Positions 1 to 64,000 of a DNA stretch of 64,000 bases are shown here, in pieces (within the stretch, counting starts at the first letter, position 1; each line of letters starts with the position of its first letter). Origin of the DNA: Gemmobacter aquarius (GTDB lineage Bacteria; Pseudomonadota; Alphaproteobacteria; Rhodobacterales; Rhodobacteraceae). The translations under genes and the position numbers were made by a program. Location: positions 1,414,001 to 1,478,000 of the forward strand of contig NZ_CP028918.1 in the NCBI RefSeq assembly GCF_003060865.1, written 5' to 3'. The notes below the pieces were generated by a model. It was not told the origin of the DNA. It ran no database searches and was given only the letters and a program-made list of their open reading frames with translations.

Positions 1-1
1 C

Positions 2-31
2 GAGAAAAAGCGCCGTACCGCCAAGGACTGA
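2..31 (+). CDS. C-terminal end of an unidentified protein (cut by window start)
   Basis: Nine sense codons (EKKRRTAKD) followed by TGA are open from the window edge. A perfect terminator-like hairpin follows 6 nt after the stop, which fits a real gene end. Nothing can be said about function from this basic tail alone. Confidence 0.45.
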   Translation, partial: EKKRRTAKD

Positions 32-37
32 GCGTAG

Positions 38-61
38 GGTGCGCGGTCTCCGCGCACCTTT
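38..61 (+). terminator. Rho-independent terminator-like hairpin
   Basis: GGTGCGCGG and CCGCGCACC form a perfect 9-bp stem with a TCT loop, followed by TTT. It sits just after the stop at 29-31 and before the amine operon. Confidence 0.6.
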
Positions 62-75
62 CCCCGCTTACCAAA

Positions 76-96
76 GATGCGCCGTAAAGGCGCATC
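76..96. repeat. Short palindrome GATGCGCC-N5-GGCGCATC
   Basis: Perfect 8-bp inverted repeat with loop GTAAA, 16 nt before the next start codon. It resembles dispersed intergenic palindromes (REP-like) or a 5' leader hairpin. The sequence does not decide between them. Confidence 0.4.
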
Positions 97-111
97 CTAC
101 GGATTGACCAG

Positions 112-732
112 ATGACCAAAACCTTCTTCGAACCCTCGATCCGCAGCCGCCCCGTCTATGGCGAATTGACCCCGCGCGCGGGCAAGGCGCATCTTTTCGT
201 CGCCGATGGCGAAGGGGCGGGGGCGGTGTGCGATCTGTTCGCCAAGGCGGGCGCCGGGGCGGCCGACCTGATGGCGCGGTCGCATATCATCTATATGCCG
301 GGGCCGTTCGGTGCGGATATGACGCCTGCGTTGCAGGCGCTTGGCGCCGCGCAGTTCCGCCGTTGCCCCAGTTGGGGTGCGGCGCAGTCGCGGGTGCGAA
401 AGGTGCTGGCCGATGCCCATATGGGCCTGCAAATCTATCTGGCGGGCACCGAAACCCTGATCGGGCTGGCGCAGCGCGAGGCGATGGAGGCGGGCCTGCC
501 CTTTGAGGCGGTGCAGACCGAACATCGCGGCTCGCTTTCGCGCCGCGTGCAATGCGTGCATTGCAAGGGCGTGACCGAGAACGTCACCACCGACCCCTTC
601 GTGTGCAGCCATTGCGGGTTGAACCTGTTCGTGCGCGACCATTACTCGCGCCGTCTGGCGGCGTTTCAGGGGGTTTGTATCGATGCGGAAGAGCCGGGCA
701 ACGTGCCTCCGGCGGTGGAGCGGTTCAAATGA
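112..732 (+). CDS. dmmA: Dimethylamine monooxygenase subunit, DmmA-like (zinc-ribbon protein)
   Basis: 206 aa. The C-terminal part (about residues 145-190) holds two Cys pairs, CVHC and CSHC, spaced like a zinc ribbon, followed by a conserved NLFVRDHYSRRL-type stretch. This matches the small DmmA-family subunit found next to haem-dependent N-demethylases. It is the first of four consecutive same-strand genes and overlaps the reductase by 4 nt (ATGA), so the two are probably translationally coupled. It presumably helps oxidise dimethylamine to methylamine and formaldehyde in the cytoplasm. Letter names for dmm subunits differ between sources, so the symbol is used loosely. The start has only a weak ribosome site. 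Confidence 0.75.
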   Translation: MTKTFFEPSIRSRPVYGELTPRAGKAHLFVADGEGAGAVCDLFAKAGAGAADLMARSHIIYMPGPFGADMTPALQALGAAQFRRCPSWGAAQSRVRKVLADAHMGLQIYLAGTETLIGLAQREAMEAGLPFEAVQTEHRGSLSRRVQCVHCKGVTENVTTDPFVCSHCGLNLFVRDHYSRRLAAFQGVCIDAEEPGNVPPAVERFK

Positions 733-1694
733 CGGTCGGCACCCCGAAACTCGACGTGACCGTGGCCGAGGTGGTCGAGGTGAACCCGCTGATCAAGCGC
801 TTCCGCTTCGTGCGCGCAGACGGGGGCGTGATGCCGCCGTTTTCGGGTGGCGCGCATGTCGTCGTTGAAATGGACGATCACGGCACGCGGCGGATGAACC
901 CCTATTCGCTGATGTCGGACCCTTCGGACCGGTCCGGTTACAGCATTTCGGTGCGGCGTGACGATGTGGGGCGGGGCGGGTCGCTGTTCTTGCACAACCA
1001 CGTGCGGGCCGGCATGCGGATGCAGATCAGCCATCCGGTGAACCTGTTTCCTGTCGATGCGCGGGCGAAAAAGCACCTGTTTCTGGCAGGTGGCATCGGG
1101 ATCACGCCCTTCATCGGCATGATGGCCCAGTTGCAGCGTCAAGGGCAGCGGTTCGAGTTGCACTACGCCGTGCGAAGCCCCGCGCTGGGGGCCTATTGCG
1201 ATCATCTGACCGCCACCTATGGCGAGCGGGTGCATGTCTATTACGACGAGGCGGGGCAGGTGGTCGAACTGGACAATCTGCTTTCCGGTCAACCGCTTGG
1301 CACGCATCTTTACATCTGCGGCCCCAAGGGGATGATCGCATGGGCCCATGCGCGGGCCGAAGCGGCGGGTTGGCCGAAAAACACCGTCCATTCCGAAGAA
1401 TTCCTTGCCCCTCCCGTAGGCAATCCGTTCGAGGTGCAGTTCGCCCGTTCCGGCAAGACCGTCACCGTCGGGGCGGCGCAATCCATCCTCGAGGCGATGG
1501 AGATGGCGGGGGTGGATGCGCCCTACCTTTGCCGTGGCGGGGCCTGCGGGCAATGCGAGACGGTGGTGCTGGCCTGCGACGGGCATATCCACCATCACGA
1601 CCACTGGCTGTCGGACGAAGACAAAGCCAGCAACACCAAAATCATGCCATGCGTGTCCCGCTTCGAGGGCCGCGCCCTCGTGCTCGACCGCTAA
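729..1694 (+). CDS. dmmB: PDR/VanB-type ferredoxin reductase of dimethylamine monooxygenase
   Basis: 321 aa from the ATG that overlaps the upstream stop. The order is an FAD/FMN-binding barrel (about 1-105, with the NPYSLMSDP flavin motif), an NAD(P)-binding domain (about 108-225, LAGGIGITPFIGM), then a plant-type 2Fe-2S domain with CRGGACGQC plus a downstream Cys. This is the phthalate dioxygenase reductase architecture. It should carry electrons from NAD(P)H to the haem subunit encoded next. A longer in-frame reading upstream exists but runs through the preceding gene, so the coupled ATG is preferred. Confidence 0.82.
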   Translation: MTVGTPKLDVTVAEVVEVNPLIKRFRFVRADGGVMPPFSGGAHVVVEMDDHGTRRMNPYSLMSDPSDRSGYSISVRRDDVGRGGSLFLHNHVRAGMRMQISHPVNLFPVDARAKKHLFLAGGIGITPFIGMMAQLQRQGQRFELHYAVRSPALGAYCDHLTATYGERVHVYYDEAGQVVELDNLLSGQPLGTHLYICGPKGMIAWAHARAEAAGWPKNTVHSEEFLAPPVGNPFEVQFARSGKTVTVGAAQSILEAMEMAGVDAPYLCRGGACGQCETVVLACDGHIHHHDHWLSDEDKASNTKIMPCVSRFEGRALVLDR

Positions 1695-1706
1695 CCGGAG
1701 GCCGTC

Positions 1707-2750
1707 ATGGGCTTGGACTTCAACGACGAAACCTTCCGCAACGATTTTACCTTCAAGAACTCGCCCCGTGCGATCCGGCGGTTTCCGTTCCCCTTTGACC
1801 GGGACGATTACATGTATTCGGTCAATATGGAGCCGCATGTGCCGGGGCGTCCGGGGTCGGTGTTCGAACATATGTTCGATGTCGATGAACATTACGTGGC
1901 CGAGATGCGCGACCGCGCACAGGTGCTGGCCGACGATCCGCTGCGTTGCCAGTCTTTGCCGCATATGACGCTGGCGGGCTGGGACTTGCTGGAACTGATC
2001 ATGGAGAGCAAGGCGCGGGACTATCCGCAGTGGTTCGAGTTGCACAAGAACGGCAACCATTGGCACTGGATCAACCGCCCCTTGCAGATCGAACAGAAGT
2101 TCACCTTTCTGGACGAGACCACGCTGCCTTGCGGGCCGATGGAGTACATTACCCGCCAGGCGCAGGGCGATTTCACGCTGCAAGACCAGCGCGACGACAA
2201 CCTGTGGATCGAGGCGGGAATGGTCACGACCCAAGCCGACTGGTCGCTCGATTTCGATATCGGGATGAGCTTTCACGAATGGCATGCGCCGGTGCCGAAA
2301 GCGCATCAGATGGGCGTGTTCGACCGTGCGCTGAAGTTCCTGCTGAAACTGCAACACGGTGCCCCTGTGCGGCGCTTCAACTGGACGATGACGGTCGATC
2401 CGTTGCTGGATACCAGCCCCGAGAATTACCATATCTGGGGGCCGACCAAGACCACGCTGACGCGCGAGAATATCGGGCATCGCCAGCATTTGCGGGTTGA
2501 ATTGCAGACGCTGCACCGGCTGCCGCGGTCGAACGCCATCGCCTTTCCGATCCGTTGTTATCTGATCAAGTTCGAAGAGCTGGTGACGGTGCCGAAATGG
2601 GCGCGCCGCCTGCACCGCGTGGTGCGCGACATCGACCCCGAACTTGCGACCTACAAGGGTTTCATCCGGAACCGTGAGCTGATGGTAGAATACCTGTCGC
2701 AATTCGACGATGGCGCGCCCACGTCTGCGGGCTGGTGGCCCGACGCATGA
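1707..2750 (+). CDS. Haem-dependent oxidative N-demethylase (DUF3445), dimethylamine monooxygenase catalytic subunit
   Basis: 347 aa, the usual length for the DUF3445 haem-dependent oxidative N-demethylase family. Recognisable blocks are the N-terminal FPFPFDRDDYMY segment, a Trp/His-rich middle (NHWHWINRP) and a C-terminal region with LRVELQTLHRLP and FPIRCYLIK. The family binds haem b and oxidatively demethylates secondary amines. It starts 12 nt after the reductase with a GGAGG-like ribosome site. With the neighbouring subunits it should convert dimethylamine to methylamine while releasing a C1 unit. Confidence 0.85.
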   Translation: MGLDFNDETFRNDFTFKNSPRAIRRFPFPFDRDDYMYSVNMEPHVPGRPGSVFEHMFDVDEHYVAEMRDRAQVLADDPLRCQSLPHMTLAGWDLLELIMESKARDYPQWFELHKNGNHWHWINRPLQIEQKFTFLDETTLPCGPMEYITRQAQGDFTLQDQRDDNLWIEAGMVTTQADWSLDFDIGMSFHEWHAPVPKAHQMGVFDRALKFLLKLQHGAPVRRFNWTMTVDPLLDTSPENYHIWGPTKTTLTRENIGHRQHLRVELQTLHRLPRSNAIAFPIRCYLIKFEELVTVPKWARRLHRVVRDIDPELATYKGFIRNRELMVEYLSQFDDGAPTSAGWWPDA

Positions 2751-2771
2751 CCGCCGCTTAGGGGAAAACAG

Positions 2772-5135
2772 ATGCTCGACTATCCAAAGGTGAACCCAGG
2801 CCCGCCGCGGCCGAGCCGGATTTTGACCCCTGCGGGGCTTTTGCCGCAGACGGGGGCGGAGCGCTACGAGGTGCAGGGGGCGGGGGCGATCCTGCTGCCG
2901 CTGTCGGCGGGCGACCGTTTCACGCTGGTCAATGCCGAAGGCGGGCAGGTGGCCGAGTTGGTGGCCGCCGACAAGCAGGGGCGGATCGACGCGGGGATCA
3001 TCGCGGCTGCATCCAATTCCGATGCGCGGGGGCTGAAGGCGCTTTTGGCGTCGGGCACCGGCAGCGGGCTTGGCGGTTTGCGGCTGGGGATCGAACGGCG
3101 GGGGATCGACCTTGCCAAGGCCGGCGCGGTGACGCTGTTCGGGGCCGAAACCCCTGCCGGAACCGAGGAAAGTTTCACCGTCACCCGCGACGGCGTGCTG
3201 ATCGTCGCAGCACCCGGCCAGATGGACCCTGACGGGCAGGATACGGCGACGCCGCTCGTGCTGAAAATCACTCGCGCCACGCTGAAACTGGCAGGCCAGT
3301 TCGACCTGCCCGACCCCTTGGCCGACCCCGTGCTTGACCTGCGCGTCAAATCGGCCACCGCCGAGGCCTATTTCGTCAAGGCGGGCGATTACATCCAGGT
3401 GATCGACGTCGATGGCCGCCAATGCACCGATTTCCAGTGCTTTGCGGCGCGAAAGCTGGACAAGGGGATCGAGCATGCGCTTGACGTGACGACCTCGCGT
3501 ACGCTGATGGGCCATGCCTATTCCATGCCCGGCCTGCATTCGAAGTATTACGATCAGGACATGCTGCCGCTGGTCGAGGTGGTGCAGGATACCGTGGGCC
3601 GCCACGACGCTTTCGCCATGGCCTGTGCGGCGAAATATTACGACGACATCGGCTATCCCGGCCACGCCAACTGTTCGGACAATTTCAACGGCGCCCTCAC
3701 CCCGCATGGGGTTGCCGCGCGCCCCGGCTGGATGGCGGTGAACCTGTTCTTCAACACCGGCATCGACGCGCATGGCGTGATGTATTCCGACGAGCCATGG
3801 TCCCGCCCCGGCGATTATGTGCTGTTCCGCGCGCTGACCGATCTGGTCTGCGTCAACTCGGCCTGCCCGGACGACACCTCGCCCTCGAACGGCTGGTATC
3901 TGTCCGACATCCACGTCCGCACCTATTCGGGCGCGGAAACTTTCAGCCGCGCGATTGCCCACCGCGCCACGCCCAATTCGGAGCCGAAGATGAGCAAGGA
4001 CACGGCATTTGCCGCACGCACGGGCGCGTTGACCCGCAACGTGGTGGAATACAAGGGCTACTGGCTGCCGCAGGAGTATTCGTCGCATGGCGCGATCGAG
4101 GAATACTGGGCATGCCGCGAAAAGGCCGTGGTGCTGGACCTGTCACCGCTCAGGAAATTCGAGGTGACGGGGCCGGATGCCGAAGCTTTGATGCAATACA
4201 CGCTGACCCGCGATGTTAAAAAACTGTCGGTAGGGCAGGTGGTCTATTCGGCCATGTGCTACGAACACGGCGGGATGATCGACGACGGCACGCTGTTCCG
4301 TCTGGGGCGCGACAATTTCCGCTGGATCGGCGGCGATGATTACGGCGGCATCTGGCTGCGCGAACAGGCCGAAAAGCTGGAGTTGAAGGTCATGGTGCGG
4401 TCTTCGACCGACCAGTTGCACAACCTTGCCGTCCAAGGCCCGAACAGCCGCGAGATCCTGCGGCGGATGATCTGGACCGCGCCGCATCAGCCGACGGTCG
4501 AGGAGTTGGGCTGGTTCCGCTTCACCGTGGCGCGTATTGGCGGACCGGAGGGCGCTCCGGTCGTGGTGTCACGCACCGGCTATACCGGCGAGTTGGGCTA
4601 CGAGGTGTTCTGCCACCCCAAGGATGGCACGGCGGTTTACGATGCGGTCTGGGAACATGGCCGCGATCTGGGGCTGAAACCGATGGGGCTTGCCGCGCTG
4701 GATATGGTGCGGATCGAGGCGGGGCTGATCTTTGCGGGCTATGATTTTTCCGACCAGACCGACCCGTTCGAGGCTGGCATAGGCTTTACCGTGCCGCTGA
4801 AGTCGAAGACCGACGATTTCATCGGCCGCGACGCGCTGATCCGCCGCAAGGAAAACCCGCGCTGGAAATTCGTGGGGCTGGATATCGACGCGGCCGTGAA
4901 CGTGGGCCACGGCGATTGCATCCACATCGGTCGCGCGCAGGTGGGCGAAGTGACATCGTCGATGCGCTCGCCCATCTTGGGGAAGAACATCGCGCTGGCG
5001 CGGGTCGATGTGGCCCATGCCGAGGCGGGAACGGCGGTCGAGGTTGGCAAGCTCGACGGCCACCAGAAGCGGCTTCCGGCCGTGGTCGTGCCCCTGTCGC
5101 ATTACGACCCGAAGAAGACGCGACCGCAGTCGTAG
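2772..5135 (+). CDS. dmmD: DUF1989-GcvT fusion, aminomethyltransferase-type protein of the dimethylamine cluster
   Basis: 787 aa. Residues about 190-400 form a DUF1989 (urea-carboxylase-associated) domain rich in conserved Cys/His, for example GHANCSDNF and CVNSACPDDTSPSNGW. A degenerate copy of the same fold seems to precede it (about 30-180). Residues about 410-787 are a complete GcvT/aminomethyltransferase module, including the signature around VSRTGYTGELGYEV. GcvT proteins transfer C1 groups to tetrahydrofolate. By context it probably captures the formaldehyde released by the demethylase as methylene-THF. It is the last gene of the operon and its stop lies 4 nt from the end of the convergent rhodanese gene. 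Confidence 0.78.
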   Translation: MLDYPKVNPGPPRPSRILTPAGLLPQTGAERYEVQGAGAILLPLSAGDRFTLVNAEGGQVAELVAADKQGRIDAGIIAAASNSDARGLKALLASGTGSGLGGLRLGIERRGIDLAKAGAVTLFGAETPAGTEESFTVTRDGVLIVAAPGQMDPDGQDTATPLVLKITRATLKLAGQFDLPDPLADPVLDLRVKSATAEAYFVKAGDYIQVIDVDGRQCTDFQCFAARKLDKGIEHALDVTTSRTLMGHAYSMPGLHSKYYDQDMLPLVEVVQDTVGRHDAFAMACAAKYYDDIGYPGHANCSDNFNGALTPHGVAARPGWMAVNLFFNTGIDAHGVMYSDEPWSRPGDYVLFRALTDLVCVNSACPDDTSPSNGWYLSDIHVRTYSGAETFSRAIAHRATPNSEPKMSKDTAFAARTGALTRNVVEYKGYWLPQEYSSHGAIEEYWACREKAVVLDLSPLRKFEVTGPDAEALMQYTLTRDVKKLSVGQVVYSAMCYEHGGMIDDGTLFRLGRDNFRWIGGDDYGGIWLREQAEKLELKVMVRSSTDQLHNLAVQGPNSREILRRMIWTAPHQPTVEELGWFRFTVARIGGPEGAPVVVSRTGYTGELGYEVFCHPKDGTAVYDAVWEHGRDLGLKPMGLAALDMVRIEAGLIFAGYDFSDQTDPFEAGIGFTVPLKSKTDDFIGRDALIRRKENPRWKFVGLDIDAAVNVGHGDCIHIGRAQVGEVTSSMRSPILGKNIALARVDVAHAEAGTAVEVGKLDGHQKRLPAVVVPLSHYDPKKTRPQS

Positions 5136-5139
5136 GGGG

Positions 5140-5472
5140 CTAGCGTTCGACCTCGCCGCCTGCGGCGCACCAGTCGGCGAAACCGCCGATGTTGTGGGCG
5201 GCGTAGCCAAGTGACGCAAGCAGATCCGCCGCCCGTCCGGCGCGGGCCCCCGCGGCGCAATAGACCGCGACGGGCTTTGCCGGATCGAGCAGCGGGTCAT
5301 GGTCCGGTGCCTGCCGGTTGGCCCGCAGCGGAATCATGGCCAGCGGAATATGCACCGCCCCCTTGGCAAGGCCGCTGGCCTGCACTTCGGCCAATTCGCG
5401 CACGTCGAGCAGGGTGATCTGTCCGGCATCCGCGAGCTCGCGGGCTTCGGCAGGGGTCAGCGGGGGCATCAT
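5140..5472 (-). CDS. Single-domain rhodanese (sulfurtransferase)
   Basis: 110 aa, one rhodanese domain with the catalytic loop VAVYCAAGARAGRAA (active Cys in CAAGARA) and an LLDVRELAE motif near the N-terminus. The ATG at 5472 is chosen because AAAGGA lies about 6 nt upstream. It follows the rhamnose operon on the same strand but has its own AT-rich upstream region with an ATTC-N8-GAAT box. This suggests separate, sulfide-type control. Its role is probably persulfide or thiosulfate sulfur transfer. Confidence 0.8.
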   Translation of the reverse strand: MMPPLTPAEARELADAGQITLLDVRELAEVQASGLAKGAVHIPLAMIPLRANRQAPDHDPLLDPAKPVAVYCAAGARAGRAADLLASLGYAAHNIGGFADWCAAGGEVER

Positions 5473-5510
5473 GGCGCGTCCTTTGCGATGTTCGTGGCGG
5501 CTGTCGCCAT

Positions 5511-5534
5511 ATATATTCTTTCTATTGAATATGT
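5511..5534 (-). promoter_or_regulatory. SqrR/BigR-like operator ATTC-N8-GAAT
   Basis: ATTC (5515-5518) and GAAT (5527-5530) are separated by exactly 8 nt. The arms extend almost perfectly to ATATATTC/GAATATGT. It lies 40 nt upstream of the rhodanese start and overlaps the last codons of the rhaK-like gene. The pattern equals the operator described for SqrR/BigR persulfide-sensing repressors. No such repressor is in the window. Confidence 0.5.
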
Positions 5535-6889
5535 AAACCCCGACCGGCGACATCGGCCCGCCAAAGCCCTGCGAGCTGCCGAAGCACTGCATCAGGCATC
5601 GGCGGCACTTCCGGCGCGGCGTGCTGCGCGCTGCCGCCAAAAAGCAGTGCCGCACCTATCGCCGTGCCGGTTTGCGACGGAGAGGTGACGACGGCGCGCC
5701 CCGTGGCCGTCGCCAGCATGGCGGTATACCAGCGGTTCCGGGCGAAAGGCCCCTCGACCAGCACCGGCCCCTTTGCACCGGTCATCGACAGGCATTCGGC
5801 GGTCATCAGCGCGAGGTAATGGCCGATCGCCACCTCGCACACGTTGGCATTTTGCGGCTCGGCGGGTCGCCATTCGGCCAGCGCCTTGGGAAATGGCCCG
5901 CTGCCCTGCTGCACCGAAGGCAAAAGCCGCACCCCTGCGCCAAGCACCGCCGCAAGATCGGCATCGGTCGCGGCGGAAGGCTGGCGCAACGTCTCATACT
6001 CGCGCCCTCCCATGAAACGGGCCGAGGGCACGGGCTGGCCAAAGGCGTTCACGTTGACCAAGGTATCGCGGGCCGGATCAAGCGGGACAGCATCGCCCCC
6101 GACCGCCATGGAAATCACCCATGTGCCGGTCGAGACCACCGAAAACGGCGCGGGCCGGTCGATCAGGTGCGGCAAAAGCGAGGCGTTGCTGTCATGTATT
6201 CCCGTGGCCACCCGCGTCGTCAGGGGCAGGCCGGTCGCCTGCGCCACCCCGCGCGTGATGGTGCCGAGGATTTCGCCCGAGGCCCGCGTGGGGGCGAGTT
6301 TGCCCGACAGCCCCAAACGGTCGACCAAGGGCGAAAAGCATCCCGCAAACGGGTTCCATAGGTCGGTATGGCAGCCGATGCTGGTGACATCACTCGCCAC
6401 CTCGCCGGTCAGCCGAAAACCCCAGTATTGCGGATAGGTCACGATATGCGCGGTGCGGTCGTGCAAGGCAGGGTCGGTTGCGAATTGCCAGTGAAGCTGC
6501 GCGCCAAGGTTCAGCCCCATCGGCAGGCGGGGCGATCCGGTCACGTCAAAATCGGGCCGCAAGGCGTTGTATTCCTGCGCGAATGTGTCTGGTCCGCTAT
6601 GTTCGTAATCGAGCACCGGGGCGGCCAGCGACCCGTCTGTTGCCAGCAGCGCCGCCGCCGCGCCATGGGTGGTGACCGAAATCGCGTCGATGCCGTGGCT
6701 TGCGTGAAAATCGCGCAAACCTGCCAGCAGGAACTGCCAATGCCCCTCGGTGTCGAAATGCGGATAGGGCGGGCCGGCCAGCACGCTGTTGGGGCGCGTG
6801 ACCACCGCGATCTCGCGCCGCGCTTCCAGATCGACCAGCGCCAGCTTGGCATTGGTCTTGCCGATGTCGATGACGGCGATGCGGGTCAT
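5522..6889 (-). CDS. rhaK: FGGY-family sugar kinase, probable L-rhamnulose kinase
   Basis: 455 aa from the ATG coupled to the mutarotase stop (ATGA). The N-terminal [12 protein letters not shown] phosphate-binding motif and the two-domain FGGY layout mark it as a carbohydrate kinase. It is the last gene of the rhamnose operon, in the rhaK position of the rhizobial rhaRSTPQUK arrangement. It should phosphorylate rhamnulose (or be needed for uptake, as shown for RhaK in rhizobia), giving the phosphate that RhaD cleaves. A longer in-frame reading upstream is disfavoured because it enters the preceding gene. Confidence 0.82.
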
Positions 6890-7203
6890 GGCATGTGAAA
6901 GACGGTTTGCAGCGGCATGGCCAGCGGCTCGTTCTTTGTGTTGGTCAACATGATATCGGCCATATGCGCCCACCAGCGCTGCATCACCGGTGATTTGGGC
7001 AGATCGTCCATCGAATGGTCGTCGGTCCGCCAGAGCACGCCGAAAAGGATCAGCGTATCAGGGTCGAGGTGGATCGAATAATCGCTGATCCCCGCCTCGC
7101 GCAGCAAGGCCACCAGTTCGGGCCAGATCTCGTCATGGCGCTTGCGGTATTCGGCCTCGCACCCCGGATAGAGGCGCATGGTAAAGGCGTATTTCTGCAT
7201 CAT
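6886..7203 (-). CDS. rhaM: L-rhamnose mutarotase
   Basis: 105 aa, typical size for the RhaM/RhaU family. It begins [11 protein letters not shown] and carries the [13 protein letters not shown] helix and [18 protein letters not shown] region of the family. It interconverts anomers of L-rhamnose so that the isomerase receives its preferred form. Both ends overlap their neighbours by 4 nt, so it is embedded in the rha operon. Rhizobial literature calls this gene rhaU. Confidence 0.88.
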
Positions 7204-8105
7204 GTCCCCCTGCGGCGCAGCAGGCGCGGAATGGCGATGACTGCGATAAGCAGCAGGCCAAGGAAGATCGACATCACGATCCCCGGCACGTTGAGCAGGC
7301 CGAAGCCGAATGTGACAAGCCCCATGATGATCGCGGCGAGCACCACGCCCGCGATCGTGCCCGACCCGCCAAGGATGCTGACCCCGCCAAGCACGACCAT
7401 GGTGACCACCTCAAGCTCCATCCCCGTGGCGATGGAGGGGCGGGTGGAGCCAAGCCGCGAGGTCAGGCAGACGGCGGCGATGCCCGATGTCAGGCCGGTG
7501 AGCAGGAACAGGATGAAGCGCACGCGGTCCACGCGGATGCCCGAAAACAGCGCGGCGGTGGGGTTGTTGCCGATGGCATAGACCGACCGGCCAAAATTGG
7601 TGCGGTGCAGCAGGATGTAGAAGGCCAGCGCCAGCACGGCGAACAGCACCAGTTCGAAGCTGAACACCCACCAGACATAGCCTTGGCCGAACCACGCAAA
7701 ATGCTCGGGGTAGCCGGTAAAGGCCTGATCGCCCAGCACGATATAGCTGATGCCGCGAAACAGGCTCATGGTGCCGATGGTGACGACGATGGATGGCAGC
7801 CCAAGCCGTGCGACAAACACCCCGTTCAGCGCCCCGCACAGCACCCCCGTAGCAATGCCCACCGCCACCAGCGCGGGCGTGCCGAAACCGGCGGTCATCG
7901 CCACGCCCATCGCGGTCGACGCAAGTGCTATGATGGATGCGACCGACAGGTCGATCTCGCCCGCGATCACCAGCATGGCCATGGCGAATGCGATCATCGC
8001 CTTTTCGGTAAAGTTGAAGGTCGCGTCCGACAGGTTCCACGCATTCAGGAAATAGGGTGACGCAAAGGCGTTGGCGATGAACACCGCCACGGCGACGACG
8101 ATCAA
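7200..8105 (-). CDS. rhaQ: L-rhamnose ABC transporter permease, 5' end apparently frameshifted
   Basis: 301 aa from a TTG at 8105, with multiple membrane helices of the ribose/AraH-type BPD_transp_2 permease family ([10 protein letters not shown] motif in the middle). The natural start is probably the ATG at 8188, which overlaps the rhaP stop (ATGA) like every other junction in this operon. That frame stops after 13 codons. Adding one base to the 5-nt run at 8168-8172 joins MSDTLTP directly to RLIPDRLTSPLSRALRSWEA and the permease body. The N-terminus is therefore broken either by a real indel or by a sequence error. If real, translation could only begin at a poor internal start such as this TTG. 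Confidence 0.75.
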
Positions 8106-8184
8106 CAGCGCCTCCCACGACCGCAGCGCGCGGGACAGGGGCGAGGTCAGCCGGTCTGGGATAAGGCGGGGGTGAGGGTGTCAC

Positions 8185-9159
8185 TCATGCGCGGGCCTCG
8201 GCGGATCTGAGGATGATGCGGCCACGGGCGCGGCCCTGGCGGGCGTTGAAGGCGACGGCGATGATGATCGCGCTGCCCGAGATGGCAAGTTGCCAGAAGG
8301 GCGAGATGCCGACCACGGGCAGGGCGTTCTTGATGACGCCAAGGAACAGCGCGCCCAGCACGCAGCCAAGGATCGTGCCAGCGCCCCCCGCGATGGCGAC
8401 CCCGCCGATCACGCAGGCGGCGACCACGTCAAGCTCGAACCCGCCCGCGATGTCGACGTAAGCCACGGCGTAGCGGGCGACCCAAAGGTATCCGGTCAGC
8501 CCCGCCAGCGCCCCCGACAGCACAAAGGCCACGGCCTGCGTGCGGCCCACATCGATGCCGGTATAGACGGCCGCATGGGGGTTGCCGCCCACGGCATAGA
8601 AACTGCGCCCCAAGGCGGTGCGGTTCACCAGCACGGCGCCCCCCGCGATGACGGCGATGGCGATCCATGACATCACATGCAGCCCGAGGATTTCGGTGCG
8701 CGGCAGGTCTTTGAAACCGGCGGTCATCTGGTGGGCGTTGATCCATTTTCCTTCGGAAATCAGAAAGATGATGCCGCGATAGATGGTCATGGTGCCAAGC
8801 GTGACCACGATGGGGGGAATGTCGACCTTCCACACAAGCAGGCCGTTGACTGCGCCCAAGGCAGCACCAAGCACGATTGCCGCCAGCAGGATCAGCGGCA
8901 AGGGCAGGCCCGCCCCGTTCAGCATGGCCGCGACCATGCCGCACAGCGCCAGCGTGGCCGCCACCGACAGGTCGATGCATTTCGTCAGGATCACGATCAT
9001 CTGCCCGATGGCCAGAATGATCAGCGGCGAGGTGTCGTTGAACACGCCTGCCAGATTGCGCGGCGCGACAAAGGCCGGAAAGCGCGTGGCGATGACCGCG
9101 ACCAGCAACAGGATGGCAAGGGCGAGCAATATCTCGCGCGATTTGAGAAAACGTGTCAT
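8185..9159 (-). CDS. rhaP: L-rhamnose ABC transporter permease
   Basis: 324 aa, about eight to ten predicted helices, with the KCIDLSVAATLAL motif typical of sugar permeases of the ribose/rhamnose type. It pairs with RhaQ as the second inner-membrane permease. The ATG at 9159 overlaps the rhaT stop (ATGA), and its stop overlaps the likely original rhaQ start. No irregularities were seen. Confidence 0.87.
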   Translation of the reverse strand: MTRFLKSREILLALAILLLVAVIATRFPAFVAPRNLAGVFNDTSPLIILAIGQMIVILTKCIDLSVAATLALCGMVAAMLNGAGLPLPLILLAAIVLGAALGAVNGLLVWKVDIPPIVVTLGTMTIYRGIIFLISEGKWINAHQMTAGFKDLPRTEILGLHVMSWIAIAVIAGGAVLVNRTALGRSFYAVGGNPHAAVYTGIDVGRTQAVAFVLSGALAGLTGYLWVARYAVAYVDIAGGFELDVVAACVIGGVAIAGGAGTILGCVLGALFLGVIKNALPVVGISPFWQLAISGSAIIIAVAFNARQGRARGRIILRSAEARA

Positions 9160-10670
9160 GCGGCCTCGGCTATGCCCGCAGCGGCGCGGACCAATCTTTC
9201 GGGGGTCATCTCGGGGCCTTTCAACTCGGCGGCGATGCGGCCTTCGCGCATGACGATCACGCGGTCCGACATGCCGAGGATTTCGGGGATTTCGCTGGAA
9301 ACCATGATCACGGCCAACCCTTCGGCGGCAAGCTCGGCCATGAATTCATGCACCGCCGCCTTCGATCCGATGTCGATGCCCTTGGTCGGTTCATCCAGAA
9401 TGATCACCCGCGGCTTGGTCGCCAGCCATTTCGCGATCACCACCTTTTGCTGGTTCCCGCCCGACAGCAGCCCCACATCCTGATCGAGGCTGGCGGCCCG
9501 CAGATCGAGCCTGCGCGTATAGTCACGCGCCAGCTTGAATTCCTGCGCCAGCCGCAGAAAACCGCTGCGTGACGTGCGCGACAGCGAGGGCAGGGTGATG
9601 TTCTGATAGATCGGCAAGCCTTTGACCGCGCCCTGCTTGCCCCTGTCTTCTGGGACATAGACGATCCCTTGGGCAATCGCCTCGGCGGTCGAGCGGATCA
9701 CGGCGATGCCGTCACCGATGCGGCAGGCCCCTTTGGAGGGTTTGGTGATGCCGAACAGCGCCTGCATCACCTCGGACCTGCCAGCCCCGACAAGGCCGTA
9801 AAAGCCAAGGATTTCGCCGCGATGCAGGGTAAAGCCGATGTCTTCGAATTCTGTCGGGTGGCTGTAGCCCGATACGGTCAGCACGGGTGCGCCGATGTTA
9901 TGGGCGCGGTGCGGGAAGATCTGGTCGACCGACCGGCCCACCATCATCTGCACCAACTGCCCTTCGGTCACATCCTCCATGCGCCCCGCGCCGATGAAAG
10001 CCCCGTCGCGGAACACGGTGTAGCGGTCGGCGATGCGGAAGATTTCATCGAACTTGTGGCTGATGAACAAGATCGCCTTGCCCTCGGCCTTCAGCCGTTC
10101 GACCAGTTCGTAAAGCTCGTGGATTTCCTTGTGGCTCAGCGCGGCGGTCGGTTCGTCCATGATGACCACGCGGGCATCGATGGACAGCGCACGCGCAATG
10201 GCGACAAGGTGTTTCGAGGCGATGCCCAACTCGCGCAGGGTCAGGCGCGGGTCGAGGTCGGCGCCGATGCGTGCCAGCAGGGCGCGGGCCTCGGCCTCCA
10301 TCTTGGCCCAGTCGATCAGGCCAAAGCGGTTGAGTGGCGCGTGGCCGATGAAGATGTTCTCGGCCACGGTCAATTCGTCGAACAGCACGGTTTCCTGATG
10401 GATCGCGGTCACGCCCAGACGCGCTGCGGCATCGGCGGTGGGAAAGCTGACGGGCGCGCCGTCGATCTCGATCCGCCCGCCGTCGGGCTGGTAGATGCCG
10501 GTCAGCACCTTGACGATGGTCGATTTGCCCGCGCCATTCTCGCCGATCAGCGCCGTTACTTGCCCCGCGTAAAGGTCAAGCTGCACCTCCGACAGTGCAC
10601 GCACGCCCGGAAAGCTTTTCGATATGCCGGAAAGGCGCAGCACGAGCTGCGGTGGGGTGGGGGCGGTCAT
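9156..10670 (-). CDS. rhaT: L-rhamnose ABC transporter ATP-binding protein
   Basis: 504 aa, tandem ABC domains as in RbsA/XylG. The N-terminal domain has an intact Walker A (GENGAGKST). The C-terminal domain has the degenerate Walker A-like GLVGAGRSE, plus the signature LSGGNQQKV and an ILDEPTKGID Walker B. It energises uptake through RhaPQ. The gap to rhaS (66 nt) holds a strong hairpin, a common way to keep the binding-protein transcript more abundant. This RhaT is the ABC ATPase, not the E. coli rhamnose/H+ symporter of the same name. Confidence 0.88.
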   Translation of the reverse strand: MTAPTPPQLVLRLSGISKSFPGVRALSEVQLDLYAGQVTALIGENGAGKSTIVKVLTGIYQPDGGRIEIDGAPVSFPTADAAARLGVTAIHQETVLFDELTVAENIFIGHAPLNRFGLIDWAKMEAEARALLARIGADLDPRLTLRELGIASKHLVAIARALSIDARVVIMDEPTAALSHKEIHELYELVERLKAEGKAILFISHKFDEIFRIADRYTVFRDGAFIGAGRMEDVTEGQLVQMMVGRSVDQIFPHRAHNIGAPVLTVSGYSHPTEFEDIGFTLHRGEILGFYGLVGAGRSEVMQALFGITKPSKGACRIGDGIAVIRSTAEAIAQGIVYVPEDRGKQGAVKGLPIYQNITLPSLSRTSRSGFLRLAQEFKLARDYTRRLDLRAASLDQDVGLLSGGNQQKVVIAKWLATKPRVIILDEPTKGIDIGSKAAVHEFMAELAAEGLAVIMVSSEIPEILGMSDRVIVMREGRIAAELKGPEMTPERLVRAAAGIAEAA

Positions 10671-10694
10671 GGGGAATTCCTGCGAAGAAAAGGG

Positions 10695-10727
10695 CTCCGG
10701 GCCGCGCGGGAGCGCAGCGGCCCGGAG
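10695..10727 (-). terminator. Intercistronic stem-loop after rhaS
   Basis: CTCCGGGCCGC and GCGGCCCGGAG form a perfect 11-bp stem with an 11-nt loop, with no T-run. It lies between rhaS and rhaT. Such hairpins usually protect the 3' end of the binding-protein mRNA or attenuate downstream transcription. Confidence 0.6.
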
Positions 10728-10736
10728 GGGTGCCGA

Positions 10737-11726
10737 TCAGAAGATCGACTTGAACTCTTCGATGTTCGACTTGTCGTAGGTGAAGGGGTCCGACATGGCC
10801 GCTTCGTTGTTGTCGTCAAGCGTTGCCGCACCCATCCGGCCCATCGGGATCGATGCGCCCGGTTCAGCCTTGGCACCGTTCGAGATGTTGTAGGCCAGCA
10901 TGGTCGCCGCATAGCCCAGATCGATCGGGTTCCAGATCGCGAAGGAGACCGTGGCACCGGATTCGACGGCACCGGCCATTTCCGACGGCAGGCCAAGGCC
11001 CGTCACGTTGATCGAACCGATCTTGCCGGCATCGGTCACGGCTTGGCTTGCGGCAAGGATGCCCACGGTCGTCGGCGCGATGATCGCTTTCAGGTTCGGG
11101 TAGGTCTGGATCAGGCCTTGGGCTTCACGGTAGGATTTGTCGGCAAGGTCATCGCCATAGACGGTGGCGACAAGGTTCACGCCCGGATAGTTCGGCAGCA
11201 CCTTGGTGGCCTCTTCGATCCAGATGTTCTGGTTGGTCGAGGTTGACGTCGCCGACAGGATCGCCACGTCACCGCCATCGGGCATGTGATCGGCGGCGAG
11301 CTTGATGATCGTATTGCCGATCAGCGCGGAAGATGACGGGTTCAGGTGCATCTGGCGGCCGTCCTTGGCCACGCCCGAATCCCACGAAATCACGGTGATG
11401 CCACGCTCCATCGCCTTTTTCAGCGCAGGCGCCACGGCGTCGGGGTCGTTGGCCGAAATGGCGATGGCGTCCACGCCTTGGGCGATGAGGCTGTTGATCA
11501 CCTCGATCTGGCCTTCGGCGGTGGTGTCGGTCGGGCCGGTGTAGATGATCTCTACATCGCCGAGTTCCTTGGCCGCTTCTTCCGCGCCCTTGTTGGCAGC
11601 CTCGAAGAAGCCGATGCCAAGCGCCTTGACCACCAGCGCGATGCGCTTGGTTTCGGCGTGGGCTCCGTTGGCGATCAGTGCGGTGGCGAGTGCCGCCGTC
11701 GTCAGTGCCTTGCGAAGTATGCTCAT
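10737..11726 (-). CDS. rhaS: Periplasmic L-rhamnose-binding protein
   Basis: 329 aa from the ATG preceded by AGGGAGGAA. A signal peptide of about 24 residues ends at GAHA|ET. The mature part is a periplasmic binding protein of the ribose/autoinducer-2 type (IALVVKALGIGFFEAANKGA; AISANDPDAV; VISWDSGV). It delivers rhamnose to RhaTPQ. It lies 43 nt after rhaR on the same strand, so both probably share the regulated promoter near 12.6 kb. The symbol follows rhizobial usage; it is unrelated to the E. coli AraC-type activator RhaS. Confidence 0.87.
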   Translation of the reverse strand: MSILRKALTTAALATALIANGAHAETKRIALVVKALGIGFFEAANKGAEEAAKELGDVEIIYTGPTDTTAEGQIEVINSLIAQGVDAIAISANDPDAVAPALKKAMERGITVISWDSGVAKDGRQMHLNPSSSALIGNTIIKLAADHMPDGGDVAILSATSTSTNQNIWIEEATKVLPNYPGVNLVATVYGDDLADKSYREAQGLIQTYPNLKAIIAPTTVGILAASQAVTDAGKIGSINVTGLGLPSEMAGAVESGATVSFAIWNPIDLGYAATMLAYNISNGAKAEPGASIPMGRMGAATLDDNNEAAMSDPFTYDKSNIEEFKSIF

Positions 11727-11769
11727 GTGTTCCTCCCTGAGCGTTTCAGTCTTTTTTGCGGTCGCGCCC

Positions 11770-12579
11770 TTATGCCTCCTGCGCGGCCATATTCCTGTCC
11801 GAGGCGCCAACCTGCGCCACGATCAGCCGTACATCCGCCGCTTCGAGCATGCTCGCGTCACGGTCGGAAATTCCTTCGTCGGTGATGACGGTGTGGATGC
11901 GTGCCAGCGGGCACAAAAGCATGCTCGACCGCTTGGCGAATTTCGTGCTGTCGGCCAGCACGACCAGCTCGTCCGCCTGACCGATCAGCTTTTGCTCGGC
12001 CTGTATCAGCAGGGGGTCGCCCTCCATCAGGCCCAGGGGGCCAAGGCCGCGACATCCCATGAACATGCGCCGCGCCCAGAAATGCGACGAGCCGTCATTG
12101 TCGAAGGGCGACAGGATGATGTTCTGTTCGCGGTAGATCGCGCCTGCGGGCAGCAGGACGGTGTTCTTGGAATGCTTGAGCAGATGTTCCGCAATGGGAA
12201 AGCTGTTGGTGAACACCTGCAAGCGCTTGGCCGTCAGCGGGTGCACCATCTGGAATGTGGTCGTTCCGCCGTTGATGATGATGGGCGAGCCATCGTCGCA
12301 CAGGTCGACCGCCGCGCGGGCGATGGCGCGCTTTTCCGCGCTGCGGATGCCTTCGTCCATGCTGAAGGGGCGGGCGTTGATGCCGACGAAATTCGGCGGC
12401 GCTATGGATTCGGCCCCGCCCCGCACGCGGCGCAGTTTCTTCTGGACATGCATCGTCGCGATATCGCGCCGCACCGTGGCTTCGGACGCGCCAGTCAGCG
12501 TGACCAGATCGGCCACGGTCGCCACGGGGCGTTCCTGCACGGCGGACAGGATGATTCTGTGCCTTTCGCTTTCGTGCAT
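11770..12579 (-). CDS. rhaR: DeoR-family transcriptional regulator of rhamnose genes
   Basis: 269 aa. The ATG at 12579 is chosen because AAGGAGG lies 5 nt upstream; a longer upstream reading would remove the operators. The N-terminal HTH_DeoR (ERHRIILSAVQERP; TLTGASEATVRRDIATM) is followed by a DeoR C-terminal sensor domain with the GGTTTFQMV phosphosugar-loop motif. It heads the rhamnose transport operon and faces rhaD. It probably represses both sides through the repeated hexamers at 12615-12691 and responds to a rhamnose-derived phosphate. Confidence 0.85.
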   Translation of the reverse strand: MHESERHRIILSAVQERPVATVADLVTLTGASEATVRRDIATMHVQKKLRRVRGGAESIAPPNFVGINARPFSMDEGIRSAEKRAIARAAVDLCDDGSPIIINGGTTTFQMVHPLTAKRLQVFTNSFPIAEHLLKHSKNTVLLPAGAIYREQNIILSPFDNDGSSHFWARRMFMGCRGLGPLGLMEGDPLLIQAEQKLIGQADELVVLADSTKFAKRSSMLLCPLARIHTVITDEGISDRDASMLEAADVRLIVAQVGASDRNMAAQEA

Positions 12580-12614
12580 TGTGTCCTCCTTGGCTGTCAC
12601 GCTGCCGTCTATTC

Positions 12615-12691
12615 CAATCACTGTCAATCATTTTCAGTCACAGCAATCATTTTGCAGCTGCAGCATGATTGAATATGATCGTTTTTGATTG
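12615..12691. promoter_or_regulatory. Array of phased CAATCA/TGATTG operator boxes (probable RhaR sites)
   Basis: CAATCA-type hexamers start at 12615, 12625, 12635 (CAGTCA) and 12644. Inverted TGATTG-type hexamers start at 12666, 12676 (TGATCG) and 12686. Spacing is 9-10 bp, one helical turn. The centre, CAATCAT (12644-12650) and ATGATTG (12665-12671), is a perfect inverted repeat around a GCAGCTGC core. The array lies in the divergent rhaR/rhaD promoter region, which fits a DeoR-type repressor. Confidence 0.7.
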
Positions 12692-12760
12692 ACAACGCGC
12701 AGCTGTGGTCACAAACCTTGACCAAAGCGCGGGGCATTGCCGCGCCCAAGGAGGATGCCA

Positions 12761-14863
12761 ATGACCACTGCCGTCGCCGCCAACCGGCTGATGAACCTAT
12801 GGGATGACGCCCGTGCCGCAGGGATGACCGAGCCTGAAAAGCTGCTCTACCGGTCCAATCTGCTCGGGTCCGACAAGCGGATCACCAATTACGGCGGCGG
12901 CAATACATCGGCCAAGGTGATGGAAACCGACCCGCTGACCGGCCAGCCGGTCGAGGTCTTGTGGGTCAAGGGGTCGGGCGGCGATGTCGGGTCCATTAAG
13001 ATGGACGGTTTCGCCACGCTTTACATGGAAAAGCTGCGGGCGCTGAAGGGCATCTATCGCGGGGTCGCGATGGAGGATGACATGGTGGGCCTGCTGCCGC
13101 ATTGCACGTTCAACCTGAATGCACGGGCGGCGAGTATCGACACGCCGCTGCACGCCTATGTTCCGAAACAGCACGTCGACCACATGCACCCCGATGCGAT
13201 CATCGCGATTGCCGCGTCAAGGAACAGCCGCGACCTGACGCAGGCCATTTTCGGCGATGATATCGGCTGGCTGCCGTGGAAGCGCCCCGGTTTCGAGCTT
13301 GGGTTGTGGCTGGAAAAGTTCTGTCTGGATAATCCCGATGCCAAGGGCGTGGTGCTCGAATCGCATGGCTTGTTCACTTGGGATGACGATGCGAAAGCCT
13401 GCTACGCGCTGACGCTGGAAATCATTCAAAAGGCGATGGACTGGTTCGCCGTGGAAACCGCTGGCAAGACCATTTTCGGCGGCGCTGCCGCGCAATCGCT
13501 GCAAGCGGATGCCCGACGCGCGGTTGCCGCCCGCCTGATGCCCGCGATCCGTGGCATGGTCAGCGCCGACCACCGCATGGTCGGCCATTTCGACGACCAA
13601 CCCGCCGTGCTGGAATTCGTCAACTCGGCCAAGCTTAAACCGCTGGCGGCCCTTGGCACGTCTTGCCCCGACCATTTCCTGCGGACCAAGATTTGCCCGC
13701 TGGTCGTGGGCTTCGATCCGGCGAAACCGGATGTGGACGCCACGCTTGCGGCACTGGCAGGGCAGGTGGCCGAATACCGCCAAGGCTATGCCGCCTATTA
13801 CGAACGGTGCAAACACCCCGACAGCCCGCCGCTGCGCGACCCGAACGCGGTGGTCTATCTGGTGCCCGGTGTGGGGATGCTGACATTCGCCAAGGACAAG
13901 GCCACGGCGCGGATTTCGGGCGAGTTCTACGTCAACGCGATCAACGTGATGCGCGGCGCGGATACGGTTTCCGAATATTGCGGGCTGCCCGAACAGGAAG
14001 CCTTCGATATCGAATACTGGCTGCTGGAAGAAGCAAAGCTGTCGCGGATGCCCAAGCCCAAATCGCTGGCGGGCCGCGTGGCATTCGTCACGGGGGGCGC
14101 GGGCGGGATCGGGTCGGCCTGCGCGGAACGCTACCTGCGCGAGGGCGCTTGCGTCATGCTGGCCGATATCGACGAGGCGGCGCTGAAAGCCACGGCCGAA
14201 AACCTGTCGAGCCGCCACGGGCGCGACGTGGTGCGGACGGTGGTGATGAACGTGACCGACGAGGCGGCGGTGCTGGCGGCCTATGCCCATACGGCGGTGG
14301 AATTCGGGGGCTTGGACATTCTGGTGTCGAACGCCGGTATCGCCTCGTCCGCGCCGATCGAGGAAACCTCGCTGGCGCTGTGGAACAAGAACATGGATAT
14401 CCTTTCGACGGGATATTTCCTTGTCAGCCGCGAGGCGTTCAAGACGTTCCGCGCGCAAGGTATCGGCGGGGCGGTGGTGTTTGTGGCGTCAAAGAACGGC
14501 CTTGCCGCCAGCCCGAACGCATCGGCCTATTGCACGGCCAAGGCCGCCGAAATCCATCTGGCGCGCTGCCTTGCGCTGGAAGGGGCCGAAGCGGGCATCC
14601 GCGTGAACGTGGTCAACCCCGATGCGGTCCTGAAAGGGTCGAAGATCTGGTCGGGCGAATGGCTTGACCAGCGGGCCAGCACCTACAAGACCGACAAGGA
14701 CGGGCTGGAAGAGATGTATCGCCAGCGGTCGATGCTGAAGCGGTCTGTCCTGCCCGAAGACATTGCGGAAGCGGCCTATTTCCTCGCCTCGGACCTGTCG
14801 GCCAAATCTACGGGCAATATCCTGAACGTGGACGCGGGCAACGTCCAAGCCTTCACACGGTGA
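12761..14863 (+). CDS. rhaD: Bifunctional rhamnulose-1-phosphate aldolase / short-chain dehydrogenase
   Basis: 700 aa from the ATG with AAGGAGG 5 nt upstream. Residues about 1-420 are a class II aldolase/adducin domain (VDHMHPDAIIA metal-binding His pair). Residues about 435-700 are a complete SDR domain with the nucleotide motif TGGAGGIGSA and the catalytic YCTAK. This fused enzyme cleaves rhamnulose-1-phosphate to dihydroxyacetone phosphate and L-lactaldehyde; the SDR half probably oxidises or reduces lactaldehyde. It is the first gene of the rhaDI operon divergent from rhaR. Confidence 0.9.
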   Translation: MTTAVAANRLMNLWDDARAAGMTEPEKLLYRSNLLGSDKRITNYGGGNTSAKVMETDPLTGQPVEVLWVKGSGGDVGSIKMDGFATLYMEKLRALKGIYRGVAMEDDMVGLLPHCTFNLNARAASIDTPLHAYVPKQHVDHMHPDAIIAIAASRNSRDLTQAIFGDDIGWLPWKRPGFELGLWLEKFCLDNPDAKGVVLESHGLFTWDDDAKACYALTLEIIQKAMDWFAVETAGKTIFGGAAAQSLQADARRAVAARLMPAIRGMVSADHRMVGHFDDQPAVLEFVNSAKLKPLAALGTSCPDHFLRTKICPLVVGFDPAKPDVDATLAALAGQVAEYRQGYAAYYERCKHPDSPPLRDPNAVVYLVPGVGMLTFAKDKATARISGEFYVNAINVMRGADTVSEYCGLPEQEAFDIEYWLLEEAKLSRMPKPKSLAGRVAFVTGGAGGIGSACAERYLREGACVMLADIDEAALKATAENLSSRHGRDVVRTVVMNVTDEAAVLAAYAHTAVEFGGLDILVSNAGIASSAPIEETSLALWNKNMDILSTGYFLVSREAFKTFRAQGIGGAVVFVASKNGLAASPNASAYCTAKAAEIHLARCLALEGAEAGIRVNVVNPDAVLKGSKIWSGEWLDQRASTYKTDKDGLEEMYRQRSMLKRSVLPEDIAEAAYFLASDLSAKSTGNILNVDAGNVQAFTR

Positions 14864-14869
14864 CATGAC

Positions 14870-16144
14870 ATGATCGACGCGAACATCATCGAAGCTGAAA
14901 ACGCAATCTGTATCAATGCCTTGCAATCCGATTATGATGCATTGGGTGAGCAGTTGTCCCGCCGTGGCATCGACATCTCGGCCATCAAGGCCAAGGTCGC
15001 AGGCTACGGTGTGGCGGTGCCAAGCTGGGGCGTCGGCACCGGCGGCACCCGCTTTGCCCGCTTTCCGGGGGAAGGCGAGCCGCGCCATATCTTCGACAAG
15101 CTGGAAGACTGCGGCGTGATCCAGAGCCTGACGCGGGCCACCCCTGCGGTGTCGTTGCATATCCCGTGGGACAAGGCCCCCGCTGCCGACCTGCTGGGCA
15201 AGGCGACCGAGTTGGGACTGCGTTTTGATGCGATGAATTCGAACACCTTTCAGGACCAGCCGGGGCAGACGCACAGCTACAAGTTCGGCTCGCTGTCGCA
15301 CGCCGACCGCGCCACGCGCCAGCAGGCGGTGGACCACAACATCGAGTGTATCGAGATCGGGCGCGCGCTGGGGTCAAAGGCGCTGACGGTCTGGATCGGG
15401 GATGGGTCGAACTTTCCGGGCCAGACCGATTTCACGCGGCAGTTCGAACGCTACCTCGATGCGATGAAGGCGGTTTACGCCGCCCTTCCCGACGATTGGC
15501 GCGTGTTTTCGGAACACAAGATGTTCGAGCCCGCCTTTTATTCGACGGTGGTGCAGGATTGGGGCACCAACTATCTGATCGCCAAGGAATTGGGCGACAA
15601 GGCGATGTGTCTGGTCGACCTTGGCCACCACGCGCCCAACGTCAATATCGAGATGATCGTGGCCCGCCTGATCCAGTTCGGCAAGCTGGGGGGATTCCAT
15701 TTCAACGATTCCAAATACGGCGACGACGATCTGGATACCGGCAGCATCGATCCCTACCGCCTGTTTCTGGTCTTCAACGAACTGGTCGGGGCCGAGGGCA
15801 AGGCAGGCTTTGCCCCCGCCCATATGCTTGATCAAAGCCACAACGTCACCGATCCCATCGAAAGCCTGATGGTTTCGGCGATGGAGGTGCAGCGTGCCTA
15901 TGCTGCGGCGCTGCTGGTCGACCGTGGGGCGCTAGCGGGGTATCAGGACGCGAACGATGCGCTGATGGCGACAACGACGCTGAAGCACGGCTTCCGCACC
16001 GATGTGGAACCGATCCTTGCCATGGCGCGGCTGGAAGCGGGCGGCGCGATAGACCCTGTCGCCACCTACCGCGCCAGCGGCTACCGCGCCCGCGTGGCGG
16101 CGGTGCGCCCCAAGGTCACGGGCGGCGGCGGCGGGATCGTCTGA
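14870..16144 (+). CDS. rhaI: L-rhamnose catabolism isomerase (xylose-isomerase-like TIM barrel)
   Basis: 424 aa, starting 6 nt after rhaD. The sequence shows the TIM-barrel metal-ligand region (FSEHKMFEPAFYS; VDLGHHAPNVNIEM; GFHFNDSKYGDDDLDTGS) of the RhaI family, which differs from E. coli RhaA. It isomerises L-rhamnose to L-rhamnulose, the first step of this pathway. Two GC-rich hairpins follow the stop. Confidence 0.88.
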   Translation: MIDANIIEAENAICINALQSDYDALGEQLSRRGIDISAIKAKVAGYGVAVPSWGVGTGGTRFARFPGEGEPRHIFDKLEDCGVIQSLTRATPAVSLHIPWDKAPAADLLGKATELGLRFDAMNSNTFQDQPGQTHSYKFGSLSHADRATRQQAVDHNIECIEIGRALGSKALTVWIGDGSNFPGQTDFTRQFERYLDAMKAVYAALPDDWRVFSEHKMFEPAFYSTVVQDWGTNYLIAKELGDKAMCLVDLGHHAPNVNIEMIVARLIQFGKLGGFHFNDSKYGDDDLDTGSIDPYRLFLVFNELVGAEGKAGFAPAHMLDQSHNVTDPIESLMVSAMEVQRAYAAALLVDRGALAGYQDANDALMATTTLKHGFRTDVEPILAMARLEAGGAIDPVATYRASGYRARVAAVRPKVTGGGGGIV

Positions 16145-16155
16145 CTCCGCCAAGG

Positions 16156-16194
16156 CGGGGGGCAATCTGCCCCCCGACGCGCGCCAAGGCGCGC
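16156..16194 (+). terminator. Double GC-rich hairpin after rhaI
   Basis: CGGGGGGCA-ATC-TGCCCCCCG (16156-16176) is a perfect 9-bp stem. GCGCGCC-AA-GGCGCGC (16179-16194) follows directly, then a run of C. There is no clear U-tract, so termination strength is uncertain. Confidence 0.5.
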
Positions 16195-16296
16195 CCCCCC
16201 CTTCGTATTTCCGCCACGACGAACGCGTTTAAGGGCATGCCGCTACAACTGGCACGAAGTTTGCCGTTTCCCTTGGCAAGGACAAAGGGGCGCGGC

Positions 16297-17061
16297 ATGG
16301 ATACGGCAACCACGATTGGCTTTTTCGGCGGAATTCTCGCCGTGGTGGGCACGATGCTTTCGGGCGGGCACATCATGCCCTTCGTGTCGATGCACGGCTT
16401 TACCATCGTATTCGTCGGCGGCTTCTTCGCTGTGATGTATACGGCGCCGATGGAAGTGTTCCTCGGCTCGTTCAAGGCGATGGCCACGGCGTTCAAGAAA
16501 CACAACACCGATATTGGTGCCCTTGCTGTCACTATGTCGGAACTTGCGACCATTGCCCGAAAGGACGGGCTGATGGCGCTGGAAGGCAAGGAGATGCCGC
16601 ACAAATTCCTCGAACGCGGCATGCAGATGCTGATCGACGGGGCCGACGAGCAGAAACTTTCCAAGCAACTGGCCAACGAGATTGCCGCGATGAAGGTCCG
16701 CCATTCCGCCAAGCAGGATGTGTGCAAGGCTTGGGTCGAGCTTGGCCCCGCTTACGGCATGATCGGCACGCTGATCGGTCTGGTCGAGATGATGGGCAAC
16801 ATGTCCGACCCCACGACCGTGGGCAAGGGCATGGCGACCGCGCTGGTCGGCACGATGTACGGCGCAATCGCCGCAAACGTCTTTTTCGGCCCGATGGCCA
16901 CCAAGTTGAAGAACAACACAACGCGCGAAGTCGCCTATTGCGAGGCCGCCATCGAAGGTCTGCGGGGCATCGCCCGCGCCGAGGCGCCGCGCGTCATCCT
17001 CGACGGTCTGGCCGCGCGCCTGCCGCCCGCCGAGCGCGCCAAGCTGGCGGCGGCCGCGTAA
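16297..17061 (+). CDS. MotA/PomA-type stator protein
   Basis: 254 aa with four likely membrane helices: two near the N-terminus (GFFGGILAVVGTMLSGG and FTIVFVGGFFAVMYT) and two near residues 150-195 (GPAYGMIGTLIGLVEMM; ALVGTMYGAIAANVFFGP). Helices 3-4 carry the Pro and small-residue motifs of MotA/TolQ-like ion channels. The ATG at 16297 is preferred over an upstream start because the protein then begins at the first helix. It overlaps the MotB-like gene by 1 nt. No flagellar genes are nearby, so the motor or process it serves is not shown. Confidence 0.8.
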   Translation: MDTATTIGFFGGILAVVGTMLSGGHIMPFVSMHGFTIVFVGGFFAVMYTAPMEVFLGSFKAMATAFKKHNTDIGALAVTMSELATIARKDGLMALEGKEMPHKFLERGMQMLIDGADEQKLSKQLANEIAAMKVRHSAKQDVCKAWVELGPAYGMIGTLIGLVEMMGNMSDPTTVGKGMATALVGTMYGAIAANVFFGPMATKLKNNTTREVAYCEAAIEGLRGIARAEAPRVILDGLAARLPPAERAKLAAAA

Positions 17062-18254
17062 TGGCCAAGGCTCCTGCAAAGGCGGCGCATGGCCATGCGG
17101 CGCATGGCCACGACGACGACCACGGCCACGGCGGCGGCGGCGACCATGACGATCACGGCGGCGGGGGCCATTGCCCTCCGCCCTGGATCATCACATTTGC
17201 CGATATGGCCGTCTTGCTGATGGCGTTTTTCGTCATCATGCTGATGACGGCGACTACGGACACACCGAAGTTCAACGCCTTCGCATCGGTGATGCGCCAG
17301 ACCTTTGGCCGCGTGCCGCTTGACCCAAATGACGCCGACAAGGGTGGCACCTCGATCATCGATTTGCATTTCGGCCCGCAATCGGGTGAACAGACCAATG
17401 ATCCACCCGCCACCACGCCGCAATCGGGCGACCCGAGCATTCCCGACAGCGGCAAGGCCGAGGGCACCGGCAATCCGGGCGGTGCGTCGGGTGAGGGCGC
17501 GGTCGATGCGGCGGCCAAGGCTTTGGCGCAGGCGATGCAGGATGCGGTCGCAAAGGGTGCGCTGACGGTGGAAAGCGATGCCGGATCGGTCACGGTGCGC
17601 CTGCCTGCGGGGGCGAGCAAAGAGGATGCCGCAAAGATCGCGCAGGCTCTGGCCGACGGCGCTGCTGCGGCAGGTGCGGCAGCAGGTGCCCCCGCCGAGG
17701 GCGCCGAAACCGGCGCGCCCGCCACGGGCGACCAGTCGGGCGGCGTGGCAGTCGGTGATGCAAGCGGCGGCGCACCGGCCAACGGTGCGGGCGTGGGCAT
17801 GATCCGCGCGAAGATGGCGGCGGTCAAGCTGGGCATGGCGCTCGAAGAACAGATGGCCGACGGCGATGTGCAGGTCGAACAGCGCGACGGCGCGGTCGTG
17901 GTCACGGTTGGCGCAGGGGGGGCGTTCACGTCGGGTTCGGCGGATATGACCTCCGAGGCGCAGGCGATCATCGCCAAACTTGAAGAGATGTCGGTCAAGG
18001 CCAAGCGGATCGTGGTCACCGGACATACCGACAACGTGCCGCTGTCGGGGTCGACCTACCGCGACAACTGGGATCTCGCCTCGGCCCGTGCGGCCAGCGT
18101 GGTGCGCGAGATCATCGAAAGCGGCGTTGTGCCCGATGCCGAGGTGGTGGCCGTCAGCAAGGGCGACACCGCCCCCGTCGCCGACAACGCGACCGAGGAA
18201 GGCCGCCAGAAGAACCGGCGGATCGAGATCGAGATCGAATTCGACGAGGAGTGA
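17061..18254 (+). CDS. MotB-type OmpA-domain stator protein with His-rich N-terminus
   Basis: 397 aa. Residues about 8-35 are very rich in His, Gly and Asp. One membrane helix follows, with the proton-carrying Asp in PPPWIITFADMAVLLMAFF. A long low-complexity Ala/Gly/Pro periplasmic linker leads to a C-terminal OmpA-like peptidoglycan-binding domain (VVTGHTDNVPLSG; NWDLASARA; NRRIEIEIEF). With its partner it would form a peptidoglycan-anchored ion-driven stator. The cytoplasmic His cluster is not a normal MotB feature and could bind metal. Confidence 0.8.
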   Translation: MAKAPAKAAHGHAAHGHDDDHGHGGGGDHDDHGGGGHCPPPWIITFADMAVLLMAFFVIMLMTATTDTPKFNAFASVMRQTFGRVPLDPNDADKGGTSIIDLHFGPQSGEQTNDPPATTPQSGDPSIPDSGKAEGTGNPGGASGEGAVDAAAKALAQAMQDAVAKGALTVESDAGSVTVRLPAGASKEDAAKIAQALADGAAAAGAAAGAPAEGAETGAPATGDQSGGVAVGDASGGAPANGAGVGMIRAKMAAVKLGMALEEQMADGDVQVEQRDGAVVVTVGAGGAFTSGSADMTSEAQAIIAKLEEMSVKAKRIVVTGHTDNVPLSGSTYRDNWDLASARAASVVREIIESGVVPDAEVVAVSKGDTAPVADNATEEGRQKNRRIEIEIEFDEE

Positions 18255-18258
18255 GACA

Positions 18259-18480
18259 ATGAGCCGAGCCACCTGCCTGACCTGCCGTATGATCCGCCGC
18301 TTCGTGCTCGCCTTTGGCGCGGGTGTTCTGGTGATGTGGCAGGTCACCGGCCAATTGCCCGCCCAAAGCGCCGACAACGGCATGTGGCGCGGCTTCATGT
18401 TCGTCGCGATGTTCTTTCTGATCGCCGGCGTCTTCTTTCGCATGCGCGAGATGAAGAACCGGATGCGCCGCCGCGCCTAG
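18259..18480 (+). CDS. Small two-helix membrane protein
   Basis: 73 aa, beginning 4 nt after the MotB-like stop. Two hydrophobic segments (FVLAFGAGVLVMWQVTG and FMFVAMFFLIAGVFF) are flanked by basic residues, and a CLTC pair lies near the N-terminus. The coupling suggests an accessory of the stator pair. I do not recognise the family. Its stop overlaps the convergent aldehyde dehydrogenase stop (CTAG). Confidence 0.6.
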   Translation: MSRATCLTCRMIRRFVLAFGAGVLVMWQVTGQLPAQSADNGMWRGFMFVAMFFLIAGVFFRMREMKNRMRRRA

Positions 18481-19961
18481 CGCATCACGAAAGGGTCGGG
18501 GATCGGCGCGTCCGAGGTGCGTAGCCACACGGTCTTGACCGTGGTGTAATCCAGCGCCGCGGCCAACCCGCCCTCGCGGCCGTGGCCCGACAGGCCCGAC
18601 CCGCCGAAGGGCGCGATGGGCGATACGGCGCGATAGGTGTTGACCCAGACCACCCCCGCCCGCAGCCCGCGGATCATCCGGTGCGCCCGCGTCAGCGAGG
18701 CCGTGAACACGCCCGAGGCAAGCCCGTATTGCGTGGCGTTGGCGATTTCCAGCGCCTCGTCCTCGGTCTCGAAGGCCACCACCGACAGGACCGGACCGAA
18801 AAGTTCCTGCGTGACCGAAGCCGCATCGGGAACCGAGCTGCAATCGAGGATCGTGGGCGGGTAGTAAAAACCCGCGCCTTCTGGCGTTTGCCCGCCCGTC
18901 ACCAGCCTTGCCCCCGCCGTCAGGCTTTCGGCCACCAGCCGTTCGATCCGGTCGCGCTGCCGCAGGGTGCAGAGCGGGCCGACTTCGGTGGTCATCTCGT
19001 CCGGGGCTGCGATGCGGATGGCCTCGGCCTTGGCTTTCAGCTTCGCAAGGAAGGCGTCCTTGACGCTGGATTGCACCAGAAGCCGCGATCCCGCGACACA
19101 GCTTTGGCCTGTGGCTGCGAATATCCCCGACACTTGCGCGTTGGCCGCACTGTCCAGATCGGCGTCGTCGAACACGATAAAGGGCGATTTGCCACCCAGT
19201 TCGAGCGAGGTCGAGGCGAGGTTTTCCGCCGATCCCCGCACCACCGCCCGCGCCGTTTCCGGCCCGCCGGTAAAGGCGATATGGTCAACCAAGGGGTGCC
19301 GCGTCAGTACCGCGCCACAGGTCGGTCCAAAGCCGGTGATCACGTTGAACACGCCTGCGGGAAACCCTGCCTCATGCACCAGCCGCGCGAATTCCAGCAT
19401 GGGGGCAGGGCCGTCTTCCGAGGCTTTGAGCACCACCGTGCAGCCCGCCGCCAGCGCAGGGCCGATCTTGACCGCCGAGAGGAAAAGCTGGCTGTTCCAT
19501 GGAACGATCGCGGCCACCACGCCAACGGGTTCGCGCCGCGTCCAGACCTCCATGTCGGGCTTGTCGATGGGCAGATGCGCGCCTTCGATCTTGTCGGCAA
19601 GCCCTGCGTAATAGCGGAAGTAATCCGCGACATAGGCGATCTGCGCCGATGTCTCGCGGATGATCTTGCCGGTGTCGCGGGTTTCCAGCGCGGCCAGTCG
19701 AGGGGCGGCGGCCTGCACCAGATCCGCCAGCTTCATCAACAGCTTGCCCCGCGCAGTTGCCGTAAGCTTCGGCCAAGGCCCGCTGCGAAACGCCCGATGC
19801 GCGGCGGTGACGGCCGCGTTCACCTCGGCCTCGCGCGCTTCGGGCATCTCGGCCCATGGCGTGCCCGTGGCCGGATCGAGGCTTTGGAACGTCGCCGCCC
19901 CGTCGCGGAACTGTCCGTCGATGTAAAGCTGGAAGCGGTCCAAGGTCTGTCCTTCAGGCAA
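18477..19961 (-). CDS. NAD(P)-dependent aldehyde dehydrogenase
   Basis: 494 aa, full-length ALDH superfamily. Visible motifs are the cofactor-site VPWNSQLFLSAVKIGPALAAG, the catalytic Glu in LELGGKSP and the catalytic Cys in GQSCVAGSR. It is the last gene of a tightly overlapped five-gene operon with a flavin monooxygenase, so it probably oxidises the aldehyde released by that pathway. It starts inside the end of the LLM gene (8-nt overlap). Substrate is unknown. Confidence 0.83.
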   Translation of the reverse strand: MPEGQTLDRFQLYIDGQFRDGAATFQSLDPATGTPWAEMPEAREAEVNAAVTAAHRAFRSGPWPKLTATARGKLLMKLADLVQAAAPRLAALETRDTGKIIRETSAQIAYVADYFRYYAGLADKIEGAHLPIDKPDMEVWTRREPVGVVAAIVPWNSQLFLSAVKIGPALAAGCTVVLKASEDGPAPMLEFARLVHEAGFPAGVFNVITGFGPTCGAVLTRHPLVDHIAFTGGPETARAVVRGSAENLASTSLELGGKSPFIVFDDADLDSAANAQVSGIFAATGQSCVAGSRLLVQSSVKDAFLAKLKAKAEAIRIAAPDEMTTEVGPLCTLRQRDRIERLVAESLTAGARLVTGGQTPEGAGFYYPPTILDCSSVPDAASVTQELFGPVLSVVAFETEDEALEIANATQYGLASGVFTASLTRAHRMIRGLRAGVVWVNTYRAVSPIAPFGGSGLSGHGREGGLAAALDYTTVKTVWLRTSDAPIPDPFVMR

Positions 19962-20987
19962 AGGCGGGCATCACGTCCGCGATGAAGCGTTCGAGCGAGG
20001 CGCGTTTGCGCGCGAAACTCATCCCGCTGTCGATCCAGAGCGAGAATTCGTCATAGCCCAGACTTTCGATCTTTTTCAGCCGCTCCACCACCTCGGGCGC
20101 TTGGCCGATCAGCAGGTTGTCGCGCATCACTTTGGGCGAATAGACCGGATGGGCCGCCATTTCCTCGGGCGTGATCTCGGCGATCATGCCCTGATGGATG
20201 GGCCGCTTGTTCACAAACCACGCGCCGAAATAGTTGTAGAACGCATTCAGCTCATCTGCCGCCAGATCGGCATCGGCGGCGCTTTCCGCGACATAGCCGT
20301 GTTGCAGGATCATGATCTTGGGGCGCTCCACCTCGGGGTGGTTGGCCACGGCGGCGTTGAAACGCTCCATCAGGCTGACCACCTCGTCATGGGCCATATG
20401 CAGCGGCGTGACCTGCACGTTGCAACCTTGACCCACGGCGAAATCATGGCTGTTCGGATCGCGCGCGGCGACCCAGATCGGCAGGTTCTTTTGCAGCGGT
20501 TTCGGGGCCGAGGTGGTGGCCGGAAATTGCCAATACTGGCCTTCGTGCGCGTAATCTCCCTCCCACAAGCCTTTGATCGCGGGGATCAGTTCCCGCATCC
20601 GCCCGCCCGCGTTCCATGCGTCGAGCCCGGGCATCACGCGTTCATATTCATAGCTATAGGCCCCCGCGCGATGCCAAGATCAAGCCGCCCGTCCATGATG
20701 ATATCGGCCATCGCGGCCTCGCCCGCCAGCTTGATCGGATGCCAGAAGGGCGCGATCACCGTGCCGGTGCCAAGACGCACGTTTTTCGTGCGCCGCGCCA
20801 GATCGACAAGGTTGAGCAGCGGGTTCGGCGCGATGGTGAAAGACATGCCATGATGTTCGCCCGTCCAGATCGCATGCATGCCCCCTTCGTCGGCGATGCG
20901 GCAGAGTTCCAGCATTTCCTGATAGAGCCGCGGTTCGGGATCGGCGGGGCTGACCCGTTCCATATGGACGAAAAGCGAGAATTTCAT
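19954..20987 (-). pseudogene. LLM-class flavin-dependent monooxygenase, frameshifted
   Basis: Two adjoining frames together encode one luciferase-like monooxygenase of about 344 aa. The first (20987 to about 20634) runs MKFSLFVHME through DLGIARG and then stops. The second continues from about 20660 with YSYEYERVMPGLDAWNAGG to the C-terminus. One extra base in the 5-nt C run at 20661-20665 (G on the coding strand) restores the family motif DLGIARGAYSYEYERV. Everything else looks functional: starts and stops overlap the neighbours (ATGA with the flavin reductase). It is either a recent or reversible mutation, or a sequence error. The intact enzyme would use FMNH2 from the adjacent reductase. 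Confidence 0.8.
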
Positions 20988-21916
20988 GGCGTTTTGCCCT
21001 TTGCGACCAAGGCGACCTGACCCGAATTCTGGTCGCCGAAATAGATGCCGTAATTGCCGACGCGGGATTCCTCGGCCAGACGTTCCAGAAGCACGCGCAT
21101 AGCCGGATCGGTGACGTCTTCCAGTGCCTTTGGGTCCAGATCGACATAGCTTCCGGTTGCCGCAACGCCACCCGTGGCGGGGCAGAGAAAGCTGATATGC
21201 TGATGGCCCCGCGCCACGTCTTCGTAGACCGAATAGATGAAACCGGGTGCTGCCTCGACTCCCGTTGCTGCGATCAGCCCTGCGAGTGTGGCCGAAACCC
21301 CGTCGCGTCCGACGCGGGCGGTGGGCAGGGTCAAGCCGCCGGTGCCGTCATCGGCCAGCAGCACCTGCCCGCCCTGTTCGATCACGGCAGACACCACCAC
21401 TTCCGGCCCCGTCGCAAGACGTGTCGCGGTGTCGGCGGGGGTGAAATAGCTGCCGCGATAATAGCCCAGACCCGGGGCAGGGGTCGCCGCAAAGCCCAGC
21501 ACGCGACCGATCAGGATGGCGTGGTCGCCCGCCTCGATGCAGTGGTGCAGCGCGCAGTCGAACCACGCCGAGACATTGCCGATCAGCGGCGAGCCGTTGT
21601 CGCTGTCCTTCCAGTAGACGCTGGCGAAACGGTCCTCGACCGGGCGGGCGAAGGTGTTCGATATGTCCTTTTGCCCTTCGGACAGGATGTTCACGGCAAA
21701 GCCGCCCGCGCCGGTAAAGGCCGCGTAATTGGCCGAGGACCGCGCGATCGACACCAGCAGAAGCGGCGGGTCGAGCGAGACCGACGAAAAGGAATTGGCC
21801 GTAAAGCCAAGCGGTTGGCCCGCCGCATCGCGGCAGGTCACGACCGTGACGCCGGTCATGAAGCTGCCAAAGGCATCGCGCAGGGCGCGGCGGTCGAATT
21901 GTGGTGTGTCCGTCAT
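20984..21916 (-). CDS. Flavin reductase with C-terminal Nudix-like domain
   Basis: 310 aa. Residues about 1-165 are a flavin reductase-like (split-barrel) domain (FGSFMTGVTVVTCRD; GFTANSFSSVSLDPPLLLVSI; GDHAILIGRV). Residues about 180-300 resemble a Nudix fold (LLADDGTGGLTLPTARV; YSVYEDV), but I see no intact Nudix box. The ATG at 21916 overlaps the hydrolase stop. It should supply reduced flavin to the LLM monooxygenase encoded directly downstream. The added domain may serve a sensory or scaffold role. Confidence 0.78.
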   Translation of the reverse strand: MTDTPQFDRRALRDAFGSFMTGVTVVTCRDAAGQPLGFTANSFSSVSLDPPLLLVSIARSSANYAAFTGAGGFAVNILSEGQKDISNTFARPVEDRFASVYWKDSDNGSPLIGNVSAWFDCALHHCIEAGDHAILIGRVLGFAATPAPGLGYYRGSYFTPADTATRLATGPEVVVSAVIEQGGQVLLADDGTGGLTLPTARVGRDGVSATLAGLIAATGVEAAPGFIYSVYEDVARGHQHISFLCPATGGVAATGSYVDLDPKALEDVTDPAMRVLLERLAEESRVGNYGIYFGDQNSGQVALVAKGKTP

Positions 21917-22725
21917 GCCCTTACCCCGTCGCGTTCGATCATCAAGGGCGTTTTCAGCCAAGTCTGCAACGCCGCCGTCACCTGATCGGCCGCTGTCAGG
22001 TTCACCATGTGGCGGTGCCCCCTGATCACAACGGCGCGGCCCCTCGGGGCGGATGCGGCCATGGTGCAGGTCATGTCGGCGGTGGAATTGGCGTCGTTGT
22101 CTCCGGTCAGCACCAGCGCGGGGCAGGTGATGCGGTGCCAGTCGTCGGCATAGACATCGTCGCCACGGGCAAAGGCCCCGTAAGCTGCGGCGTAGCCTTG
22201 CGGATCGACGGCGTGCAGCCAGCCCGCCACCTGCGCCCGGATCGCGGCATCGGCAGGGCCGAACCAGCGCGACAGCGGCGCATCCGCATCGTAAGCGCCC
22301 CTCGCGATGTCTTCGGCCCGCGCCTCGACCGCCGCCCGCGCCTCGGGCGTGCGGCGGTGCACGCCGTTCAGCACCGCGACGCGGCGGATCAGTTCGGGGC
22401 AGTCGACCGCCAGCCCCGTGGCGATCAGCGCCCCCATCGAATGGCCCGCCACGTTCACGCAGCCTAGCGCCAAGGCCTCGATCACCCGCGCGGCCCAGGC
22501 GACATAGTCCTTTAGCCCCGCACCGGCGGGCAGCAGCGACGATCCGCCATGACCCGGCATGTCGATGGCGATCACGCGCCAGTTTTGCGACAGGTCTGCA
22601 ATCTGCGGGGCCCATGCCCGCGCATTCATGCCCACCCCGTGGATCAGCACCAAGGGTTCGCCCTGACCCAAATCCATCGCGGTGACGGTTGCCCCGTCAG
22701 ACAGCCGCAGGGTTCGATGCGTCAT
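21913..22725 (-). CDS. Alpha/beta hydrolase
   Basis: 270 aa, canonical alpha/beta hydrolase with the oxyanion-loop motif LVLIHGVGMN, the nucleophile elbow GHSMGA (Ser) and a C-terminal GHRHMV His. The acid is probably Asp in LTGDNDAN. The ATG at 22725 lies inside the end of the preceding gene (29-nt overlap). In this operon it probably cleaves an ester, C-C or amide-type intermediate made by the flavin monooxygenase. Confidence 0.82.
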   Translation of the reverse strand: MTHRTLRLSDGATVTAMDLGQGEPLVLIHGVGMNARAWAPQIADLSQNWRVIAIDMPGHGGSSLLPAGAGLKDYVAWAARVIEALALGCVNVAGHSMGALIATGLAVDCPELIRRVAVLNGVHRRTPEARAAVEARAEDIARGAYDADAPLSRWFGPADAAIRAQVAGWLHAVDPQGYAAAYGAFARGDDVYADDWHRITCPALVLTGDNDANSTADMTCTMAASAPRGRAVVIRGHRHMVNLTAADQVTAALQTWLKTPLMIERDGVRA

Positions 22726-23299
22726 TGCCCAGATCCTTGAGGTCTTGGTAACGGTCGCCGATGCGGTGGTGCGGACGGCCCCCGATCGAAGCGCCGAGCG
22801 CCACCACGATCTCGTCGGCGGCGGGCGCATCGGGAATGGCGAAATGCACTGTCAGGTAATGGCTGCGGCGGCCTTCGTCGTTCTTGTCCATCAGCGGGAT
22901 CATCACAGGCGTGTTCGCGCCGCCCCGTATGTTGGTGAAGGCGAGATAGGTCTTTGCCCCCACCGCCTGCCGGTAGTGGTTGCCAAAGCGCAGCGTGTGG
23001 ATCAGGGCGGATGCATGTTCCACCTCGCCATCCAGACCCACGATTGATGCCTTGCCGTAGCCTTCGATCCTGTCACCGCCCCCTGCCGCTTCAAGGATCA
23101 TCCCCGTCAACAGCGCACCGAGTTCGGGGGCGACATCATGGATTTCCGGCTTCAGATTCTCGACAAAGCCACGCCCGGCCCAAGGGTTCTTGACCACCGC
23201 AGCGGCGGCGATCAGCTTCAGCGGCACGGGCGCTGCACGGCCCCCTTCGATCAGGGTGGTTTCGACGTGAAGCAGCGTCTTGCGGATTTGGGCGGGCAT
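22697..23299 (-). CDS. Amino-acid-synthesis family protein (DUF1185)
   Basis: 200 aa from the ATG at 23299. The sequence IRKTLLHVETTLIEGGRAA, the NPWAGRGFVENL motif and AVGAKTYLAFTNIRGG match the DUF1185 family (named amino acid synthesis protein, enzymatic role unclear). It is the first gene of the operon and sits behind the TGGTATACCA operator, so it is probably co-regulated by the divergent GntR protein. A longer reading upstream would swallow the operator and is rejected. Confidence 0.75.
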   Translation of the reverse strand: MPAQIRKTLLHVETTLIEGGRAAPVPLKLIAAAAVVKNPWAGRGFVENLKPEIHDVAPELGALLTGMILEAAGGGDRIEGYGKASIVGLDGEVEHASALIHTLRFGNHYRQAVGAKTYLAFTNIRGGANTPVMIPLMDKNDEGRRSHYLTVHFAIPDAPAADEIVVALGASIGGRPHHRIGDRYQDLKDLGNDASNPAAV

Positions 23300-23331
23300 C
23301 GGAACCTCTGCGATCTTGCTTGTGCCTATCT

Positions 23332-23341
23332 TGGTATACCA
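23332..23341. promoter_or_regulatory. TGGTATACCA palindrome, probable GntR/FCD operator
   Basis: A perfect 10-bp palindrome lies in the 100-nt divergent region between the DUF1185-led operon and the GntR gene. TGGT-N2-ACCA half-sites are typical of FadR/FCD-subfamily regulators. A further ATATG-containing AT-rich stretch follows at about 23348-23365. Confidence 0.55.
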
Positions 23342-23399
23342 TAAGACCATATGTCAATCATTCATTGCAAGACCACCGCCGAACCGCTAGCTTCGCGCC

Positions 23400-24071
23400 A
23401 TGGAAGATGTGCGCGACCTTCGCATAAACGAAATGCCGCAACGCTTGCGCGAGGTGGTGCTTGACCGCATGCGCGCGGCGATCATCGCAGGGCGCTTCAA
23501 AGGCGGCGAACGGCTGGTGGAACGCACGCTTTGCGACCAGTTGGGCGTGTCACGGTCGGTGGTGCGCGAGGTGATCCGCATCCTTGAGGCCGAGGGTCTG
23601 GTGGAAAGCGCGGGCCACAAGGGGCCGGTCGTGGCCACGCTCGACCGCGATCAGGCGCGGCAGATCTACGACATCAGGCTTTTGCTGGAATCGGGGGCTG
23701 CGGCAGCCTGCGCGCGGGTGGCGGATGACCGTGTGACGGCCGATCTGCGCGCCTCGCTTTCCGCGTTGCAAGCCGCTCAGACAGGCGGCGAGCTTGCGCT
23801 GTTTGACGCCACCACGCGGTTTTACGAGGTGATCTTTCGCGCCGCAGGCCACCATATCGCATGGGAGATCGTGCAGCGTCTGAATGGCCGGATCAGTCGC
23901 CTGCGGGCGCTGACGCTGGCAACGACCGACCGCCACGTGTCGGGTCAGGCCCGCATGGTGCGGATTGCCGATGCGATCATCGCCGGCGATGCCGAAGCCG
24001 CCGCGCAAGCCGTGCGCGACCATCTGACCGAAGCGGCCAGCATCGCGCGCCGCCTGCTGCCGGAGGTGTGA
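23400..24071 (+). CDS. GntR-family (FCD/FadR subfamily) transcriptional regulator
   Basis: 223 aa. An N-terminal winged helix (LREVVLDRMRAAIIAGRF; LCDQLGVSRSVVREVIRILEAEGLV) is followed by an all-helical FCD ligand-binding domain (QIYDIRLLLESGAAA). It is divergent from the flavin-monooxygenase operon, with the TGGTATACCA site between them, so it probably controls that operon and itself. The stop overlaps the next start (TGATG). Confidence 0.85.
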   Translation: MEDVRDLRINEMPQRLREVVLDRMRAAIIAGRFKGGERLVERTLCDQLGVSRSVVREVIRILEAEGLVESAGHKGPVVATLDRDQARQIYDIRLLLESGAAAACARVADDRVTADLRASLSALQAAQTGGELALFDATTRFYEVIFRAAGHHIAWEIVQRLNGRISRLRALTLATTDRHVSGQARMVRIADAIIAGDAEAAAQAVRDHLTEAASIARRLLPEV

Positions 24072-24355
24072 TGCCCGCCTATTGGATCGCCCATGTCACC
24101 GTGACCGACCCTGACCGCTACAGCGGCTACCAGTCCCTTGCCCCCGCCGCCTTTGCCGCGCATGGCGCAAGGTTTCTGGCGAGGGGAGGCGAGGCCGACT
24201 GTCTTGAAGGGCCATCCTTCGACCGCCATGTGGTGATCGAATTTCCCACGCTTGAGGCCGCCCGCGCCTGCTATGCCAGTGCAGAGTATCGCGCAGCGAG
24301 GTCGGCCCGCGACGGGGCATGCCACGCCATGGTCGTGATCGTCGAAGGATTGTAA
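24071..24355 (+). CDS. DUF1330 family protein
   Basis: 94 aa. The DUF1330 fold is recognisable from AYWIAHVTVTDPDRYSGY, a GGEADCLEG turn and the C-terminal EYRAARSARDGACHAMVVIVEG. These are small ferredoxin-like (dimeric alpha-beta barrel) proteins of unknown enzymatic role, often next to catabolic genes. Coupling to the GntR gene suggests it belongs to the same regulon. Confidence 0.75.
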   Translation: MPAYWIAHVTVTDPDRYSGYQSLAPAAFAAHGARFLARGGEADCLEGPSFDRHVVIEFPTLEAARACYASAEYRAARSARDGACHAMVVIVEGL

Positions 24356-24370
24356 CCGCACGTTGCGCCG

Positions 24371-24443
24371 CCAACGAATTTTCTGCGAAAATTCAGGCGA
24401 CCGTATCGGGTTCAGCCCTGATTTTTCGCAGAAAAATCGTTGG
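24371..24443. repeat. Nested inverted repeat: two hairpins that are each other's complement
   Basis: GAATTTTC-TGC-GAAAATTC (24376-24394) and GATTTTTC-GCA-GAAAAATC (24420-24438) are each perfect 8-bp hairpins with 3-nt loops. With the flanking CCAACGA and TCGTTGG they also pair with each other over 24 nt with only two mismatches. The unit lies between the convergent DUF1330 and RND genes. It may act as a bidirectional terminator or be a mobile palindromic repeat. Confidence 0.6.
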
Positions 24444-24445
24444 GC

Positions 24446-27400
24446 TCAATGCGCCTCGACCGGTTCTTCCGCCACCTGTGCCATCTCGCGCCGCGAGATC
24501 AGCGTATAAAAGGCCGGCACGACGAAAAGCGTGAAGATCGTCCCCACCGTGATCCCCGAAAAGATCACCAGCCCCACCGAATAGCGCGCCGCGGCCCCCG
24601 CGCCGCTGGCGACGATCAAGGGGATCACCCCCAGCGCCATGGCCGCCGTGGTCATCAGGATCGGGCGCAGACGCACCTTGGCCGCAGCCACGATCGCATC
24701 GCGCCGCGAAAGCCCGCGTTCGCGCCGTGCCTGATTGGCGAATTCCACCAGCAGGATGCCGTGCTTGGTGATCAGACCGATCAGCGTGATCAGCCCTACC
24801 TGCGTGTAGATGTTCAAGGTGCCAAGCCCGAGGTTCAGCGGAATGATCGCTCCAAAGATCGACAGGGGCACCGACATCAGGATGATCAGCGGGTCGCGGA
24901 AGCTCTCGAATTGCGCGGCCAGCACCAGATAGATCACCACGATGGCCAGCGCAAAGGCCAGCATGATCGTATTGCCTTCGGTCACTTCCAGCCGCGACTG
25001 GCCGGAATAATCGATGAAGAACCCGTCGGGCAGCAGGGGCTGCGCCGCGTCTACCAGCGTCTGCAAGCCGTCGCCTGTCGACACACCCGGAATGGGCAGC
25101 GCCGAGAGGGTGGTGGAATTGAGCTGGTTGAACTGCTCGATGGCCGAGGGAGCCACACCCGTCGACACCGTGATCACCGCCGAAAGCGGCACCATGGCCC
25201 CCGTGGTCGAGCGCACATAGAAATCGCCTAAGCGTTCGGGGTTGTTGCGGTATTCTTCGGGCACCTGCAAGATCACGTCATAGCTGTTGCTGTCACGGTC
25301 GAACTGCGCGACGGCCCCGCCGCCCACCAGCAGGCCCAGCGTGCGCCCGATGTCGGATGCGGGCAGGTTCAGTGCCGCCGCGCGGTCACGGTCGATCTTT
25401 ACCGTGATCTGCGGCGCGTTATAGGCCAGCGAGTTCTGCACGATGATGAACTTGCCCGAAGCCTGCGCCTTGGCCTTGATTTCCTCGGCCACCTCGAAGA
25501 TGCGCTCCGAAGGGCCGGTCGATTGCAGGATCATGCTGATCGGCAAGCCACCGCCCGCACCGGGCAGCGAGGGCGGGGCGAAGACAAACGCCTGCACCCC
25601 CGCGATGGGCGCGATGCGGCCTTGCAGGTCGGCCTGAATCTCGGCCTGCGAGCGGTCGCGTTCCGACCAGTCCTTGAACGCCCAAAGCGCGATGCCGGAA
25701 TTGGTCGCCCCGCCGAAGCCGACGATGGAAAAGTTGGCCGAAAGCTCTGGCAAATCCTTGGTCAGGTCGCGCATCTGGTCGATATAGGTGCGGGTATAGG
25801 CCGAAGTCGCATAGGGCGGCGCGTTCACGAACGAGAACAGCGCGCCCGAATCCTCTTCCGGCGCCAGTTCGGACGAGGTTTTCACGAAGAGATACCCGGT
25901 CAGCGACACCAGCACCGCCACCATCAGGAATGTCACGGGCCGGTAGTCGAGCGATGATGACACCCGCCGTTCATACCAGTTTGCCAGCCGGTCGAAGGCG
26001 CGGTCGACCACGATCTGGAAGCGCGAATGGTTGCCCGCAGTCAGCACCCGCGCGGCCATCATCGGCGTGATCGTCAGCGCGACCACGCCCGAGATGATGA
26101 CAGCCCCCGCCAGCGTGACGGCAAATTCGCGAAACAGCGATCCGGTCAACCCGCCGGTAAAGGCAAGGGGCGCAAAGACCGCCGCAAGCGTTACGGTCAT
26201 GGCCACGACCGCGCCGAAGATTTCCTTCATCGACAGGAACGCCGCCTGCATCGGGCGAAACCCTTCCTCGATGTGGCGGTGCACGTTTTCCACCACGACG
26301 ATGGCGTCATCGACCACCAGACCGATGGCGAGCACCATGGCGAGCAGCGACAGAAGGTTGATCGAATAGCCGAACAGGAACAGCACGAACAAAACGCCCG
26401 TCAGCGACAGCGGGATGGTCACGATGGGCATCAGCACCGACCGGAACGACCCGAGGAACAACAGGATAATGACCACCACGATCGCCACGGCTTCGGCGAT
26501 GGTCTTGAACACCTCGTCGATCGACGCCGAAATCTGCTCGGTGCTGTCATACATCATTGTCAGTTGCATGCCGTCCGGCAGGCTGGTCTGGATCGCGGGC
26601 AATTCGTCGATCACGGCTGCCGACATATCCAGCGGGTTCGCCCCCGGAGTGGGATAGATGCCGATGAAGGTGCCGGGCTGACCGTTGAAGTTCACGATGG
26701 TGTCGGACGATTTCGCCGCCAGTTCCACCCGTGCCACATCGCCCAGACGCACCACCTCGTCGCCGCTCGCCCGCACGGGCAGGGCGGCAAAGGCCTCGGG
26801 CGTTTGCAATGTGGACTCCAGCGTGATCGCGGTGGCCACGTATTCGTTCTGCGTCTTGCCGGGGGCCGACAGGAAGTTGGAGGAATTGATCGCCCCCAGA
26901 ATCTCGGCCGCCGTCACGCCACGGCTTGCCAGTTTGACCGGATCGATCCAGACCCGCATCGCATAATTCGCGGCACCCACCACCTCGATCTGGGCGACAC
27001 CGGGAATCGTCGACATGCGCGGGCGGATCACCCGTTCGATGTATTCGGTGATCTGTTCCGACGTCATGTTCGGGTTCTGCATCGCCAGATACATCGTGGC
27101 GAAGGTCATCCCCGTGCCCTTGACGATGGTCGGGTCCTCGGCTTCCGCGGGCAGTTGGCTTCGCACCTGCTGCACCTTCGACATCACCTCGGTTAGCGCC
27201 ACATCGGGGTTGGCCCCGAGCCGCATGTTCACCGTGACGGTCGAGGATGACGGGCGCGAGGACGAGGTGACGTAATCCACGTTCTCGGTCGTCGCCACCG
27301 CCGCCGCGATGGGCGAGGTGATGAAGCCCTGTATCAGCTCGGGCGCAGCACCGGGATAGATGGTCGAGATGGTGATGACCGTCTCGTCCACCTTGGGGTA

Positions 27401-27508
27401 TTGCCGGATCGACAGCCCGTTCAGCCCCTGAAAGCCCAGAAGCAGGATCAACAGGCCCAGCACCGTCGACAGGACGGGCCGCTTGATGAAAATGTCGGAC
27501 GGGCTCAT
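24446..27508 (-). CDS. RND-family efflux transporter permease
   Basis: 1020 aa, full-length AcrB/MexB-type proton-driven transporter: 12 predicted helices with two large periplasmic loops, and the proton-relay Asp pair in GLVVDDAIVVVENV (helix 4). It ends in a short basic/acidic cytoplasmic tail. Its ATG overlaps the stop of the membrane fusion protein gene. No outer-membrane channel gene is adjacent, so it presumably uses a TolC-like protein encoded elsewhere. Likely export of toxic compounds across both membranes. Confidence 0.88.
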   Translation of the reverse strand: MSPSDIFIKRPVLSTVLGLLILLLGFQGLNGLSIRQYPKVDETVITISTIYPGAAPELIQGFITSPIAAAVATTENVDYVTSSSRPSSSTVTVNMRLGANPDVALTEVMSKVQQVRSQLPAEAEDPTIVKGTGMTFATMYLAMQNPNMTSEQITEYIERVIRPRMSTIPGVAQIEVVGAANYAMRVWIDPVKLASRGVTAAEILGAINSSNFLSAPGKTQNEYVATAITLESTLQTPEAFAALPVRASGDEVVRLGDVARVELAAKSSDTIVNFNGQPGTFIGIYPTPGANPLDMSAAVIDELPAIQTSLPDGMQLTMMYDSTEQISASIDEVFKTIAEAVAIVVVIILLFLGSFRSVLMPIVTIPLSLTGVLFVLFLFGYSINLLSLLAMVLAIGLVVDDAIVVVENVHRHIEEGFRPMQAAFLSMKEIFGAVVAMTVTLAAVFAPLAFTGGLTGSLFREFAVTLAGAVIISGVVALTITPMMAARVLTAGNHSRFQIVVDRAFDRLANWYERRVSSSLDYRPVTFLMVAVLVSLTGYLFVKTSSELAPEEDSGALFSFVNAPPYATSAYTRTYIDQMRDLTKDLPELSANFSIVGFGGATNSGIALWAFKDWSERDRSQAEIQADLQGRIAPIAGVQAFVFAPPSLPGAGGGLPISMILQSTGPSERIFEVAEEIKAKAQASGKFIIVQNSLAYNAPQITVKIDRDRAAALNLPASDIGRTLGLLVGGGAVAQFDRDSNSYDVILQVPEEYRNNPERLGDFYVRSTTGAMVPLSAVITVSTGVAPSAIEQFNQLNSTTLSALPIPGVSTGDGLQTLVDAAQPLLPDGFFIDYSGQSRLEVTEGNTIMLAFALAIVVIYLVLAAQFESFRDPLIILMSVPLSIFGAIIPLNLGLGTLNIYTQVGLITLIGLITKHGILLVEFANQARRERGLSRRDAIVAAAKVRLRPILMTTAAMALGVIPLIVASGAGAAARYSVGLVIFSGITVGTIFTLFVVPAFYTLISRREMAQVAEEPVEAH

Positions 27509-28641
27509 TCGCTCGCCTCCACTGCGGCACCGCTGGCGGATGCGGCGGGGTTCACCGAATTGTCCACCGCTGCCGGTTGCCCGTTCGACAGCCGGTTCTG
27601 CCCCGCCGTCACCACCTGATCGCCCGCCTTCACGCCAGAGGCGATTTCGACCAGCCCGCCCGAACGGCGACCGGTCTGCACAAAGACCTGGCCCACCTCG
27701 AGCGCCGGTTCGGCCCCCTCGGCTGTGCCTTCCTTGGGGCGTACGACATAGACGTAATCGCCGTAAAGGCTGGCGCTGACCGTTGTCTGGGGCAGGGCTA
27801 TCACACCCGTCTCGGCGGGCAGTTCGACAAGGATTCGCACGAACTGGCCGGGCGTCAGCTTGCCACCCGGATTGGCGACCGACCCGCGCAGTGCCACAAG
27901 CCGCGTCGCCGGATCGACCCGCGGGTCGATGCCGGTCAGTGCGCCGTCAAAGGCTTCGTCCAGCCCTTCGATCCGGACGGTGATCTTCTGGCCCAGCTTC
28001 AGCTTCGGCAGGTCCTGTTCGGGCAGGTTGAAATCGACCCGCATGCTCGAGATATCCTGCAAGGTCGCAACCACGGTTCCGGGCGTCACATATTGGCCCA
28101 GATCGACCCGCGCGATGCCGATGGTGCCCGCGAAGGGTGCTGTGACCACGCGCTGCGCGAGCACAGCTTCGGCCCGCGCAAGCTGCGCCTTGGCGGCTTG
28201 GGCTGCGGCTTCGGTCTCGTCGCGCGACGCGCTGGTCGCCGCTCCGCGCTGCGACAATTCCCGCGTGCGGGTCAGGTTGGTTTCTGCCAGTTCCGACTGC
28301 GTGCGTGCGGCTTCGACATCGGCGCGTTCCACCACATCGTCAAGCCGCAGCAATTCGGCCCCTGCGGCCACGTCGCTGTTGGCGGTAAAGCTGATCTTGT
28401 TGATCACGCCTGCGGTTTCTGTGGTCAGTTCCACCCCTTGCGCCGCGTTCACCGTGCCGATCGCCTCGATCACCGGGGTCCATGTCACGGGCTTTGCCTC
28501 GATGGTGGACACGGTGGCCGTCTGCTGGGGCATATTGGCGAAGATCTGTGCGATCATCTTGTCGCGGAACAGGTTGAAGCCGACAAGTCCGCCGCCGATC
28601 AGGGCGAGAAGAACGACAGCGATGATCAGGCGCTTGATCAT
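27505..28641 (-). CDS. RND efflux periplasmic adaptor (membrane fusion protein)
   Basis: 378 aa from the ATG at 28641; the perfect TetR-type operator lies just upstream. It has an N-terminal membrane anchor (LIIAVVLLALIGGGLVGF), lipoyl/biotinyl halves, an alpha-hairpin (about 100-170) and a beta-barrel domain (VVTAPFAGTIGIARVDLGQ). It links the RND pump to an outer-membrane channel. It is the first gene of the two-gene operon. Confidence 0.85.
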   Translation of the reverse strand: MIKRLIIAVVLLALIGGGLVGFNLFRDKMIAQIFANMPQQTATVSTIEAKPVTWTPVIEAIGTVNAAQGVELTTETAGVINKISFTANSDVAAGAELLRLDDVVERADVEAARTQSELAETNLTRTRELSQRGAATSASRDETEAAAQAAKAQLARAEAVLAQRVVTAPFAGTIGIARVDLGQYVTPGTVVATLQDISSMRVDFNLPEQDLPKLKLGQKITVRIEGLDEAFDGALTGIDPRVDPATRLVALRGSVANPGGKLTPGQFVRILVELPAETGVIALPQTTVSASLYGDYVYVVRPKEGTAEGAEPALEVGQVFVQTGRRSGGLVEIASGVKAGDQVVTAGQNRLSNGQPAAVDNSVNPAASASGAAVEASE

Positions 28642-28659
28642 TGGGGCAGACCTTATGTG

Positions 28660-28687
28660 GTAAATGCAATGACTTGATTGCATTTAC
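28660..28687 (-). promoter_or_regulatory. Perfect 28-bp palindrome, probable TetR-family operator of the efflux operon
   Basis: GTAAATGCAAT and ATTGCATTTAC are perfect 11-bp arms separated by GACTTG, 18 nt upstream of the adaptor start. Size and symmetry match operators of TetR-family efflux repressors. No tetR gene is in the window, so the repressor must be encoded elsewhere. Confidence 0.65.
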
Positions 28688-28747
28688 ACTTAACGCCGCA
28701 ATGTCAAGGAATGGTCCGGCTTTGAACTACTCTTTCGTATAGGATGC

Positions 28748-29140
28748 TTAGCTTGCGGGCACGATCCGCTGCACGGTGCTCATGCCATTCCTGCCGGAAA
28801 AGCCGGGGGTCAGAAACCGCAAGGGCAGGGTGACGGTGATCTGGCGGTAGGGTTTGGCACCCAAGGTGATATCGGTCAGCCGCAGCGTCATGCGATCGTA
28901 GCGCAGGGCGGGAAAGCCCGCCTCGATCCGGGCTGTCACCTGCGCCTCGGTCGCGGCCTTGTCCAGAAACACCACACGGGCGGCGGCATCGGCGGCATGG
29001 GCCAGACGGCTTTGCGCGTCGATGTTGCGGCCAAAATCGATCAGCGCCATGCAGAAGATCACGAAGATCAGGCTGACGATTGCGAATTCGACCGCCGCAG
29101 CCCCGCTTTCGTCGCGGCCAAAACGGTGCAGGCGGGTCAT
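28748..29140 (-). CDS. TadE/TadF-like pseudopilin
   Basis: 130 aa from the ATG that overlaps the preceding TadE-like gene (ATGA). It has an N-terminal positively charged stretch, then GAAAVEFAIVSLIFVIFCMALIDFG, a prepilin-type helix with the conserved Glu. The rest is a small periplasmic domain. It is the last gene of the leftward pilus arm. Its likely role is a minor pseudopilin in Flp pilus assembly. Confidence 0.75.
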   Translation of the reverse strand: MTRLHRFGRDESGAAAVEFAIVSLIFVIFCMALIDFGRNIDAQSRLAHAADAAARVVFLDKAATEAQVTARIEAGFPALRYDRMTLRLTDITLGAKPYRQITVTLPLRFLTPGFSGRNGMSTVQRIVPAS

Positions 29141-29589
29141 CGCACCTCGACCTGCAAGACGGGGGCCAGATCGAAGCGCGCAAACAGGATGCCCTGATAG
29201 GTCTTGGTCGCGCTGATCCGGTAATAGGCGTTGGTGGGCAGGCTGCCCGTGCAGATCGTGCTGCAAGCCGTTGCCGTGGCGGGTGAGCCGGGGCAGGCGC
29301 AAAACCGCGCGGCGTCGAGTGTCACGCTTTTGTCCGTTCCGGCAAGGGTCGTGAAATCGGGCGATGCCGCAGCCTGCATCGCGGCTAGTACGGCGGGCGC
29401 GCCCGCATCCGCCATCGCCGGTTGCGCGCCCGACCGCAGAACATGATCGATCGCCGCGCGTTCCTTAAGCGCATTGCCCAGATCGATTGACGCCAGAAGC
29501 ATCATCAGAAGCGTTGGCGCGATCAGCGCGAATTCGATCACCGCCACGCCCGAGATGTCTTGCCGGAACCGGCGCAGTGCAGCAAACAC
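29137..29589 (-). CDS. TadE-like pseudopilin with Cys-rich periplasmic domain
   Basis: 150 aa from a GTG at 29589, with AGGGGA upstream and only 4 nt after the cpaE stop. The helix ISGVAVIEFALIAPTLLMM fits TadE. The periplasmic part contains a Cys cluster (CACPGSPATATACSTICTG) that could form disulfides. A longer reading upstream overlaps cpaE heavily and is rejected. Confidence 0.72.
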   Translation of the reverse strand: MFAALRRFRQDISGVAVIEFALIAPTLLMMLLASIDLGNALKERAAIDHVLRSGAQPAMADAGAPAVLAAMQAAASPDFTTLAGTDKSVTLDAARFCACPGSPATATACSTICTGSLPTNAYYRISATKTYQGILFARFDLAPVLQVEVR

Positions 29590-29593
29590 CGGC

Positions 29594-30835
29594 CTATCCC
29601 CTGCGAAACAGCCGCGCCAGAAGCGGCTTTCCTGCGGGCTTTGCCGCAGCAAGGGGGCCGGACAGGGCGCGGACAAGCGGGCGAAGGCCCCGCGACACCG
29701 CCTTGCCCGCGGGGGTGGACACCAGCACCTTGCCGCGGTTGGTGGCCTGGGCAAAGGCCTTTGGGTCAAAGGGCAGCGTCGCCGCAAGCGTGATCCCCAG
29801 CGTGCGGGCGAAATCCTTGGCCGTGATCTCTTGCCGCCGCGCCATTCCGAGACGGTTCAGCACCACCATCGGCGCAGGCTCGTCCGGTCGCAGCGCGGCG
29901 ATCAGGTCCAAGAGTTTGCGCGTGTTCCGCAGCCCCGCCAGATCGGGCATGGTGGTCAAAACCACATGGTCGGCAGAGATGACCGCGTGGCGTGTGACGT
30001 TGCAGCCAAAGGGCGGCAGGTCCAGCACCACGGGTTGGCCGCCCGTGCGGACCAGATCGGTCAGATGGTCCAGCACCGCGGGCGCGGGATCGGCCGCCAG
30101 CGCGGCCGCGTCGCTTGCCGTAAGCACCCGCAGATGCGTGTCGTAACCGTCGAACAGCCCGTCGAGCAATTGTGCGTCAAGACCGGTTCCTGCCGCCAGC
30201 GCCTCGGCGATGCCGTGCGTCCCGTCAAGCGCCAAGGACAGCCCCGCCGTCCCGAAATCAAGGTCGAGGTCGAGCAGACTGGCCACCCCCTGGCGCGATT
30301 GGCCCATCATCCAGCCAAGGCCGAGCGCGACGCTCGACGATCCGGTCCCGCCGCTGGTGCCCAGACAGGCCGTCACCGCCCCCTTCGCCACAGCACCGGG
30401 GGCGGCGGTAATGTCCGAGAGACAGCGCAGCACCTGATCGGCCCGCACCGGGCGGGGCAGATAGTCGGAAACCCCCTGCCGCAGCAGGGCACGGTACAGC
30501 GCGATGTCATTGCTGCCGCCGATCACCAGCAGCCGCGTTTCCGGCTCGCACAGTTCGGCCAGCGCGTCGATCTGCGCGAGCAGCGGCTCCATCGCGGCAT
30601 CGGTTTCGATCACCAGAAGCTGCGGCGCGCCACCGGCACCGCAGGCCGACATCGCAGCAGCCATCCCGCCATTCTGCACCGTCATCGCAACCCGCGCCAT
30701 CAGGCGGCTGGCCTGCACCTGCCGCAGCGCCGAGGCGGATTCGGGCGTTAGCGTGAAGGCCGCAAGCGTCAGCGCAGGCAAGGGCGCAAACAGAGCGGTG
30801 TCGAACTTGATGAAATCGTTGGAAAAAAGCGTCAT
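29594..30835 (-). CDS. cpaE: CpaE/TadZ-like pilus localisation ATPase
   Basis: 413 aa. An N-terminal receiver-like domain (about 70-135) is followed by a ParA/MinD-type domain. The Walker region reads GTSGGTGSSS, without the lysines of true ParA proteins, as is common in CpaE. LLDLDLDFGTAGLSLALD and VVLDLPPF mark the rest of the fold. These proteins place the Flp pilus machinery at a cell pole. It sits between cpaB and the tadE genes. Confidence 0.82.
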   Translation of the reverse strand: MTLFSNDFIKFDTALFAPLPALTLAAFTLTPESASALRQVQASRLMARVAMTVQNGGMAAAMSACGAGGAPQLLVIETDAAMEPLLAQIDALAELCEPETRLLVIGGSNDIALYRALLRQGVSDYLPRPVRADQVLRCLSDITAAPGAVAKGAVTACLGTSGGTGSSSVALGLGWMMGQSRQGVASLLDLDLDFGTAGLSLALDGTHGIAEALAAGTGLDAQLLDGLFDGYDTHLRVLTASDAAALAADPAPAVLDHLTDLVRTGGQPVVLDLPPFGCNVTRHAVISADHVVLTTMPDLAGLRNTRKLLDLIAALRPDEPAPMVVLNRLGMARRQEITAKDFARTLGITLAATLPFDPKAFAQATNRGKVLVSTPAGKAVSRGLRPLVRALSGPLAAAKPAGKPLLARLFRRG

Positions 30836-30866
30836 TATGGCTTCCCGGTATCATAGTGCCACGACA

Positions 30867-31679
30867 TCACTCGACCTGATAGCTTTGCGACACGCCGCCG
30901 CGCGTCACGCGGATGGTGCGCGATGTGGCGGCACCCTCGGCTTGCGGGGCAGGGGCGGCGGGCGCGCTGACCGGATCGAGGGCGACGATCGTTTCGTCCT
31001 CGGCTGCGCGCAGGATCAGCGACAGGCGGCCTGCCGCTTCGGCCCCGACGATCCGTTCGGCATCTGCGGGCGACAGTTCCAGCGTGGCGGTCTTGCCAAC
31101 GACGGCATTTCGTTGTGCATCGTCGCCGGTCTGGTCGATGGCCAGAACCCGCACGTTCTGCAGGATGGTGCGTACGCTGACCCCGTTCTCGCAGGTACCT
31201 GCCGCATCGCAGGCCAGCGCCAGAAGTACATCGACGCGGTTGTTGGGCAGGATGAAGCCGCCCGCCGTGCGATCGGCCGAGACCGGGATCGCCACGGCCC
31301 GCATGCCGGGGGTCAGCACGCCCGACAGAAAGCCGCTGTTTGTGTGGCCGACCTGATCCTCGATCACCGGCGTGCCCGCCCTGAGCGGCACGCGCAGCAC
31401 GGTTCCCGCCAGTTCGGCCGCCGCCGCAGGCCGCGACGAATAGCGGATAAACGCGTCATTCGCCGCCGCGGAGGGCCAGACCTGCCAGCGCATATCCTCG
31501 GGCTTCAGTGCAGCCCCTGCGGGCAGATCGGTCGCGGCGACCAGAACATCCACCGTCGCCATGACCGGCGCGCCCGTGTCGCTGTCGGCATTCGCCTCGG
31601 TCGGCTGCACGACATTGACCAGATAGGCCGCCGTGCCCCCCGCACCGAGTGCAAGGACCAGAAGGATCAGGCGCAGCAT
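30867..31679 (-). CDS. cpaB: CpaB/RcpC-like Flp pilus assembly protein
   Basis: 270 aa from the ATG at 31679. It has an N-terminal membrane segment (LRLILLVLALGAGGTAAYLV), an SAF-type domain (VDVLVAATDLPAGAALKPED) and the RcpC/CpaB beta domain (GMRAVAIPVSADRTAGGFI; NRVDVLLA). In the tad system this periplasmic protein works with the secretin. No secretin gene is visible here. Confidence 0.83.
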   Translation of the reverse strand: MLRLILLVLALGAGGTAAYLVNVVQPTEANADSDTGAPVMATVDVLVAATDLPAGAALKPEDMRWQVWPSAAANDAFIRYSSRPAAAAELAGTVLRVPLRAGTPVIEDQVGHTNSGFLSGVLTPGMRAVAIPVSADRTAGGFILPNNRVDVLLALACDAAGTCENGVSVRTILQNVRVLAIDQTGDDAQRNAVVGKTATLELSPADAERIVGAEAAGRLSLILRAAEDETIVALDPVSAPAAPAPQAEGAATSRTIRVTRGGVSQSYQVE

Positions 31680-31734
31680 GGCAGCCTCCACGAATCCAAA
31701 AGCGGGCACATCACGCCAATTATCACGGGGCGCA

Positions 31735-32289
31735 TCACAGGGCCCCCGCCCAGAACGTCGCCGGAAACACCGTCATCGTCCCGAGCAGGATCGCCAGCGC
31801 ATAGGGTATCTCTGTCCGTACCAGCGGCAGGATGCGGGCCAGCCGTCCGGTTCCTTGCAGCGGGCGGGCCAAAGCGCGTGGGAGCAGCCGCAGCGTCACC
31901 AGCGCGAGGGCGATGGCAGCCCCTGCCAGCATCGTCGCCATGAGGAAGGGCACGACTTGCCCCGCGCCGATCCACAGCGCGGAAACGGTCATCAGCTTGC
32001 TGTCGCCTCCGCCAAGCCAGCCGACCGCGTAAAGCGCGACCGTTGCAAAGAACACCATCGCCGCCGCCCCGAGGCTGAGCGTCATGTCGCGCGGCGCAAG
32101 CCCCGCCAGCGGGGCAAGCAGACCCCAGCCCAGAAGCAGCGCCGCGACCAGCCCGTTCGGAATGGTCAGGGTCCGCAGGTCGCGATGGGCCGCGTAAAGC
32201 AGGGCCGACAGGAAGAACACCGAAGCCAGCATCGCGGTGACAGCGTCAGTCGACAGGCCGTTCGGTTGCCAAAGGCGGATCACGTCCAT
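31735..32289 (-). CDS. cpaA: CpaA/TadV-like prepilin peptidase
   Basis: 184 aa from the ATG at 32289. It is a polytopic membrane protein with the two catalytic Asp regions of type IV prepilin peptidases: RDLRTLTIPN near the N-terminus and the GGGDSK form of GxGD in the middle. It should process the Flp pilin encoded 96 nt upstream and the TadE/F pseudopilins. Confidence 0.82.
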   Translation of the reverse strand: MDVIRLWQPNGLSTDAVTAMLASVFFLSALLYAAHRDLRTLTIPNGLVAALLLGWGLLAPLAGLAPRDMTLSLGAAAMVFFATVALYAVGWLGGGDSKLMTVSALWIGAGQVVPFLMATMLAGAAIALALVTLRLLPRALARPLQGTGRLARILPLVRTEIPYALAILLGTMTVFPATFWAGAL

Positions 32290-32384
32290 CGTCGGGGTCC
32301 TTGCGCGGGAAAGGGTCTGTCTGGTCGCTGTGCGGGGCGCCTTGGTCGCCCCGCACGGCATCGGATAGGCTTACCTCGTCAGGT

Positions 32385-32561
32385 TTAGCCGGTCGCCCCG
32401 CCCAAGGCGTTGGCGATCGACTCGAAGGTGCCGGTCAGGTTCGATCCCATCGTCGTGATGGCGGTGATGATGACGACCGAAACGAGGGCGGCAATCAGGC
32501 CGTATTCGATCGCGGTCGCGCCGGATTCGGTTTTGATAAAGCGCGTAATCAGGGTTTTCAT
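32385..32561 (-). CDS. flp: Flp-type pilin
   Basis: 58 aa. It begins with a short basic leader (MKTLITRFIKTESG), then the processing site and helix ATAIEYGLIAALVSVVIITA, the classic Flp motif with Glu and Tyr at positions 5 and 6 after cleavage. The tail is Gly/Ala rich. A GGAG-type ribosome site precedes the ATG. It is the major pilin of the tad locus and is first in the leftward arm. Confidence 0.9.
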   Translation of the reverse strand: MKTLITRFIKTESGATAIEYGLIAALVSVVIITAITTMGSNLTGTFESIANALGGATG

Positions 32562-32717
32562 GGTCCGTCTCCTGGTTGGTCGGGGCTACGGGCCGGGGGG
32601 TCCGGTCCTTCCAGGGCGGGGCAGGCTTGGCCGTTGCGCCCTGGTGGGTGAACCATCGTCGGTTGCGGCCTGTCGCGCCATTCGGGCGGGTGCTTTAGGC
32701 CACCGTCGCGGCTGCCA

Positions 32718-32733
32718 TAGGCCATTTGGCCTA
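32718..32733. promoter_or_regulatory. Perfect palindrome TAGGCCATTTGGCCTA upstream of flp
   Basis: Two perfect 7-bp arms (TAGGCCA/TGGCCTA) with a TT spacer lie about 157 nt upstream of the pilin start, with one extra half-site TAGGCCA at 32696-32702. The same 16-bp pattern (13 of 16 positions) recurs 77 nt upstream of cpaF. It may be the binding site of the LuxR-type regulator encoded between the two arms. The rest of 32562-32753 holds no other clear feature. Confidence 0.55.
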
Positions 32734-32753
32734 AGTGCCTGCGCTGCAGCGGA

Positions 32754-34766
32754 TCAAATGTGCCGCAGATGCGCCGTCAGTATCGGCAGGGCGGCGCGGA
32801 CGGCCCTTGCCTCGCAGGCCAGCGCATGATGCGCGCCCGCCAAGTCGCCGCCTGCATCCAGCGCCTGCTCCAGACCGGCAGCAGCCTCGGCCAGCGCGGC
32901 CAGCCCGAGTTGCCCCGCCTCGGATACCAGCCGGTGGGCGTTCCGGCGCATATCAGGCGACGCAGGGTCCGCGTCGATCCAGCCAAGGCCCCCGGCCATC
33001 GCCGAAAGCCGTTCAGCGGCCCAATCGCACCCCAGCAACCCTGCCAGCGCATCCAGCCCGGCCACATCTGCCGACCCCGGCTGCACAGCCCTTGCAGGCC
33101 CCGCCCCGATCAACGCCGCCCCGATCAACGCCGCCCCGATCAACGCCGCCACGCTGCGCGACAGGGCGTCGATGGCAAAGGGCTTGGCCAGATGCGTGTC
33201 CGCTCCGGCGGCCCGCATGGCCGCGACCTGCCGGTCGAGCGCATTGGCCGACAGCGCAAGGATCGGCACCCGTCCCATCGGCGCGGGCAGGGCGCGGATG
33301 GCGGCAGTGGCGGCGATGCCGTCCATGCGCGGCATCTGCATGTCCATTATCACCAGATCGAACCCGCCCGCCTGCGCCGCCGCAACACCTTCGATCCCGT
33401 CGAAGGCCGCCGTGCAGACGATTCCGTCGCGGCGCAACACGGCCTCGATCAGATGCTGGTTCTGGCGGCTGTCTTCGACCACCAGAACCCGCGCGCCCTG
33501 CCGCAAGGGCGGCTCTGCCCTGCGCGGCGTCGGGGCGGCAGCCGCCGCCGCCTTGGCCAGCGGCAGGGTGACGCGAAAGGTCGAACCTGCTCCGGGCGCG
33601 CTTTCCACCGTGATGCGCCCCCCCATCCGTTCCGCCAACCCTGCGCTTATGGCCAGCCCCGGCCCCGATCCGGCATGGGCACGCATCAGCGAACTGTCGA
33701 TCTGGCTAAACCGCTTGAACAGGTTCGGCATGTCGCTTGCCGCGATCCCGATGCCGGTATCGCTGACCGCGATCTGAAGCCAGTCGCCCTGCCGTGCGAC
33801 ATCGACCACGACCCGACCCGATGGTGTGAATTTCACCGCGTTGTTGGTCAGGTTCAGCACGACTTGCATCAAACGCGCTTCGTCCGCGACCAGAACGCGC
33901 GGCACATCGGGCGCGACATGCGCGATAAGCGCCAACCCCTTGGCCCCCGCCACGGGGCGCACCATACCCAGCACGGGGTCGATCATCGCCGCCACGTCGA
34001 ACGGGGCGTCAAGCAGATCGATCCGCCCCGCCTCTATCTTGGACAGATCGAGCATGTCTTCGATCAGCCTGCCCAGAACGCAATTGGCATCGCGCAGTCG
34101 GTCAAGCTGGTCGCGCTGGGCGTCGTCCAGCGGGCCGGCGGCCAGAAGATCGCTATAGCCGCGGATCGCGGTCAAGGGGGTTCGGATCTCGTGGCTGATG
34201 CTGGCAAGGAAATCGGATTTCGCCGCATTCGCAGCCTCGGCCCCGGCCTTGGCGCGGCGCAATTCGGCCTCGGTCCGGTCGCGGGCCGAAAGATAGGCCA
34301 GCATCCGCAGCACCACGGTAAAGAGCAACACGACGATGGACGCGAGCAGAAGCGACAGCACCTGCGAAAGCCAGGCACTCGCCTTGCCCCAAAGCGCGAT
34401 GCCGGAGCCAAGTTGCTGCGCGCCCTTGGCGGCCAGCGCCGAAGCCGCGTCCGACTGCTCGGCCAGCGGTGCCCCGACCGGCAGATCGCTCGCTGCCGCC
34501 TGCGCCGCCTCGGTTGCGCGTGCAAGGCTGGCCCGTGTTTCGTCGCTGTCATCCAAAGCGACAGCGCCAAGAGCCTGCGAAAGCGCGAAAAGCGCCTGCT
34601 GCCCTGCCGCCGCCGCGTCGATGCTGTGCTCGATGGTCGCGGAAAGCTCGCCGAAGCGGAACAGTTCCAGCGCGGCCGAGGTGGTGATCAACCCCACCGC
34701 CGACAGGGCCACGATCACAAGGCGCAGCCCGGTCAGCCGCAGCCCGCCAAGCAGGGCCTGCCGCAT
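32754..34766 (-). CDS. Hybrid histidine kinase (HisKA-HATPase-REC-Hpt)
   Basis: 670 aa. Two membrane segments (about 12-35 and 130-155) flank a short periplasmic helical sensor. Then come HisKA with SHEIRTPL (phospho-His), an HATPase domain (NLTNNAVKF N-box; DTGIGI; GSGPGLAIS, where Pro replaces the usual Leu), a receiver (LVIMDMQMPRMDG) and a C-terminal Hpt with NAHRLVSEAG. A 15-bp repeat makes ALIGA copies between REC and Hpt. It is 1 nt from the LuxR-type regulator gene, its likely partner, and lies in the middle of the pilus locus. Confidence 0.83.
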   Translation of the reverse strand: MRQALLGGLRLTGLRLVIVALSAVGLITTSAALELFRFGELSATIEHSIDAAAAGQQALFALSQALGAVALDDSDETRASLARATEAAQAAASDLPVGAPLAEQSDAASALAAKGAQQLGSGIALWGKASAWLSQVLSLLLASIVVLLFTVVLRMLAYLSARDRTEAELRRAKAGAEAANAAKSDFLASISHEIRTPLTAIRGYSDLLAAGPLDDAQRDQLDRLRDANCVLGRLIEDMLDLSKIEAGRIDLLDAPFDVAAMIDPVLGMVRPVAGAKGLALIAHVAPDVPRVLVADEARLMQVVLNLTNNAVKFTPSGRVVVDVARQGDWLQIAVSDTGIGIAASDMPNLFKRFSQIDSSLMRAHAGSGPGLAISAGLAERMGGRITVESAPGAGSTFRVTLPLAKAAAAAAPTPRRAEPPLRQGARVLVVEDSRQNQHLIEAVLRRDGIVCTAAFDGIEGVAAAQAGGFDLVIMDMQMPRMDGIAATAAIRALPAPMGRVPILALSANALDRQVAAMRAAGADTHLAKPFAIDALSRSVAALIGAALIGAALIGAGPARAVQPGSADVAGLDALAGLLGCDWAAERLSAMAGGLGWIDADPASPDMRRNAHRLVSEAGQLGLAALAEAAAGLEQALDAGGDLAGAHHALACEARAVRAALPILTAHLRHI
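33103..33147 (-). repeat. Three tandem 15-bp repeats in the kinase gene
   Basis: Three identical copies of GCCCCGATCAACGCC (plus strand) encode repeated GAALI units in the linker between receiver and Hpt domains. The unit length is a multiple of 3, so copy-number change would keep the frame. Confidence 0.75.
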
Positions 34767-34767
34767 G

Positions 34768-35505
34768 TCACACGCCCAGCAATCGCGTTCCGGCCACGGC
34801 GGCAGCGGACCGGTTGGCCACGCCCAGTTTGGAAAACAGCGCCGCCATATGCACCTTGACCGTTCCGGCCCCGAGGTTCAGTTCGCGGGCGATCTCTTTG
34901 TTCGACTTGCCGTGCACCAGCATTTCCAGCACACGGCTCTGGCGCGGAGACACGGCAGGGGCAGGGGCAGGGGCAGGGGCCACGGCGGGCTTTGCTGCCC
35001 GATCCCGCTCTGTCGCAGCCGCGATTTCGGGGCCGATGTCGGCCAACAGGCGCGGCACATAGATCCGCCCGTCAAGGATCTGGCCAAGGGCTTGCGACAA
35101 TTCCTGCACGCCCGATGCCTTGCACATATAGCCATGCGCCCCCGACGACAGCGTTTCCAGTATATCCTCGCGGCGGCGCGAGGCCGATACGACCGCGACC
35201 TTGGCGACATGGCCACAGGTTTCGCGCAGGTGGTGCAAAAGCGCGGGCCCCGACATTCCGGGCATGTTCAGATCGAAAAGCGCGATGGTCACATGATCCT
35301 CGTCCCCGATCGCGGCCATCGCAGCCTCAAAGCTGCCGGTCTGGATCACGCGGGCTATGGCGCAGTCCCGGATCAGGATGGCGGCCAGCGCGATGCGGAA
35401 GAACTCGTCGTCATCCGCGACCACGGCGACCCGTTCGGCGGGCGCGGCACCGGCAAGCGCACCCGGATGCAGGGCTTGTGTCGCTGCTATATGACCGCGT
35501 TCCAT
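34768..35505 (-). CDS. LuxR/NarL-type response regulator
   Basis: 245 aa. The receiver domain has the acidic pair in ADDDE, the phospho-acceptor Asp in LFDLNMPGMSG and the Lys in YMCKAS. A Pro-Ala linker (AVAPAPAPAPAV, from a GGGGCA repeat at about 34950-34980) leads to a LuxR HTH (SPRQSRVLEMLVHGKSNKEI; GTVKVHMAALFSKLGV). It is encoded just upstream of the hybrid kinase and opposite cpaF, so it probably regulates pilus genes. Confidence 0.84.
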   Translation of the reverse strand: MERGHIAATQALHPGALAGAAPAERVAVVADDDEFFRIALAAILIRDCAIARVIQTGSFEAAMAAIGDEDHVTIALFDLNMPGMSGPALLHHLRETCGHVAKVAVVSASRRREDILETLSSGAHGYMCKASGVQELSQALGQILDGRIYVPRLLADIGPEIAAATERDRAAKPAVAPAPAPAPAVSPRQSRVLEMLVHGKSNKEIARELNLGAGTVKVHMAALFSKLGVANRSAAAVAGTRLLGV

Positions 35506-35901
35506 TCTGGCTCCCCTTCAACTTTCGACCCGAGCGGCGCGATCAGACCCGCTTGCGCTTGGGATCGAAATTATCAGGCTGCGTTTTTTTTAGTCCCGTA
35601 AAGGAGTTCTTCGCCGAACCAATCCCGACAGCAGACAGGGGCATCCATAGGTTGGCGCGGCGCTATAGCCCTATCGACGGGGTGTTGCGGCCCGCCTTTC
35701 GGTCAGGTCGCGATTTCGCCGCATTTCGCCGAGCCTCCGCCACAATGCATCGCTTTTTGCGCCGGTTGTTTCGCAACCTGCATCGCCGATTCGTCCGGTT
35801 CCGCCGGATTAGGCCATCAGGCCGAATGGCCGGCCCGCAGGACTTGCGGCACAAGCGGCATCACGGGCGCAGTCTTGCGCGCCAGAAGCGTCGAGGCCCC
35901 C
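35506..35901. other. Intergenic region between the response regulator and cpaF
   Basis: 396 nt without a convincing gene. It holds the divergent promoters of the regulator/kinase pair and the rightward tad arm, including a T8 run at 35584-35591 and the TAGGCCA-type site near its right end. No RNA gene was recognised. Confidence 0.5.
35810..35830. promoter_or_regulatory. TAGGCCATCAGGCCGA site upstream of cpaF
   Basis: It matches the palindrome upstream of flp at 13 of 16 positions. GGCCAT (35812-35817) and ATGGCC (35825-35830) add a further inverted repeat. It lies 72-92 nt upstream of the cpaF ATG, a plausible activator or repressor position. Confidence 0.5.
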
Positions 35902-37314
35902 ATGTTCGGAAAACGCCAGCGTCAGGCCGAAGTGCCCCCCTCTGTGCCGCAGCCCGCCGCGCGCATCGCCCCCCGCGTTGCCGCGCGACCGCCGCAGCCT
36001 GACCCCGCCCCGCTGCTGCGCGCTCAGGAATTCGAAAGCCTGCGCCGCGCCGTGTTCGCCGCGCTGATCGACACCATCGACATGAAGCGCATCGGCCAAG
36101 AGGATAACGACGTGGCCCGCCGCGAGATCGGCTTTCTGGTCGCCGATATTCTGGCCGCCAAGAAGGCGGTGATGACGGCAGCCGAACAGGATGTGCTGCT
36201 GACCGATCTTTTGAACGACATCCTCGGCTTCGGCCCGCTCGAACCCTTGCTCGCCCGCGATGACATTGCCGACATCATGGTGAACGGCTGTCGCCCGATC
36301 ATGATCGAGGTGAAAGGCAAGCTTGTCGAAACCGAGATCCGTTTCCGCGACGAAACCCAGCTTCTCAACATCTGCCAGCGCATCGTTTCGCAGGTGGGCC
36401 GCCGTGTAGACGAATCCTCGCCCATCTGCGACGCGCGCCTGGCCGATGGCAGCCGCGTCAACGTCATCGCCCCGCCTTTGTCGATAGACGGCACCACGCT
36501 GACCATCCGCAAATTCAAGAAAGACAAGCTGACGCTCGACCAGTTGGTGACATTCGGATCGATCACCGCCGAGGGGGCGGAGCTTTTGCGTATCATCGGC
36601 CGCGTGCGCTGCAACGTGCTTATCTCGGGCGGAACGGGGTCGGGCAAGACCACGCTGCTGAATTGCATGACATTTGCCATCGACAGGACCGAACGCATCG
36701 TCACCTGCGAGGACGCCGCCGAATTGCAACTGCAACAGCCCCATGTCGTGCGGCTGGAGACCCGCCCCAAGAATCTGGAAGGCGAGGGCGAGGTCACGAT
36801 GCGCGATCTGGTCAAGAACTGCCTGCGGATGCGCCCCGAACGCATCATCGTGGGCGAGGTGCGCGGCGCCGAGGCGATAGACCTGTTGCAGGCGATGAAC
36901 ACCGGCCATGACGGGTCGATGGGCACGGTCCACGCCAATTCCCCGCGCGAGGCGTTGCAGCGTCTGGAAACCATGATCACCATGGGCGGATCTACCCTGC
37001 CGCCCCGCACCCTGCGCGAGATGATCGCAGGGTCGGTCGATGTGGTGGTGCAAGCCTCGCGCATGCGCGACGGCAGCCGCAAGATTACCCACATCACCGA
37101 AGTGCTGGGGATGGAGGGCGAGGTGATCATCACGCAGGACCTTTTCCTCTATGATATCGAAGGCGAGGACGCGCAGGGCCATATCCTTGGCCGCCACCGC
37201 ACCACTGGCGTCGGCCGTCCCGGTTTCTGGGACCGCGCGCGCTATTTCGGCGAAGCGAGGAACCTGACCGCCGCCATTGAGGCCGCCGAAAGAGCGCCGG
37301 GGGCGCGGGCATGA
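35902..37314 (+). CDS. cpaF: CpaF/TadA-type pilus secretion ATPase
   Basis: 470 aa from ATG 35902 (MFGKRQRQ). An N-terminal Pro/Ala-rich stretch and helical domain precede a VirB11/PulE-type ATPase with Walker A GGTGSGKTT, an Asp-box EDAAELQL, an RPERIIVGEVRG Walker B and an NTGHDGSMGTVHAN His box. It powers Flp pilus polymerisation at the inner membrane. It heads the rightward arm and overlaps tadB by 4 nt. Confidence 0.88.
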   Translation: MFGKRQRQAEVPPSVPQPAARIAPRVAARPPQPDPAPLLRAQEFESLRRAVFAALIDTIDMKRIGQEDNDVARREIGFLVADILAAKKAVMTAAEQDVLLTDLLNDILGFGPLEPLLARDDIADIMVNGCRPIMIEVKGKLVETEIRFRDETQLLNICQRIVSQVGRRVDESSPICDARLADGSRVNVIAPPLSIDGTTLTIRKFKKDKLTLDQLVTFGSITAEGAELLRIIGRVRCNVLISGGTGSGKTTLLNCMTFAIDRTERIVTCEDAAELQLQQPHVVRLETRPKNLEGEGEVTMRDLVKNCLRMRPERIIVGEVRGAEAIDLLQAMNTGHDGSMGTVHANSPREALQRLETMITMGGSTLPPRTLREMIAGSVDVVVQASRMRDGSRKITHITEVLGMEGEVIITQDLFLYDIEGEDAQGHILGRHRTTGVGRPGFWDRARYFGEARNLTAAIEAAERAPGARA

Positions 37315-38300
37315 GCGTGCTCCAGATCGCCGTCTTCTGCTTTATCTCGGTCAGCCTGTTCGCGCTGATCTTCGGCTGGACCACACCCTCTGACGCCACC
37401 CGCCTGCGCGAGAGGATGGACCGGCTGGGCGGGCGTAACGATGCCGAGTCGCTGGACAGTCTGTCGCTCGAGGACCAGCGCAGGAAGCGCCGCGTGCGCG
37501 AGTCGCTGCGCGAACTGCGCGCCCGCGAGATCGGCCGGGCGCGGCGGCGGGCGAAGCCCACGCTGACGGGGCGGCTGCGTCAGGCGGGGCTGGACTGGAC
37601 CCGCAAATCCTATGTCACAGGCTCGGCTGCCGTCTCCGTGCTTGCCGTCGTTGCGGCTTTGCTGGTGCTGCGCCTGTCTGTCCTGCCCGCGCTGGGCTTT
37701 GGCGTCGCGGCGGGGCTGGTGCTGCCGCATCTCTACGTCAGCCACAAGCGGGCGCAGCGGTTCAAGAAGTTCTCGGCCGACTTTCCCAACGCGATAGACA
37801 TCATCGTGCGCGGCGTGCGGTCAGGGATGGCGCTGGCGGACGGGCTGAAAACCATCGCCGCCGAAATGGACGAACCCGTCCGCAGCGAATTTGCCACCGT
37901 GGTGCGTGACCAGACACTCGGCGTGCCGCTGGATGAAGCGGTGCAACGCCTTGCCGACCGGATGCCGCTTTCGGAAACCTCCTTCTTTGCCATCGTCATC
38001 GGCATCCAGTCCAAAACCGGCGGCAACCTGTCCGAGGCGCTTTCGAACCTGTCCAAGGTGGTGCGCGGGCGCAAACACATCGCCGCCAAGATCCGCGCGA
38101 TGAGTTCGGAAGCCATTTCCTCCGCCGCGATCATCGGCTCGATGCCGCCCTTGGTGATGGGCGTGCTGTTCCTCGTCAGCCCGGATTACCTGTCGGTGCT
38201 GTTCACCACGGGCATGGGCAACCTGATCCTTGGCGGATCGCTGGTCTGGATGGGGATCGGCTGCATGGTCATGCGCGGCATGATCCGTTTCGATTACTGA
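37311..38300 (+). CDS. tadB: TadB-like inner-membrane platform protein
   Basis: 329 aa, T2SSF domain (about 165-300: FPNAIDIIVRGVRSGMAL and MPLSETSFFAIVIGIQ) with membrane helices at the N-terminus, near 100-145 and at the C-terminus. It forms the inner-membrane platform with TadC and is driven by CpaF. Confidence 0.86.
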   Translation: MSVLQIAVFCFISVSLFALIFGWTTPSDATRLRERMDRLGGRNDAESLDSLSLEDQRRKRRVRESLRELRAREIGRARRRAKPTLTGRLRQAGLDWTRKSYVTGSAAVSVLAVVAALLVLRLSVLPALGFGVAAGLVLPHLYVSHKRAQRFKKFSADFPNAIDIIVRGVRSGMALADGLKTIAAEMDEPVRSEFATVVRDQTLGVPLDEAVQRLADRMPLSETSFFAIVIGIQSKTGGNLSEALSNLSKVVRGRKHIAAKIRAMSSEAISSAAIIGSMPPLVMGVLFLVSPDYLSVLFTTGMGNLILGGSLVWMGIGCMVMRGMIRFDY

Positions 38301-38320
38301 ACGTAAAGGGAACCGCGCCT

Positions 38321-39256
38321 ATGCTTGCCGCCCTTACCGCTAACCCCGCCCCGCTGCTGGCGTTTGTCGCGGTCAGTTCCGCCGCCTTGGCGCTTCTGAT
38401 GCCCTATCTGCGGCGCGACACGCTGGCCTTGCGGCTGGCGATGGTGGCGACCGAAGCCGAGGCCCTGCGCCGGGGCACGCGCGGCGAGACCCGCGAGTTG
38501 CGGGGCTTTGCCGCGCTGTTTGACGCGCTGTCGCGCCGCTTCGATCTGTTGCGCCGCCTGCCGGGCAGCGAGGCGGCGGCCAAGCTGCAAATGGCGGGCA
38601 TGCGCGGGCCATCGGCACTGGCGACCTATCTGGGGATGCGGTTTCTGGGCGCCGTCGCGCTGGGCCCGCTGACGTTTCTTTACCTGCGTATGGTCATCAA
38701 GATCGACCAACCCTTGCCCGTCATCGCCCTGATGGGGCTGGGCGGCAGCCTGTTCGGCTTTCTGCTTCCCGCGATCCTGCTGCAAAACCGCGTCATCAAG
38801 CGCCAGCAATCCATCCAGCGGGCCTGGCCCAACGCGCTGGACCTTTTGCTGATATGCGTCGAATCCGGCATGGGGATAGATCAGGCGCTGCGAAAGGTCG
38901 CCGACGAGATCGGCATGGACAGCGTCGATCTTGCCGAAGAACTGACCCTGACCGTCTCGGAACTGTCCTACCTGCCCGACCGCCGCATGGCTTATGAGAA
39001 CCTCGCCGCGCGGACGGGGCTGGAAACCGTCCGCTCGGTCATCGCCTCGCTCAAACAGGCCGAACGGCACGGCACCTCGCTTGGCGCGTCGCTCAGGGTG
39101 CTGGCGCAGGAAAACCGCGACCTGCGGCTACAGGCGGCGGAAAAGAAGGCGGCGTCCTTGCCACCCAAGCTGACCGTGCCGATGATCCTGTTCTTTCTGC
39201 CGGTGCTGTTTGCGGTGATCATCTCGCCCGCGATCATGCAAGTCATGGCGCTTTGA
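38321..39256 (+). CDS. tadC: TadC-like inner-membrane platform protein
   Basis: 311 aa, second T2SSF protein (WPNALDLLLICVESGMGI; LKQAERHGTSLGASLRVLAQ) with helices at the N-terminus, in the middle and at the C-terminus (VPMILFFLPVLFAVIISPAI). A 20-nt gap with AAAGGGA separates it from tadB. It is the paired platform subunit. Confidence 0.86.
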   Translation: MLAALTANPAPLLAFVAVSSAALALLMPYLRRDTLALRLAMVATEAEALRRGTRGETRELRGFAALFDALSRRFDLLRRLPGSEAAAKLQMAGMRGPSALATYLGMRFLGAVALGPLTFLYLRMVIKIDQPLPVIALMGLGGSLFGFLLPAILLQNRVIKRQQSIQRAWPNALDLLLICVESGMGIDQALRKVADEIGMDSVDLAEELTLTVSELSYLPDRRMAYENLAARTGLETVRSVIASLKQAERHGTSLGASLRVLAQENRDLRLQAAEKKAASLPPKLTVPMILFFLPVLFAVIISPAIMQVMAL

Positions 39257-39259
39257 CCG

Positions 39260-40576
39260 ATGCGCGCCTGCCTTTACCGCATCCTGCAAGCCCTGCGTGC
39301 CTATCGCCGCGACCGGCGTGGCGCGGTCGTGATCCTGGCGGCGATCCTGTTTCCCGTGGTGATCGGCGGGCTCGGCCTTTGGGTCGAAACCGGCTATTGG
39401 TACGGGATGCAGCGCCGCGTCCAACACATCGCCGATGTGTCGGCCCATGCCGCCGGTGTACGCATCCGCGCCGGTGACACCAAGGCCGAAGCCACCGCCG
39501 CCGCCCGCTACATCGCCACGCAATCGGGCTTTCCGGCGGCAGGCAGCCTGACCGTCAACATCCCCCCCGCAAGCGGTGCGAGACAGGGCAACCCCGACGC
39601 CATCGAGGTCATCCTGACCGAAAGCCACAGCCGCTGGTTCACCGCCCTTTTCGCGAGCGGCGAGGTTGCCCTGCGCGGTCGCGCCGTCACCGTGATCGAG
39701 GGGAACGCCACCGCCTGCCTGCTGGCCCTGTCGGGCAGTGCCAACGCGGCGGTGTCGGTGACAGGCTCGACCAACGTGTCGCTGACCGGTTGCGACATCG
39801 CGTCGAACTCGGTCTCGGCCACAGCGTTTTCGATGGGCGGCCTCGGCTCGTCGCTGACCACCGGCTGCGTCAACGCAGTCGGCGGCGCGATACCCAACGC
39901 AAGCCTTACGCTCACCACCTGTGCTGCGGTCAGAACCAACGCCCCGCGCGCCCGCGACCCCTATGCCAGCCTCGCCGAACCCGCCATAATCGGCGCCTGC
40001 AACGGCAAGAACGTCGGCAACAACAAGACCCCGACCACCTTGACGCCCACCGATGTCCACCCGATTGGCGGCGGGCTGAAATCGATGCGCTTCTGTTCCG
40101 GCTTCGACCTGCGCGGCGAGGTCACGCTGATGCCCGGCCTTTACATCATCGAAGGCGGCGGCCTTTCGGTGAACGGTGGCAACATCACCTCGACCACGGC
40201 CGCAAAGCTGAGCGGGGCAGGGGTCACCTTCTACCTTGCCAATTCGACCGCCGATCTGAAACTCAACGGCAACGTCACGCTGAACCTTGCAGCCCCGACA
40301 TCTGGCCCCTTTTCGGGTGTGTTGTTCTTCGGTTCGCGCAGCGCCACCACGGCCAGCAACGTGATCAACGGCTCGTCCGCCTCGGTCATGCAGGGCGCAA
40401 TCTATACGCCGGCCTCTGCCGTACAGTTCTCAGGCAATTCGGCTGGCAGCAACGGTTGCACGCAAGTCATCGCCTCGACCATCACCCTGACCGGAAATTC
40501 TGCCCTGAAAGCCACCTGCGCCAGTGCCGGAACCCGCGCGCTATGGGCGTCCGAAACCGTGCGCCTGACCGAATAG
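39260..40576 (+). CDS. TadG-like pilus-associated protein with beta-helical C-terminal region
   Basis: 438 aa. An N-terminal TadE/G-type helix (GAVVILAAILFPVVIGGLGL) is followed by a VWA-less periplasmic part. From about residue 140 it is dominated by short Ser/Thr/Gly/Asn-rich strands with regularly spaced Cys, resembling a right-handed beta-helix (IIEGGGLSVNGGNI; LNGNVTLNLAAP; ALKATCASAGT). It starts 3 nt after tadC. It may be a surface-exposed adhesin-like pilus component. Family assignment of the C-terminal part is by pattern only. Confidence 0.7.
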   Translation: MRACLYRILQALRAYRRDRRGAVVILAAILFPVVIGGLGLWVETGYWYGMQRRVQHIADVSAHAAGVRIRAGDTKAEATAAARYIATQSGFPAAGSLTVNIPPASGARQGNPDAIEVILTESHSRWFTALFASGEVALRGRAVTVIEGNATACLLALSGSANAAVSVTGSTNVSLTGCDIASNSVSATAFSMGGLGSSLTTGCVNAVGGAIPNASLTLTTCAAVRTNAPRARDPYASLAEPAIIGACNGKNVGNNKTPTTLTPTDVHPIGGGLKSMRFCSGFDLRGEVTLMPGLYIIEGGGLSVNGGNITSTTAAKLSGAGVTFYLANSTADLKLNGNVTLNLAAPTSGPFSGVLFFGSRSATTASNVINGSSASVMQGAIYTPASAVQFSGNSAGSNGCTQVIASTITLTGNSALKATCASAGTRALWASETVRLTE

Positions 40577-40632
40577 CCAAGCTATCGCTTGAAGCGCGGG
40601 ACGGGTTCTGCCAAGGGATCAGCAAAGGCGAC

Positions 40633-41325
40633 ATGGGGGCAATCATGGCCAGCGGCATCGAGATCATACCCGAACTTTGCGTGCGCGACACCGCCGCCGC
40701 ACGGGCCATGCTGACCGGCATCTTCGGCTTTGCAGGACAGGGCGATCTGCTGGCCCTCGGCGAGCAGCGCATCGCGCTTGTGCAGGGCGCGGGCGACATC
40801 GGCCACGGCGGCATCGACCATCTGGCCCTTGCGGTGTCAGATGTGCCCGCAGCCCTTTCGGCGCTTCAGGCCAGGGGCGCCGTGCTGGAAGAAACCACCC
40901 CGAACGGCCCCGGCCATATCGCCGAATTCTGGGACGCCGGCATCGCCTATGTCTTCCTGCGCGGTCCCGAAGGCGCGCGGATCGAGCTGTGCTCGCGCCT
41001 TCCCGCCGACACTCGCACGGGCCTGCCAAGCCATGACCATATCGGCATCCCCTGCACCGACATCGCGGCAAGCGTGGGCTTTTTCAGCGGTCTCGGTTTT
41101 GCCACGGTCCATTCGGTCAGCCTGCACCGCCCCGATGGCGTAACCGAGGTCCGCTTCCTTTCGGCAGGCCGCTCGGTCGTCGAGCTCTATGAGCCGCCCG
41201 CCTTGCGCGGTGCGAAAAACCCGTTCACTGCCAACAGCTTCTGGCGCGGTCTTCGCCTGATCGGGTCTGGCCTCGCCGCGGGCGAGCGGACCGGACCGGA
41301 CGGCTTGCGCCTGACGCTCATCTGA
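40633..41325 (+). CDS. VOC-superfamily protein (two glyoxalase-like modules)
   Basis: 230 aa from ATG 40633 (AAAGG upstream; ATG 40645 is also possible and would give 226 aa). Two VOC-type half-domains are visible: CVRDTAAARAMLTGIFGF with GGIDHLALAVSDV, and HDHIGIPCTDIAASVGFFSGLGF with VVELYEPP. Such proteins bind a divalent metal and act as dioxygenases, lyases or isomerases. The substrate cannot be inferred. It converges on the HAD phosphatase with an 8-nt overlap. Confidence 0.72.
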   Translation: MGAIMASGIEIIPELCVRDTAAARAMLTGIFGFAGQGDLLALGEQRIALVQGAGDIGHGGIDHLALAVSDVPAALSALQARGAVLEETTPNGPGHIAEFWDAGIAYVFLRGPEGARIELCSRLPADTRTGLPSHDHIGIPCTDIAASVGFFSGLGFATVHSVSLHRPDGVTEVRFLSAGRSVVELYEPPALRGAKNPFTANSFWRGLRLIGSGLAAGERTGPDGLRLTLI

Positions 41326-41953
41326 CCAGCGCGGGCATGTCCTGCCAGTGATCGAATGCCGCCCGATGCGCCAGATCGGCGACCGGCGTGCTGCGGTAGC
41401 CCCCGCTGAACAGCAGCAAGGGCACCCCCGCCCGATGCGCGGTTTCGGCATCGACCTCGCTGTCGCCCACGAACAGCACCGGTCCGCCGCCGATCTGCTG
41501 GATGGCAAGCGCAAGCGGGGCGGGGTCTGGTTTGCGGACGGCCAAGGTGTCGCCGCCCACGATGACCGAAAACCGCCCGCTCCAGCCCAGATGCGCCAGC
41601 AGTGCCCGCGTCGGCCCCTCGGGCTTGTTGGTGCACAGGCCAAGCGGCAGATCGGCCAGCGCATCCAGCGCGGCCTCGACCCCGTCATAGGGGCGCGTCA
41701 GCCCCCCCGGATCATGCTCGTAACGCGCGATGAACCGGCTGCACAGATCGGCGTGGCGCGTCGCAGGCAGGCCCGTCGCGGCAATGACCCGTGTTATCAG
41801 CACCGCAACGCCGCCGCCGATGAAACTCCGCACCGTGGCAAAGGCCAAAGGGGCAACACCCTCGGCCGCCAGAAGTTCATTCACGCCCGAATGGATATCT
41901 GGCGCCGAATCCACCAGCGTGCCGTCCAGATCGAAGATCACCGCGTCAACCAT
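41318..41953 (-). CDS. gph: HAD-superfamily phosphatase, phosphoglycolate phosphatase-like
   Basis: 211 aa with all HAD motifs: DLDGTLVDS (nucleophile Asp), a CTNKP motif II region, Lys in RKPDP and the GDSEVD acidic motif. Length and cap type fit Gph, which removes 2-phosphoglycolate. Other small phosphate esters are possible. It directly follows the FAD oxidoreductase gene with no gap. Confidence 0.75.
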   Translation of the reverse strand: MVDAVIFDLDGTLVDSAPDIHSGVNELLAAEGVAPLAFATVRSFIGGGVAVLITRVIAATGLPATRHADLCSRFIARYEHDPGGLTRPYDGVEAALDALADLPLGLCTNKPEGPTRALLAHLGWSGRFSVIVGGDTLAVRKPDPAPLALAIQQIGGGPVLFVGDSEVDAETAHRAGVPLLLFSGGYRSTPVADLAHRAAFDHWQDMPALVR

Positions 41954-43329
41954 TCAGCGGCCCGTCAATCTGTTGCCAAGACGTGCCAGCCGTGACGGAG
42001 GACCACCCCCCGCCTCGGCCCGGTCGGCGGCGGCGTAAAGCGCATACATGCCCCGCACCCCGACCCAGCGCAGCGGCTCCGGCTCCCATTTCCGCACACG
42101 GCGGTTGACCCATGGCAGAGCGGTAAGCTCTGTCTCGCCCCCCAGCACCAGATCGCGCAGCGTGCGCCCCGACAGGTTCGAGGTCGAAACCCCGACCCCG
42201 ACATAGCCCCCGCCCAACCGATGCGCGTGGCCGGATCGAAGCCCACCGTGGCGCACCAGTCGCGCGGCACGCCGAGCACCCCGCACCAGCCATGGTCGAT
42301 CCGCGCTCCCCGCGCTGCAGGGAAATGCCGGTGCAAGATCGCTGTCAATCGCCGCACGGTCTCGGCATCCGGTGTGCCGTTCTCGTCGATCGCCGACCCG
42401 AAACGATAGGGCACCCCCCGCGCCCCAACGGTGATCCGCCCTTCGCGTGTGCGCTGGCAATAGCAATAGGCATTGGCGAAATCGCCAAGGATTTCATGCC
42501 CCTGCCAGCCGATCTTTGACCACACATCGTCGCCCAGCGGTTCCGTCACGATCTGGGCAGAATTCATCGGCAACCACTCGCGCCGCAGGCCGGGCAGCGT
42601 GGCGGTGAAGCCCTCGGTGCAGCGCAGGATGGTGCGGGCCTCGATCCGCCCTTTGTCGGTCAGCACCTCGCCCGCACCGAATTCGGTAACGCCCGTGCCC
42701 TCGACGATCCGCACCCCCATCGCCTGAACCACCCGCGCGAGGCCCCGCACCAGCTTGGCCGGTTGCACGCGGGCCACGCCTTCCACCAGCATCGCCCCCA
42801 GCGTTCCGGGAATGTCCACGCGCGAGCGTGACTGTCCCGCCCCGATCATATGCGCCCGCAGCTCGCCCCAATGCCGCCGATGCGCCACCTCGGCCTCGGC
42901 CCGCGCAAGTTGCGCGGGCGTGGTCGCCACCATCAGCTCGTCGGTGCGCAGGATGTCGGCGTCGATCGCTTCGGCCTCGGCAACGCGGATCACCTCGTCC
43001 ACCGTGCCGTTCATCGCCTGAACCATGGCCCGAACGGCGCTTTCCGAAGACTGCGCGAGGTATTTTTCGTGGCTCCAGGCAAAGCCGCCCGACAGCCAGC
43101 CGCCATTGCGCCCCGAAGCGCCAAAGCCCGCGAATTCCCTTTCCACCACCAGAATGTCCAGCGATGGATCGGCCTGTTTCAGGTAATAGGCGGCCCAAAG
43201 CCCCGTATAGCCCGCGCCGATGATGCAGACATCGCAAGCCGTATCGCCTGCCAGCGCGGGGCGGCGGTCGGGCAGGCCTATATCGGCATACCAGAAGGAA
43301 ACATCACCAAGGCGGGCGGGCTGAGTCAT
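41954..43329 (-). pseudogene. FAD-dependent oxidoreductase (DAO family), frameshifted near the C-terminus
   Basis: The first frame (from ATG 43329) encodes a DAO-type FAD enzyme: CIIGAGYTGLWAAYYL dinucleotide motif, GFGASGRNGGWLSGG, and later CRTREGRITVGARG. At RIGWAG it leaves the family frame. The missing C-terminus (GYVGVGVSTSNLSGRTLRDL to the end at 41954) is found in the neighbouring frame. One added base in the 5-nt C run at 42207-42211 restores RIGWAGGYVGVGVS. The restored protein is about 458 aa, similar to gamma-glutamylputrescine oxidase-like proteins. It is either a real disruption or a homopolymer error. Confidence 0.78.
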
Positions 43330-43391
43330 GCCGTCAGCCTATCGGTCGTTTGCGGCCTGTCACGGGCAAAAGCGACACAGCGCGTCGCAGC

Positions 43392-43531
43392 CGATTTCTG
43401 ACGCAGAAATCGCGACGAAATCTGACGCAGATTTCGGCGCAGGCCCCGCCCGGTCGCATCAAGGGCGACCGCGTGGGGCCATGGCCGGAAAATGCGTCAT
43501 TTTCCGACGCGGAATTTGCGTCAAATTCCGC
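43392..43531. repeat. Cluster of five perfect hairpins (palindromic repeat unit)
   Basis: Hairpins with 9-10-bp arms and 3-nt loops are at 43392-43412, 43416-43436, 43486-43506 and 43509-43531. Their loops are ACG, ACG, CGT and CGT. In the middle, GGCCCC-CGGTCGC (from 43442) pairs with GCGACCG-GGGGCC (to 43480). The whole block is roughly symmetrical, fills the gap between the FAD oxidoreductase and gcdH, and resembles a REP/BIME-type composite. Confidence 0.7.
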
Positions 43532-43538
43532 TTTCGCG

Positions 43539-44762
43539 TCAGAAGAACGCCTGAAGCCCCGTGATCGCCCGCCCGAGGATCAGCGCATGCACGTCATGCG
43601 TGCCCTCGTAGGTGTTCACGGTTTCGAGGTTCACCATATGCCGCATGATCTGGTAATCTTCTTGAATCCCGTTGCCGCCATGCATATCCCGCGCCCAGCG
43701 CGCCGCATCCAGCGCCTTGCCGCAGTTGTTGCGCTTGATGATCGAGATCATCTCGGGCGCTGCATTCGCCTCGTCCAAAAGCCGCCCCACGCGCAGGCTC
43801 GCTTGCAGGCCCAGCGAAATTTCGGTCAGCATATTGGCCAGCTTCAACTGGTAAAGCTGGGTCTGCGCGATGGGCTTGCCGAACTGTTTGCGGTCCAGCC
43901 CATACTGGCGGGCGGCATGCATGCAGAACTCGGCCGCCCCCATCACACCCCACGAAATACCATATCGAGCGCGGTTCAAGCAGCCGAACGGGCCCTTCAG
44001 CCCCTCGACATTCGGCAAAAGCGCATCTTCGCCGACTTCGACATCCTTCATCACGATCTCGCCGGTGATGCTGGCGCGAAGCGACAGCTTGCCCCCCACT
44101 TTCGGCGCGGAAAGCCCCTTCATGCCCTTTTCCAGCACGAAGCCCTTGATCTTGCCGCCATGCGCTTCCGACTTGGCCCAGACCACGAAGACATCGGCGA
44201 TCGGCGCGTTGGAGATCCACATCTTCGCGCCGTTCAGCACATAGCCGTTCGCGGTTTTCCTCGCGACGGTCTTCATCCCCGCAGGGTCAGACCCTGCGTC
44301 AGGCTCGGTCAGGCCGAAGCAGCCGATCCATTCGCCACTTGCCAGTTTCGGCAGGAATTTCTGCCGCTGGGCCTCGGTGCCGTAAGCATAGATCGGATAC
44401 ATCACAAGGCTCGATTGCACCGACATCATGCTGCGATAGCCGCTGTCGACCCGCTCGACCTCGCGCGCGATCAACCCGTATGCCACGTAAGACGCGCCAA
44501 GCCCGCCGTATTCTTCCGGCACCGTCACGCCCAGCAGCCCCATTTCGCCCATCTCGCGGAAGATCGCCGGATCGGTCGTCTCGTCACGGTAGGCCGCGAT
44601 CACGCGCGGTTGCAGCTTTTCCTGCGCGTAAGCCCGCGCCCCGTCGCGCAGCATCCGCTCTTCTTCCGTCAGCTGGTCGTCCAGCCGGAAGGGGTCTTCC
44701 CAGTCGAACCGCCCCAGATCGGGCGCGTCCTTGGCTTTCAGCACGGGGGAATCAAGGCTCAT
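43539..44762 (-). CDS. gcdH: Glutaryl-CoA dehydrogenase
   Basis: 407 aa from the ATG at 44762. Acyl-CoA dehydrogenase fold with [25 protein letters not shown] and the C-terminal catalytic Glu in [11 protein letters not shown]. The GcdH-type combination [18 protein letters not shown] at the N-terminus supports oxidative decarboxylation of glutaryl-CoA to crotonyl-CoA in lysine/tryptophan breakdown. It is divergent from a LysR regulator, a common gcdH arrangement. Confidence 0.87.
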
Positions 44763-44857
44763 GGCGGCGGCTCCTGAAATGGTGTTCTGTCGTTGTATGC
44801 GCGCGGACTTCGTGAGAAGATAGCGAAAGATAATCGATAGATGTTGAGAAAAACGCA

Positions 44858-45757
44858 ATGTATGCGCGGCGGAACCTGCCATCGCTCTCGGGCCTGCTTG
44901 CGTTGGAAGCCGTGGCCCGCCTTGGCACCGCCACTGCGGCGGCGGCCGAGCTGAACCTGACGGCGGGCGCGATCAGCCGCGCGCTGAAAGAGGTCGAAGC
45001 CACCCTTGGCCAAACGCTGCTCTTGCGGGACCGTCAGCGCCTGCGCCTGACCCCTGCGGGGTCGGAATACGTCAGTCAGGCCCGCCATGCGCTCGACACG
45101 CTCGGCGGTGCGGCCGAGCGTTTGCGGTCCAGCGCGGGCGGTGCGCTCTCGCTCGCCATCCTGCCCGCTTTCGGGATGCACTGGCTTGCCCCGCGCCTGC
45201 CGCTGTTTCGCGCGATGCATCCCGAGGTCGCGTTGTCGCTTTCGACCCGGCTTCGCCCCTTCGACCTTTCCGCCGAAGGCTTCGATGCCGCCATCCACTA
45301 CGGTCGCGCCGATTGGCCCGCAGCCGGACACCTGCGCCTGATGCAGGAACAGGTGCTTCCCGTCTGCGCCCCCGGCTTCCTGCCAACCCCGCCCCGCGCG
45401 CCCGCAGACATCCTGTCGCACGCCCTTTTGATGATCGAAAGCCGCACCGGCGACTGGGGCCGCTGGTTCGCTGCCCAAGGCATCGCAGGACAACGCCCCG
45501 CGGGCATGATGTTCGACCAGTTCGCCACCATGCAGCAGGCCGCCATCCACGGCCTCGGCATCGCGCTGTTGCCGACCTTTCTGATCGCCGACGACCTGAC
45601 CGCAGGCCGCCTGATCGCCGCATGGGGCAGCCCGACCCCGTCGAACGGCGCCTATTGGCTGGTCTGGGCAAAAGACCGCCCGATGCGCCCGCCGTTGCAG
45701 GCCTTTCACGACTGGATCGCGGGGATGGTAGGCCCGGAGGGACGGGTGACTGACTGA
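44858..45757 (+). CDS. LysR-family regulator (GcdR-like), C-terminal codons altered by the inserted element
   Basis: 299 aa. The N-terminal HTH ([35 protein letters not shown]) and a full LysR substrate domain are present. It is divergent from gcdH and probably controls it. The last codons (MVGPEG) are exactly the 18-bp direct repeat at 45726-45743. The final four residues and the stop lie inside the integrated element. Before integration this reading frame ran into the antisense side of the CAU tRNA gene. Confidence 0.83.
45726..45743. repeat. Left attachment-site repeat (tRNA 3' fragment)
   Basis: TGGTAGGCCCGGAGGGAC is identical to the complement of the tRNA 3' end including CCA. The match stops at both sides (A versus G before, G versus T after). 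Confidence 0.85.
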
Positions 45758-45805
45758 CCATACTTGCCTTTAATGCGTTGATCTATATGCGGTCTTGGTG
45801 CAGTG

Positions 45806-45826
45806 TGCCTCACAATATGCCACACA
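45806..45826 (+). repeat. Left arm-type sites TGCCTCACA/TGCCACACA
   Basis: Two 9-mers spaced 12 bp apart lie between the left att repeat and the integrase start. The same 9-mer recurs at the right end (49273-49300) with the same 12-bp period and orientation, which fits integrase arm-binding sites. Confidence 0.6.
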
Positions 45827-45841
45827 ATTGGATGAGATACC

Positions 45842-47092
45842 GTGAGAACCAAGAACCACCATCTTCTCAACAGAAAGGGCAACTGGACGTTCAAGATACG
45901 CATTCCCTCGGACCTTGCTCAATCCTACACCGACCGTAGATCAGGATTTCTCGAAGAGTCCCTTAAAACGAGTGACGTTGAGCAAGCACGGGTGATGCGC
46001 GACCAACGACTTAAGCGTTACGATCGGCTTTGGACCGAGATGCGGCTGAAGAACGGTAAGGACGTTATTGGTTCATTCACAGCTCATGAGAGTCAAACAC
46101 CCGATCAGATCGAAGCGACCATCGACCACCTTGCCACTCAACTTGATGACATGGCTATGAAGCGTAGCGCAGGGGGCCACTTCGATGACCTTGATGACGC
46201 ACGGGAAGAGGTGATTGAGAGCGTTGAAGGGGCCGCGCTGTGGCGCAAGATTCAGGTGCTGCGCGGTGACCTGACTCCTCTCGCCCCACTCTGTGAAGCC
46301 TGGCTGGCCACCAAGGGGAAGAAGAGCGCAAAGACGCTGTCCGACTACCGCCTTGCCTTGCGCTTGTTGGTCGATGAGTTCCCCCACAGAGAGAGCGTGA
46401 CATGGGCGAAGGCCCGTAATTTCCTTGCCCGGCTGATGGGCGAGAAGGCAAAGGGGACGGTTGAGAAGTACACCATCGCTTACAAGGGCGTCTGGGAACA
46501 CAACGGATGGGCCACAGAGGCTTCTATGTGGTCCGTGAAGAACATGGACAGCGCAATTCCGACTCTCAAAGTTCGGTCGTATACCGATGACCAGTTCGTG
46601 AAACTGATGGACGGTATAAGGGCCAAAGGGAAACGGAAACTGTGGCTGGCGGTCAAGATCGCCGCGTACAGTGGTGCATCGCTCAGCGGTATCGTCGGTA
46701 TGGAACTGAGGGATTGGGACACGGATCGTCCCAGCCTCTTCCTCCCTGAGACCAAGAAGGAATGGAGGTCTAGGTCCATCCCTTGCCACCCAGCAATTAT
46801 AGCGGATGTCGAGGAATGGGTTGGGGGAAGACTCGCCAATCAGACGATCACCAACCAGTTCTCGGAGATGAAGACCGAACTAGGTTTCGGCAAGGAACAT
46901 CACTTCCACTCCTTCCGCCACTCGGTCGCCAATCGGCTTGAGAACGCGAGGGTTAGTAGCCGAGAGGTCAAGCGGTTGATGGGTCACCTGATCGGGAACA
47001 TCACCTTCGACACGTACAGCGCCGAAGGCTTGGGCTATGAGGTGTTGAACGAAGTGGTCAGGGCAATCCGTTGGCCAGAGGTGACCTACTGA
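45842..47092 (+). CDS. Tyrosine-type site-specific integrase, first catalytic Arg replaced
   Basis: 416 aa from a GTG. An N-terminal DUF6538-like segment (LLNRKGNWTFKIRIPSDL) and a SAM-like core-binding domain (about 150-225) precede the catalytic domain. HSFRHS (H-x-x-R), LMGH and the nucleophile Tyr in FDTYS are present. The region that should read SGARLxE reads SGASLSG, so both the catalytic Arg I and the following Glu are missing. It probably mediated insertion at the tRNA; present activity is doubtful. Codon use is clearly less GC-rich than in the neighbours. Confidence 0.82.
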   Translation: MRTKNHHLLNRKGNWTFKIRIPSDLAQSYTDRRSGFLEESLKTSDVEQARVMRDQRLKRYDRLWTEMRLKNGKDVIGSFTAHESQTPDQIEATIDHLATQLDDMAMKRSAGGHFDDLDDAREEVIESVEGAALWRKIQVLRGDLTPLAPLCEAWLATKGKKSAKTLSDYRLALRLLVDEFPHRESVTWAKARNFLARLMGEKAKGTVEKYTIAYKGVWEHNGWATEASMWSVKNMDSAIPTLKVRSYTDDQFVKLMDGIRAKGKRKLWLAVKIAAYSGASLSGIVGMELRDWDTDRPSLFLPETKKEWRSRSIPCHPAIIADVEEWVGGRLANQTITNQFSEMKTELGFGKEHHFHSFRHSVANRLENARVSSREVKRLMGHLIGNITFDTYSAEGLGYEVLNEVVRAIRWPEVTY

Positions 47093-47640
47093 TCGCCCAT
47101 GACCCTGTACACGCTGGCACGGCCCATCCCAAGGCGCTGGGCGATCTCTGACGCTCCTACGCCTTCTGCCCTGAGGCGCTTGACCTCTTCCGCTTGCGCC
47201 CGTGCCGTGGGCTTACGGCCCTTGTACTTGCCCTCTGCCTTGGCCTTGGCGATGCCCTCGCGCTGACGCTCCAGCATGATCGACCGTTCAAACTCAGCCA
47301 CACCGCCAAGGATGGTCAGCATCAGCTTGCCCGTGGGTGTTGCGGTATCGATCCCCATCCCAAGGATGCGAAGGCTTGCCCCCTTGGTGGTGATACGCTC
47401 CAGCACCTCGAACAGATGAGCAACGGAGCGGGCGAGGCGGTCCAGCTTGGTAACCACCAACACATCCCCTTCGCGCAGGAAGTCCAAGGCTTCTGCCAGC
47501 TTCACACGGTTGACCACATCCACAGAGGAGACCTGTTCCACGAACAGCTTATCAGACCCTGCCTCGGTCAATTCCCGTTGTTGTGCCTCAAGCCCTGCCG
47601 TCTGGTCAGTGGTCGAAGTCCTTGCGTAGCCGATGATCAA
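47086..47640 (-). CDS. Serine recombinase (resolvase/invertase family)
   Basis: 184 aa. The start is taken as TTG 47640 because AGGAGG lies 5 nt upstream and resolvases begin IIGYARTST; a GTG 18 nt upstream is the alternative. The catalytic Ser is in YARTSTTDQ. Conserved Arg residues are in TKLDRLARS, and the FERSIMLERQREG helix and a C-terminal HTH (GVGASEIAQRLGMGRASVYRV) follow. It converges on the integrase with a 7-nt overlap. Possible roles are dimer resolution or inversion, acting on the boxes just upstream. Confidence 0.85.
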   Translation of the reverse strand: MIIGYARTSTTDQTAGLEAQQRELTEAGSDKLFVEQVSSVDVVNRVKLAEALDFLREGDVLVVTKLDRLARSVAHLFEVLERITTKGASLRILGMGIDTATPTGKLMLTILGGVAEFERSIMLERQREGIAKAKAEGKYKGRKPTARAQAEEVKRLRAEGVGASEIAQRLGMGRASVYRVMGDQ

Positions 47641-47650
47641 TGCCGCCTCC

Positions 47651-47794
47651 TGTCTCACATGAATCTAAGACGTTGTGGCGTGACTGTCTCGAAATGTCAA
47701 ACACCATTTCAGTGAGACGCATTTGCGCCGACATGAGACATCCCACAGGACCAAGCCCAATGAGACAGAACAGCCAAGGATGACCCAGTGAGAC
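47651..47794. promoter_or_regulatory. Repeated TGAGAC/GTCTC boxes upstream of the recombinase
   Basis: TGTCTC occurs at 47651 and 47685, and TGAGAC at 47713, 47734, 47761 and 47789, six copies in about 145 nt with spacing of 21-34 nt. The position next to a serine recombinase gene suggests a res-type site or autoregulatory operators. Confidence 0.45.
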
Positions 47795-47799
47795 TAGCC

Positions 47800-48117
47800 T
47801 TACCGTCCTACATCGGCCTTCTTCGCTGATAGCAGGGAAAGGTAGTACCGCCTATGCGCCCGCTGCTTCAGCGCAATGGGGCTGTAGCCGATGAGAAAGC
47901 CAATCACACAAGCCAAGGTCCAGTAGCGACCGACGATAAGACCCTCCGTGTCAATTCCCATCACCATCAACAGGACGAAGGCAGCGAACCAAACGACAGC
48001 CAAGCCCGCAATACCCGTGACCACAGGATTCTGGTTTGGATAAGGCGATGCAATATCGGCAAGGCGCTTTACCTCGGCCAGCTCCTCATCGGTCAGTCTT
48101 CGCTGTGAACCACTCAT
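47800..48117 (-). CDS. Small two-helix membrane protein of the element
   Basis: 105 aa from the ATG at 48117 with GGGG upstream. A charged N-terminus (RRLTDEELAEVKRLADIA) is followed by two helices (VTGIAGLAVVWFAAFVLLMV and YWTLACVIGFLIGYSPIAL) and a basic tail. No family was recognised. It is the only sizeable non-recombination gene of the element. An in-frame upstream extension is possible but lacks support. Confidence 0.6.
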   Translation of the reverse strand: MSGSQRRLTDEELAEVKRLADIASPYPNQNPVVTGIAGLAVVWFAAFVLLMVMGIDTEGLIVGRYWTLACVIGFLIGYSPIALKQRAHRRYYLSLLSAKKADVGR

Positions 48118-48492
48118 GTTCGCCCCGTTTCGATAATCAACAGGTATGACGTAGCGGTACGAACGAGATGTGTAAACGAACGAAAGGTGACCACCCACGG
48201 GGGGGTACTGCGCGGTATGCTATATCTGATTTGCCTTCTCGGATTCTGACCACCAACATCCGGGATCGATTCTGCGCGGCCATAAGCGGCCCAAAGACAG
48301 GGTGTCGTGGGCTGGGCTAGCGCAGGGTGGCCAAATCTCCTAGACGCGCTGTAAGGCGGCTTCTGGGGCCTCTACGGGGATGCTGTGCGCTGGGCTTGCG
48401 GATCGCGGGCAGAACATCGGGGTCACCCAATCCTGAAAGGTGCGGGCCTAAGGCTTGTCGATCATCACCACACGGTCACAAGGCGACGAAGC

Positions 48493-48527
48493 AAAAAAGC
48501 CCCAACGCCTGTGGAGGGCGCTGAGGC
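48493..48527 (-). terminator. Rho-independent terminator, minus strand
   Basis: On the minus strand GCCTCAGCGCC and GGCGTTGGGGC form an 11-position stem (with G-T pairs and a loop of about 7 nt) followed by six T. It implies a leftward transcript crossing 48.5-49.1 kb. Confidence 0.7.
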
Positions 48528-48619
48528 TAGGGCAGACAAGGATGGGAAGCTGACCAGTTCGACCAACAGGGACCGACTGACCACGACCACCAGCAACGGT
48601 GATTGGGGATGACCATCAT
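48527..48619 (-). CDS. Possible 30-aa Trp-rich peptide ahead of a terminator
   Basis: ATG 48619 opens a 30-codon frame containing five Trp (HRCWWSWSVGPCWSNW). Its stop codon touches the terminator stem. The layout resembles a leader peptide or attenuator, but there is no good ribosome site and no trp gene nearby. It may be chance. Confidence 0.2.
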   Translation of the reverse strand: MMVIPNHRCWWSWSVGPCWSNWSASHPCLP

Positions 48620-48653
48620 CAAGGACAGAGCCTAGGAGCCATCATGTGCTTCT

Positions 48654-48693
48654 CCTCATGCTTCCCGTGGGAGAAGACACTGGAAGCATGAGG
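48654..48693. repeat. Inverted repeat CCTCATGCTTCC / GGAAGCATGAGG
   Basis: Perfect 12-bp arms with a 16-nt loop, flanked by an outer ATGTG/CACAT pair. There is no T-run, so it is more likely a protein or RNA structure than a terminator. Confidence 0.55.
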
Positions 48694-48984
48694 GGATCAC
48701 ATGGTCATCCTAGGTCATGACCTAAGAGTACTCTTATTGATGATGATTATGGTAGGTATGGCTTAGGGGAGGTCAGAGATCATCCAGATCATCCCCTGTG
48801 GTCATCACAGGTCATCATCTGATCATCCTCTGGGCCTCTCTCCCCCTATCAACTTATTGGGGGTAAATGTGGGTCTGGTCCGCACATGCCCGACCAAGGC
48901 TTTACACTGCTGGGCGCTGGGCATGGAAAAGGGGGGTACCAGATCAAACCTGACACCGCCCCATCTCACGCCCTGGGGCTTGCC

Positions 48985-49134
48985 TCAGGTGTGCTTTGTG
49001 ACCTGCCAAGGATCGACCACAAGACCACACGCACGGGACAGGCAAAGCTCGCCAAGCAGGGGCAAGCGGACATAAAGCCCACCCTCCAGCGCCACCGTCA
49101 CCCGATACCGACCACGACCGACATTCAACAGCAT
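48985..49134 (-). CDS. Small 49-aa protein of the element
   Basis: ATG 49134 is preceded by AGGAGG at an 8-nt distance. The product (MLLNVGRGRYRVTVALEGGL to VVDPWQVTKHT) looks like a compact beta-rich protein, possibly an excisionase-sized or regulatory factor. No family was recognised. It is the first gene on the leftward transcript that ends at the terminator near 48.5 kb. Confidence 0.5.
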   Translation of the reverse strand: MLLNVGRGRYRVTVALEGGLYVRLPLLGELCLSRACGLVVDPWQVTKHT

Positions 49135-49272
49135 CCCTGTCCCTCCTGAGTTGGATGGAAGCAAAAGACACTATCCCGTCCATCAGGACAAATAACGAAT
49201 AATTTCAATTACTTGTGGGTAAATTGCACATGTGGCGCTGGGCGGGCGAGTCGGCCTAAGGGCGATCAGTCT

Positions 49273-49300
49273 TGCCACACATTTTGCCACACATTTTGCC
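49273..49300 (+). repeat. Right arm-type sites (TGCCACACA repeats)
   Basis: TGCCACACA at 49273 and 49285 and a partial TGCC at 49297 repeat every 12 bp, matching the left-end copies at 45806-45826. They lie 56-83 nt inside the right att repeat. Confidence 0.6.
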
Positions 49301-49355
49301 TTGAAACGTGACGGCGCTCGGAGGCTAAGGTATTGATTTCACGGTAAAAATAAAT

Positions 49356-49373
49356 TGTGGTAGGCCCGGAGGG
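49356..49373. repeat. Right attachment-site repeat (within the tRNA 3' end)
   Basis: Second copy of the 18-bp direct repeat. It covers the CCA, discriminator, acceptor stem 3' strand and part of the T-stem of the tRNA, so the tRNA stays intact after integration. Confidence 0.85.
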
Positions 49374-49433
49374 ACTCGAACCCCCAACCAAGGCGTTATG
49401 AGCGCCCTGCTCTAACCGTTGAGCTACAGGCCC
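49356..49433 (-). tRNA. tRNA with CAU anticodon, probably tRNA-Ile2 (or tRNA-Met)
   Basis: The minus strand folds as a cloverleaf beginning GGGCCTGTAGCTCA and ending in encoded CCA. The anticodon loop is CTCATAA on a GGGCG/CGCCT stem. The GGTTAGAGC D-arm and CTCATAA context resemble the tRNA-Ile2 species whose CAU is modified to lysidine; elongator Met cannot be excluded. A run of seven G before TTCGAGT makes the variable loop about 7 nt if the T-stem is 5 bp. It is the integration target of the element. Confidence 0.85.
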
Positions 49434-49566
49434 ACGCAGGATTGGTTACGCAAGAGCGGCGGCAGGGTCAAGCCTCGTGCCCGCTTGCGAAGAGGGACGG
49501 ATTGCGAAGAAGGGCGCAATGGTCTAAGCGGCCCCCCATCAGCGTGCATCCTGCAAGGAGTGATCC

Positions 49567-50604
49567 ATGACGAACGGCCTTACCTATGCTCAGGCAGGTG
49601 TGGACATCGACGCAGGCAACGCGCTGGTCGAACGGATCAAACCGGCGGCCAAGCGCACGGCGCGGTCGGGCAGCATGTCGGGCCTTGGCGGGTTCGGCGC
49701 GCTTTTCGACCTTAGGGCCGCCGGCTACAGCGATCCGATCCTTGTCGCGGCAACCGACGGGGTGGGCACCAAACTGCGCATCGCCATAGACACCGGCAAT
49801 GTCGACACGATCGGCATCGACCTTGTGGCGATGTGCGTGAACGATCTGGTCTGCCAAGGGGCCGAGCCGCTGCTCTTTCTCGACTATTTCGCCACCGGCA
49901 AGCTCGATGTCGATCAGGCCACCCGCATCATCAACGGCATCGCTGCGGGCTGCGAGGCATCGGGCTGCGCCTTGATCGGCGGCGAGACCGCCGAAATGCC
50001 GGGCATGTATCACAAGGGCGACTTCGACCTTGCCGGTTTCGCCGTCGGCGCGATGGAGCGCGGCGCCGACCTGCCTGCAGGGGTTGTCGAAGGTGACGTG
50101 CTGCTGGGCCTTGCTTCGGACGGGGTGCATTCCAACGGTTACAGCTTCGTCCGCAAGGTCGTCGAACTGTCGGGCCTGTCATGGGATGCGGCATCCCCCT
50201 TTGGTGACGGCACCCTGGGCGAGGCACTGCTTGCCCCGACCCGCCTTTACGTCAAACAGGCGCTTGCCGCGATCAGGGCAGGCGGCGTGCATGCGCTGGC
50301 CCATATCACCGGCGGCGGGCTGACCGAAAACCCGCCCCGCGTGCTGCCTGATGGCCTCGCCTGCGAGATCGACCTGACGGCTTGGACCCTGCCGCCTGTG
50401 TTCCGCTGGCTCGCTACCACTGCGAATATCGCGGAATCAGAGATGCTCAAATCCTTCAACTGCGGCATCGGCATGATGCTGGTGGTTTCTGCCGACCGCG
50501 CCGAAGACCTGACCGCGCTGCTGCGTGACGCGGGCGAGACCGTCGTCACCCTCGGTCGCGTGGTCGAAGGCGAAGGCGTGATTTACAAAGGCCAGCTGGT
50601 GTGA
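49567..50604 (+). CDS. purM: Phosphoribosylformylglycinamidine cyclo-ligase (AIR synthetase)
   Basis: 345 aa, full-length PurM. Motifs are [41 protein letters not shown] and ITGGGLTEN. It makes aminoimidazole ribotide from FGAM in purine synthesis. AAGGAG lies 7 nt upstream of the ATG. The stop overlaps the purN start (GTGA). Confidence 0.95.
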
Positions 50605-51188
50605 AAGCCCGCGTCGCCATCCTGATTTCCGGTGGCGGCTCGAACATGCTGGCGCTGCTGGCCGACATGGCGCAGGGCGACCATCCCGCCACGCCGGTTC
50701 TGGTGGCCTCGAACGACCCGCTGGCGGGCGGTCTGGCAAAGGCTGCAAGCCTCGGCGTGCCGACCGCCGCTGTCAGCCACCGCGGGCTTGCGCGTGATGC
50801 GTTCGAGGCGTCCCTGCTTGAGCCGATCCTCGCCGCCAAACCCGACATCCTGCTGCTCGCCGGTTTCATGCGCGTCCTGACCCCCGGTTTCGTTCACCGC
50901 TTCGCAGGCCGGATGCTGAACATCCACCCCTCGCTCTTGCCGAAATACCCCGGCTTGCACACCCATCAACGCGCCATCGATGCAGGTGACACCCAAGCGG
51001 GCTGCACCGTGCACCTCGTCACCCCCGTGCTCGACGATGGCCCGATCCTCGGTCAGGCCTGCGTCCCCATCCTTGCGGGCGACACCGCAGGCACCCTCGC
51101 CGCCCGCGTTCTGGTGCAGGAACACCGCCTTTACCCCGCCGTCCTGCGCCGCTTTGCCACGGGCGACCGGACCCCGCTCCTTGCCTGA
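50601..51188 (+). CDS. purN: Phosphoribosylglycinamide formyltransferase
   Basis: 195 aa from a GTG overlapping purM. The active-site motifs are present: [40 protein letters not shown] (catalytic Asn and His) and the later Asp region [12 protein letters not shown]. It formylates GAR with 10-formyl-THF. purMN pairing is normal for the group. Confidence 0.94.
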
Positions 51189-51225
51189 GCCCCGTTCACC
51201 CTTGGCTGAAATACTCCACGGGGGT

Positions 51226-51246
51226 GCGGGGGTGTGAAACCCCCGC
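51226..51246. terminator. Hairpin GCGGGGGT-GTGAA-ACCCCCGC after purN
   Basis: Perfect 8-bp stem with a 5-nt loop, preceded by CTGAAATACTCCACGGGGG. No U-tract follows. A similar module precedes the cobT 3' end, so it may be a dispersed intergenic element. Confidence 0.45.
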
Positions 51247-51367
51247 TTCGCGCGATCAGCCTTCGGCCCGACCCCGCACAGACCAAACCCTTTTAATTTC
51301 CCCACGAATCGTTATAGCGGAACCTGCGGGATGACCCCGTGCCCCCTTTGGCCCGATCGGAAGGCAT

Positions 51368-52525
51368 ATGCGCACCATCACCACGACCGAAGACCTCGCC
51401 GCCTTCTGCGAAGCTGCGAAGACGCAGCCCTACGTCACCATCGACACAGAGTTCCTGCGCGAGCGGACCTATTGGTCCAAGCTGTGCCTGATCCAGATGG
51501 CGCTTCCGGGCAAGGACGGCGATGCCGTGCTGGTCGACCCGATCGAGGGCGACAAGATGTCGATGGAACCGCTTTACGACCTGTTTCGTCACCGCGCGAC
51601 GGTCAAGGTGTTCCACGCCGCACGGCAAGACCTCGAAATCTTCTTCGTCGAAGGCAATGTCTTTCCCGAACCGCTGTTCGACACGCAGGTCGCTGCGATG
51701 GTCTGCGGTTTCGGCGAACAGGTCGGCTACGAGACCTTGGTTAAGAAAATCGCCCGCGAAAACCTCGACAAGACCTCGCGCTTTACCGATTGGTCGCGCC
51801 GCCCGCTGACCACGGCGCAGGCAGAATATGCGCTGGCCGACGTGACCCACCTGCGCGAAATCTACGAATGGCTTTCCGCCCAGTTGGCCAAGAACGGCCG
51901 CACCAAATGGGTCGACGAGGAATTGGGCATCCTGACCGATCCCGCCACCTATACCGTCCACCCCGAAGAGGCATGGCTGCGCGTGAAAACCCGCACCACC
52001 TCGGGCCGCTTCCTTGCCATCGTCAAGGCGCTTGCCCGTTTCCGCGAGGATTACGCCCAGAAACACAACGTCCCGCGCAGCCGCGTGATGAAGGATGACG
52101 CGCTTCTGGAACTCGCCTCGACCCGGCCCACGACAACCGAAGAACTCGGCCGCTCGCGGCTTTTGCTGCGCGAAGGCAGGAAGCCCGAAATCGCCGACGG
52201 TATACTTGCCGCCGTGAAAGAGGGACTCGAGATGAAGCCCGAAGACATGCCCAAACCAGATCTCAGCCGCGACCAGTTGCAGGTCAATCCCGCTTTGGCC
52301 GACCTGTTGCGCGTGCTTTTGAAGGCGAAATCCGAACAGCTTGGCGTCGCGGCAAAGCTGATCGCCAACGCGTCGGACCTCGATGCCATTGCGGCGGGCG
52401 AACGTCAGGTCGAAGCGCTTTCGGGCTGGCGGGCCGAGGCGTTCGGCGATGACGCGATGCGACTTTGCCGTGGTGAAATCGCACTGTCTGCCAAAGGCAC
52501 CGAAGTCAGGGTCGTCCGGCTTTAG
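51368..52525 (+). CDS. rnd: Ribonuclease D
   Basis: 385 aa. DEDD exonuclease domain with TIDTEFLRE (Exo I), FHAARQDLEIF (Exo II) and AQAEYALADVTHL (Exo III with Tyr). HRDC-type helical domains follow to the C-terminus. It trims tRNA and structured RNA 3' ends. GGAAGG precedes the ATG. It converges on the lipoprotein gene with a 4-nt overlap. Confidence 0.93.
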   Translation: MRTITTTEDLAAFCEAAKTQPYVTIDTEFLRERTYWSKLCLIQMALPGKDGDAVLVDPIEGDKMSMEPLYDLFRHRATVKVFHAARQDLEIFFVEGNVFPEPLFDTQVAAMVCGFGEQVGYETLVKKIARENLDKTSRFTDWSRRPLTTAQAEYALADVTHLREIYEWLSAQLAKNGRTKWVDEELGILTDPATYTVHPEEAWLRVKTRTTSGRFLAIVKALARFREDYAQKHNVPRSRVMKDDALLELASTRPTTTEELGRSRLLLREGRKPEIADGILAAVKEGLEMKPEDMPKPDLSRDQLQVNPALADLLRVLLKAKSEQLGVAAKLIANASDLDAIAAGERQVEALSGWRAEAFGDDAMRLCRGEIALSAKGTEVRVVRL

Positions 52526-52974
52526 CGCCGTGACGACCGCGCATTCGTGGCACCTTGCACCACGATCTCGCGCACGCCGTCCAGTTTTTGCGGTGAAATC
52601 GACACAGCAACGGTCACTTCGCGTGATTGCGGCGTGCCGACCGGCGTGTCGGTGACCGGCGCGAAGACGCGGAAATCATAGACCAGAACCCCGTTCTCGT
52701 CCAAAGGCCGCGCCACCAGTTCCGCGTTCCACCAGCCTTGGGTCGGCATCCGCCCCGTGGCGCGGATCAAGGCCCCCGCCGAATAGGGCAAAACCTGCAT
52801 ATCGATCACTTCCGCCGCCAGATCGCGGGTTTCGGCCTTTTCGGCCGTCAGCACGATGGATTCGCGCGGTTCCGACTTTGTGAACCAGTTGAACGGGTTC
52901 AACTTCGATTTCGCGACAAAGCCGCATCCGGTCAGCGAAAGCGCCAGCATCGCGGCAAGCAAAACTCGTGTCAT
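52522..52974 (-). CDS. Putative lipoprotein
   Basis: 150 aa from ATG 52974. The signal peptide MTRVLLAAMLALSLTGCGF carries a clear lipobox (LTGC). The mature part (KLNPFNWFTKSEPRE; QVLPYSAGALIRATG; VTVAVSISPQKLDGV) has an immunoglobulin-like beta pattern. No function is known to me. A longer upstream reading exists but the lipobox fixes the start. Confidence 0.75.
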   Translation of the reverse strand: MTRVLLAAMLALSLTGCGFVAKSKLNPFNWFTKSEPRESIVLTAEKAETRDLAAEVIDMQVLPYSAGALIRATGRMPTQGWWNAELVARPLDENGVLVYDFRVFAPVTDTPVGTPQSREVTVAVSISPQKLDGVREIVVQGATNARSSRR

Positions 52975-53134
52975 CGCGCATCCCCTGTTCGTTGCCCATT
53001 GGGTAGCCCATTGGCGGCGCTTTGAAAAGCACCTCAAGCGGCCTTGCCCAAAAGCAGAACGACAGGGCAGGGCGCAGGGCTGGACCTTTGCCCCCCCGAA
53101 GACTAGGTAAAGCGCCGTATCAAAGGGATCTGCC

Positions 53135-53551
53135 ATGGCAACCGAAGCCTTCAACGACCTTGCCGAAACCTTCGAATTCCTCGACGACTGGGAAGACCGT
53201 TACCGCCATGTCATCGAACTGGGCAAAGCCTTTCCCCCGATGGAAGACGCGCTGAAGGTGCCCGCAACCAAGGTGCAGGGCTGCGCCAGCCAAGTCTGGA
53301 TCCAGCCGATGATCGACGGCGGTCGCTACGATTTTCAGGGCGACAGCGACGCGATGATTGTCAAGGGCCTGATCGCGGTGCTTCACACCCTTTATGCAGG
53401 CGTTCCGGTGGCCGATATCGCCCGCATCGACGCCCCCGCCGAACTCGCCCGACTGGGGCTGACCGACCATCTGTCGGCGCAACGCTCGAACGGCCTGCGG
53501 TCGATGGTCGAACGCATCCAGAAAACCGCCGCCGAAGCGCAGGCCCGCTAG
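53135..53551 (+). CDS. sufE: SufE family Fe-S cluster assembly protein
   Basis: 138 aa. The conserved sulfur-accepting Cys lies in KVQGCASQVW, with LDDWEDRYRHVIELGK before it. SufE takes persulfide from the cysteine desulfurase SufS and passes it to the Fe-S scaffold. It stands alone here, without suf operon genes. Confidence 0.9.
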   Translation: MATEAFNDLAETFEFLDDWEDRYRHVIELGKAFPPMEDALKVPATKVQGCASQVWIQPMIDGGRYDFQGDSDAMIVKGLIAVLHTLYAGVPVADIARIDAPAELARLGLTDHLSAQRSNGLRSMVERIQKTAAEAQAR

Positions 53552-53883
53552 ACCCGCTGCACCATCACATCGGGATAAAAGGCGAGATATCCCTTTATCC
53601 CCTCGGCCCCGGGTTTGGGGTTTTCGTAAGACCAGACCACGTCTTGCAGCCGCCCCTCGGGGGTTGCGACCGAATAATAGCTGGCCACCCCCTTGTGCGG
53701 GCAAGTGGTCTGCCGGTCGCTCGGGTCCAGAAAGGCCATCGCCATATCCTCGCGCGGGACATAGATCACCGGCGCGCGGCCGCCTTCGAGCAATTCGACC
53801 GCCCGCGACGTCTCGCCAAGGATCGCACCCTTGGCCCGTATCGTATAGCTGCCCGCTGCCGGACGGATCGTGATCGTGGTCAT
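53548..53883 (-). CDS. DUF427 domain protein
   Basis: 111 aa, one DUF427 domain (YVPREDMAMAFLDPSDRQTTCPHKGVASYY; VVWSYENPKPGAEGIKGYLAFYPD, quoted as separate blocks). Conserved Cys/His/Lys residues suggest an enzymatic fold, but its role is unknown. It converges on sufE with a 4-nt overlap. Confidence 0.85.
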   Translation of the reverse strand: MTTITIRPAAGSYTIRAKGAILGETSRAVELLEGGRAPVIYVPREDMAMAFLDPSDRQTTCPHKGVASYYSVATPEGRLQDVVWSYENPKPGAEGIKGYLAFYPDVMVQRV

Positions 53884-53956
53884 GGCAGGCCCCCCCGTTG
53901 GCCACCCCGTTGGCCCAAGCCACCAGTCTGCGGACGCATCCCCCGTCTGGCAAGCC

Positions 53957-55747
53957 CTAGATCGGCGCGCAGGCTGCCTTGAGCCACTCCAGCGCGGCTG
54001 GACTTACCCTCGGCCCGATTTTGGCCAGAACCTCGGCGTGATAGGCGTTCAGCCAGTCACGGTCGCCCCGCGACAATTCGCCCACCACGATCAACCGCCG
54101 GTCCAGCGGCGCAAAGGTCAGCGTCTCGAAGCACAACTGATCGCGCATGTCGCCGAAAGGCGGCGCCGTGTCGACCACCACCAGGTTCTCCAGCCGGATG
54201 CCGAAAGCCCCCTCGCGGTAATAGCCCGGCTCGTTCGACAGGATCATGCCCACTTCAAGCGGCACCTCGGAAATCCGGCTCAGGCGCTGCGGGCCTTCAT
54301 GCACCGACAGGAACGCGCCCACACCATGCCCCGTGCCATGGTCGAAATCCTGCCCGGCCAGCCACAGGTGATAGCGCGCGAACCCGTCCAGATCGCGCCC
54401 CGCCAGCCCCTTGGGCCAACGCGCCCGCGAAATCGCGATCATCCCCTGCAAGACGCGGGTATAGCACTCCTGCGCCTCGGCTCCCGGGTCGCCCACCGCA
54501 ACCGTGCGGGTGATGTCGGTCGTTCCGTCGGGGAATTGCGCGCCCGAATCGACCAGCAGCAACTCGTCGCGCCTGACCGGACGGTTGGTCTCGGAGGTCA
54601 CGCGGTAATGCATGATCGCGCCGTTCGGCCCCGCCCCGCAGATCGTGTCGAAGCTGATGTCATGCAGCGCGTTTGTCGCGCGGCGATAGCCTTCGAGCGC
54701 GGTCACGACGTCGATCTCGGTCAGCCGGCCCTTTGGCGCCTCATGGTCGAGCCAGGCCAGAAACTCGACCACCGCTGCCCCGTCGCGCAGATGCGCCTCG
54801 CGCATTCCCGAAATCTCGGCGGCGTTCTTGCGCGCCTTTGGCCAGCGGCAGGGATCGTCGCCCCAGACCACCCGCGCCCCCGTCAAAAGCTGCGACACCG
54901 CCAAGGGGGCGGTCGCCTTGTCCACCCGCACCGCGCCTGTCAGATCGGCCAGCGTCGCTTTGAACGCTTCGGGCGGCAGGATCGTCACCGCCGCATCCAG
55001 CGCCGCCGCTGCCGCCGGGGTGATCTTGGCCGGATCGGTGAACAGCCGCACCCCGCCATCCGCATCCAGAAGCGCAAATCCCTGCAGCACCGGATTGCGC
55101 GGCACATCCGCGCCCCGCAGGTTCAACAGCCAGCAAATCGAGTCCGGCAGCGTGATCACCGCAAAATCCTGCCCCGCCTCGCGCAGCATCGCCCCGAGCC
55201 GCGCGCGCTTGGCAACACTTGTCTCGCCCGCCAGACCTATCGGATGGGCAAAGGCCTTGCCGACCGGTGCTGCGGGTTGGTCAGGCCAGATCGCATCGAC
55301 GAAATTCGCGACAGGACGCAGGGTTACGCCATGATCCTGCAATGCTGTCTCAAGCCGCTCCACCTCGTCGGCGGTATGCAGCCACGGGTCGAACCCGATC
55401 ACGCCAGATGCCAGATGCGCCTTGATCCAGTCGCCGGGCTTCACCTCGGGCCATGGCACAGGAGTGAACACCGACACATCCACCTGCGCCTTGACCTGCA
55501 CGCGGTACCGCCCGTCGATGAACACCCCCGCCACGTCGGGCAGCACCACGGCAAAGCCCGCAGATCCGGTAAACCCCGTCAGCCAAGACAATCGCTCGTC
55601 CCGCGGCGCTACATATTCGCCCTGATGCGCGTCGGCCCGTGGCACCAGAAACCCCGCCACCCCGGCCTCGGCCAGCACATCGCGCAAAGCCGCCAGCCGC
55701 GCCAGGCCCTTCGACGGGTCAGAGGTCGTCTCGAAGCTCTGGAACAT
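53957..55747 (-). CDS. pepP: M24-family aminopeptidase P
   Basis: 596 aa, the long three-domain aminopeptidase P form with two creatinase-like N-terminal domains and a C-terminal pita-bread domain. The five metal ligands are visible: Asp in LVDSGAQF, Asp in GTTDITRT, His in HGTGHGVGAF, Glu in LSNEPGYY and Glu in RLENLVVV. It removes N-terminal residues before Pro and uses two divalent metals. Confidence 0.88.
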   Translation of the reverse strand: MFQSFETTSDPSKGLARLAALRDVLAEAGVAGFLVPRADAHQGEYVAPRDERLSWLTGFTGSAGFAVVLPDVAGVFIDGRYRVQVKAQVDVSVFTPVPWPEVKPGDWIKAHLASGVIGFDPWLHTADEVERLETALQDHGVTLRPVANFVDAIWPDQPAAPVGKAFAHPIGLAGETSVAKRARLGAMLREAGQDFAVITLPDSICWLLNLRGADVPRNPVLQGFALLDADGGVRLFTDPAKITPAAAAALDAAVTILPPEAFKATLADLTGAVRVDKATAPLAVSQLLTGARVVWGDDPCRWPKARKNAAEISGMREAHLRDGAAVVEFLAWLDHEAPKGRLTEIDVVTALEGYRRATNALHDISFDTICGAGPNGAIMHYRVTSETNRPVRRDELLLVDSGAQFPDGTTDITRTVAVGDPGAEAQECYTRVLQGMIAISRARWPKGLAGRDLDGFARYHLWLAGQDFDHGTGHGVGAFLSVHEGPQRLSRISEVPLEVGMILSNEPGYYREGAFGIRLENLVVVDTAPPFGDMRDQLCFETLTFAPLDRRLIVVGELSRGDRDWLNAYHAEVLAKIGPRVSPAALEWLKAACAPI

Positions 55748-55801
55748 CCCGTACCCTCATTTTCTGTCTGAAAAATATCCTCAGGGGGTGAGCCGAAGGC
55801 G

Positions 55802-55820
55802 AGGGGGCGGAACGCCCCCT
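55802..55820 (-). terminator. Hairpin AGGGGGCG-GAA-CGCCCCCT at the cobT stop
   Basis: Perfect 8-bp stem that begins at the cobT stop codon. The neighbouring CTGAAAAATATCCTC-type sequence (55768-55782) resembles that near purN. Confidence 0.45.
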
Positions 55821-57696
55821 ATCCCGCCCGCCGCTGCGGCGCGTTGCCCGCCTTGGCGCGCTTTTTCGGGTCGCTCTCGAACAGGCTGGCAAGCTGCTCG
55901 GTCATCGCGCCTGCCAATTGCTCGACATCGGTGATCGTCACCGCCCGCTGGTAATAGCGCGTCACGTCATGCCCGATGCCGATGGCGATCAACTCCACCT
56001 GCCGCCGCCGTTCCACCATCGCGATCACGTCACGCAGGTGCTTTTCCAGAAAATTCGCGGCATTGACCGACAGCGTGCTGTCATCGACCGGCGCGCCGTC
56101 GGAAATCACCATCAGGATCTTGCGCGCCTCGGGCCGGTTCGCCATGCGGCGATGCGCCCATTCCAGCGCCTCGCCGTCGATGTTCTCTTTCAGCAGCCCC
56201 TCTTTCATCATCAGCCCGAGGTTCGGCCTTGCCCGCCGCCACGGCGCATCGGCGCTCTTGTAGATGATATGGCGCAGATCGTTCAGCCGCCCCGGCCCCT
56301 GCGGCCGCCCCTGCGCCAGCCACCGCTCGCGCGACTGCCCGCCCTTCCACGCCCGCGTGGTGAAGCCGAGGATTTCCACCTTGACCGAACACCGCTCAAG
56401 CGTGCGTGCCAGCACATCGGCACAGATCGCGGCAATGCTGATCGGCCGCCCGCGCATCGAGCCGGAATTGTCCAGAAGCAGCGTCACGCAAGTGTCGCGG
56501 AATTCGGTATCCTTTTCCTGCTTGAAGCTCAGCGGCGTCGTCGGGTTCGCCACCACCCGCGCCAGACGCCCGGCATCCAGCGTGCCCTCTTCCAGATCGA
56601 ACAACCAAGACCGATTCTGCTGGGCCTGCAAACGGCGCTGCAACTTGTTGGCCAAGCGCGAAACCGCGCCCTTCAAAGGCTCCAACTGCTGGTCAAGATA
56701 GGCCCGCAACCGTTCAAGCTCCGCCGGTTCCGCCAATTCCTCGGCGCGGATTTCCTCATCGAAATCTGTAGTATAGACGCTGTAGTTCGGGTCGGCATCG
56801 GAATAGGGCGCAGGCGGTGGTGGCTCGAGCGGGGCTTCGCCTTCGGGCAATTCCGCCTCGTCGCCTTGTTCCATATCGGCGCTGTCTTCCATCGTGACTT
56901 GCGCTTGGCTTTGGTCCTGCTGCTCTTCCTGCGACCGCTCGGGCGCGGCCTCGGACTCGTCGCTTTCCTGCTCTTCCTCACCCGCCGAGTCCGGCGCGTC
57001 CTGATCCTCTTCGGCCTCGCCTTCCTGATCGTCGGGATCGTTTTGATCGGGGTCGTCGCCCAACTGGTCTCCATAGCCGAGGTCGGAGATCACCTGCCGC
57101 GCCAGCCGCGCAAAGGCCGCCTGATCGTTCAGCACATGGTCGATGTTCTCCAGCGTGCCGCTTGCCTGTTCCTCGATGAAGCCACGCCACAGGTCCATCA
57201 CATTGGACGCACCCTTGGGCAGGTCGCGCCCCGTCGCCAGATGCCGCACCAGATAGCCCGCAGCAACGGGCAAGGGCGCATCCTGTGCCGATGTGATCTG
57301 TGAATACCCCTTGCGATCCGCCTCGTGTGCGATCTTGGCGTCGATGTTCACCGCCGTGCCGGGCATGGCCCGCGCGCCCACTGCCTCGCAGCGCGCCGTC
57401 TCCATCGCGTCGTAGATTTCGCGCGCAAGGTTCCCTGTCGGCGCGTAGCGGTTCGACACCGCGTCGTTGTGATATTTCCGGCGCAGCGCAAATGCATCGG
57501 CGGTGCCCCGCGCAAGCATCACCTCGTCACGGGTCATCCGGCGGCTCACCTGCGGCAGGCGCACGCCTTCGGCGTTCATCCCCGGAGGGTCGACCGAGTA
57601 GCTGACCGTCATGTCGGGATCATCCGCCATGGTCTTGGTCGCCTCGGCCAAGGCTTTTTTGAACGGATCGGCGGGGTTGTTGTCTTGCGGCTTCAT
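55819..57696 (-). CDS. cobT: Aerobic cobaltochelatase subunit CobT
   Basis: 625 aa. It has an N-terminal CobT domain, a very acidic Glu/Asp/Gln-rich middle (about 210-310) and a C-terminal von Willebrand A domain with the MIDAS motif [10 protein letters not shown]. With CobS it forms the AAA+ chaperone that drives CobN to insert Co2+ into hydrogenobyrinate diamide for vitamin B12. It follows cobS on the same strand after 118 nt holding two small hairpins. Confidence 0.93.
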
Positions 57697-57747
57697 GGGT
57701 TCACATTTGCACCGCGACAGGGTGGCGGCAAGAGGGACAGGGGCGTC

Positions 57748-57805
57748 ATCCCCGCGTCAGCGGGGATCTCCTCGGGCGCAGTCGAACGGTCCCCGCCTGC
57801 GCGGG
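57748..57805. repeat. Two short palindromes between cobS and cobT
   Basis: ATCCCCGC-GTCA-GCGGGGAT (57748-57767) and CCCGC-CTGC-GCGGG (57792-57805). They resemble dispersed REP-type palindromes with a CCCCGC core. Confidence 0.5.
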
Positions 57806-57814
57806 AAGGCCGCC

Positions 57815-58810
57815 TTACTTCATCGCCATGCTGGCCGCACTCTCGGGCAATTCCTCGCCAAAGCAGCGCTGGAAGAATTCGGCCACGGTCTGGCGCTCAA
57901 GCTCGTCGCATTTGTTCAGGAACGAAAGCCGGAAGGCATAGCCCACATTGCGGAAGATCTCGGCGTTCTGCGCCCAGTTCAGCACCGTGCGCGGGCTCAT
58001 CACCGTGGACAGATCGCCGTTCATAAAGGCCGTGCGCGTCAGGTCGGCCACCGTGACCATCTGGTTTATGATCTTGCGGCCCTTGTCGGTGTTGTAATGC
58101 GCGTTCTTGGCCAGCACGATCGCGGCTTCGGCATCATGGCTCAGATAGTTCAGCGTGGCGACCAAGGACCAGCGGTCCATCTGCGCCTGGTTGATCTGCT
58201 GGGTGCCATGGTAAAGCCCCGTGGTATCGCCCAAGCCAACCGTGTTCGCCGTCGCAAACAGCCGGAACGACGGATGCGGTGTGATGATCTCGTTCTGGTC
58301 CAGAAGCGTCAGCTTGCCATCATGTTCCAGCACGCGCTGGATCACGAACATCACATCCGCGCGGCCCGCATCATATTCGTCGAACACGATGGCCACGGGG
58401 TTACGCAGCGCCCAGGGCAAGATGCCTTCGTGGAATTCCGTCACCTGCTTGCCGTCGCGCAGCTTGATCGCATCCTTGCCGATCAGGTCGATGCGGCTGA
58501 TATGGCTGTCGAGGTTGACCCGCACGCAGGGCCAGTTCAGCCGCGCCGCGACCTGTTCGATATGGGTCGATTTGCCCGTGCCGTGATAGCCCTGGATCAT
58601 CACGCGGCGGTTGTAGGCAAAACCCGCAAGGATCGCCAACGTCGTATCCGGATCGAATTTATAGGTCGTGTCGATTTCCGGCACACGGTCGGTGCGGTCG
58701 GCAAAGCCCTTCACCTTCATATCGGTGTCGATGCCGAACACATCGCGGACAGAGATTTCTTCGGTGGGTCTAAGCACAGTGTCGAGCATTCCGTCCGCCA
58801 TCACATCCAT
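57815..58810 (-). CDS. cobS: Aerobic cobaltochelatase subunit CobS
   Basis: 331 aa from ATG 58810 (an ATG at 58801 is also possible). AAA+ ATPase of the MoxR type with Walker [10 protein letters not shown], Walker B VFDEYDAG and an [10 protein letters not shown] sensor region. It is the ATPase partner of CobT in cobalt insertion. A longer upstream reading overlaps the divergent small gene and is rejected. Confidence 0.93.
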
Positions 58811-58938
58811 TGGGAAACCCCGTCGGGGCCTTTCGACTTGTGTGGAACATAAAGCGGGGGCTGCAAGGGGAAGGGCGTCCTGCAAATCGACGCAAGCGAC
58901 ATGTGGCAAAGCCGCAGGCGCCGCGCTATCACCCGAGG

Positions 58939-59313
58939 ATGGACCTGAAACACCGCCTGATTTCCGCATTTCTACTGGCAGCCCTTGTCGCTTCGGCCTT
59001 CGGTCGGGCCGAACTGGGGGCCGATACCGAGGCGTCGGTGCTGTGGTCGCCCGCCTTTCGCGCGGCGTTTCTGCCTGCGCTGGCGCTTGGCTGGCTGGCA
59101 GCACCCTGGTTCGGGCGGGCAGGGGCCATGGGCTGGGCGGTCGCGGGGGCGCTGGTGCTGGGCATCACCCTTGGGACGGGGGGCGTGCTTGCGCTGTTGC
59201 CGGGGATGGGGCTTTTGCCCGACCTGCCGCGCCAGCCCCTTTCCCTTGCGGCGCTGGCTTTCGCGGCGGGCGCGGTGCAGGTGCTGGGGCTTCGCCGTCA
59301 GTCGCGGAAGTAG
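58939..59313 (+). CDS. Small integral membrane protein
   Basis: 124 aa from ATG 58939 with CGAGG upstream. It contains about four hydrophobic segments ([70 protein letters not shown]). No family was recognised. It converges on the dnaJ-like gene with a 16-nt overlap. Confidence 0.65.
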
Positions 59314-59933
59314 CGGCTGTCCTTGATCTGGTCCCAGGCCCAGACCACCTCTTGCAAACGGTCCTCGTCGCTGCGGTCGCCGCCGTTCATATCTGGGTGA
59401 AGGTCTTTCACCAGGCTCTTGTATTGCTTGCGGATGTCCGCCTTGGTCCAGGTATCCCGCGCGTCGAGGATCTCGATCGCTTTCCGTTCGGTCGCGGGCA
59501 GTTTGCGGGTCGCGTTGCTGGTGGCCTTGGGCGGGTTGATCGTGGACTTGTCGCCGAGGATGGCCATCGGGTCGTCTACCCCCAGACGCTGCCACGCCCG
59601 CCCCTCGTCGGGCCGCTTGGCAAAGGGCTGGGTCTCGCGCCCCCAAAGCCGGTCTTTGTCGAGGAATTTCTGGAACTCCTCATCCGTGGTTCCCTGAAAG
59701 AAATTCCACTTCAGATTGTATTCGCGCACATGGTCTTTGCAGAACCAGAAGAACTCGTCCAGCAGATCGGGCGATTTCGGGGCGCGGTAGGCGCCCTGTT
59801 CCTTGCAATCGGGAAACTCGCACATCTTCTGCGACGTCTCGAAGGCGCCCGACATGCCGCGCCGCGTCGTCTTGCGCCGCTTCTTGTCGGACGAGACGCG
59901 GATATCGAATTCAAAGGGGGGACGCGTGGTCAT
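59298..59933 (-). CDS. DnaJ-domain protein (C-terminal J domain)
   Basis: 211 aa. The J domain is at the C-terminus (about 150-211) with the HPD motif in KDLHPDMNGGD. The N-terminal part has CEFPDCKEQGAYRAPKS and a conserved FFWFCKDHVREYN block with Cys/His that may bind zinc. Such proteins recruit Hsp70 to specific clients. It is typical of Rhodobacterales and usually next to bolA, as here. Confidence 0.87.
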   Translation of the reverse strand: MTTRPPFEFDIRVSSDKKRRKTTRRGMSGAFETSQKMCEFPDCKEQGAYRAPKSPDLLDEFFWFCKDHVREYNLKWNFFQGTTDEEFQKFLDKDRLWGRETQPFAKRPDEGRAWQRLGVDDPMAILGDKSTINPPKATSNATRKLPATERKAIEILDARDTWTKADIRKQYKSLVKDLHPDMNGGDRSDEDRLQEVVWAWDQIKDSRYFRD

Positions 59934-60029
59934 CTGTCTGGCTGGCCTTTCCGACTCGGAGGCGAGAGTTTAAGGCTTTACGCGCCGGATTGAAGGGGGG
60001 CGGGGCGGAAAAACCCCGCTATGACGTAA

Positions 60030-60281
60030 ATGACAGCCAGAGACGAGATTACTGCCCGCCTGACACAGGCATTTTCGCCAAGCCTGCTTGACGTGGTGAA
60101 CGAAAGCCACCGCCATGCGGGACATTCCGGCGATGATGGCAGCGGGGAAAGCCACTTCAAGGTGACGATCCGCGCCGCCGCATTGGCCGCGATGGGCCGG
60201 GTTGACCGGCACCGCGCCGTGCAGCGCGCCTTGGGCGATCTGAACACCCGCGTGCACGCTATCGCCCTCGACATCGGCTAG
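60030..60281 (+). CDS. bolA: BolA family protein
   Basis: 83 aa. The BolA fold shows NESHRHAGHSG (conserved His), SHFKVTIRAAAL and the C-terminal HRAVQRALGDL helix followed by VHAIALDI. BolA proteins pair with monothiol glutaredoxins in Fe-S trafficking and stress control. It is divergent from the dnaJ-like gene. Confidence 0.9.
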   Translation: MTARDEITARLTQAFSPSLLDVVNESHRHAGHSGDDGSGESHFKVTIRAAALAAMGRVDRHRAVQRALGDLNTRVHAIALDIG

Positions 60282-60288
60282 GGTCTTG

Positions 60289-60312
60289 CGGCGCGCCCTT
60301 GCAGGCGCGCCG
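60289..60312. terminator. Bidirectional hairpin between bolA and the PDZ-like gene
   Basis: CGGCGCGC and GCGCGCCG form a perfect 8-bp stem with an 8-nt loop in the 41-nt gap between convergent genes. There is no strong U-tract on either side. Confidence 0.5.
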
Positions 60313-60322
60313 TGGCGGGGTG

Positions 60323-61732
60323 TTACTCGATATATTCCTCGCCACCGTCGCCGCCGCCCGTATCTTCATAGGCCGGCTCTTCGACCGCGGGCTCCTCGTA
60401 AGCCGGTTCTTCGTAAGCCGGTTCTTCGTAAGCCGGTTCTTCGTAAGCGGGTTCTTCGACGGCTGCTTCGGTGCAGGAGCCATCGACAATCTCGCCCGCG
60501 CAGTATTCTTCGGCAGGGGCTTCTTCCTCGATGGCCGGTTCTTCGGCAGGGGCCTCGTCGGTATAGCCTTCGTCGGTTGTCGCCTCGTCGGTGGCTTCGC
60601 CGTCCGTCGCTGTCTCGTCGGTGTAGCCTTCGTCGGTGGTCGCCTCGTCGGTGGCTTCGCCGTCCGTCGCTGTCTCGTCGGTATAGCCTTCGTCGGTGTA
60701 GCCTTCGTCGGTGGTCGCCTCGTCGGTTGTCGCTCCGTCGGTGGCTTCGCCGTCCGTCGCTGTCTCGTCGCTATAGCCTTCGTCGGTTGTCGCCTCGTCG
60801 GTGGCTTCGCCGTCTGTCGCTGTCTCGTCGGCATAGCCTTCGTCGGTGGCCGCGCCGTCCGCAACCGTCCCGTCAGAGGAGACTTCGTCAACGCCGGACG
60901 CGTCCTCGTTGTCACTCTCTGCCGGAGCGTCTTCGACAAAGGCGGTGTCTTCGGGGGCGTCGGCAAAGGCAGGCTCGGCCGGGTCGTCGGCCGCGCTATA
61001 GGCGACCACGCCTTCGTTTCCACTCCAGACTTCGCCGGTCCCGCCCGAAACATAGCTTCCCTCGACGATCTCCTCGTCATAGGACATGGAGCTTTCCTCG
61101 ACCGTGGTTTCCATCGACGACACGAAGCTGGTCTCGCTGATCCGTTCCTCGATCAGTGTCTCGGAATACTCGTAGCTCGAGATGATCGTCTCGGAATAAT
61201 ACGAATAATATTCGGTGTAGCTGTAGCTGGAATAGCTGAAGCTCGTCCATTCATAGACCGAATAGACATCGATCGGCAGGTAATAGTAATCCCATGTGAT
61301 CGGCGTCACGGCGCGGTAGGTCCGCCCGTTCTTGCGTGCGCCGACCAGCGCGTAATCGGTCACGCCATTGGTCAGGTAATAGGCGATGATCGTGTCGACA
61401 TCGATCGGCTGACGCACCTTGTAGCCAAGGATCGAGCTGATCACATCGCCGGGTTTCAGCCCTGCCATCTTGGCGATGCCGTCGGGCTGGACCGAGACGA
61501 CCATCACCCCCTTCGCGCCTTTGGCAAGGCGGAACTTCTTGGCCACCGATTTCGTCACCGGCATCAGCACGGCTTTCAGCGCACGGCTGACATAGGGCTT
61601 GGGCAGGGTCGATTTCTTGACGGTCTTCGCCTCGACCTGCGTCGGGTATACCGTAACGGCCAGGCCCATGGGCGCTGCAAGGGACAGGGTCACGCACAGG
61701 CTGCGCAAGACCGGCTTGAGGAAGATATTCAC
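60323..61732 (-). CDS. Exported PDZ-like protein with Tyr/Ser-rich segment and repeated acidic tail
   Basis: 469 aa from a GTG at 61732 with AAGGAA upstream. A signal peptide (about 1-35) and a PDZ-like domain (about 45-135: GAKGVMVVSVQPDGIAKMAG, LKPGDVI) come first. Then a Tyr/Ser-dominated segment (about 150-205) with SFSYSSYSYTEYYSYYSET, and a long acidic tail. The tail holds 20-residue repeats of the TDEGYTDETATDGEATDEAT type and EEPAY pentapeptides. A CAGEIVDGSC Cys pair lies between the two repeat types. The tail is probably disordered and the protein periplasmic or surface-linked. It is a paralogue of the next gene. I know no named family for this architecture. Confidence 0.75.
   Translation of the reverse strand: MNIFLKPVLRSLCVTLSLAAPMGLAVTVYPTQVEAKTVKKSTLPKPYVSRALKAVLMPVTKSVAKKFRLAKGAKGVMVVSVQPDGIAKMAGLKPGDVISSILGYKVRQPIDVDTIIAYYLTNGVTDYALVGARKNGRTYRAVTPITWDYYYLPIDVYSVYEWTSFSYSSYSYTEYYSYYSETIISSYEYSETLIEERISETSFVSSMETTVEESSMSYDEEIVEGSYVSGGTGEVWSGNEGVVAYSAADDPAEPAFADAPEDTAFVEDAPAESDNEDASGVDEVSSDGTVADGAATDEGYADETATDGEATDEATTDEGYSDETATDGEATDGATTDEATTDEGYTDEGYTDETATDGEATDEATTDEGYTDETATDGEATDEATTDEGYTDEAPAEEPAIEEEAPAEEYCAGEIVDGSCTEAAVEEPAYEEPAYEEPAYEEPAYEEPAVEEPAYEDTGGGDGGEEYIE
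60367..60460 (-). repeat. Tandem 15-bp repeats encoding EEPAY
   Basis: About six near-identical units produce EEPAY or EEPAV copies at the extreme C-terminus. Unit length keeps the frame. Confidence 0.8.
60554..60850 (-). repeat. Tandem 60-bp repeats encoding a 20-residue acidic unit
   Basis: Between four and five units of a 60-bp sequence (TCGTCGGT-GTAGCCTTCGTC... on the plus strand) encode DEGYTDETATDGEATDEATT-like copies. One unit carries extra 15-bp blocks. All length differences are multiples of 3, so the frame is conserved. Confidence 0.8.
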
Positions 61733-61784
61733 GCGCGTAATTCCTTACTGGTAAACGGGCAGCACCATCGCCACCCACACTGGG

Positions 61785-61812
61785 AAAAAACGGCCACCCC
61801 ATCGGGCGACCG
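61785..61812 (-). terminator. Rho-independent terminator after the second PDZ-like gene
   Basis: On the minus strand CGGTCGCCC pairs with GGGTGGCCG (one G-T on each side) around a GATG loop and is followed by six T. It separates the two paralogues transcriptionally. Confidence 0.7.
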
Positions 61813-61824
61813 CATCAGACCGGA

Positions 61825-62688
61825 TTATTCGACGATCTCTTCTTCGCCGCCCTCGTCGCCCCCGGCGTCGCCGCTGTCGTCGCCTGCGCCGTCGTCAGCC
61901 GCGCCTTCGTCAGCCGCGCTTTCGTCGCCAGCATCAGCCGCGCCTTCGTCGGCTGCTGCATCGGCGCAGTCGGGGTTGACCGCCGGATCGCAAACCTCGT
62001 CTTCGGCTACAGCCTCGTCGCCCGCCATGTCCCCGTCGACGGCCTCGCCCTCGACCTCGGCATAGCCTTCGTCTTCGGCCTGCATGTCGGTCTCGAACTC
62101 TTCCGACGTGACCGATTCCTCGATCATTGTCTCGGAGGCTTCGTAGCTTTCGGTGATTTCTTCGGAATACTCGGCGTAATATTCGCTGTAGCTGAAACTT
62201 TCATAGGAATAGCTCGACCAGCTCGACACGGTGGTGATGTCGATCACGCTTTCCCACGATTCCAGCGTGATCGTCGTCGTGGCCTTGTAAGGCTTGCCCC
62301 CGCGCAGCGCGTTCATTTCGAAATCGAAGGCACCCTGCAGGATCCAGTAATAGACCACCTCGTCCAGATCGGCGGGGCTCAGGATCGCCTCGCCCTTCAC
62401 GAAATCGATCACGTCGCCCGGTTCGATGCCAGCGGCATCGGCCAGACCGTCGGGTTCGGTCGCAAGGACCAGAACGCCTGTAGAGCCAGCCGCCAGACCG
62501 AATGCCGACACCACCGAGGCATCGACCGGCATCAGCACCGCATCGAGCGCGCGCGAAACAGAGGGTGCCGGCAGGGTGCCGGCCGCCAGCGCAGGCACCG
62601 GTGCAAGCAGCACGTAGCCCGCTGCCGGAACCGTTACGGTCAAAGCGAGAGCAGCCATTTTCAGGAAGGTCGTCTTGGGTCGCGACAT
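61825..62688 (-). CDS. Exported PDZ-like protein, paralogue with acidic Ala/Asp/Gly tail
   Basis: 287 aa from ATG 62688. A signal peptide (cleavage near ALAA) is followed by a PDZ-like domain (about 40-125: GSTGVLVLATEPDGLADAAG, IEPGDVIDFV). A Tyr/Ser segment (WSSYSYESFSYSEYYAEY) and an acidic tail rich in Asp/Glu/Ala/Gly (AADEGAADAGDESAADEGAA) complete it. A CDPAVNPDC Cys pair matches the Cys pair of its neighbour. The same order of parts in both proteins shows a gene duplication followed by separate tail expansion. Function unknown. Confidence 0.75.
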   Translation of the reverse strand: MSRPKTTFLKMAALALTVTVPAAGYVLLAPVPALAAGTLPAPSVSRALDAVLMPVDASVVSAFGLAAGSTGVLVLATEPDGLADAAGIEPGDVIDFVKGEAILSPADLDEVVYYWILQGAFDFEMNALRGGKPYKATTTITLESWESVIDITTVSSWSSYSYESFSYSEYYAEYSEEITESYEASETMIEESVTSEEFETDMQAEDEGYAEVEGEAVDGDMAGDEAVAEDEVCDPAVNPDCADAAADEGAADAGDESAADEGAADDGAGDDSGDAGGDEGGEEEIVE

Positions 62689-62793
62689 GGATATACACCG
62701 TTAACGAATACAGAAGACGACACCCCGCCGCCCCCTTGTCCATACATGGGACGGCTTTTCTTACCCGCTCCTTATCCCTGATGCAGCGAAAAT

Positions 62794-64000
62794 CTACACC
62801 AGATGCAAACGATCCTTCGCCTTGCGCTCAAGCCTGCGGCGATGCAGCACCGGCTCGGTATATCCCGAAGGCTGTTCGCGCCCGCGCAGGACCAGATCGC
62901 AGGCCGCCTTGAAGGCGATACCGTCGAACCCCGGCGCCATGGGCCGGTAAGCCGGATCGCCTGCGTTCTGCCGGTCGACCACGGCCGCCATCTTGCGAAG
63001 AGCGGCCATCACCCGCGCCTCGTCGATCACGCCGTGATGCAGCCAGTTTGCCAGCGCCTGACTGGAAATCCGGCAGGTGGCGCGGTCCTCCATCAGGCCG
63101 ACATCATGAATGTCGGGCACCTTGGAACAGCCCACGCCCTGATCGATCCAGCGCACCACATAGCCAAGGATGCCTTGCGCGTTGTTCTCGACCTCGGCCT
63201 GCACCTCGGCCTCGGACCAGTTCACGCCCGCAGCCAGCGGCAGGGTCAGCAAATCGTCCAGCCGACCGCGTGGCCCGCCTGCGGCAATCTCGTCCTGCCG
63301 CGCCAGCACATCGACGCGGTGGTAATGCGTGGCATGCAGCGTGGCCGCGGTGGGCGATGGTACCCAGGCGCAGGTCGCCCCCGCGCGCGGATGGGCGATC
63401 TTTTGCTCCAGCATCGCGGCCATCAGGTCGGGCATCGCCCACATCCCCTTGCCGATCTGCGCCCGCCCCTTTAGCCCGCAGCCAAGGCCGATATCGACGT
63501 TGCGATCTTCATACGCCCTGATCCAGGCGGCGTTCTTCATTTCGCCCTTCCGGACCATCGGCCCCGCTTCCATGCCGGTGTGGATCTCGTCCCCCGTCCG
63601 GTCGAGGAAGCCGGTATTGATGAACGCCACCCGCGATTTCGCCGCGCGGATACATTCCTTGAGGTTGGCCGATGTGCGCCGCTCCTCGTCCATGATCCCC
63701 AGCTTGACGGTGTGGCGGGGCAGGCCAAGCGTATCTTCCACCGCGTCAAAGATGCGGCAGGCAAAAGCCACCTCGTCCGGCCCGTGCATCTTGGGTTTGA
63801 CCACATAGACCGACCCGTGCAGCGAATTGCGCGGCCCTTCGGTCTTTCCCAGATCATGCAGCGCGCAAAGCGTGGTCACGAAAGCATCCATGATCCCTTC
63901 GCCCACCTCGCGCCCCCCGGCATCGAGGATGGCGGGGTTGGTCATCAGGTGCCCCACATTCCGCACCAGCATCAGCGCGCGGCCCTTAAGCGTCAGGGGT
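62794..64000 (-). CDS. glcB: Malate synthase G, C-terminal part (cut by window end)
   Basis: About 402 codons are visible and the frame stays open to the window edge ([20 protein letters not shown]). Family motifs include [26 protein letters not shown] (metal-binding Glu/Asp), [20 protein letters not shown] and the C-terminal domain ending [16 protein letters not shown]. Malate synthase G joins glyoxylate and acetyl-CoA to malate. The full protein is about 720 aa, so a little under half is missing here. Confidence 0.92.

Follow-up and report, generated by a model that had tools for sequence, protein, structure and literature searches.

A putative family of protease-less PDZ proteins

Two neighbouring genes of Gemmobacter aquarius, here termed A and B, are placed in an apparently undescribed family of apparently exported, protease-less PDZ proteins with a patchy distribution in Alphaproteobacteria. 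Both are encoded on the minus strand of the window, i.e. the whole stretch of 64,000 nucleotides that was analyzed. The proposed family plan comprises a signal peptide, a leader of the form LPxPYVSxALxAVLxPV, a PDZ domain, Trp and Tyr after this domain and an acidic tail poor in Lys and Arg. It is found in A, B and the aligned relatives, with signal peptides recognized by eye. In Pfam, NCBIfam and PHROGs no named family covers the whole plan, and no paper on an architecture of PDZ, Tyr/Ser-rich part and acidic tail was found in the open-licence PMC literature, in agreement with the first-pass annotation, which knew of none. All matches in PHROGs were weak and fell on the PDZ region, except one with E 0.21 in the Tyr/Ser part of A. 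Rfam at gathering thresholds gave no match in positions 59900-64000. According to an excerpt of a survey of microbial PDZ proteins (PMC6411480), 93% of 7,852 proteins fall into 12 families and 7% are unclassified, while combinations of protease and PDZ account for 88% of the classified ones. The family of A and B would be apparently exported, without a protease and with an architecture of its own.

For A 175 relatives were collected at E<=1e-3 and for B 31. Family alignments were built from 68, 55 and 17 of the proteins collected, and type A and type B form separate clades with supports of 100/100 and 99/98, respectively.

Architecture of A and B

Gene A (61825-62688, minus strand) is an open reading frame with an ATG start that encodes 287 residues plus stop. 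Its Sec-type signal peptide (residues 1-36, 62581..62688) was assigned by eye from a basic n-region, a hydrophobic core and an AxA-like end. It is followed by the leader and an HtrA-type PDZ domain (residues 37-140, 62269..62580; Pfam, NCBIfam and AlphaFold), a Tyr/Ser segment (residues 157-209, 62062..62220; AlphaFold, conservation and helical wheel) and an acidic low-complexity tail (residues 210-287, 61828..62061) which is probably disordered judging from its low pLDDT. The conserved leader sequence of A is LPAPxVSRALDAVLMPV. Its tail contains a Cys-pair island, CDPAVNPDC (C233-C241, 61966..61992), and ends with the motif GDEGGEEEIVE (61828..61860).

Gene B (60323-61732, minus strand) starts with GTG, has AAGGA upstream and encodes 469 residues plus stop. 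The parts come in the same order, as already described in the first-pass annotation: a Sec-type signal peptide (residues 1-35, 61628..61732, by eye), leader and HtrA-type PDZ domain (residues 36-144, 61301..61627; Pfam, AlphaFold model and structural matches), the Tyr/Ser segment (residues 162-216, 61085..61249), for which AlphaFold predicts a helix pair (model residues 137-163 and 166-181), and a long acidic repeat tail (residues 217-469, 60326..61084). This tail includes an imperfect 15/60/75-nt tandem array with TDEGYTDETATDGEATDEAT-type units (60555..60848), which shows a 10-residue indel in comparison with a close strain, a Cys-pair island CAGEIVDGSC (C411-C420, 60473..60502) in a form common to many relatives, and a 15-nt array of 6.4 copies with EEPAY units (60363..60458). 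Units of 60 nt (20 residues) and 15 nt (EEPAY) were both returned by TRF, which confirms these two arrays noted in the first pass. The single Cys pair per tail is confirmed as well: each mature protein has one pair, located in the tail, and C13, the only other Cys of B, belongs to the signal peptide. An antisense open reading frame on the plus strand (60299-62065, 588 aa) was rejected as a real gene on the evidence of the minus-strand frames alone, since these show conserved domains and signal peptides and are matched by relatives.

The PDZ head of both proteins has the HtrA-type fold. Pfam PDZ_6 matches A with 22.2 bits (E 1.2e-4) and B with 24.3 bits (E 2.6e-5), both under the cut-off of 27, which is reached by some relatives (e.g. 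P0051 with 32.5 bits). HtrA-type matches in NCBIfam fall on the PDZ region and stay well short of the cut-off, and no trypsin-like protease domain was matched in A or B in either database. Structural matches are mostly HtrA chains. The glycine of the carboxylate-binding loop (LGV/IGI; LGV in DegP) matters for ligand binding by PDZ domains. In the alignment with DegP it is replaced by Asp49 in A and Lys53 in B, which makes ordinary sensing of C-termini by these domains doubtful. The heads carry net charges of opposite sign, namely -12 in A (residues 36-153) and +11 in B (residues 40-157).

The Tyr/Ser segment had been regarded as a stalk, and this description has to be given up: AlphaFold predicts it to be ordered, with short strands and with helices whose aromatic residues lie mostly on one side, and in the family alignments its conservation equals that of the PDZ domain. 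In A it is predicted to consist of Trp157, short strands, an amphipathic helix (167-193) and a further helix (196-209). On the helical wheel the nearly invariant Ser175 is placed at 80 degrees, just beyond the aromatic face. The moment of the B helix at 100 degrees is weak (0.18), its maximum being at 70 degrees. No match in the structure library spanned the helix element, the list being filled by PDZ matches. Among 264 loosely defined open reading frames of at least 100 aa in the window only A and B contain a 45-residue stretch with at least seven Tyr and nine Ser. Trp in this segment is invariant in the alignments; by the rule applied to locate it, 2 of the 22 type-C rows gave none. What recurs across types is PDZ, Trp and acidic tail, and richness in Tyr and Ser is a property of types A and B. 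The first-pass annotation had named homologues without Tyr/Ser segment and tail as evidence against its proposal. Mesorhizobium-type members correspond to one half of this, having no Tyr/Ser richness but keeping Trp and the acidic tail.

Acidic tails and cation motifs

Within the same 264 frames, a 70-residue end with at least 24 Asp or Glu and at most one Lys or Arg is again restricted to A and B. The tails have net charges of -31 in A and -89 in B (counted from residue 214). Tails are acidic in nearly all family members and contain almost no Lys or Arg. They vary through repeat indels and differ in length, repeat type and composition, whereas the head is conserved. The claim that the two tails are completely different holds for the repeat type only, because both have the Cys pair and a similar C-terminus (GGGDGGEEYIE in B). 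Such local motifs are kept in many members. An Extensin-like match in B (PF02095, 14.3 bits against a cut-off of 105) reflects repeat composition.

Tail counts refer to 147 proteins (one of 148, having no leader motif, was omitted); the shuffle test covered the 124 that were left after removal of 23 near-duplicates. In a later set of 92 proteins eight had no leader motif, and a ninth was left out because its tail was too short. The strict thrombospondin type 3-like pattern DxDxDGxxDxxDxD is present in the tails of 25 of the 124 relatives, compared with 1.6 expected by shuffling. For the looser DxDx[DN]G the count of members is 32 against 27.3 expected (sd 3.8), so its enrichment is not clear, and the tails of A and B have neither pattern. 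Pfam TSP_3 was not listed for any of ten motif-bearing relatives. From their sequences it is plausible that the tails of A and B could serve as binding sites for cations such as calcium.

Proposed role and alternatives

With some reserve, A and B are best read as possible secreted or periplasmic non-enzymatic scaffolds whose polyanionic tail would bind cations. Once exported by Sec, the PDZ domain and helix would make up a rigid head, periplasmic or extracellular, that may oligomerise. The tail would bind and concentrate Ca2+ or other divalent cations in large numbers and with low affinity, and may link heads to one another or to the envelope matrix. Type-B members, whose acidic tail comes with a basic head, might attach to acidic tails of either type, which would make electrostatic cross-linkers of A and B. 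Gain or loss of repeat units would tune tail length. Several results count against this reading: the tails of A and B have no DxDx[DN]G, the looser pattern is not clearly enriched among relatives, TSP_3 was not listed for the ten motif-bearing relatives, Ser175 lies off the aromatic face, the moment of the B helix is weak, no partner gene is shared across the family in the contexts examined, and A and B are hardly ever adjacent in the genomes checked. The first-pass annotation had suggested a scaffold or cation-binding system with a PDZ domain that senses or binds a partner. A cation-binding tail is plausible in view of the charges and the TSP3-like motifs of relatives, while sensing of a partner's C-terminus has become doubtful. 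An extended version, in which heads of opposite charge, aromatic helices, head-to-tail contacts and calcium-loaded tails of slippage-determined length build a self-assembling matrix or condensate, is improbable; such a system, with heads derived from HtrA and proteolysis lost, would amount to a counterpart in bacteria of the acidic matrix proteins of biominerals.

Among the alternatives, a functional PDZ–helix head (e.g. with one protein or peptidoglycan as partner) that carries its tail as a neutral, drifting solubilising brush is unlikely, although less so than the others. It would account for a conserved head next to tails of variable length, repeat type and composition, and a title in the reference list of PMC3971196 calls an acidic repeat domain of MamJ hypervariable but dispensable. 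Neutral drift fits poorly, however, with acidity in nearly all tails, with the retention of Cys-pair island and C-terminal motif in many members and with the strict TSP3-like spacing in a subset. That the proteins are adaptors or decoys linked to HtrA, their PDZ domain competing for unfolded outer-membrane proteins or delivering them to DegP/DegQ and the tail serving solubility, is rather improbable. The domain is of HtrA type and shows clear kinship with those of the DegP encoded in the same genome (30% over 103 aa, pairwise E 2e-8), and HtrA chains dominate the structural matches, but the carboxylate-loop position is Gly in only 4 of the 147 members. Moreover, with up to five candidates scored per genome, strong matches were missing from most of the genomes sampled in the taxonomic family, which would hardly be expected of a core part of quality control. 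Buffering of a transition metal such as copper instead of calcium, with tail and Cys pair trapping periplasmic metal, has very little probability. One Rhizobium plasmid member has a copper cluster at a distance of about 2-7 kb (copper oxidase, plastocyanin/azurin family, TolC family and DUF411), but for the other five an incomplete gene table shows no such cluster in the 4-8 kb read to either side; no His- or Met-rich stretch was seen in either tail of the pair, and Cys is missing from 91 of the 147 tails. A general link to copper in Rhizobium was rejected, being seen in one of six plasmid records.

The least probable reading is the one of the first pass, i.e. a conserved tandem pair that works jointly as sensor and tails. 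A and B are indeed adjacent, 92 nt apart, and have heads of opposite charge. Yet between them a terminator-like hairpin with U-run (61790..61813, minus strand) was found by folding and shuffling (48-nt fold of -21.9 kcal/mol, z -2.67, equalled by 2 of 200 shuffles; the region has five terminator-like sites, where shuffled sequence would give 1.8), which suggests separate transcription units. In the 22 genomes reached via loci of relatives two members occur in six, always on different contigs. Four genomes of the same genus have A but not B at this locus, and adjacency is confined, among the genomes checked, to this locus and apparently one near-identical strain. A conserved operon or pair was thus rejected, as was a recent tandem duplication, since A and B sit in separate supported clades and share 41% identity where they align.

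Relation to known systems

The periplasmic proteases HtrA, DegP and DegQ share the PDZ type with A and B, which differ by having no trypsin-like domain, by Asp or Lys in place of the carboxylate-loop Gly and by the added strand–helix element and acidic tail. From MamP (magnetosome PDZ–magnetochrome protein, 4jj0), which has two magnetochrome domains according to the excerpt of PMC3971196, they are distinguished by the absence of the CxxCH haem motif. Starmaker-like calcium binders, as portrayed in part of PMC8391695, are acidic and disordered; the tails of A and B are likewise highly acidic, repetitive and probably disordered, but A and B are bacterial and fused to PDZ, and no kinship is claimed. 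The same applies to PDCP-1, a shell-matrix PDZ protein of Mytilus coruscus: it works in an extracellular calcium setting but, as given in an excerpt of PMC7573561, is an animal protein with a pI of 9.37 that combines PDZ with a ZM domain. If the tail binds cations, the family would be a bacterial case of an HtrA PDZ domain reused as structural or matrix element, and would offer natural repeat-length variants for studying the evolution of polyanionic tails.

Distribution and genomic context

Strong matches were found patchily, in at least 5 of 394 genomes of the taxonomic family, the window included. In the searches of family, order and class up to five candidates were scored per genome, which makes these counts lower bounds; members are also missed by the contig scan, which used one peptide pattern. 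Neighbouring genes vary by subgroup, and no partner gene common to the whole family was seen in the genomic contexts examined; a functional partner could therefore not be derived from the neighbourhood. Neighbours backed by Pfam include flavodoxin fold, ABC transporter, glycosyltransferase, hydantoinase, TerC, CDP-alcohol transferase, MscS channel, OMP beta-barrel, LprI and M60 peptidase; others we take from their sequences to be glcB, bolA, dnaJ-like, cobS, csp, uvrC and PuuD. Among the matches listed, members are mostly named "PDZ domain-containing protein" or "hypothetical protein" in the sources. In a few cases the name is a stray one, e.g. endopeptidase, RseP or FlhF.

Architecture and distribution of the family

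The two adjacent minus-strand genes A (61825-62688, an ORF of 287 aa) and B (60323-61732, 469 aa) both encode an N-terminal Sec-type signal peptide, judged by eye, followed by a PDZ region. Pfam PDZ_6 matches A at 22.2 bits (E 1.2e-4) and B at 24.3 bits (E 2.6e-5), both under the 27-bit cut-off; a sub-threshold match of B to Extensin is compositional. For both proteins NCBIfam gave nothing but PDZ-containing models (HtrA-, MamE-, GspC-, RseP-type and similar), far under cut-off. Two features set A and B apart from the rest of the 264 loosely defined ORFs of at least 100 aa in the window: no other contains a 45-residue stretch with at least seven Tyr and nine Ser, and no other has 24 or more Asp/Glu and no more than one Lys/Arg in its last 70 residues. 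Both the PDZ fold and acidic tails belong to known kinds, and no description of this PDZ-helix-acidic-tail architecture was found in the open-licence PMC literature. On the plus strand an antisense open frame of 588 aa (60299-62065) covers the whole of B and part of A and is probably a by-product of GC-rich repeat codons.

With at most five candidates scored per genome, the taxonomic family gave strong matches in 5 of 394 genomes; the order sample had 2 such genomes among 390 and the class sample 1 among 385, each count including the window's own genome. The further matches among those listed are far weaker and lie over the PDZ stretch. Scanning of genome contigs gave 28 loci, including Rhodobacter, Cypionkella, Pseudorhodobacter, Rubellimicrobium, Devosia, Mesorhizobium, further Rhodobacteraceae and others; a weak Rickettsiales match (E 2e-7, 71 residues) was not counted as a member. 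Six Rhizobium plasmids carry a member. The final protein search added more Mesorhizobium and Devosia proteins, Aquamicrobium, Paracoccus denitrificans and two Brucella-labelled matches. Family matches of this search stop at E 1.3e-37, the next being four protease-domain proteins at 2.1e-12. In the genus itself one genome (G009), in which no family member was found, has 1.5 Mb and is rated 96% complete, the genus mostly having 3.9-4.7 Mb.

For the 120 listed of A's 175 matches, mostly of type A, the head is acidic with a median charge of -11; it is basic in type B (+12, n=14) and at +2 in type C (n=5), some members of which have a terminal Cys pair (e.g., CYYDDDGNLIC). The Tyr/Ser signature is restricted to types A and B. 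Downstream of the conserved Trp, type C retains Tyr (16%) but is poor in Ser (7%) and Glu (1%). In type D (Mesorhizobium and kin) Tyr makes up 5% and Ser 11%; for two Rhizobium proteins the shares are 6% for Tyr, 22% for Ser and 31% for Glu.

Predicted structure of the head

Structure models cover A and B alone. The AlphaFold model of A, built on a 68-row alignment, reached a pTM of 0.63 and an average pLDDT of 78.4, with ten-residue blocks at pLDDT 88-98 over residues 41-200, short bridges within 158-166 and helices at 167-193 and 196-209. For B residues 36-235 were modelled (pLDDT 85.7, pTM 0.81), and the main elements follow in A's order. These pTM values would be compatible with a head in which the helix has a set position relative to the PDZ domain. 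Column entropy, in an alignment with mostly type A rows, is 0.82 bits in the leader (37-56), 1.40 in the Tyr/Ser part (157-200) and 1.72 in the PDZ body (57-140). Trp157 of A is found in 68 of 68 rows and is also invariant in a 17-row alignment that takes in Mesorhizobium and type C proteins. On a helical wheel of A the conserved Y167, Y170, Y174, I178, S181, Y182, S185 and I189 all fall within 300-60 degrees, and the nearly invariant S175 lies slightly outside this face at 80 degrees. The helix moment has its maximum at 100 degrees in A and at 70 degrees in B, where it is weak at 100 (0.18). Because models, conservation and wheel positions point that way, the Tyr/Ser part, described as a stalk in the first-pass annotation, is better regarded as a putative amphipathic aromatic helix, more clearly so in A than in B.

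A and B as separate members

The proposal that both genes form a conserved pair, possibly working together, is not borne out. In a tree of 54 head sequences A belongs to a clade of four rows (support 100/100) and B to another of ten (99/98). Directly after A follows a terminator-like hairpin with U-run (61813-61790, minus strand); the region contains five terminator-like sites versus 1.8 expected. The dnaJ-like locus could be located in 18 of 19 genomes from the genus. Twelve of these have glcB adjoining bolA with no member in between, and four have A at this place, followed directly by bolA without B; of the remaining two one contig ends too soon and the other is the window itself. Among 22 genomes reached via relatives' loci, six have two members on separate contigs; the tree types five of these pairs as A+B or A+C, and the partner in the sixth pair lies outside it. 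A single member is present in 15, and the last genome combines a split copy with a weak PDZ match.

Two matches (genomes G1047 and G1064) are interrupted, L045 by an in-frame stop close to the start and L067 by a split frame, which suggests gene loss or assembly error; the stop counted at L048 is the protein's own end.

Acidic tails and putative function

The repeat arrays reported for B's tail were confirmed (both minus strand): units of 15, 60 and 75 nt occupy 60555-60848, and a 15-nt unit encoding EEPAY is repeated 6.4 times at 60363-60458. Across the family (147 of 148 retrieved members) tails have a median of 43% Asp/Glu and 0% Lys/Arg, and 80 of 83 additional tails reach at least 25% Asp/Glu. 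The tail of A carries a net charge of -31 and that of B one of -89. A's model has pLDDT 50-67 in the blocks from residue 211 onward, and the tails of A and B are probably disordered. The tails of P0224 and P0232 (type D; Brucella-labelled, Paracoccus) have a different repeat type, PEPGQNFDGTNR. Compared with a near-identical strain (P0122 and P0003, each from a contig of 247,532 bases), length changes are confined to the tails: B shows one indel of 10 residues and one of 5, and A a single indel of 3. The heads differ by three substitutions in A (S43Y, G81A, S144A) and one in B (GTG start excluded).

Among 124 non-redundant members a TSP3-like DxDxDGxxDxxDxD motif occurs in 25 versus 1.6 expected (300 tail shuffles, maximum 5), while islands of the form C-x(3-7)-DG-x-C are present in 29, where 0.2 would be expected (maximum 3). 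By site count DxDx[DN]G, a looser pattern found in neither A nor B, is enriched (95 versus 38.3), but not clearly so by member count (32 versus 27.3, sd 3.8). Pfam TSP_3 is not listed for ten relatives bearing the motif. Cys is lacking in 91 of 147 tails and occurs twice in 53. The C-terminal 12 columns have an entropy of 1.36 bits versus 2.17 in the remaining tail, a soft comparison in low-complexity G/D/E sequence.

Sequence or model gives a signal peptide, an ordered PDZ-helix head free of a protease domain, and an acidic tail of low model confidence. We tentatively propose that the proteins are scaffolds in the periplasm or outside the cell and that their tails would bind cations, a reading with somewhat less than even chances. 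Since the heads of A and B are opposite in charge and the tails very acidic, head-to-tail contacts would also be possible. PMC8391695 describes Ca2+ binding by acidic disordered proteins at about 50-100 uM, and PMC3123361 a bias of Dx[DN]xDG motifs towards the cell exterior. That function resides in the head only, the tail being neutral, is rated less likely, an adaptor linked to HtrA less probable still, and other readings come lowest. In the outlying relative P0240 a lipobox-like LGAVSC closes the signal peptide, and the family may thus include at least one lipoprotein.

Genomic neighbourhood

No neighbour is common to the whole family among the loci compared, and the following associations are leads only. 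At three of three Mesorhizobium loci (L064:6969-8096, L065:6853-7299, L067:6881-7291) the distant type D member is followed by a gene for a lysozyme inhibitor of LprI type (PF07007), in L064 and L065 after 8-9 nt with ORF starts as set in the analysis, possibly an envelope-linked operon. One of the six Rhizobium plasmid members (L115:5768-13606, plasmid pRheCIAT894d of Rhizobium sp. CIAT894) lies near a copper cluster with copper oxidase, plastocyanin/azurin family, DUF411, TolC family and cytochrome b genes, which was not found in the stretches read of the other five. On two of those other plasmids (L116:8833-11063, L118:8728-10922) members stand beside genes for a diguanylate cyclase and for a heparin-type polysaccharide lyase.
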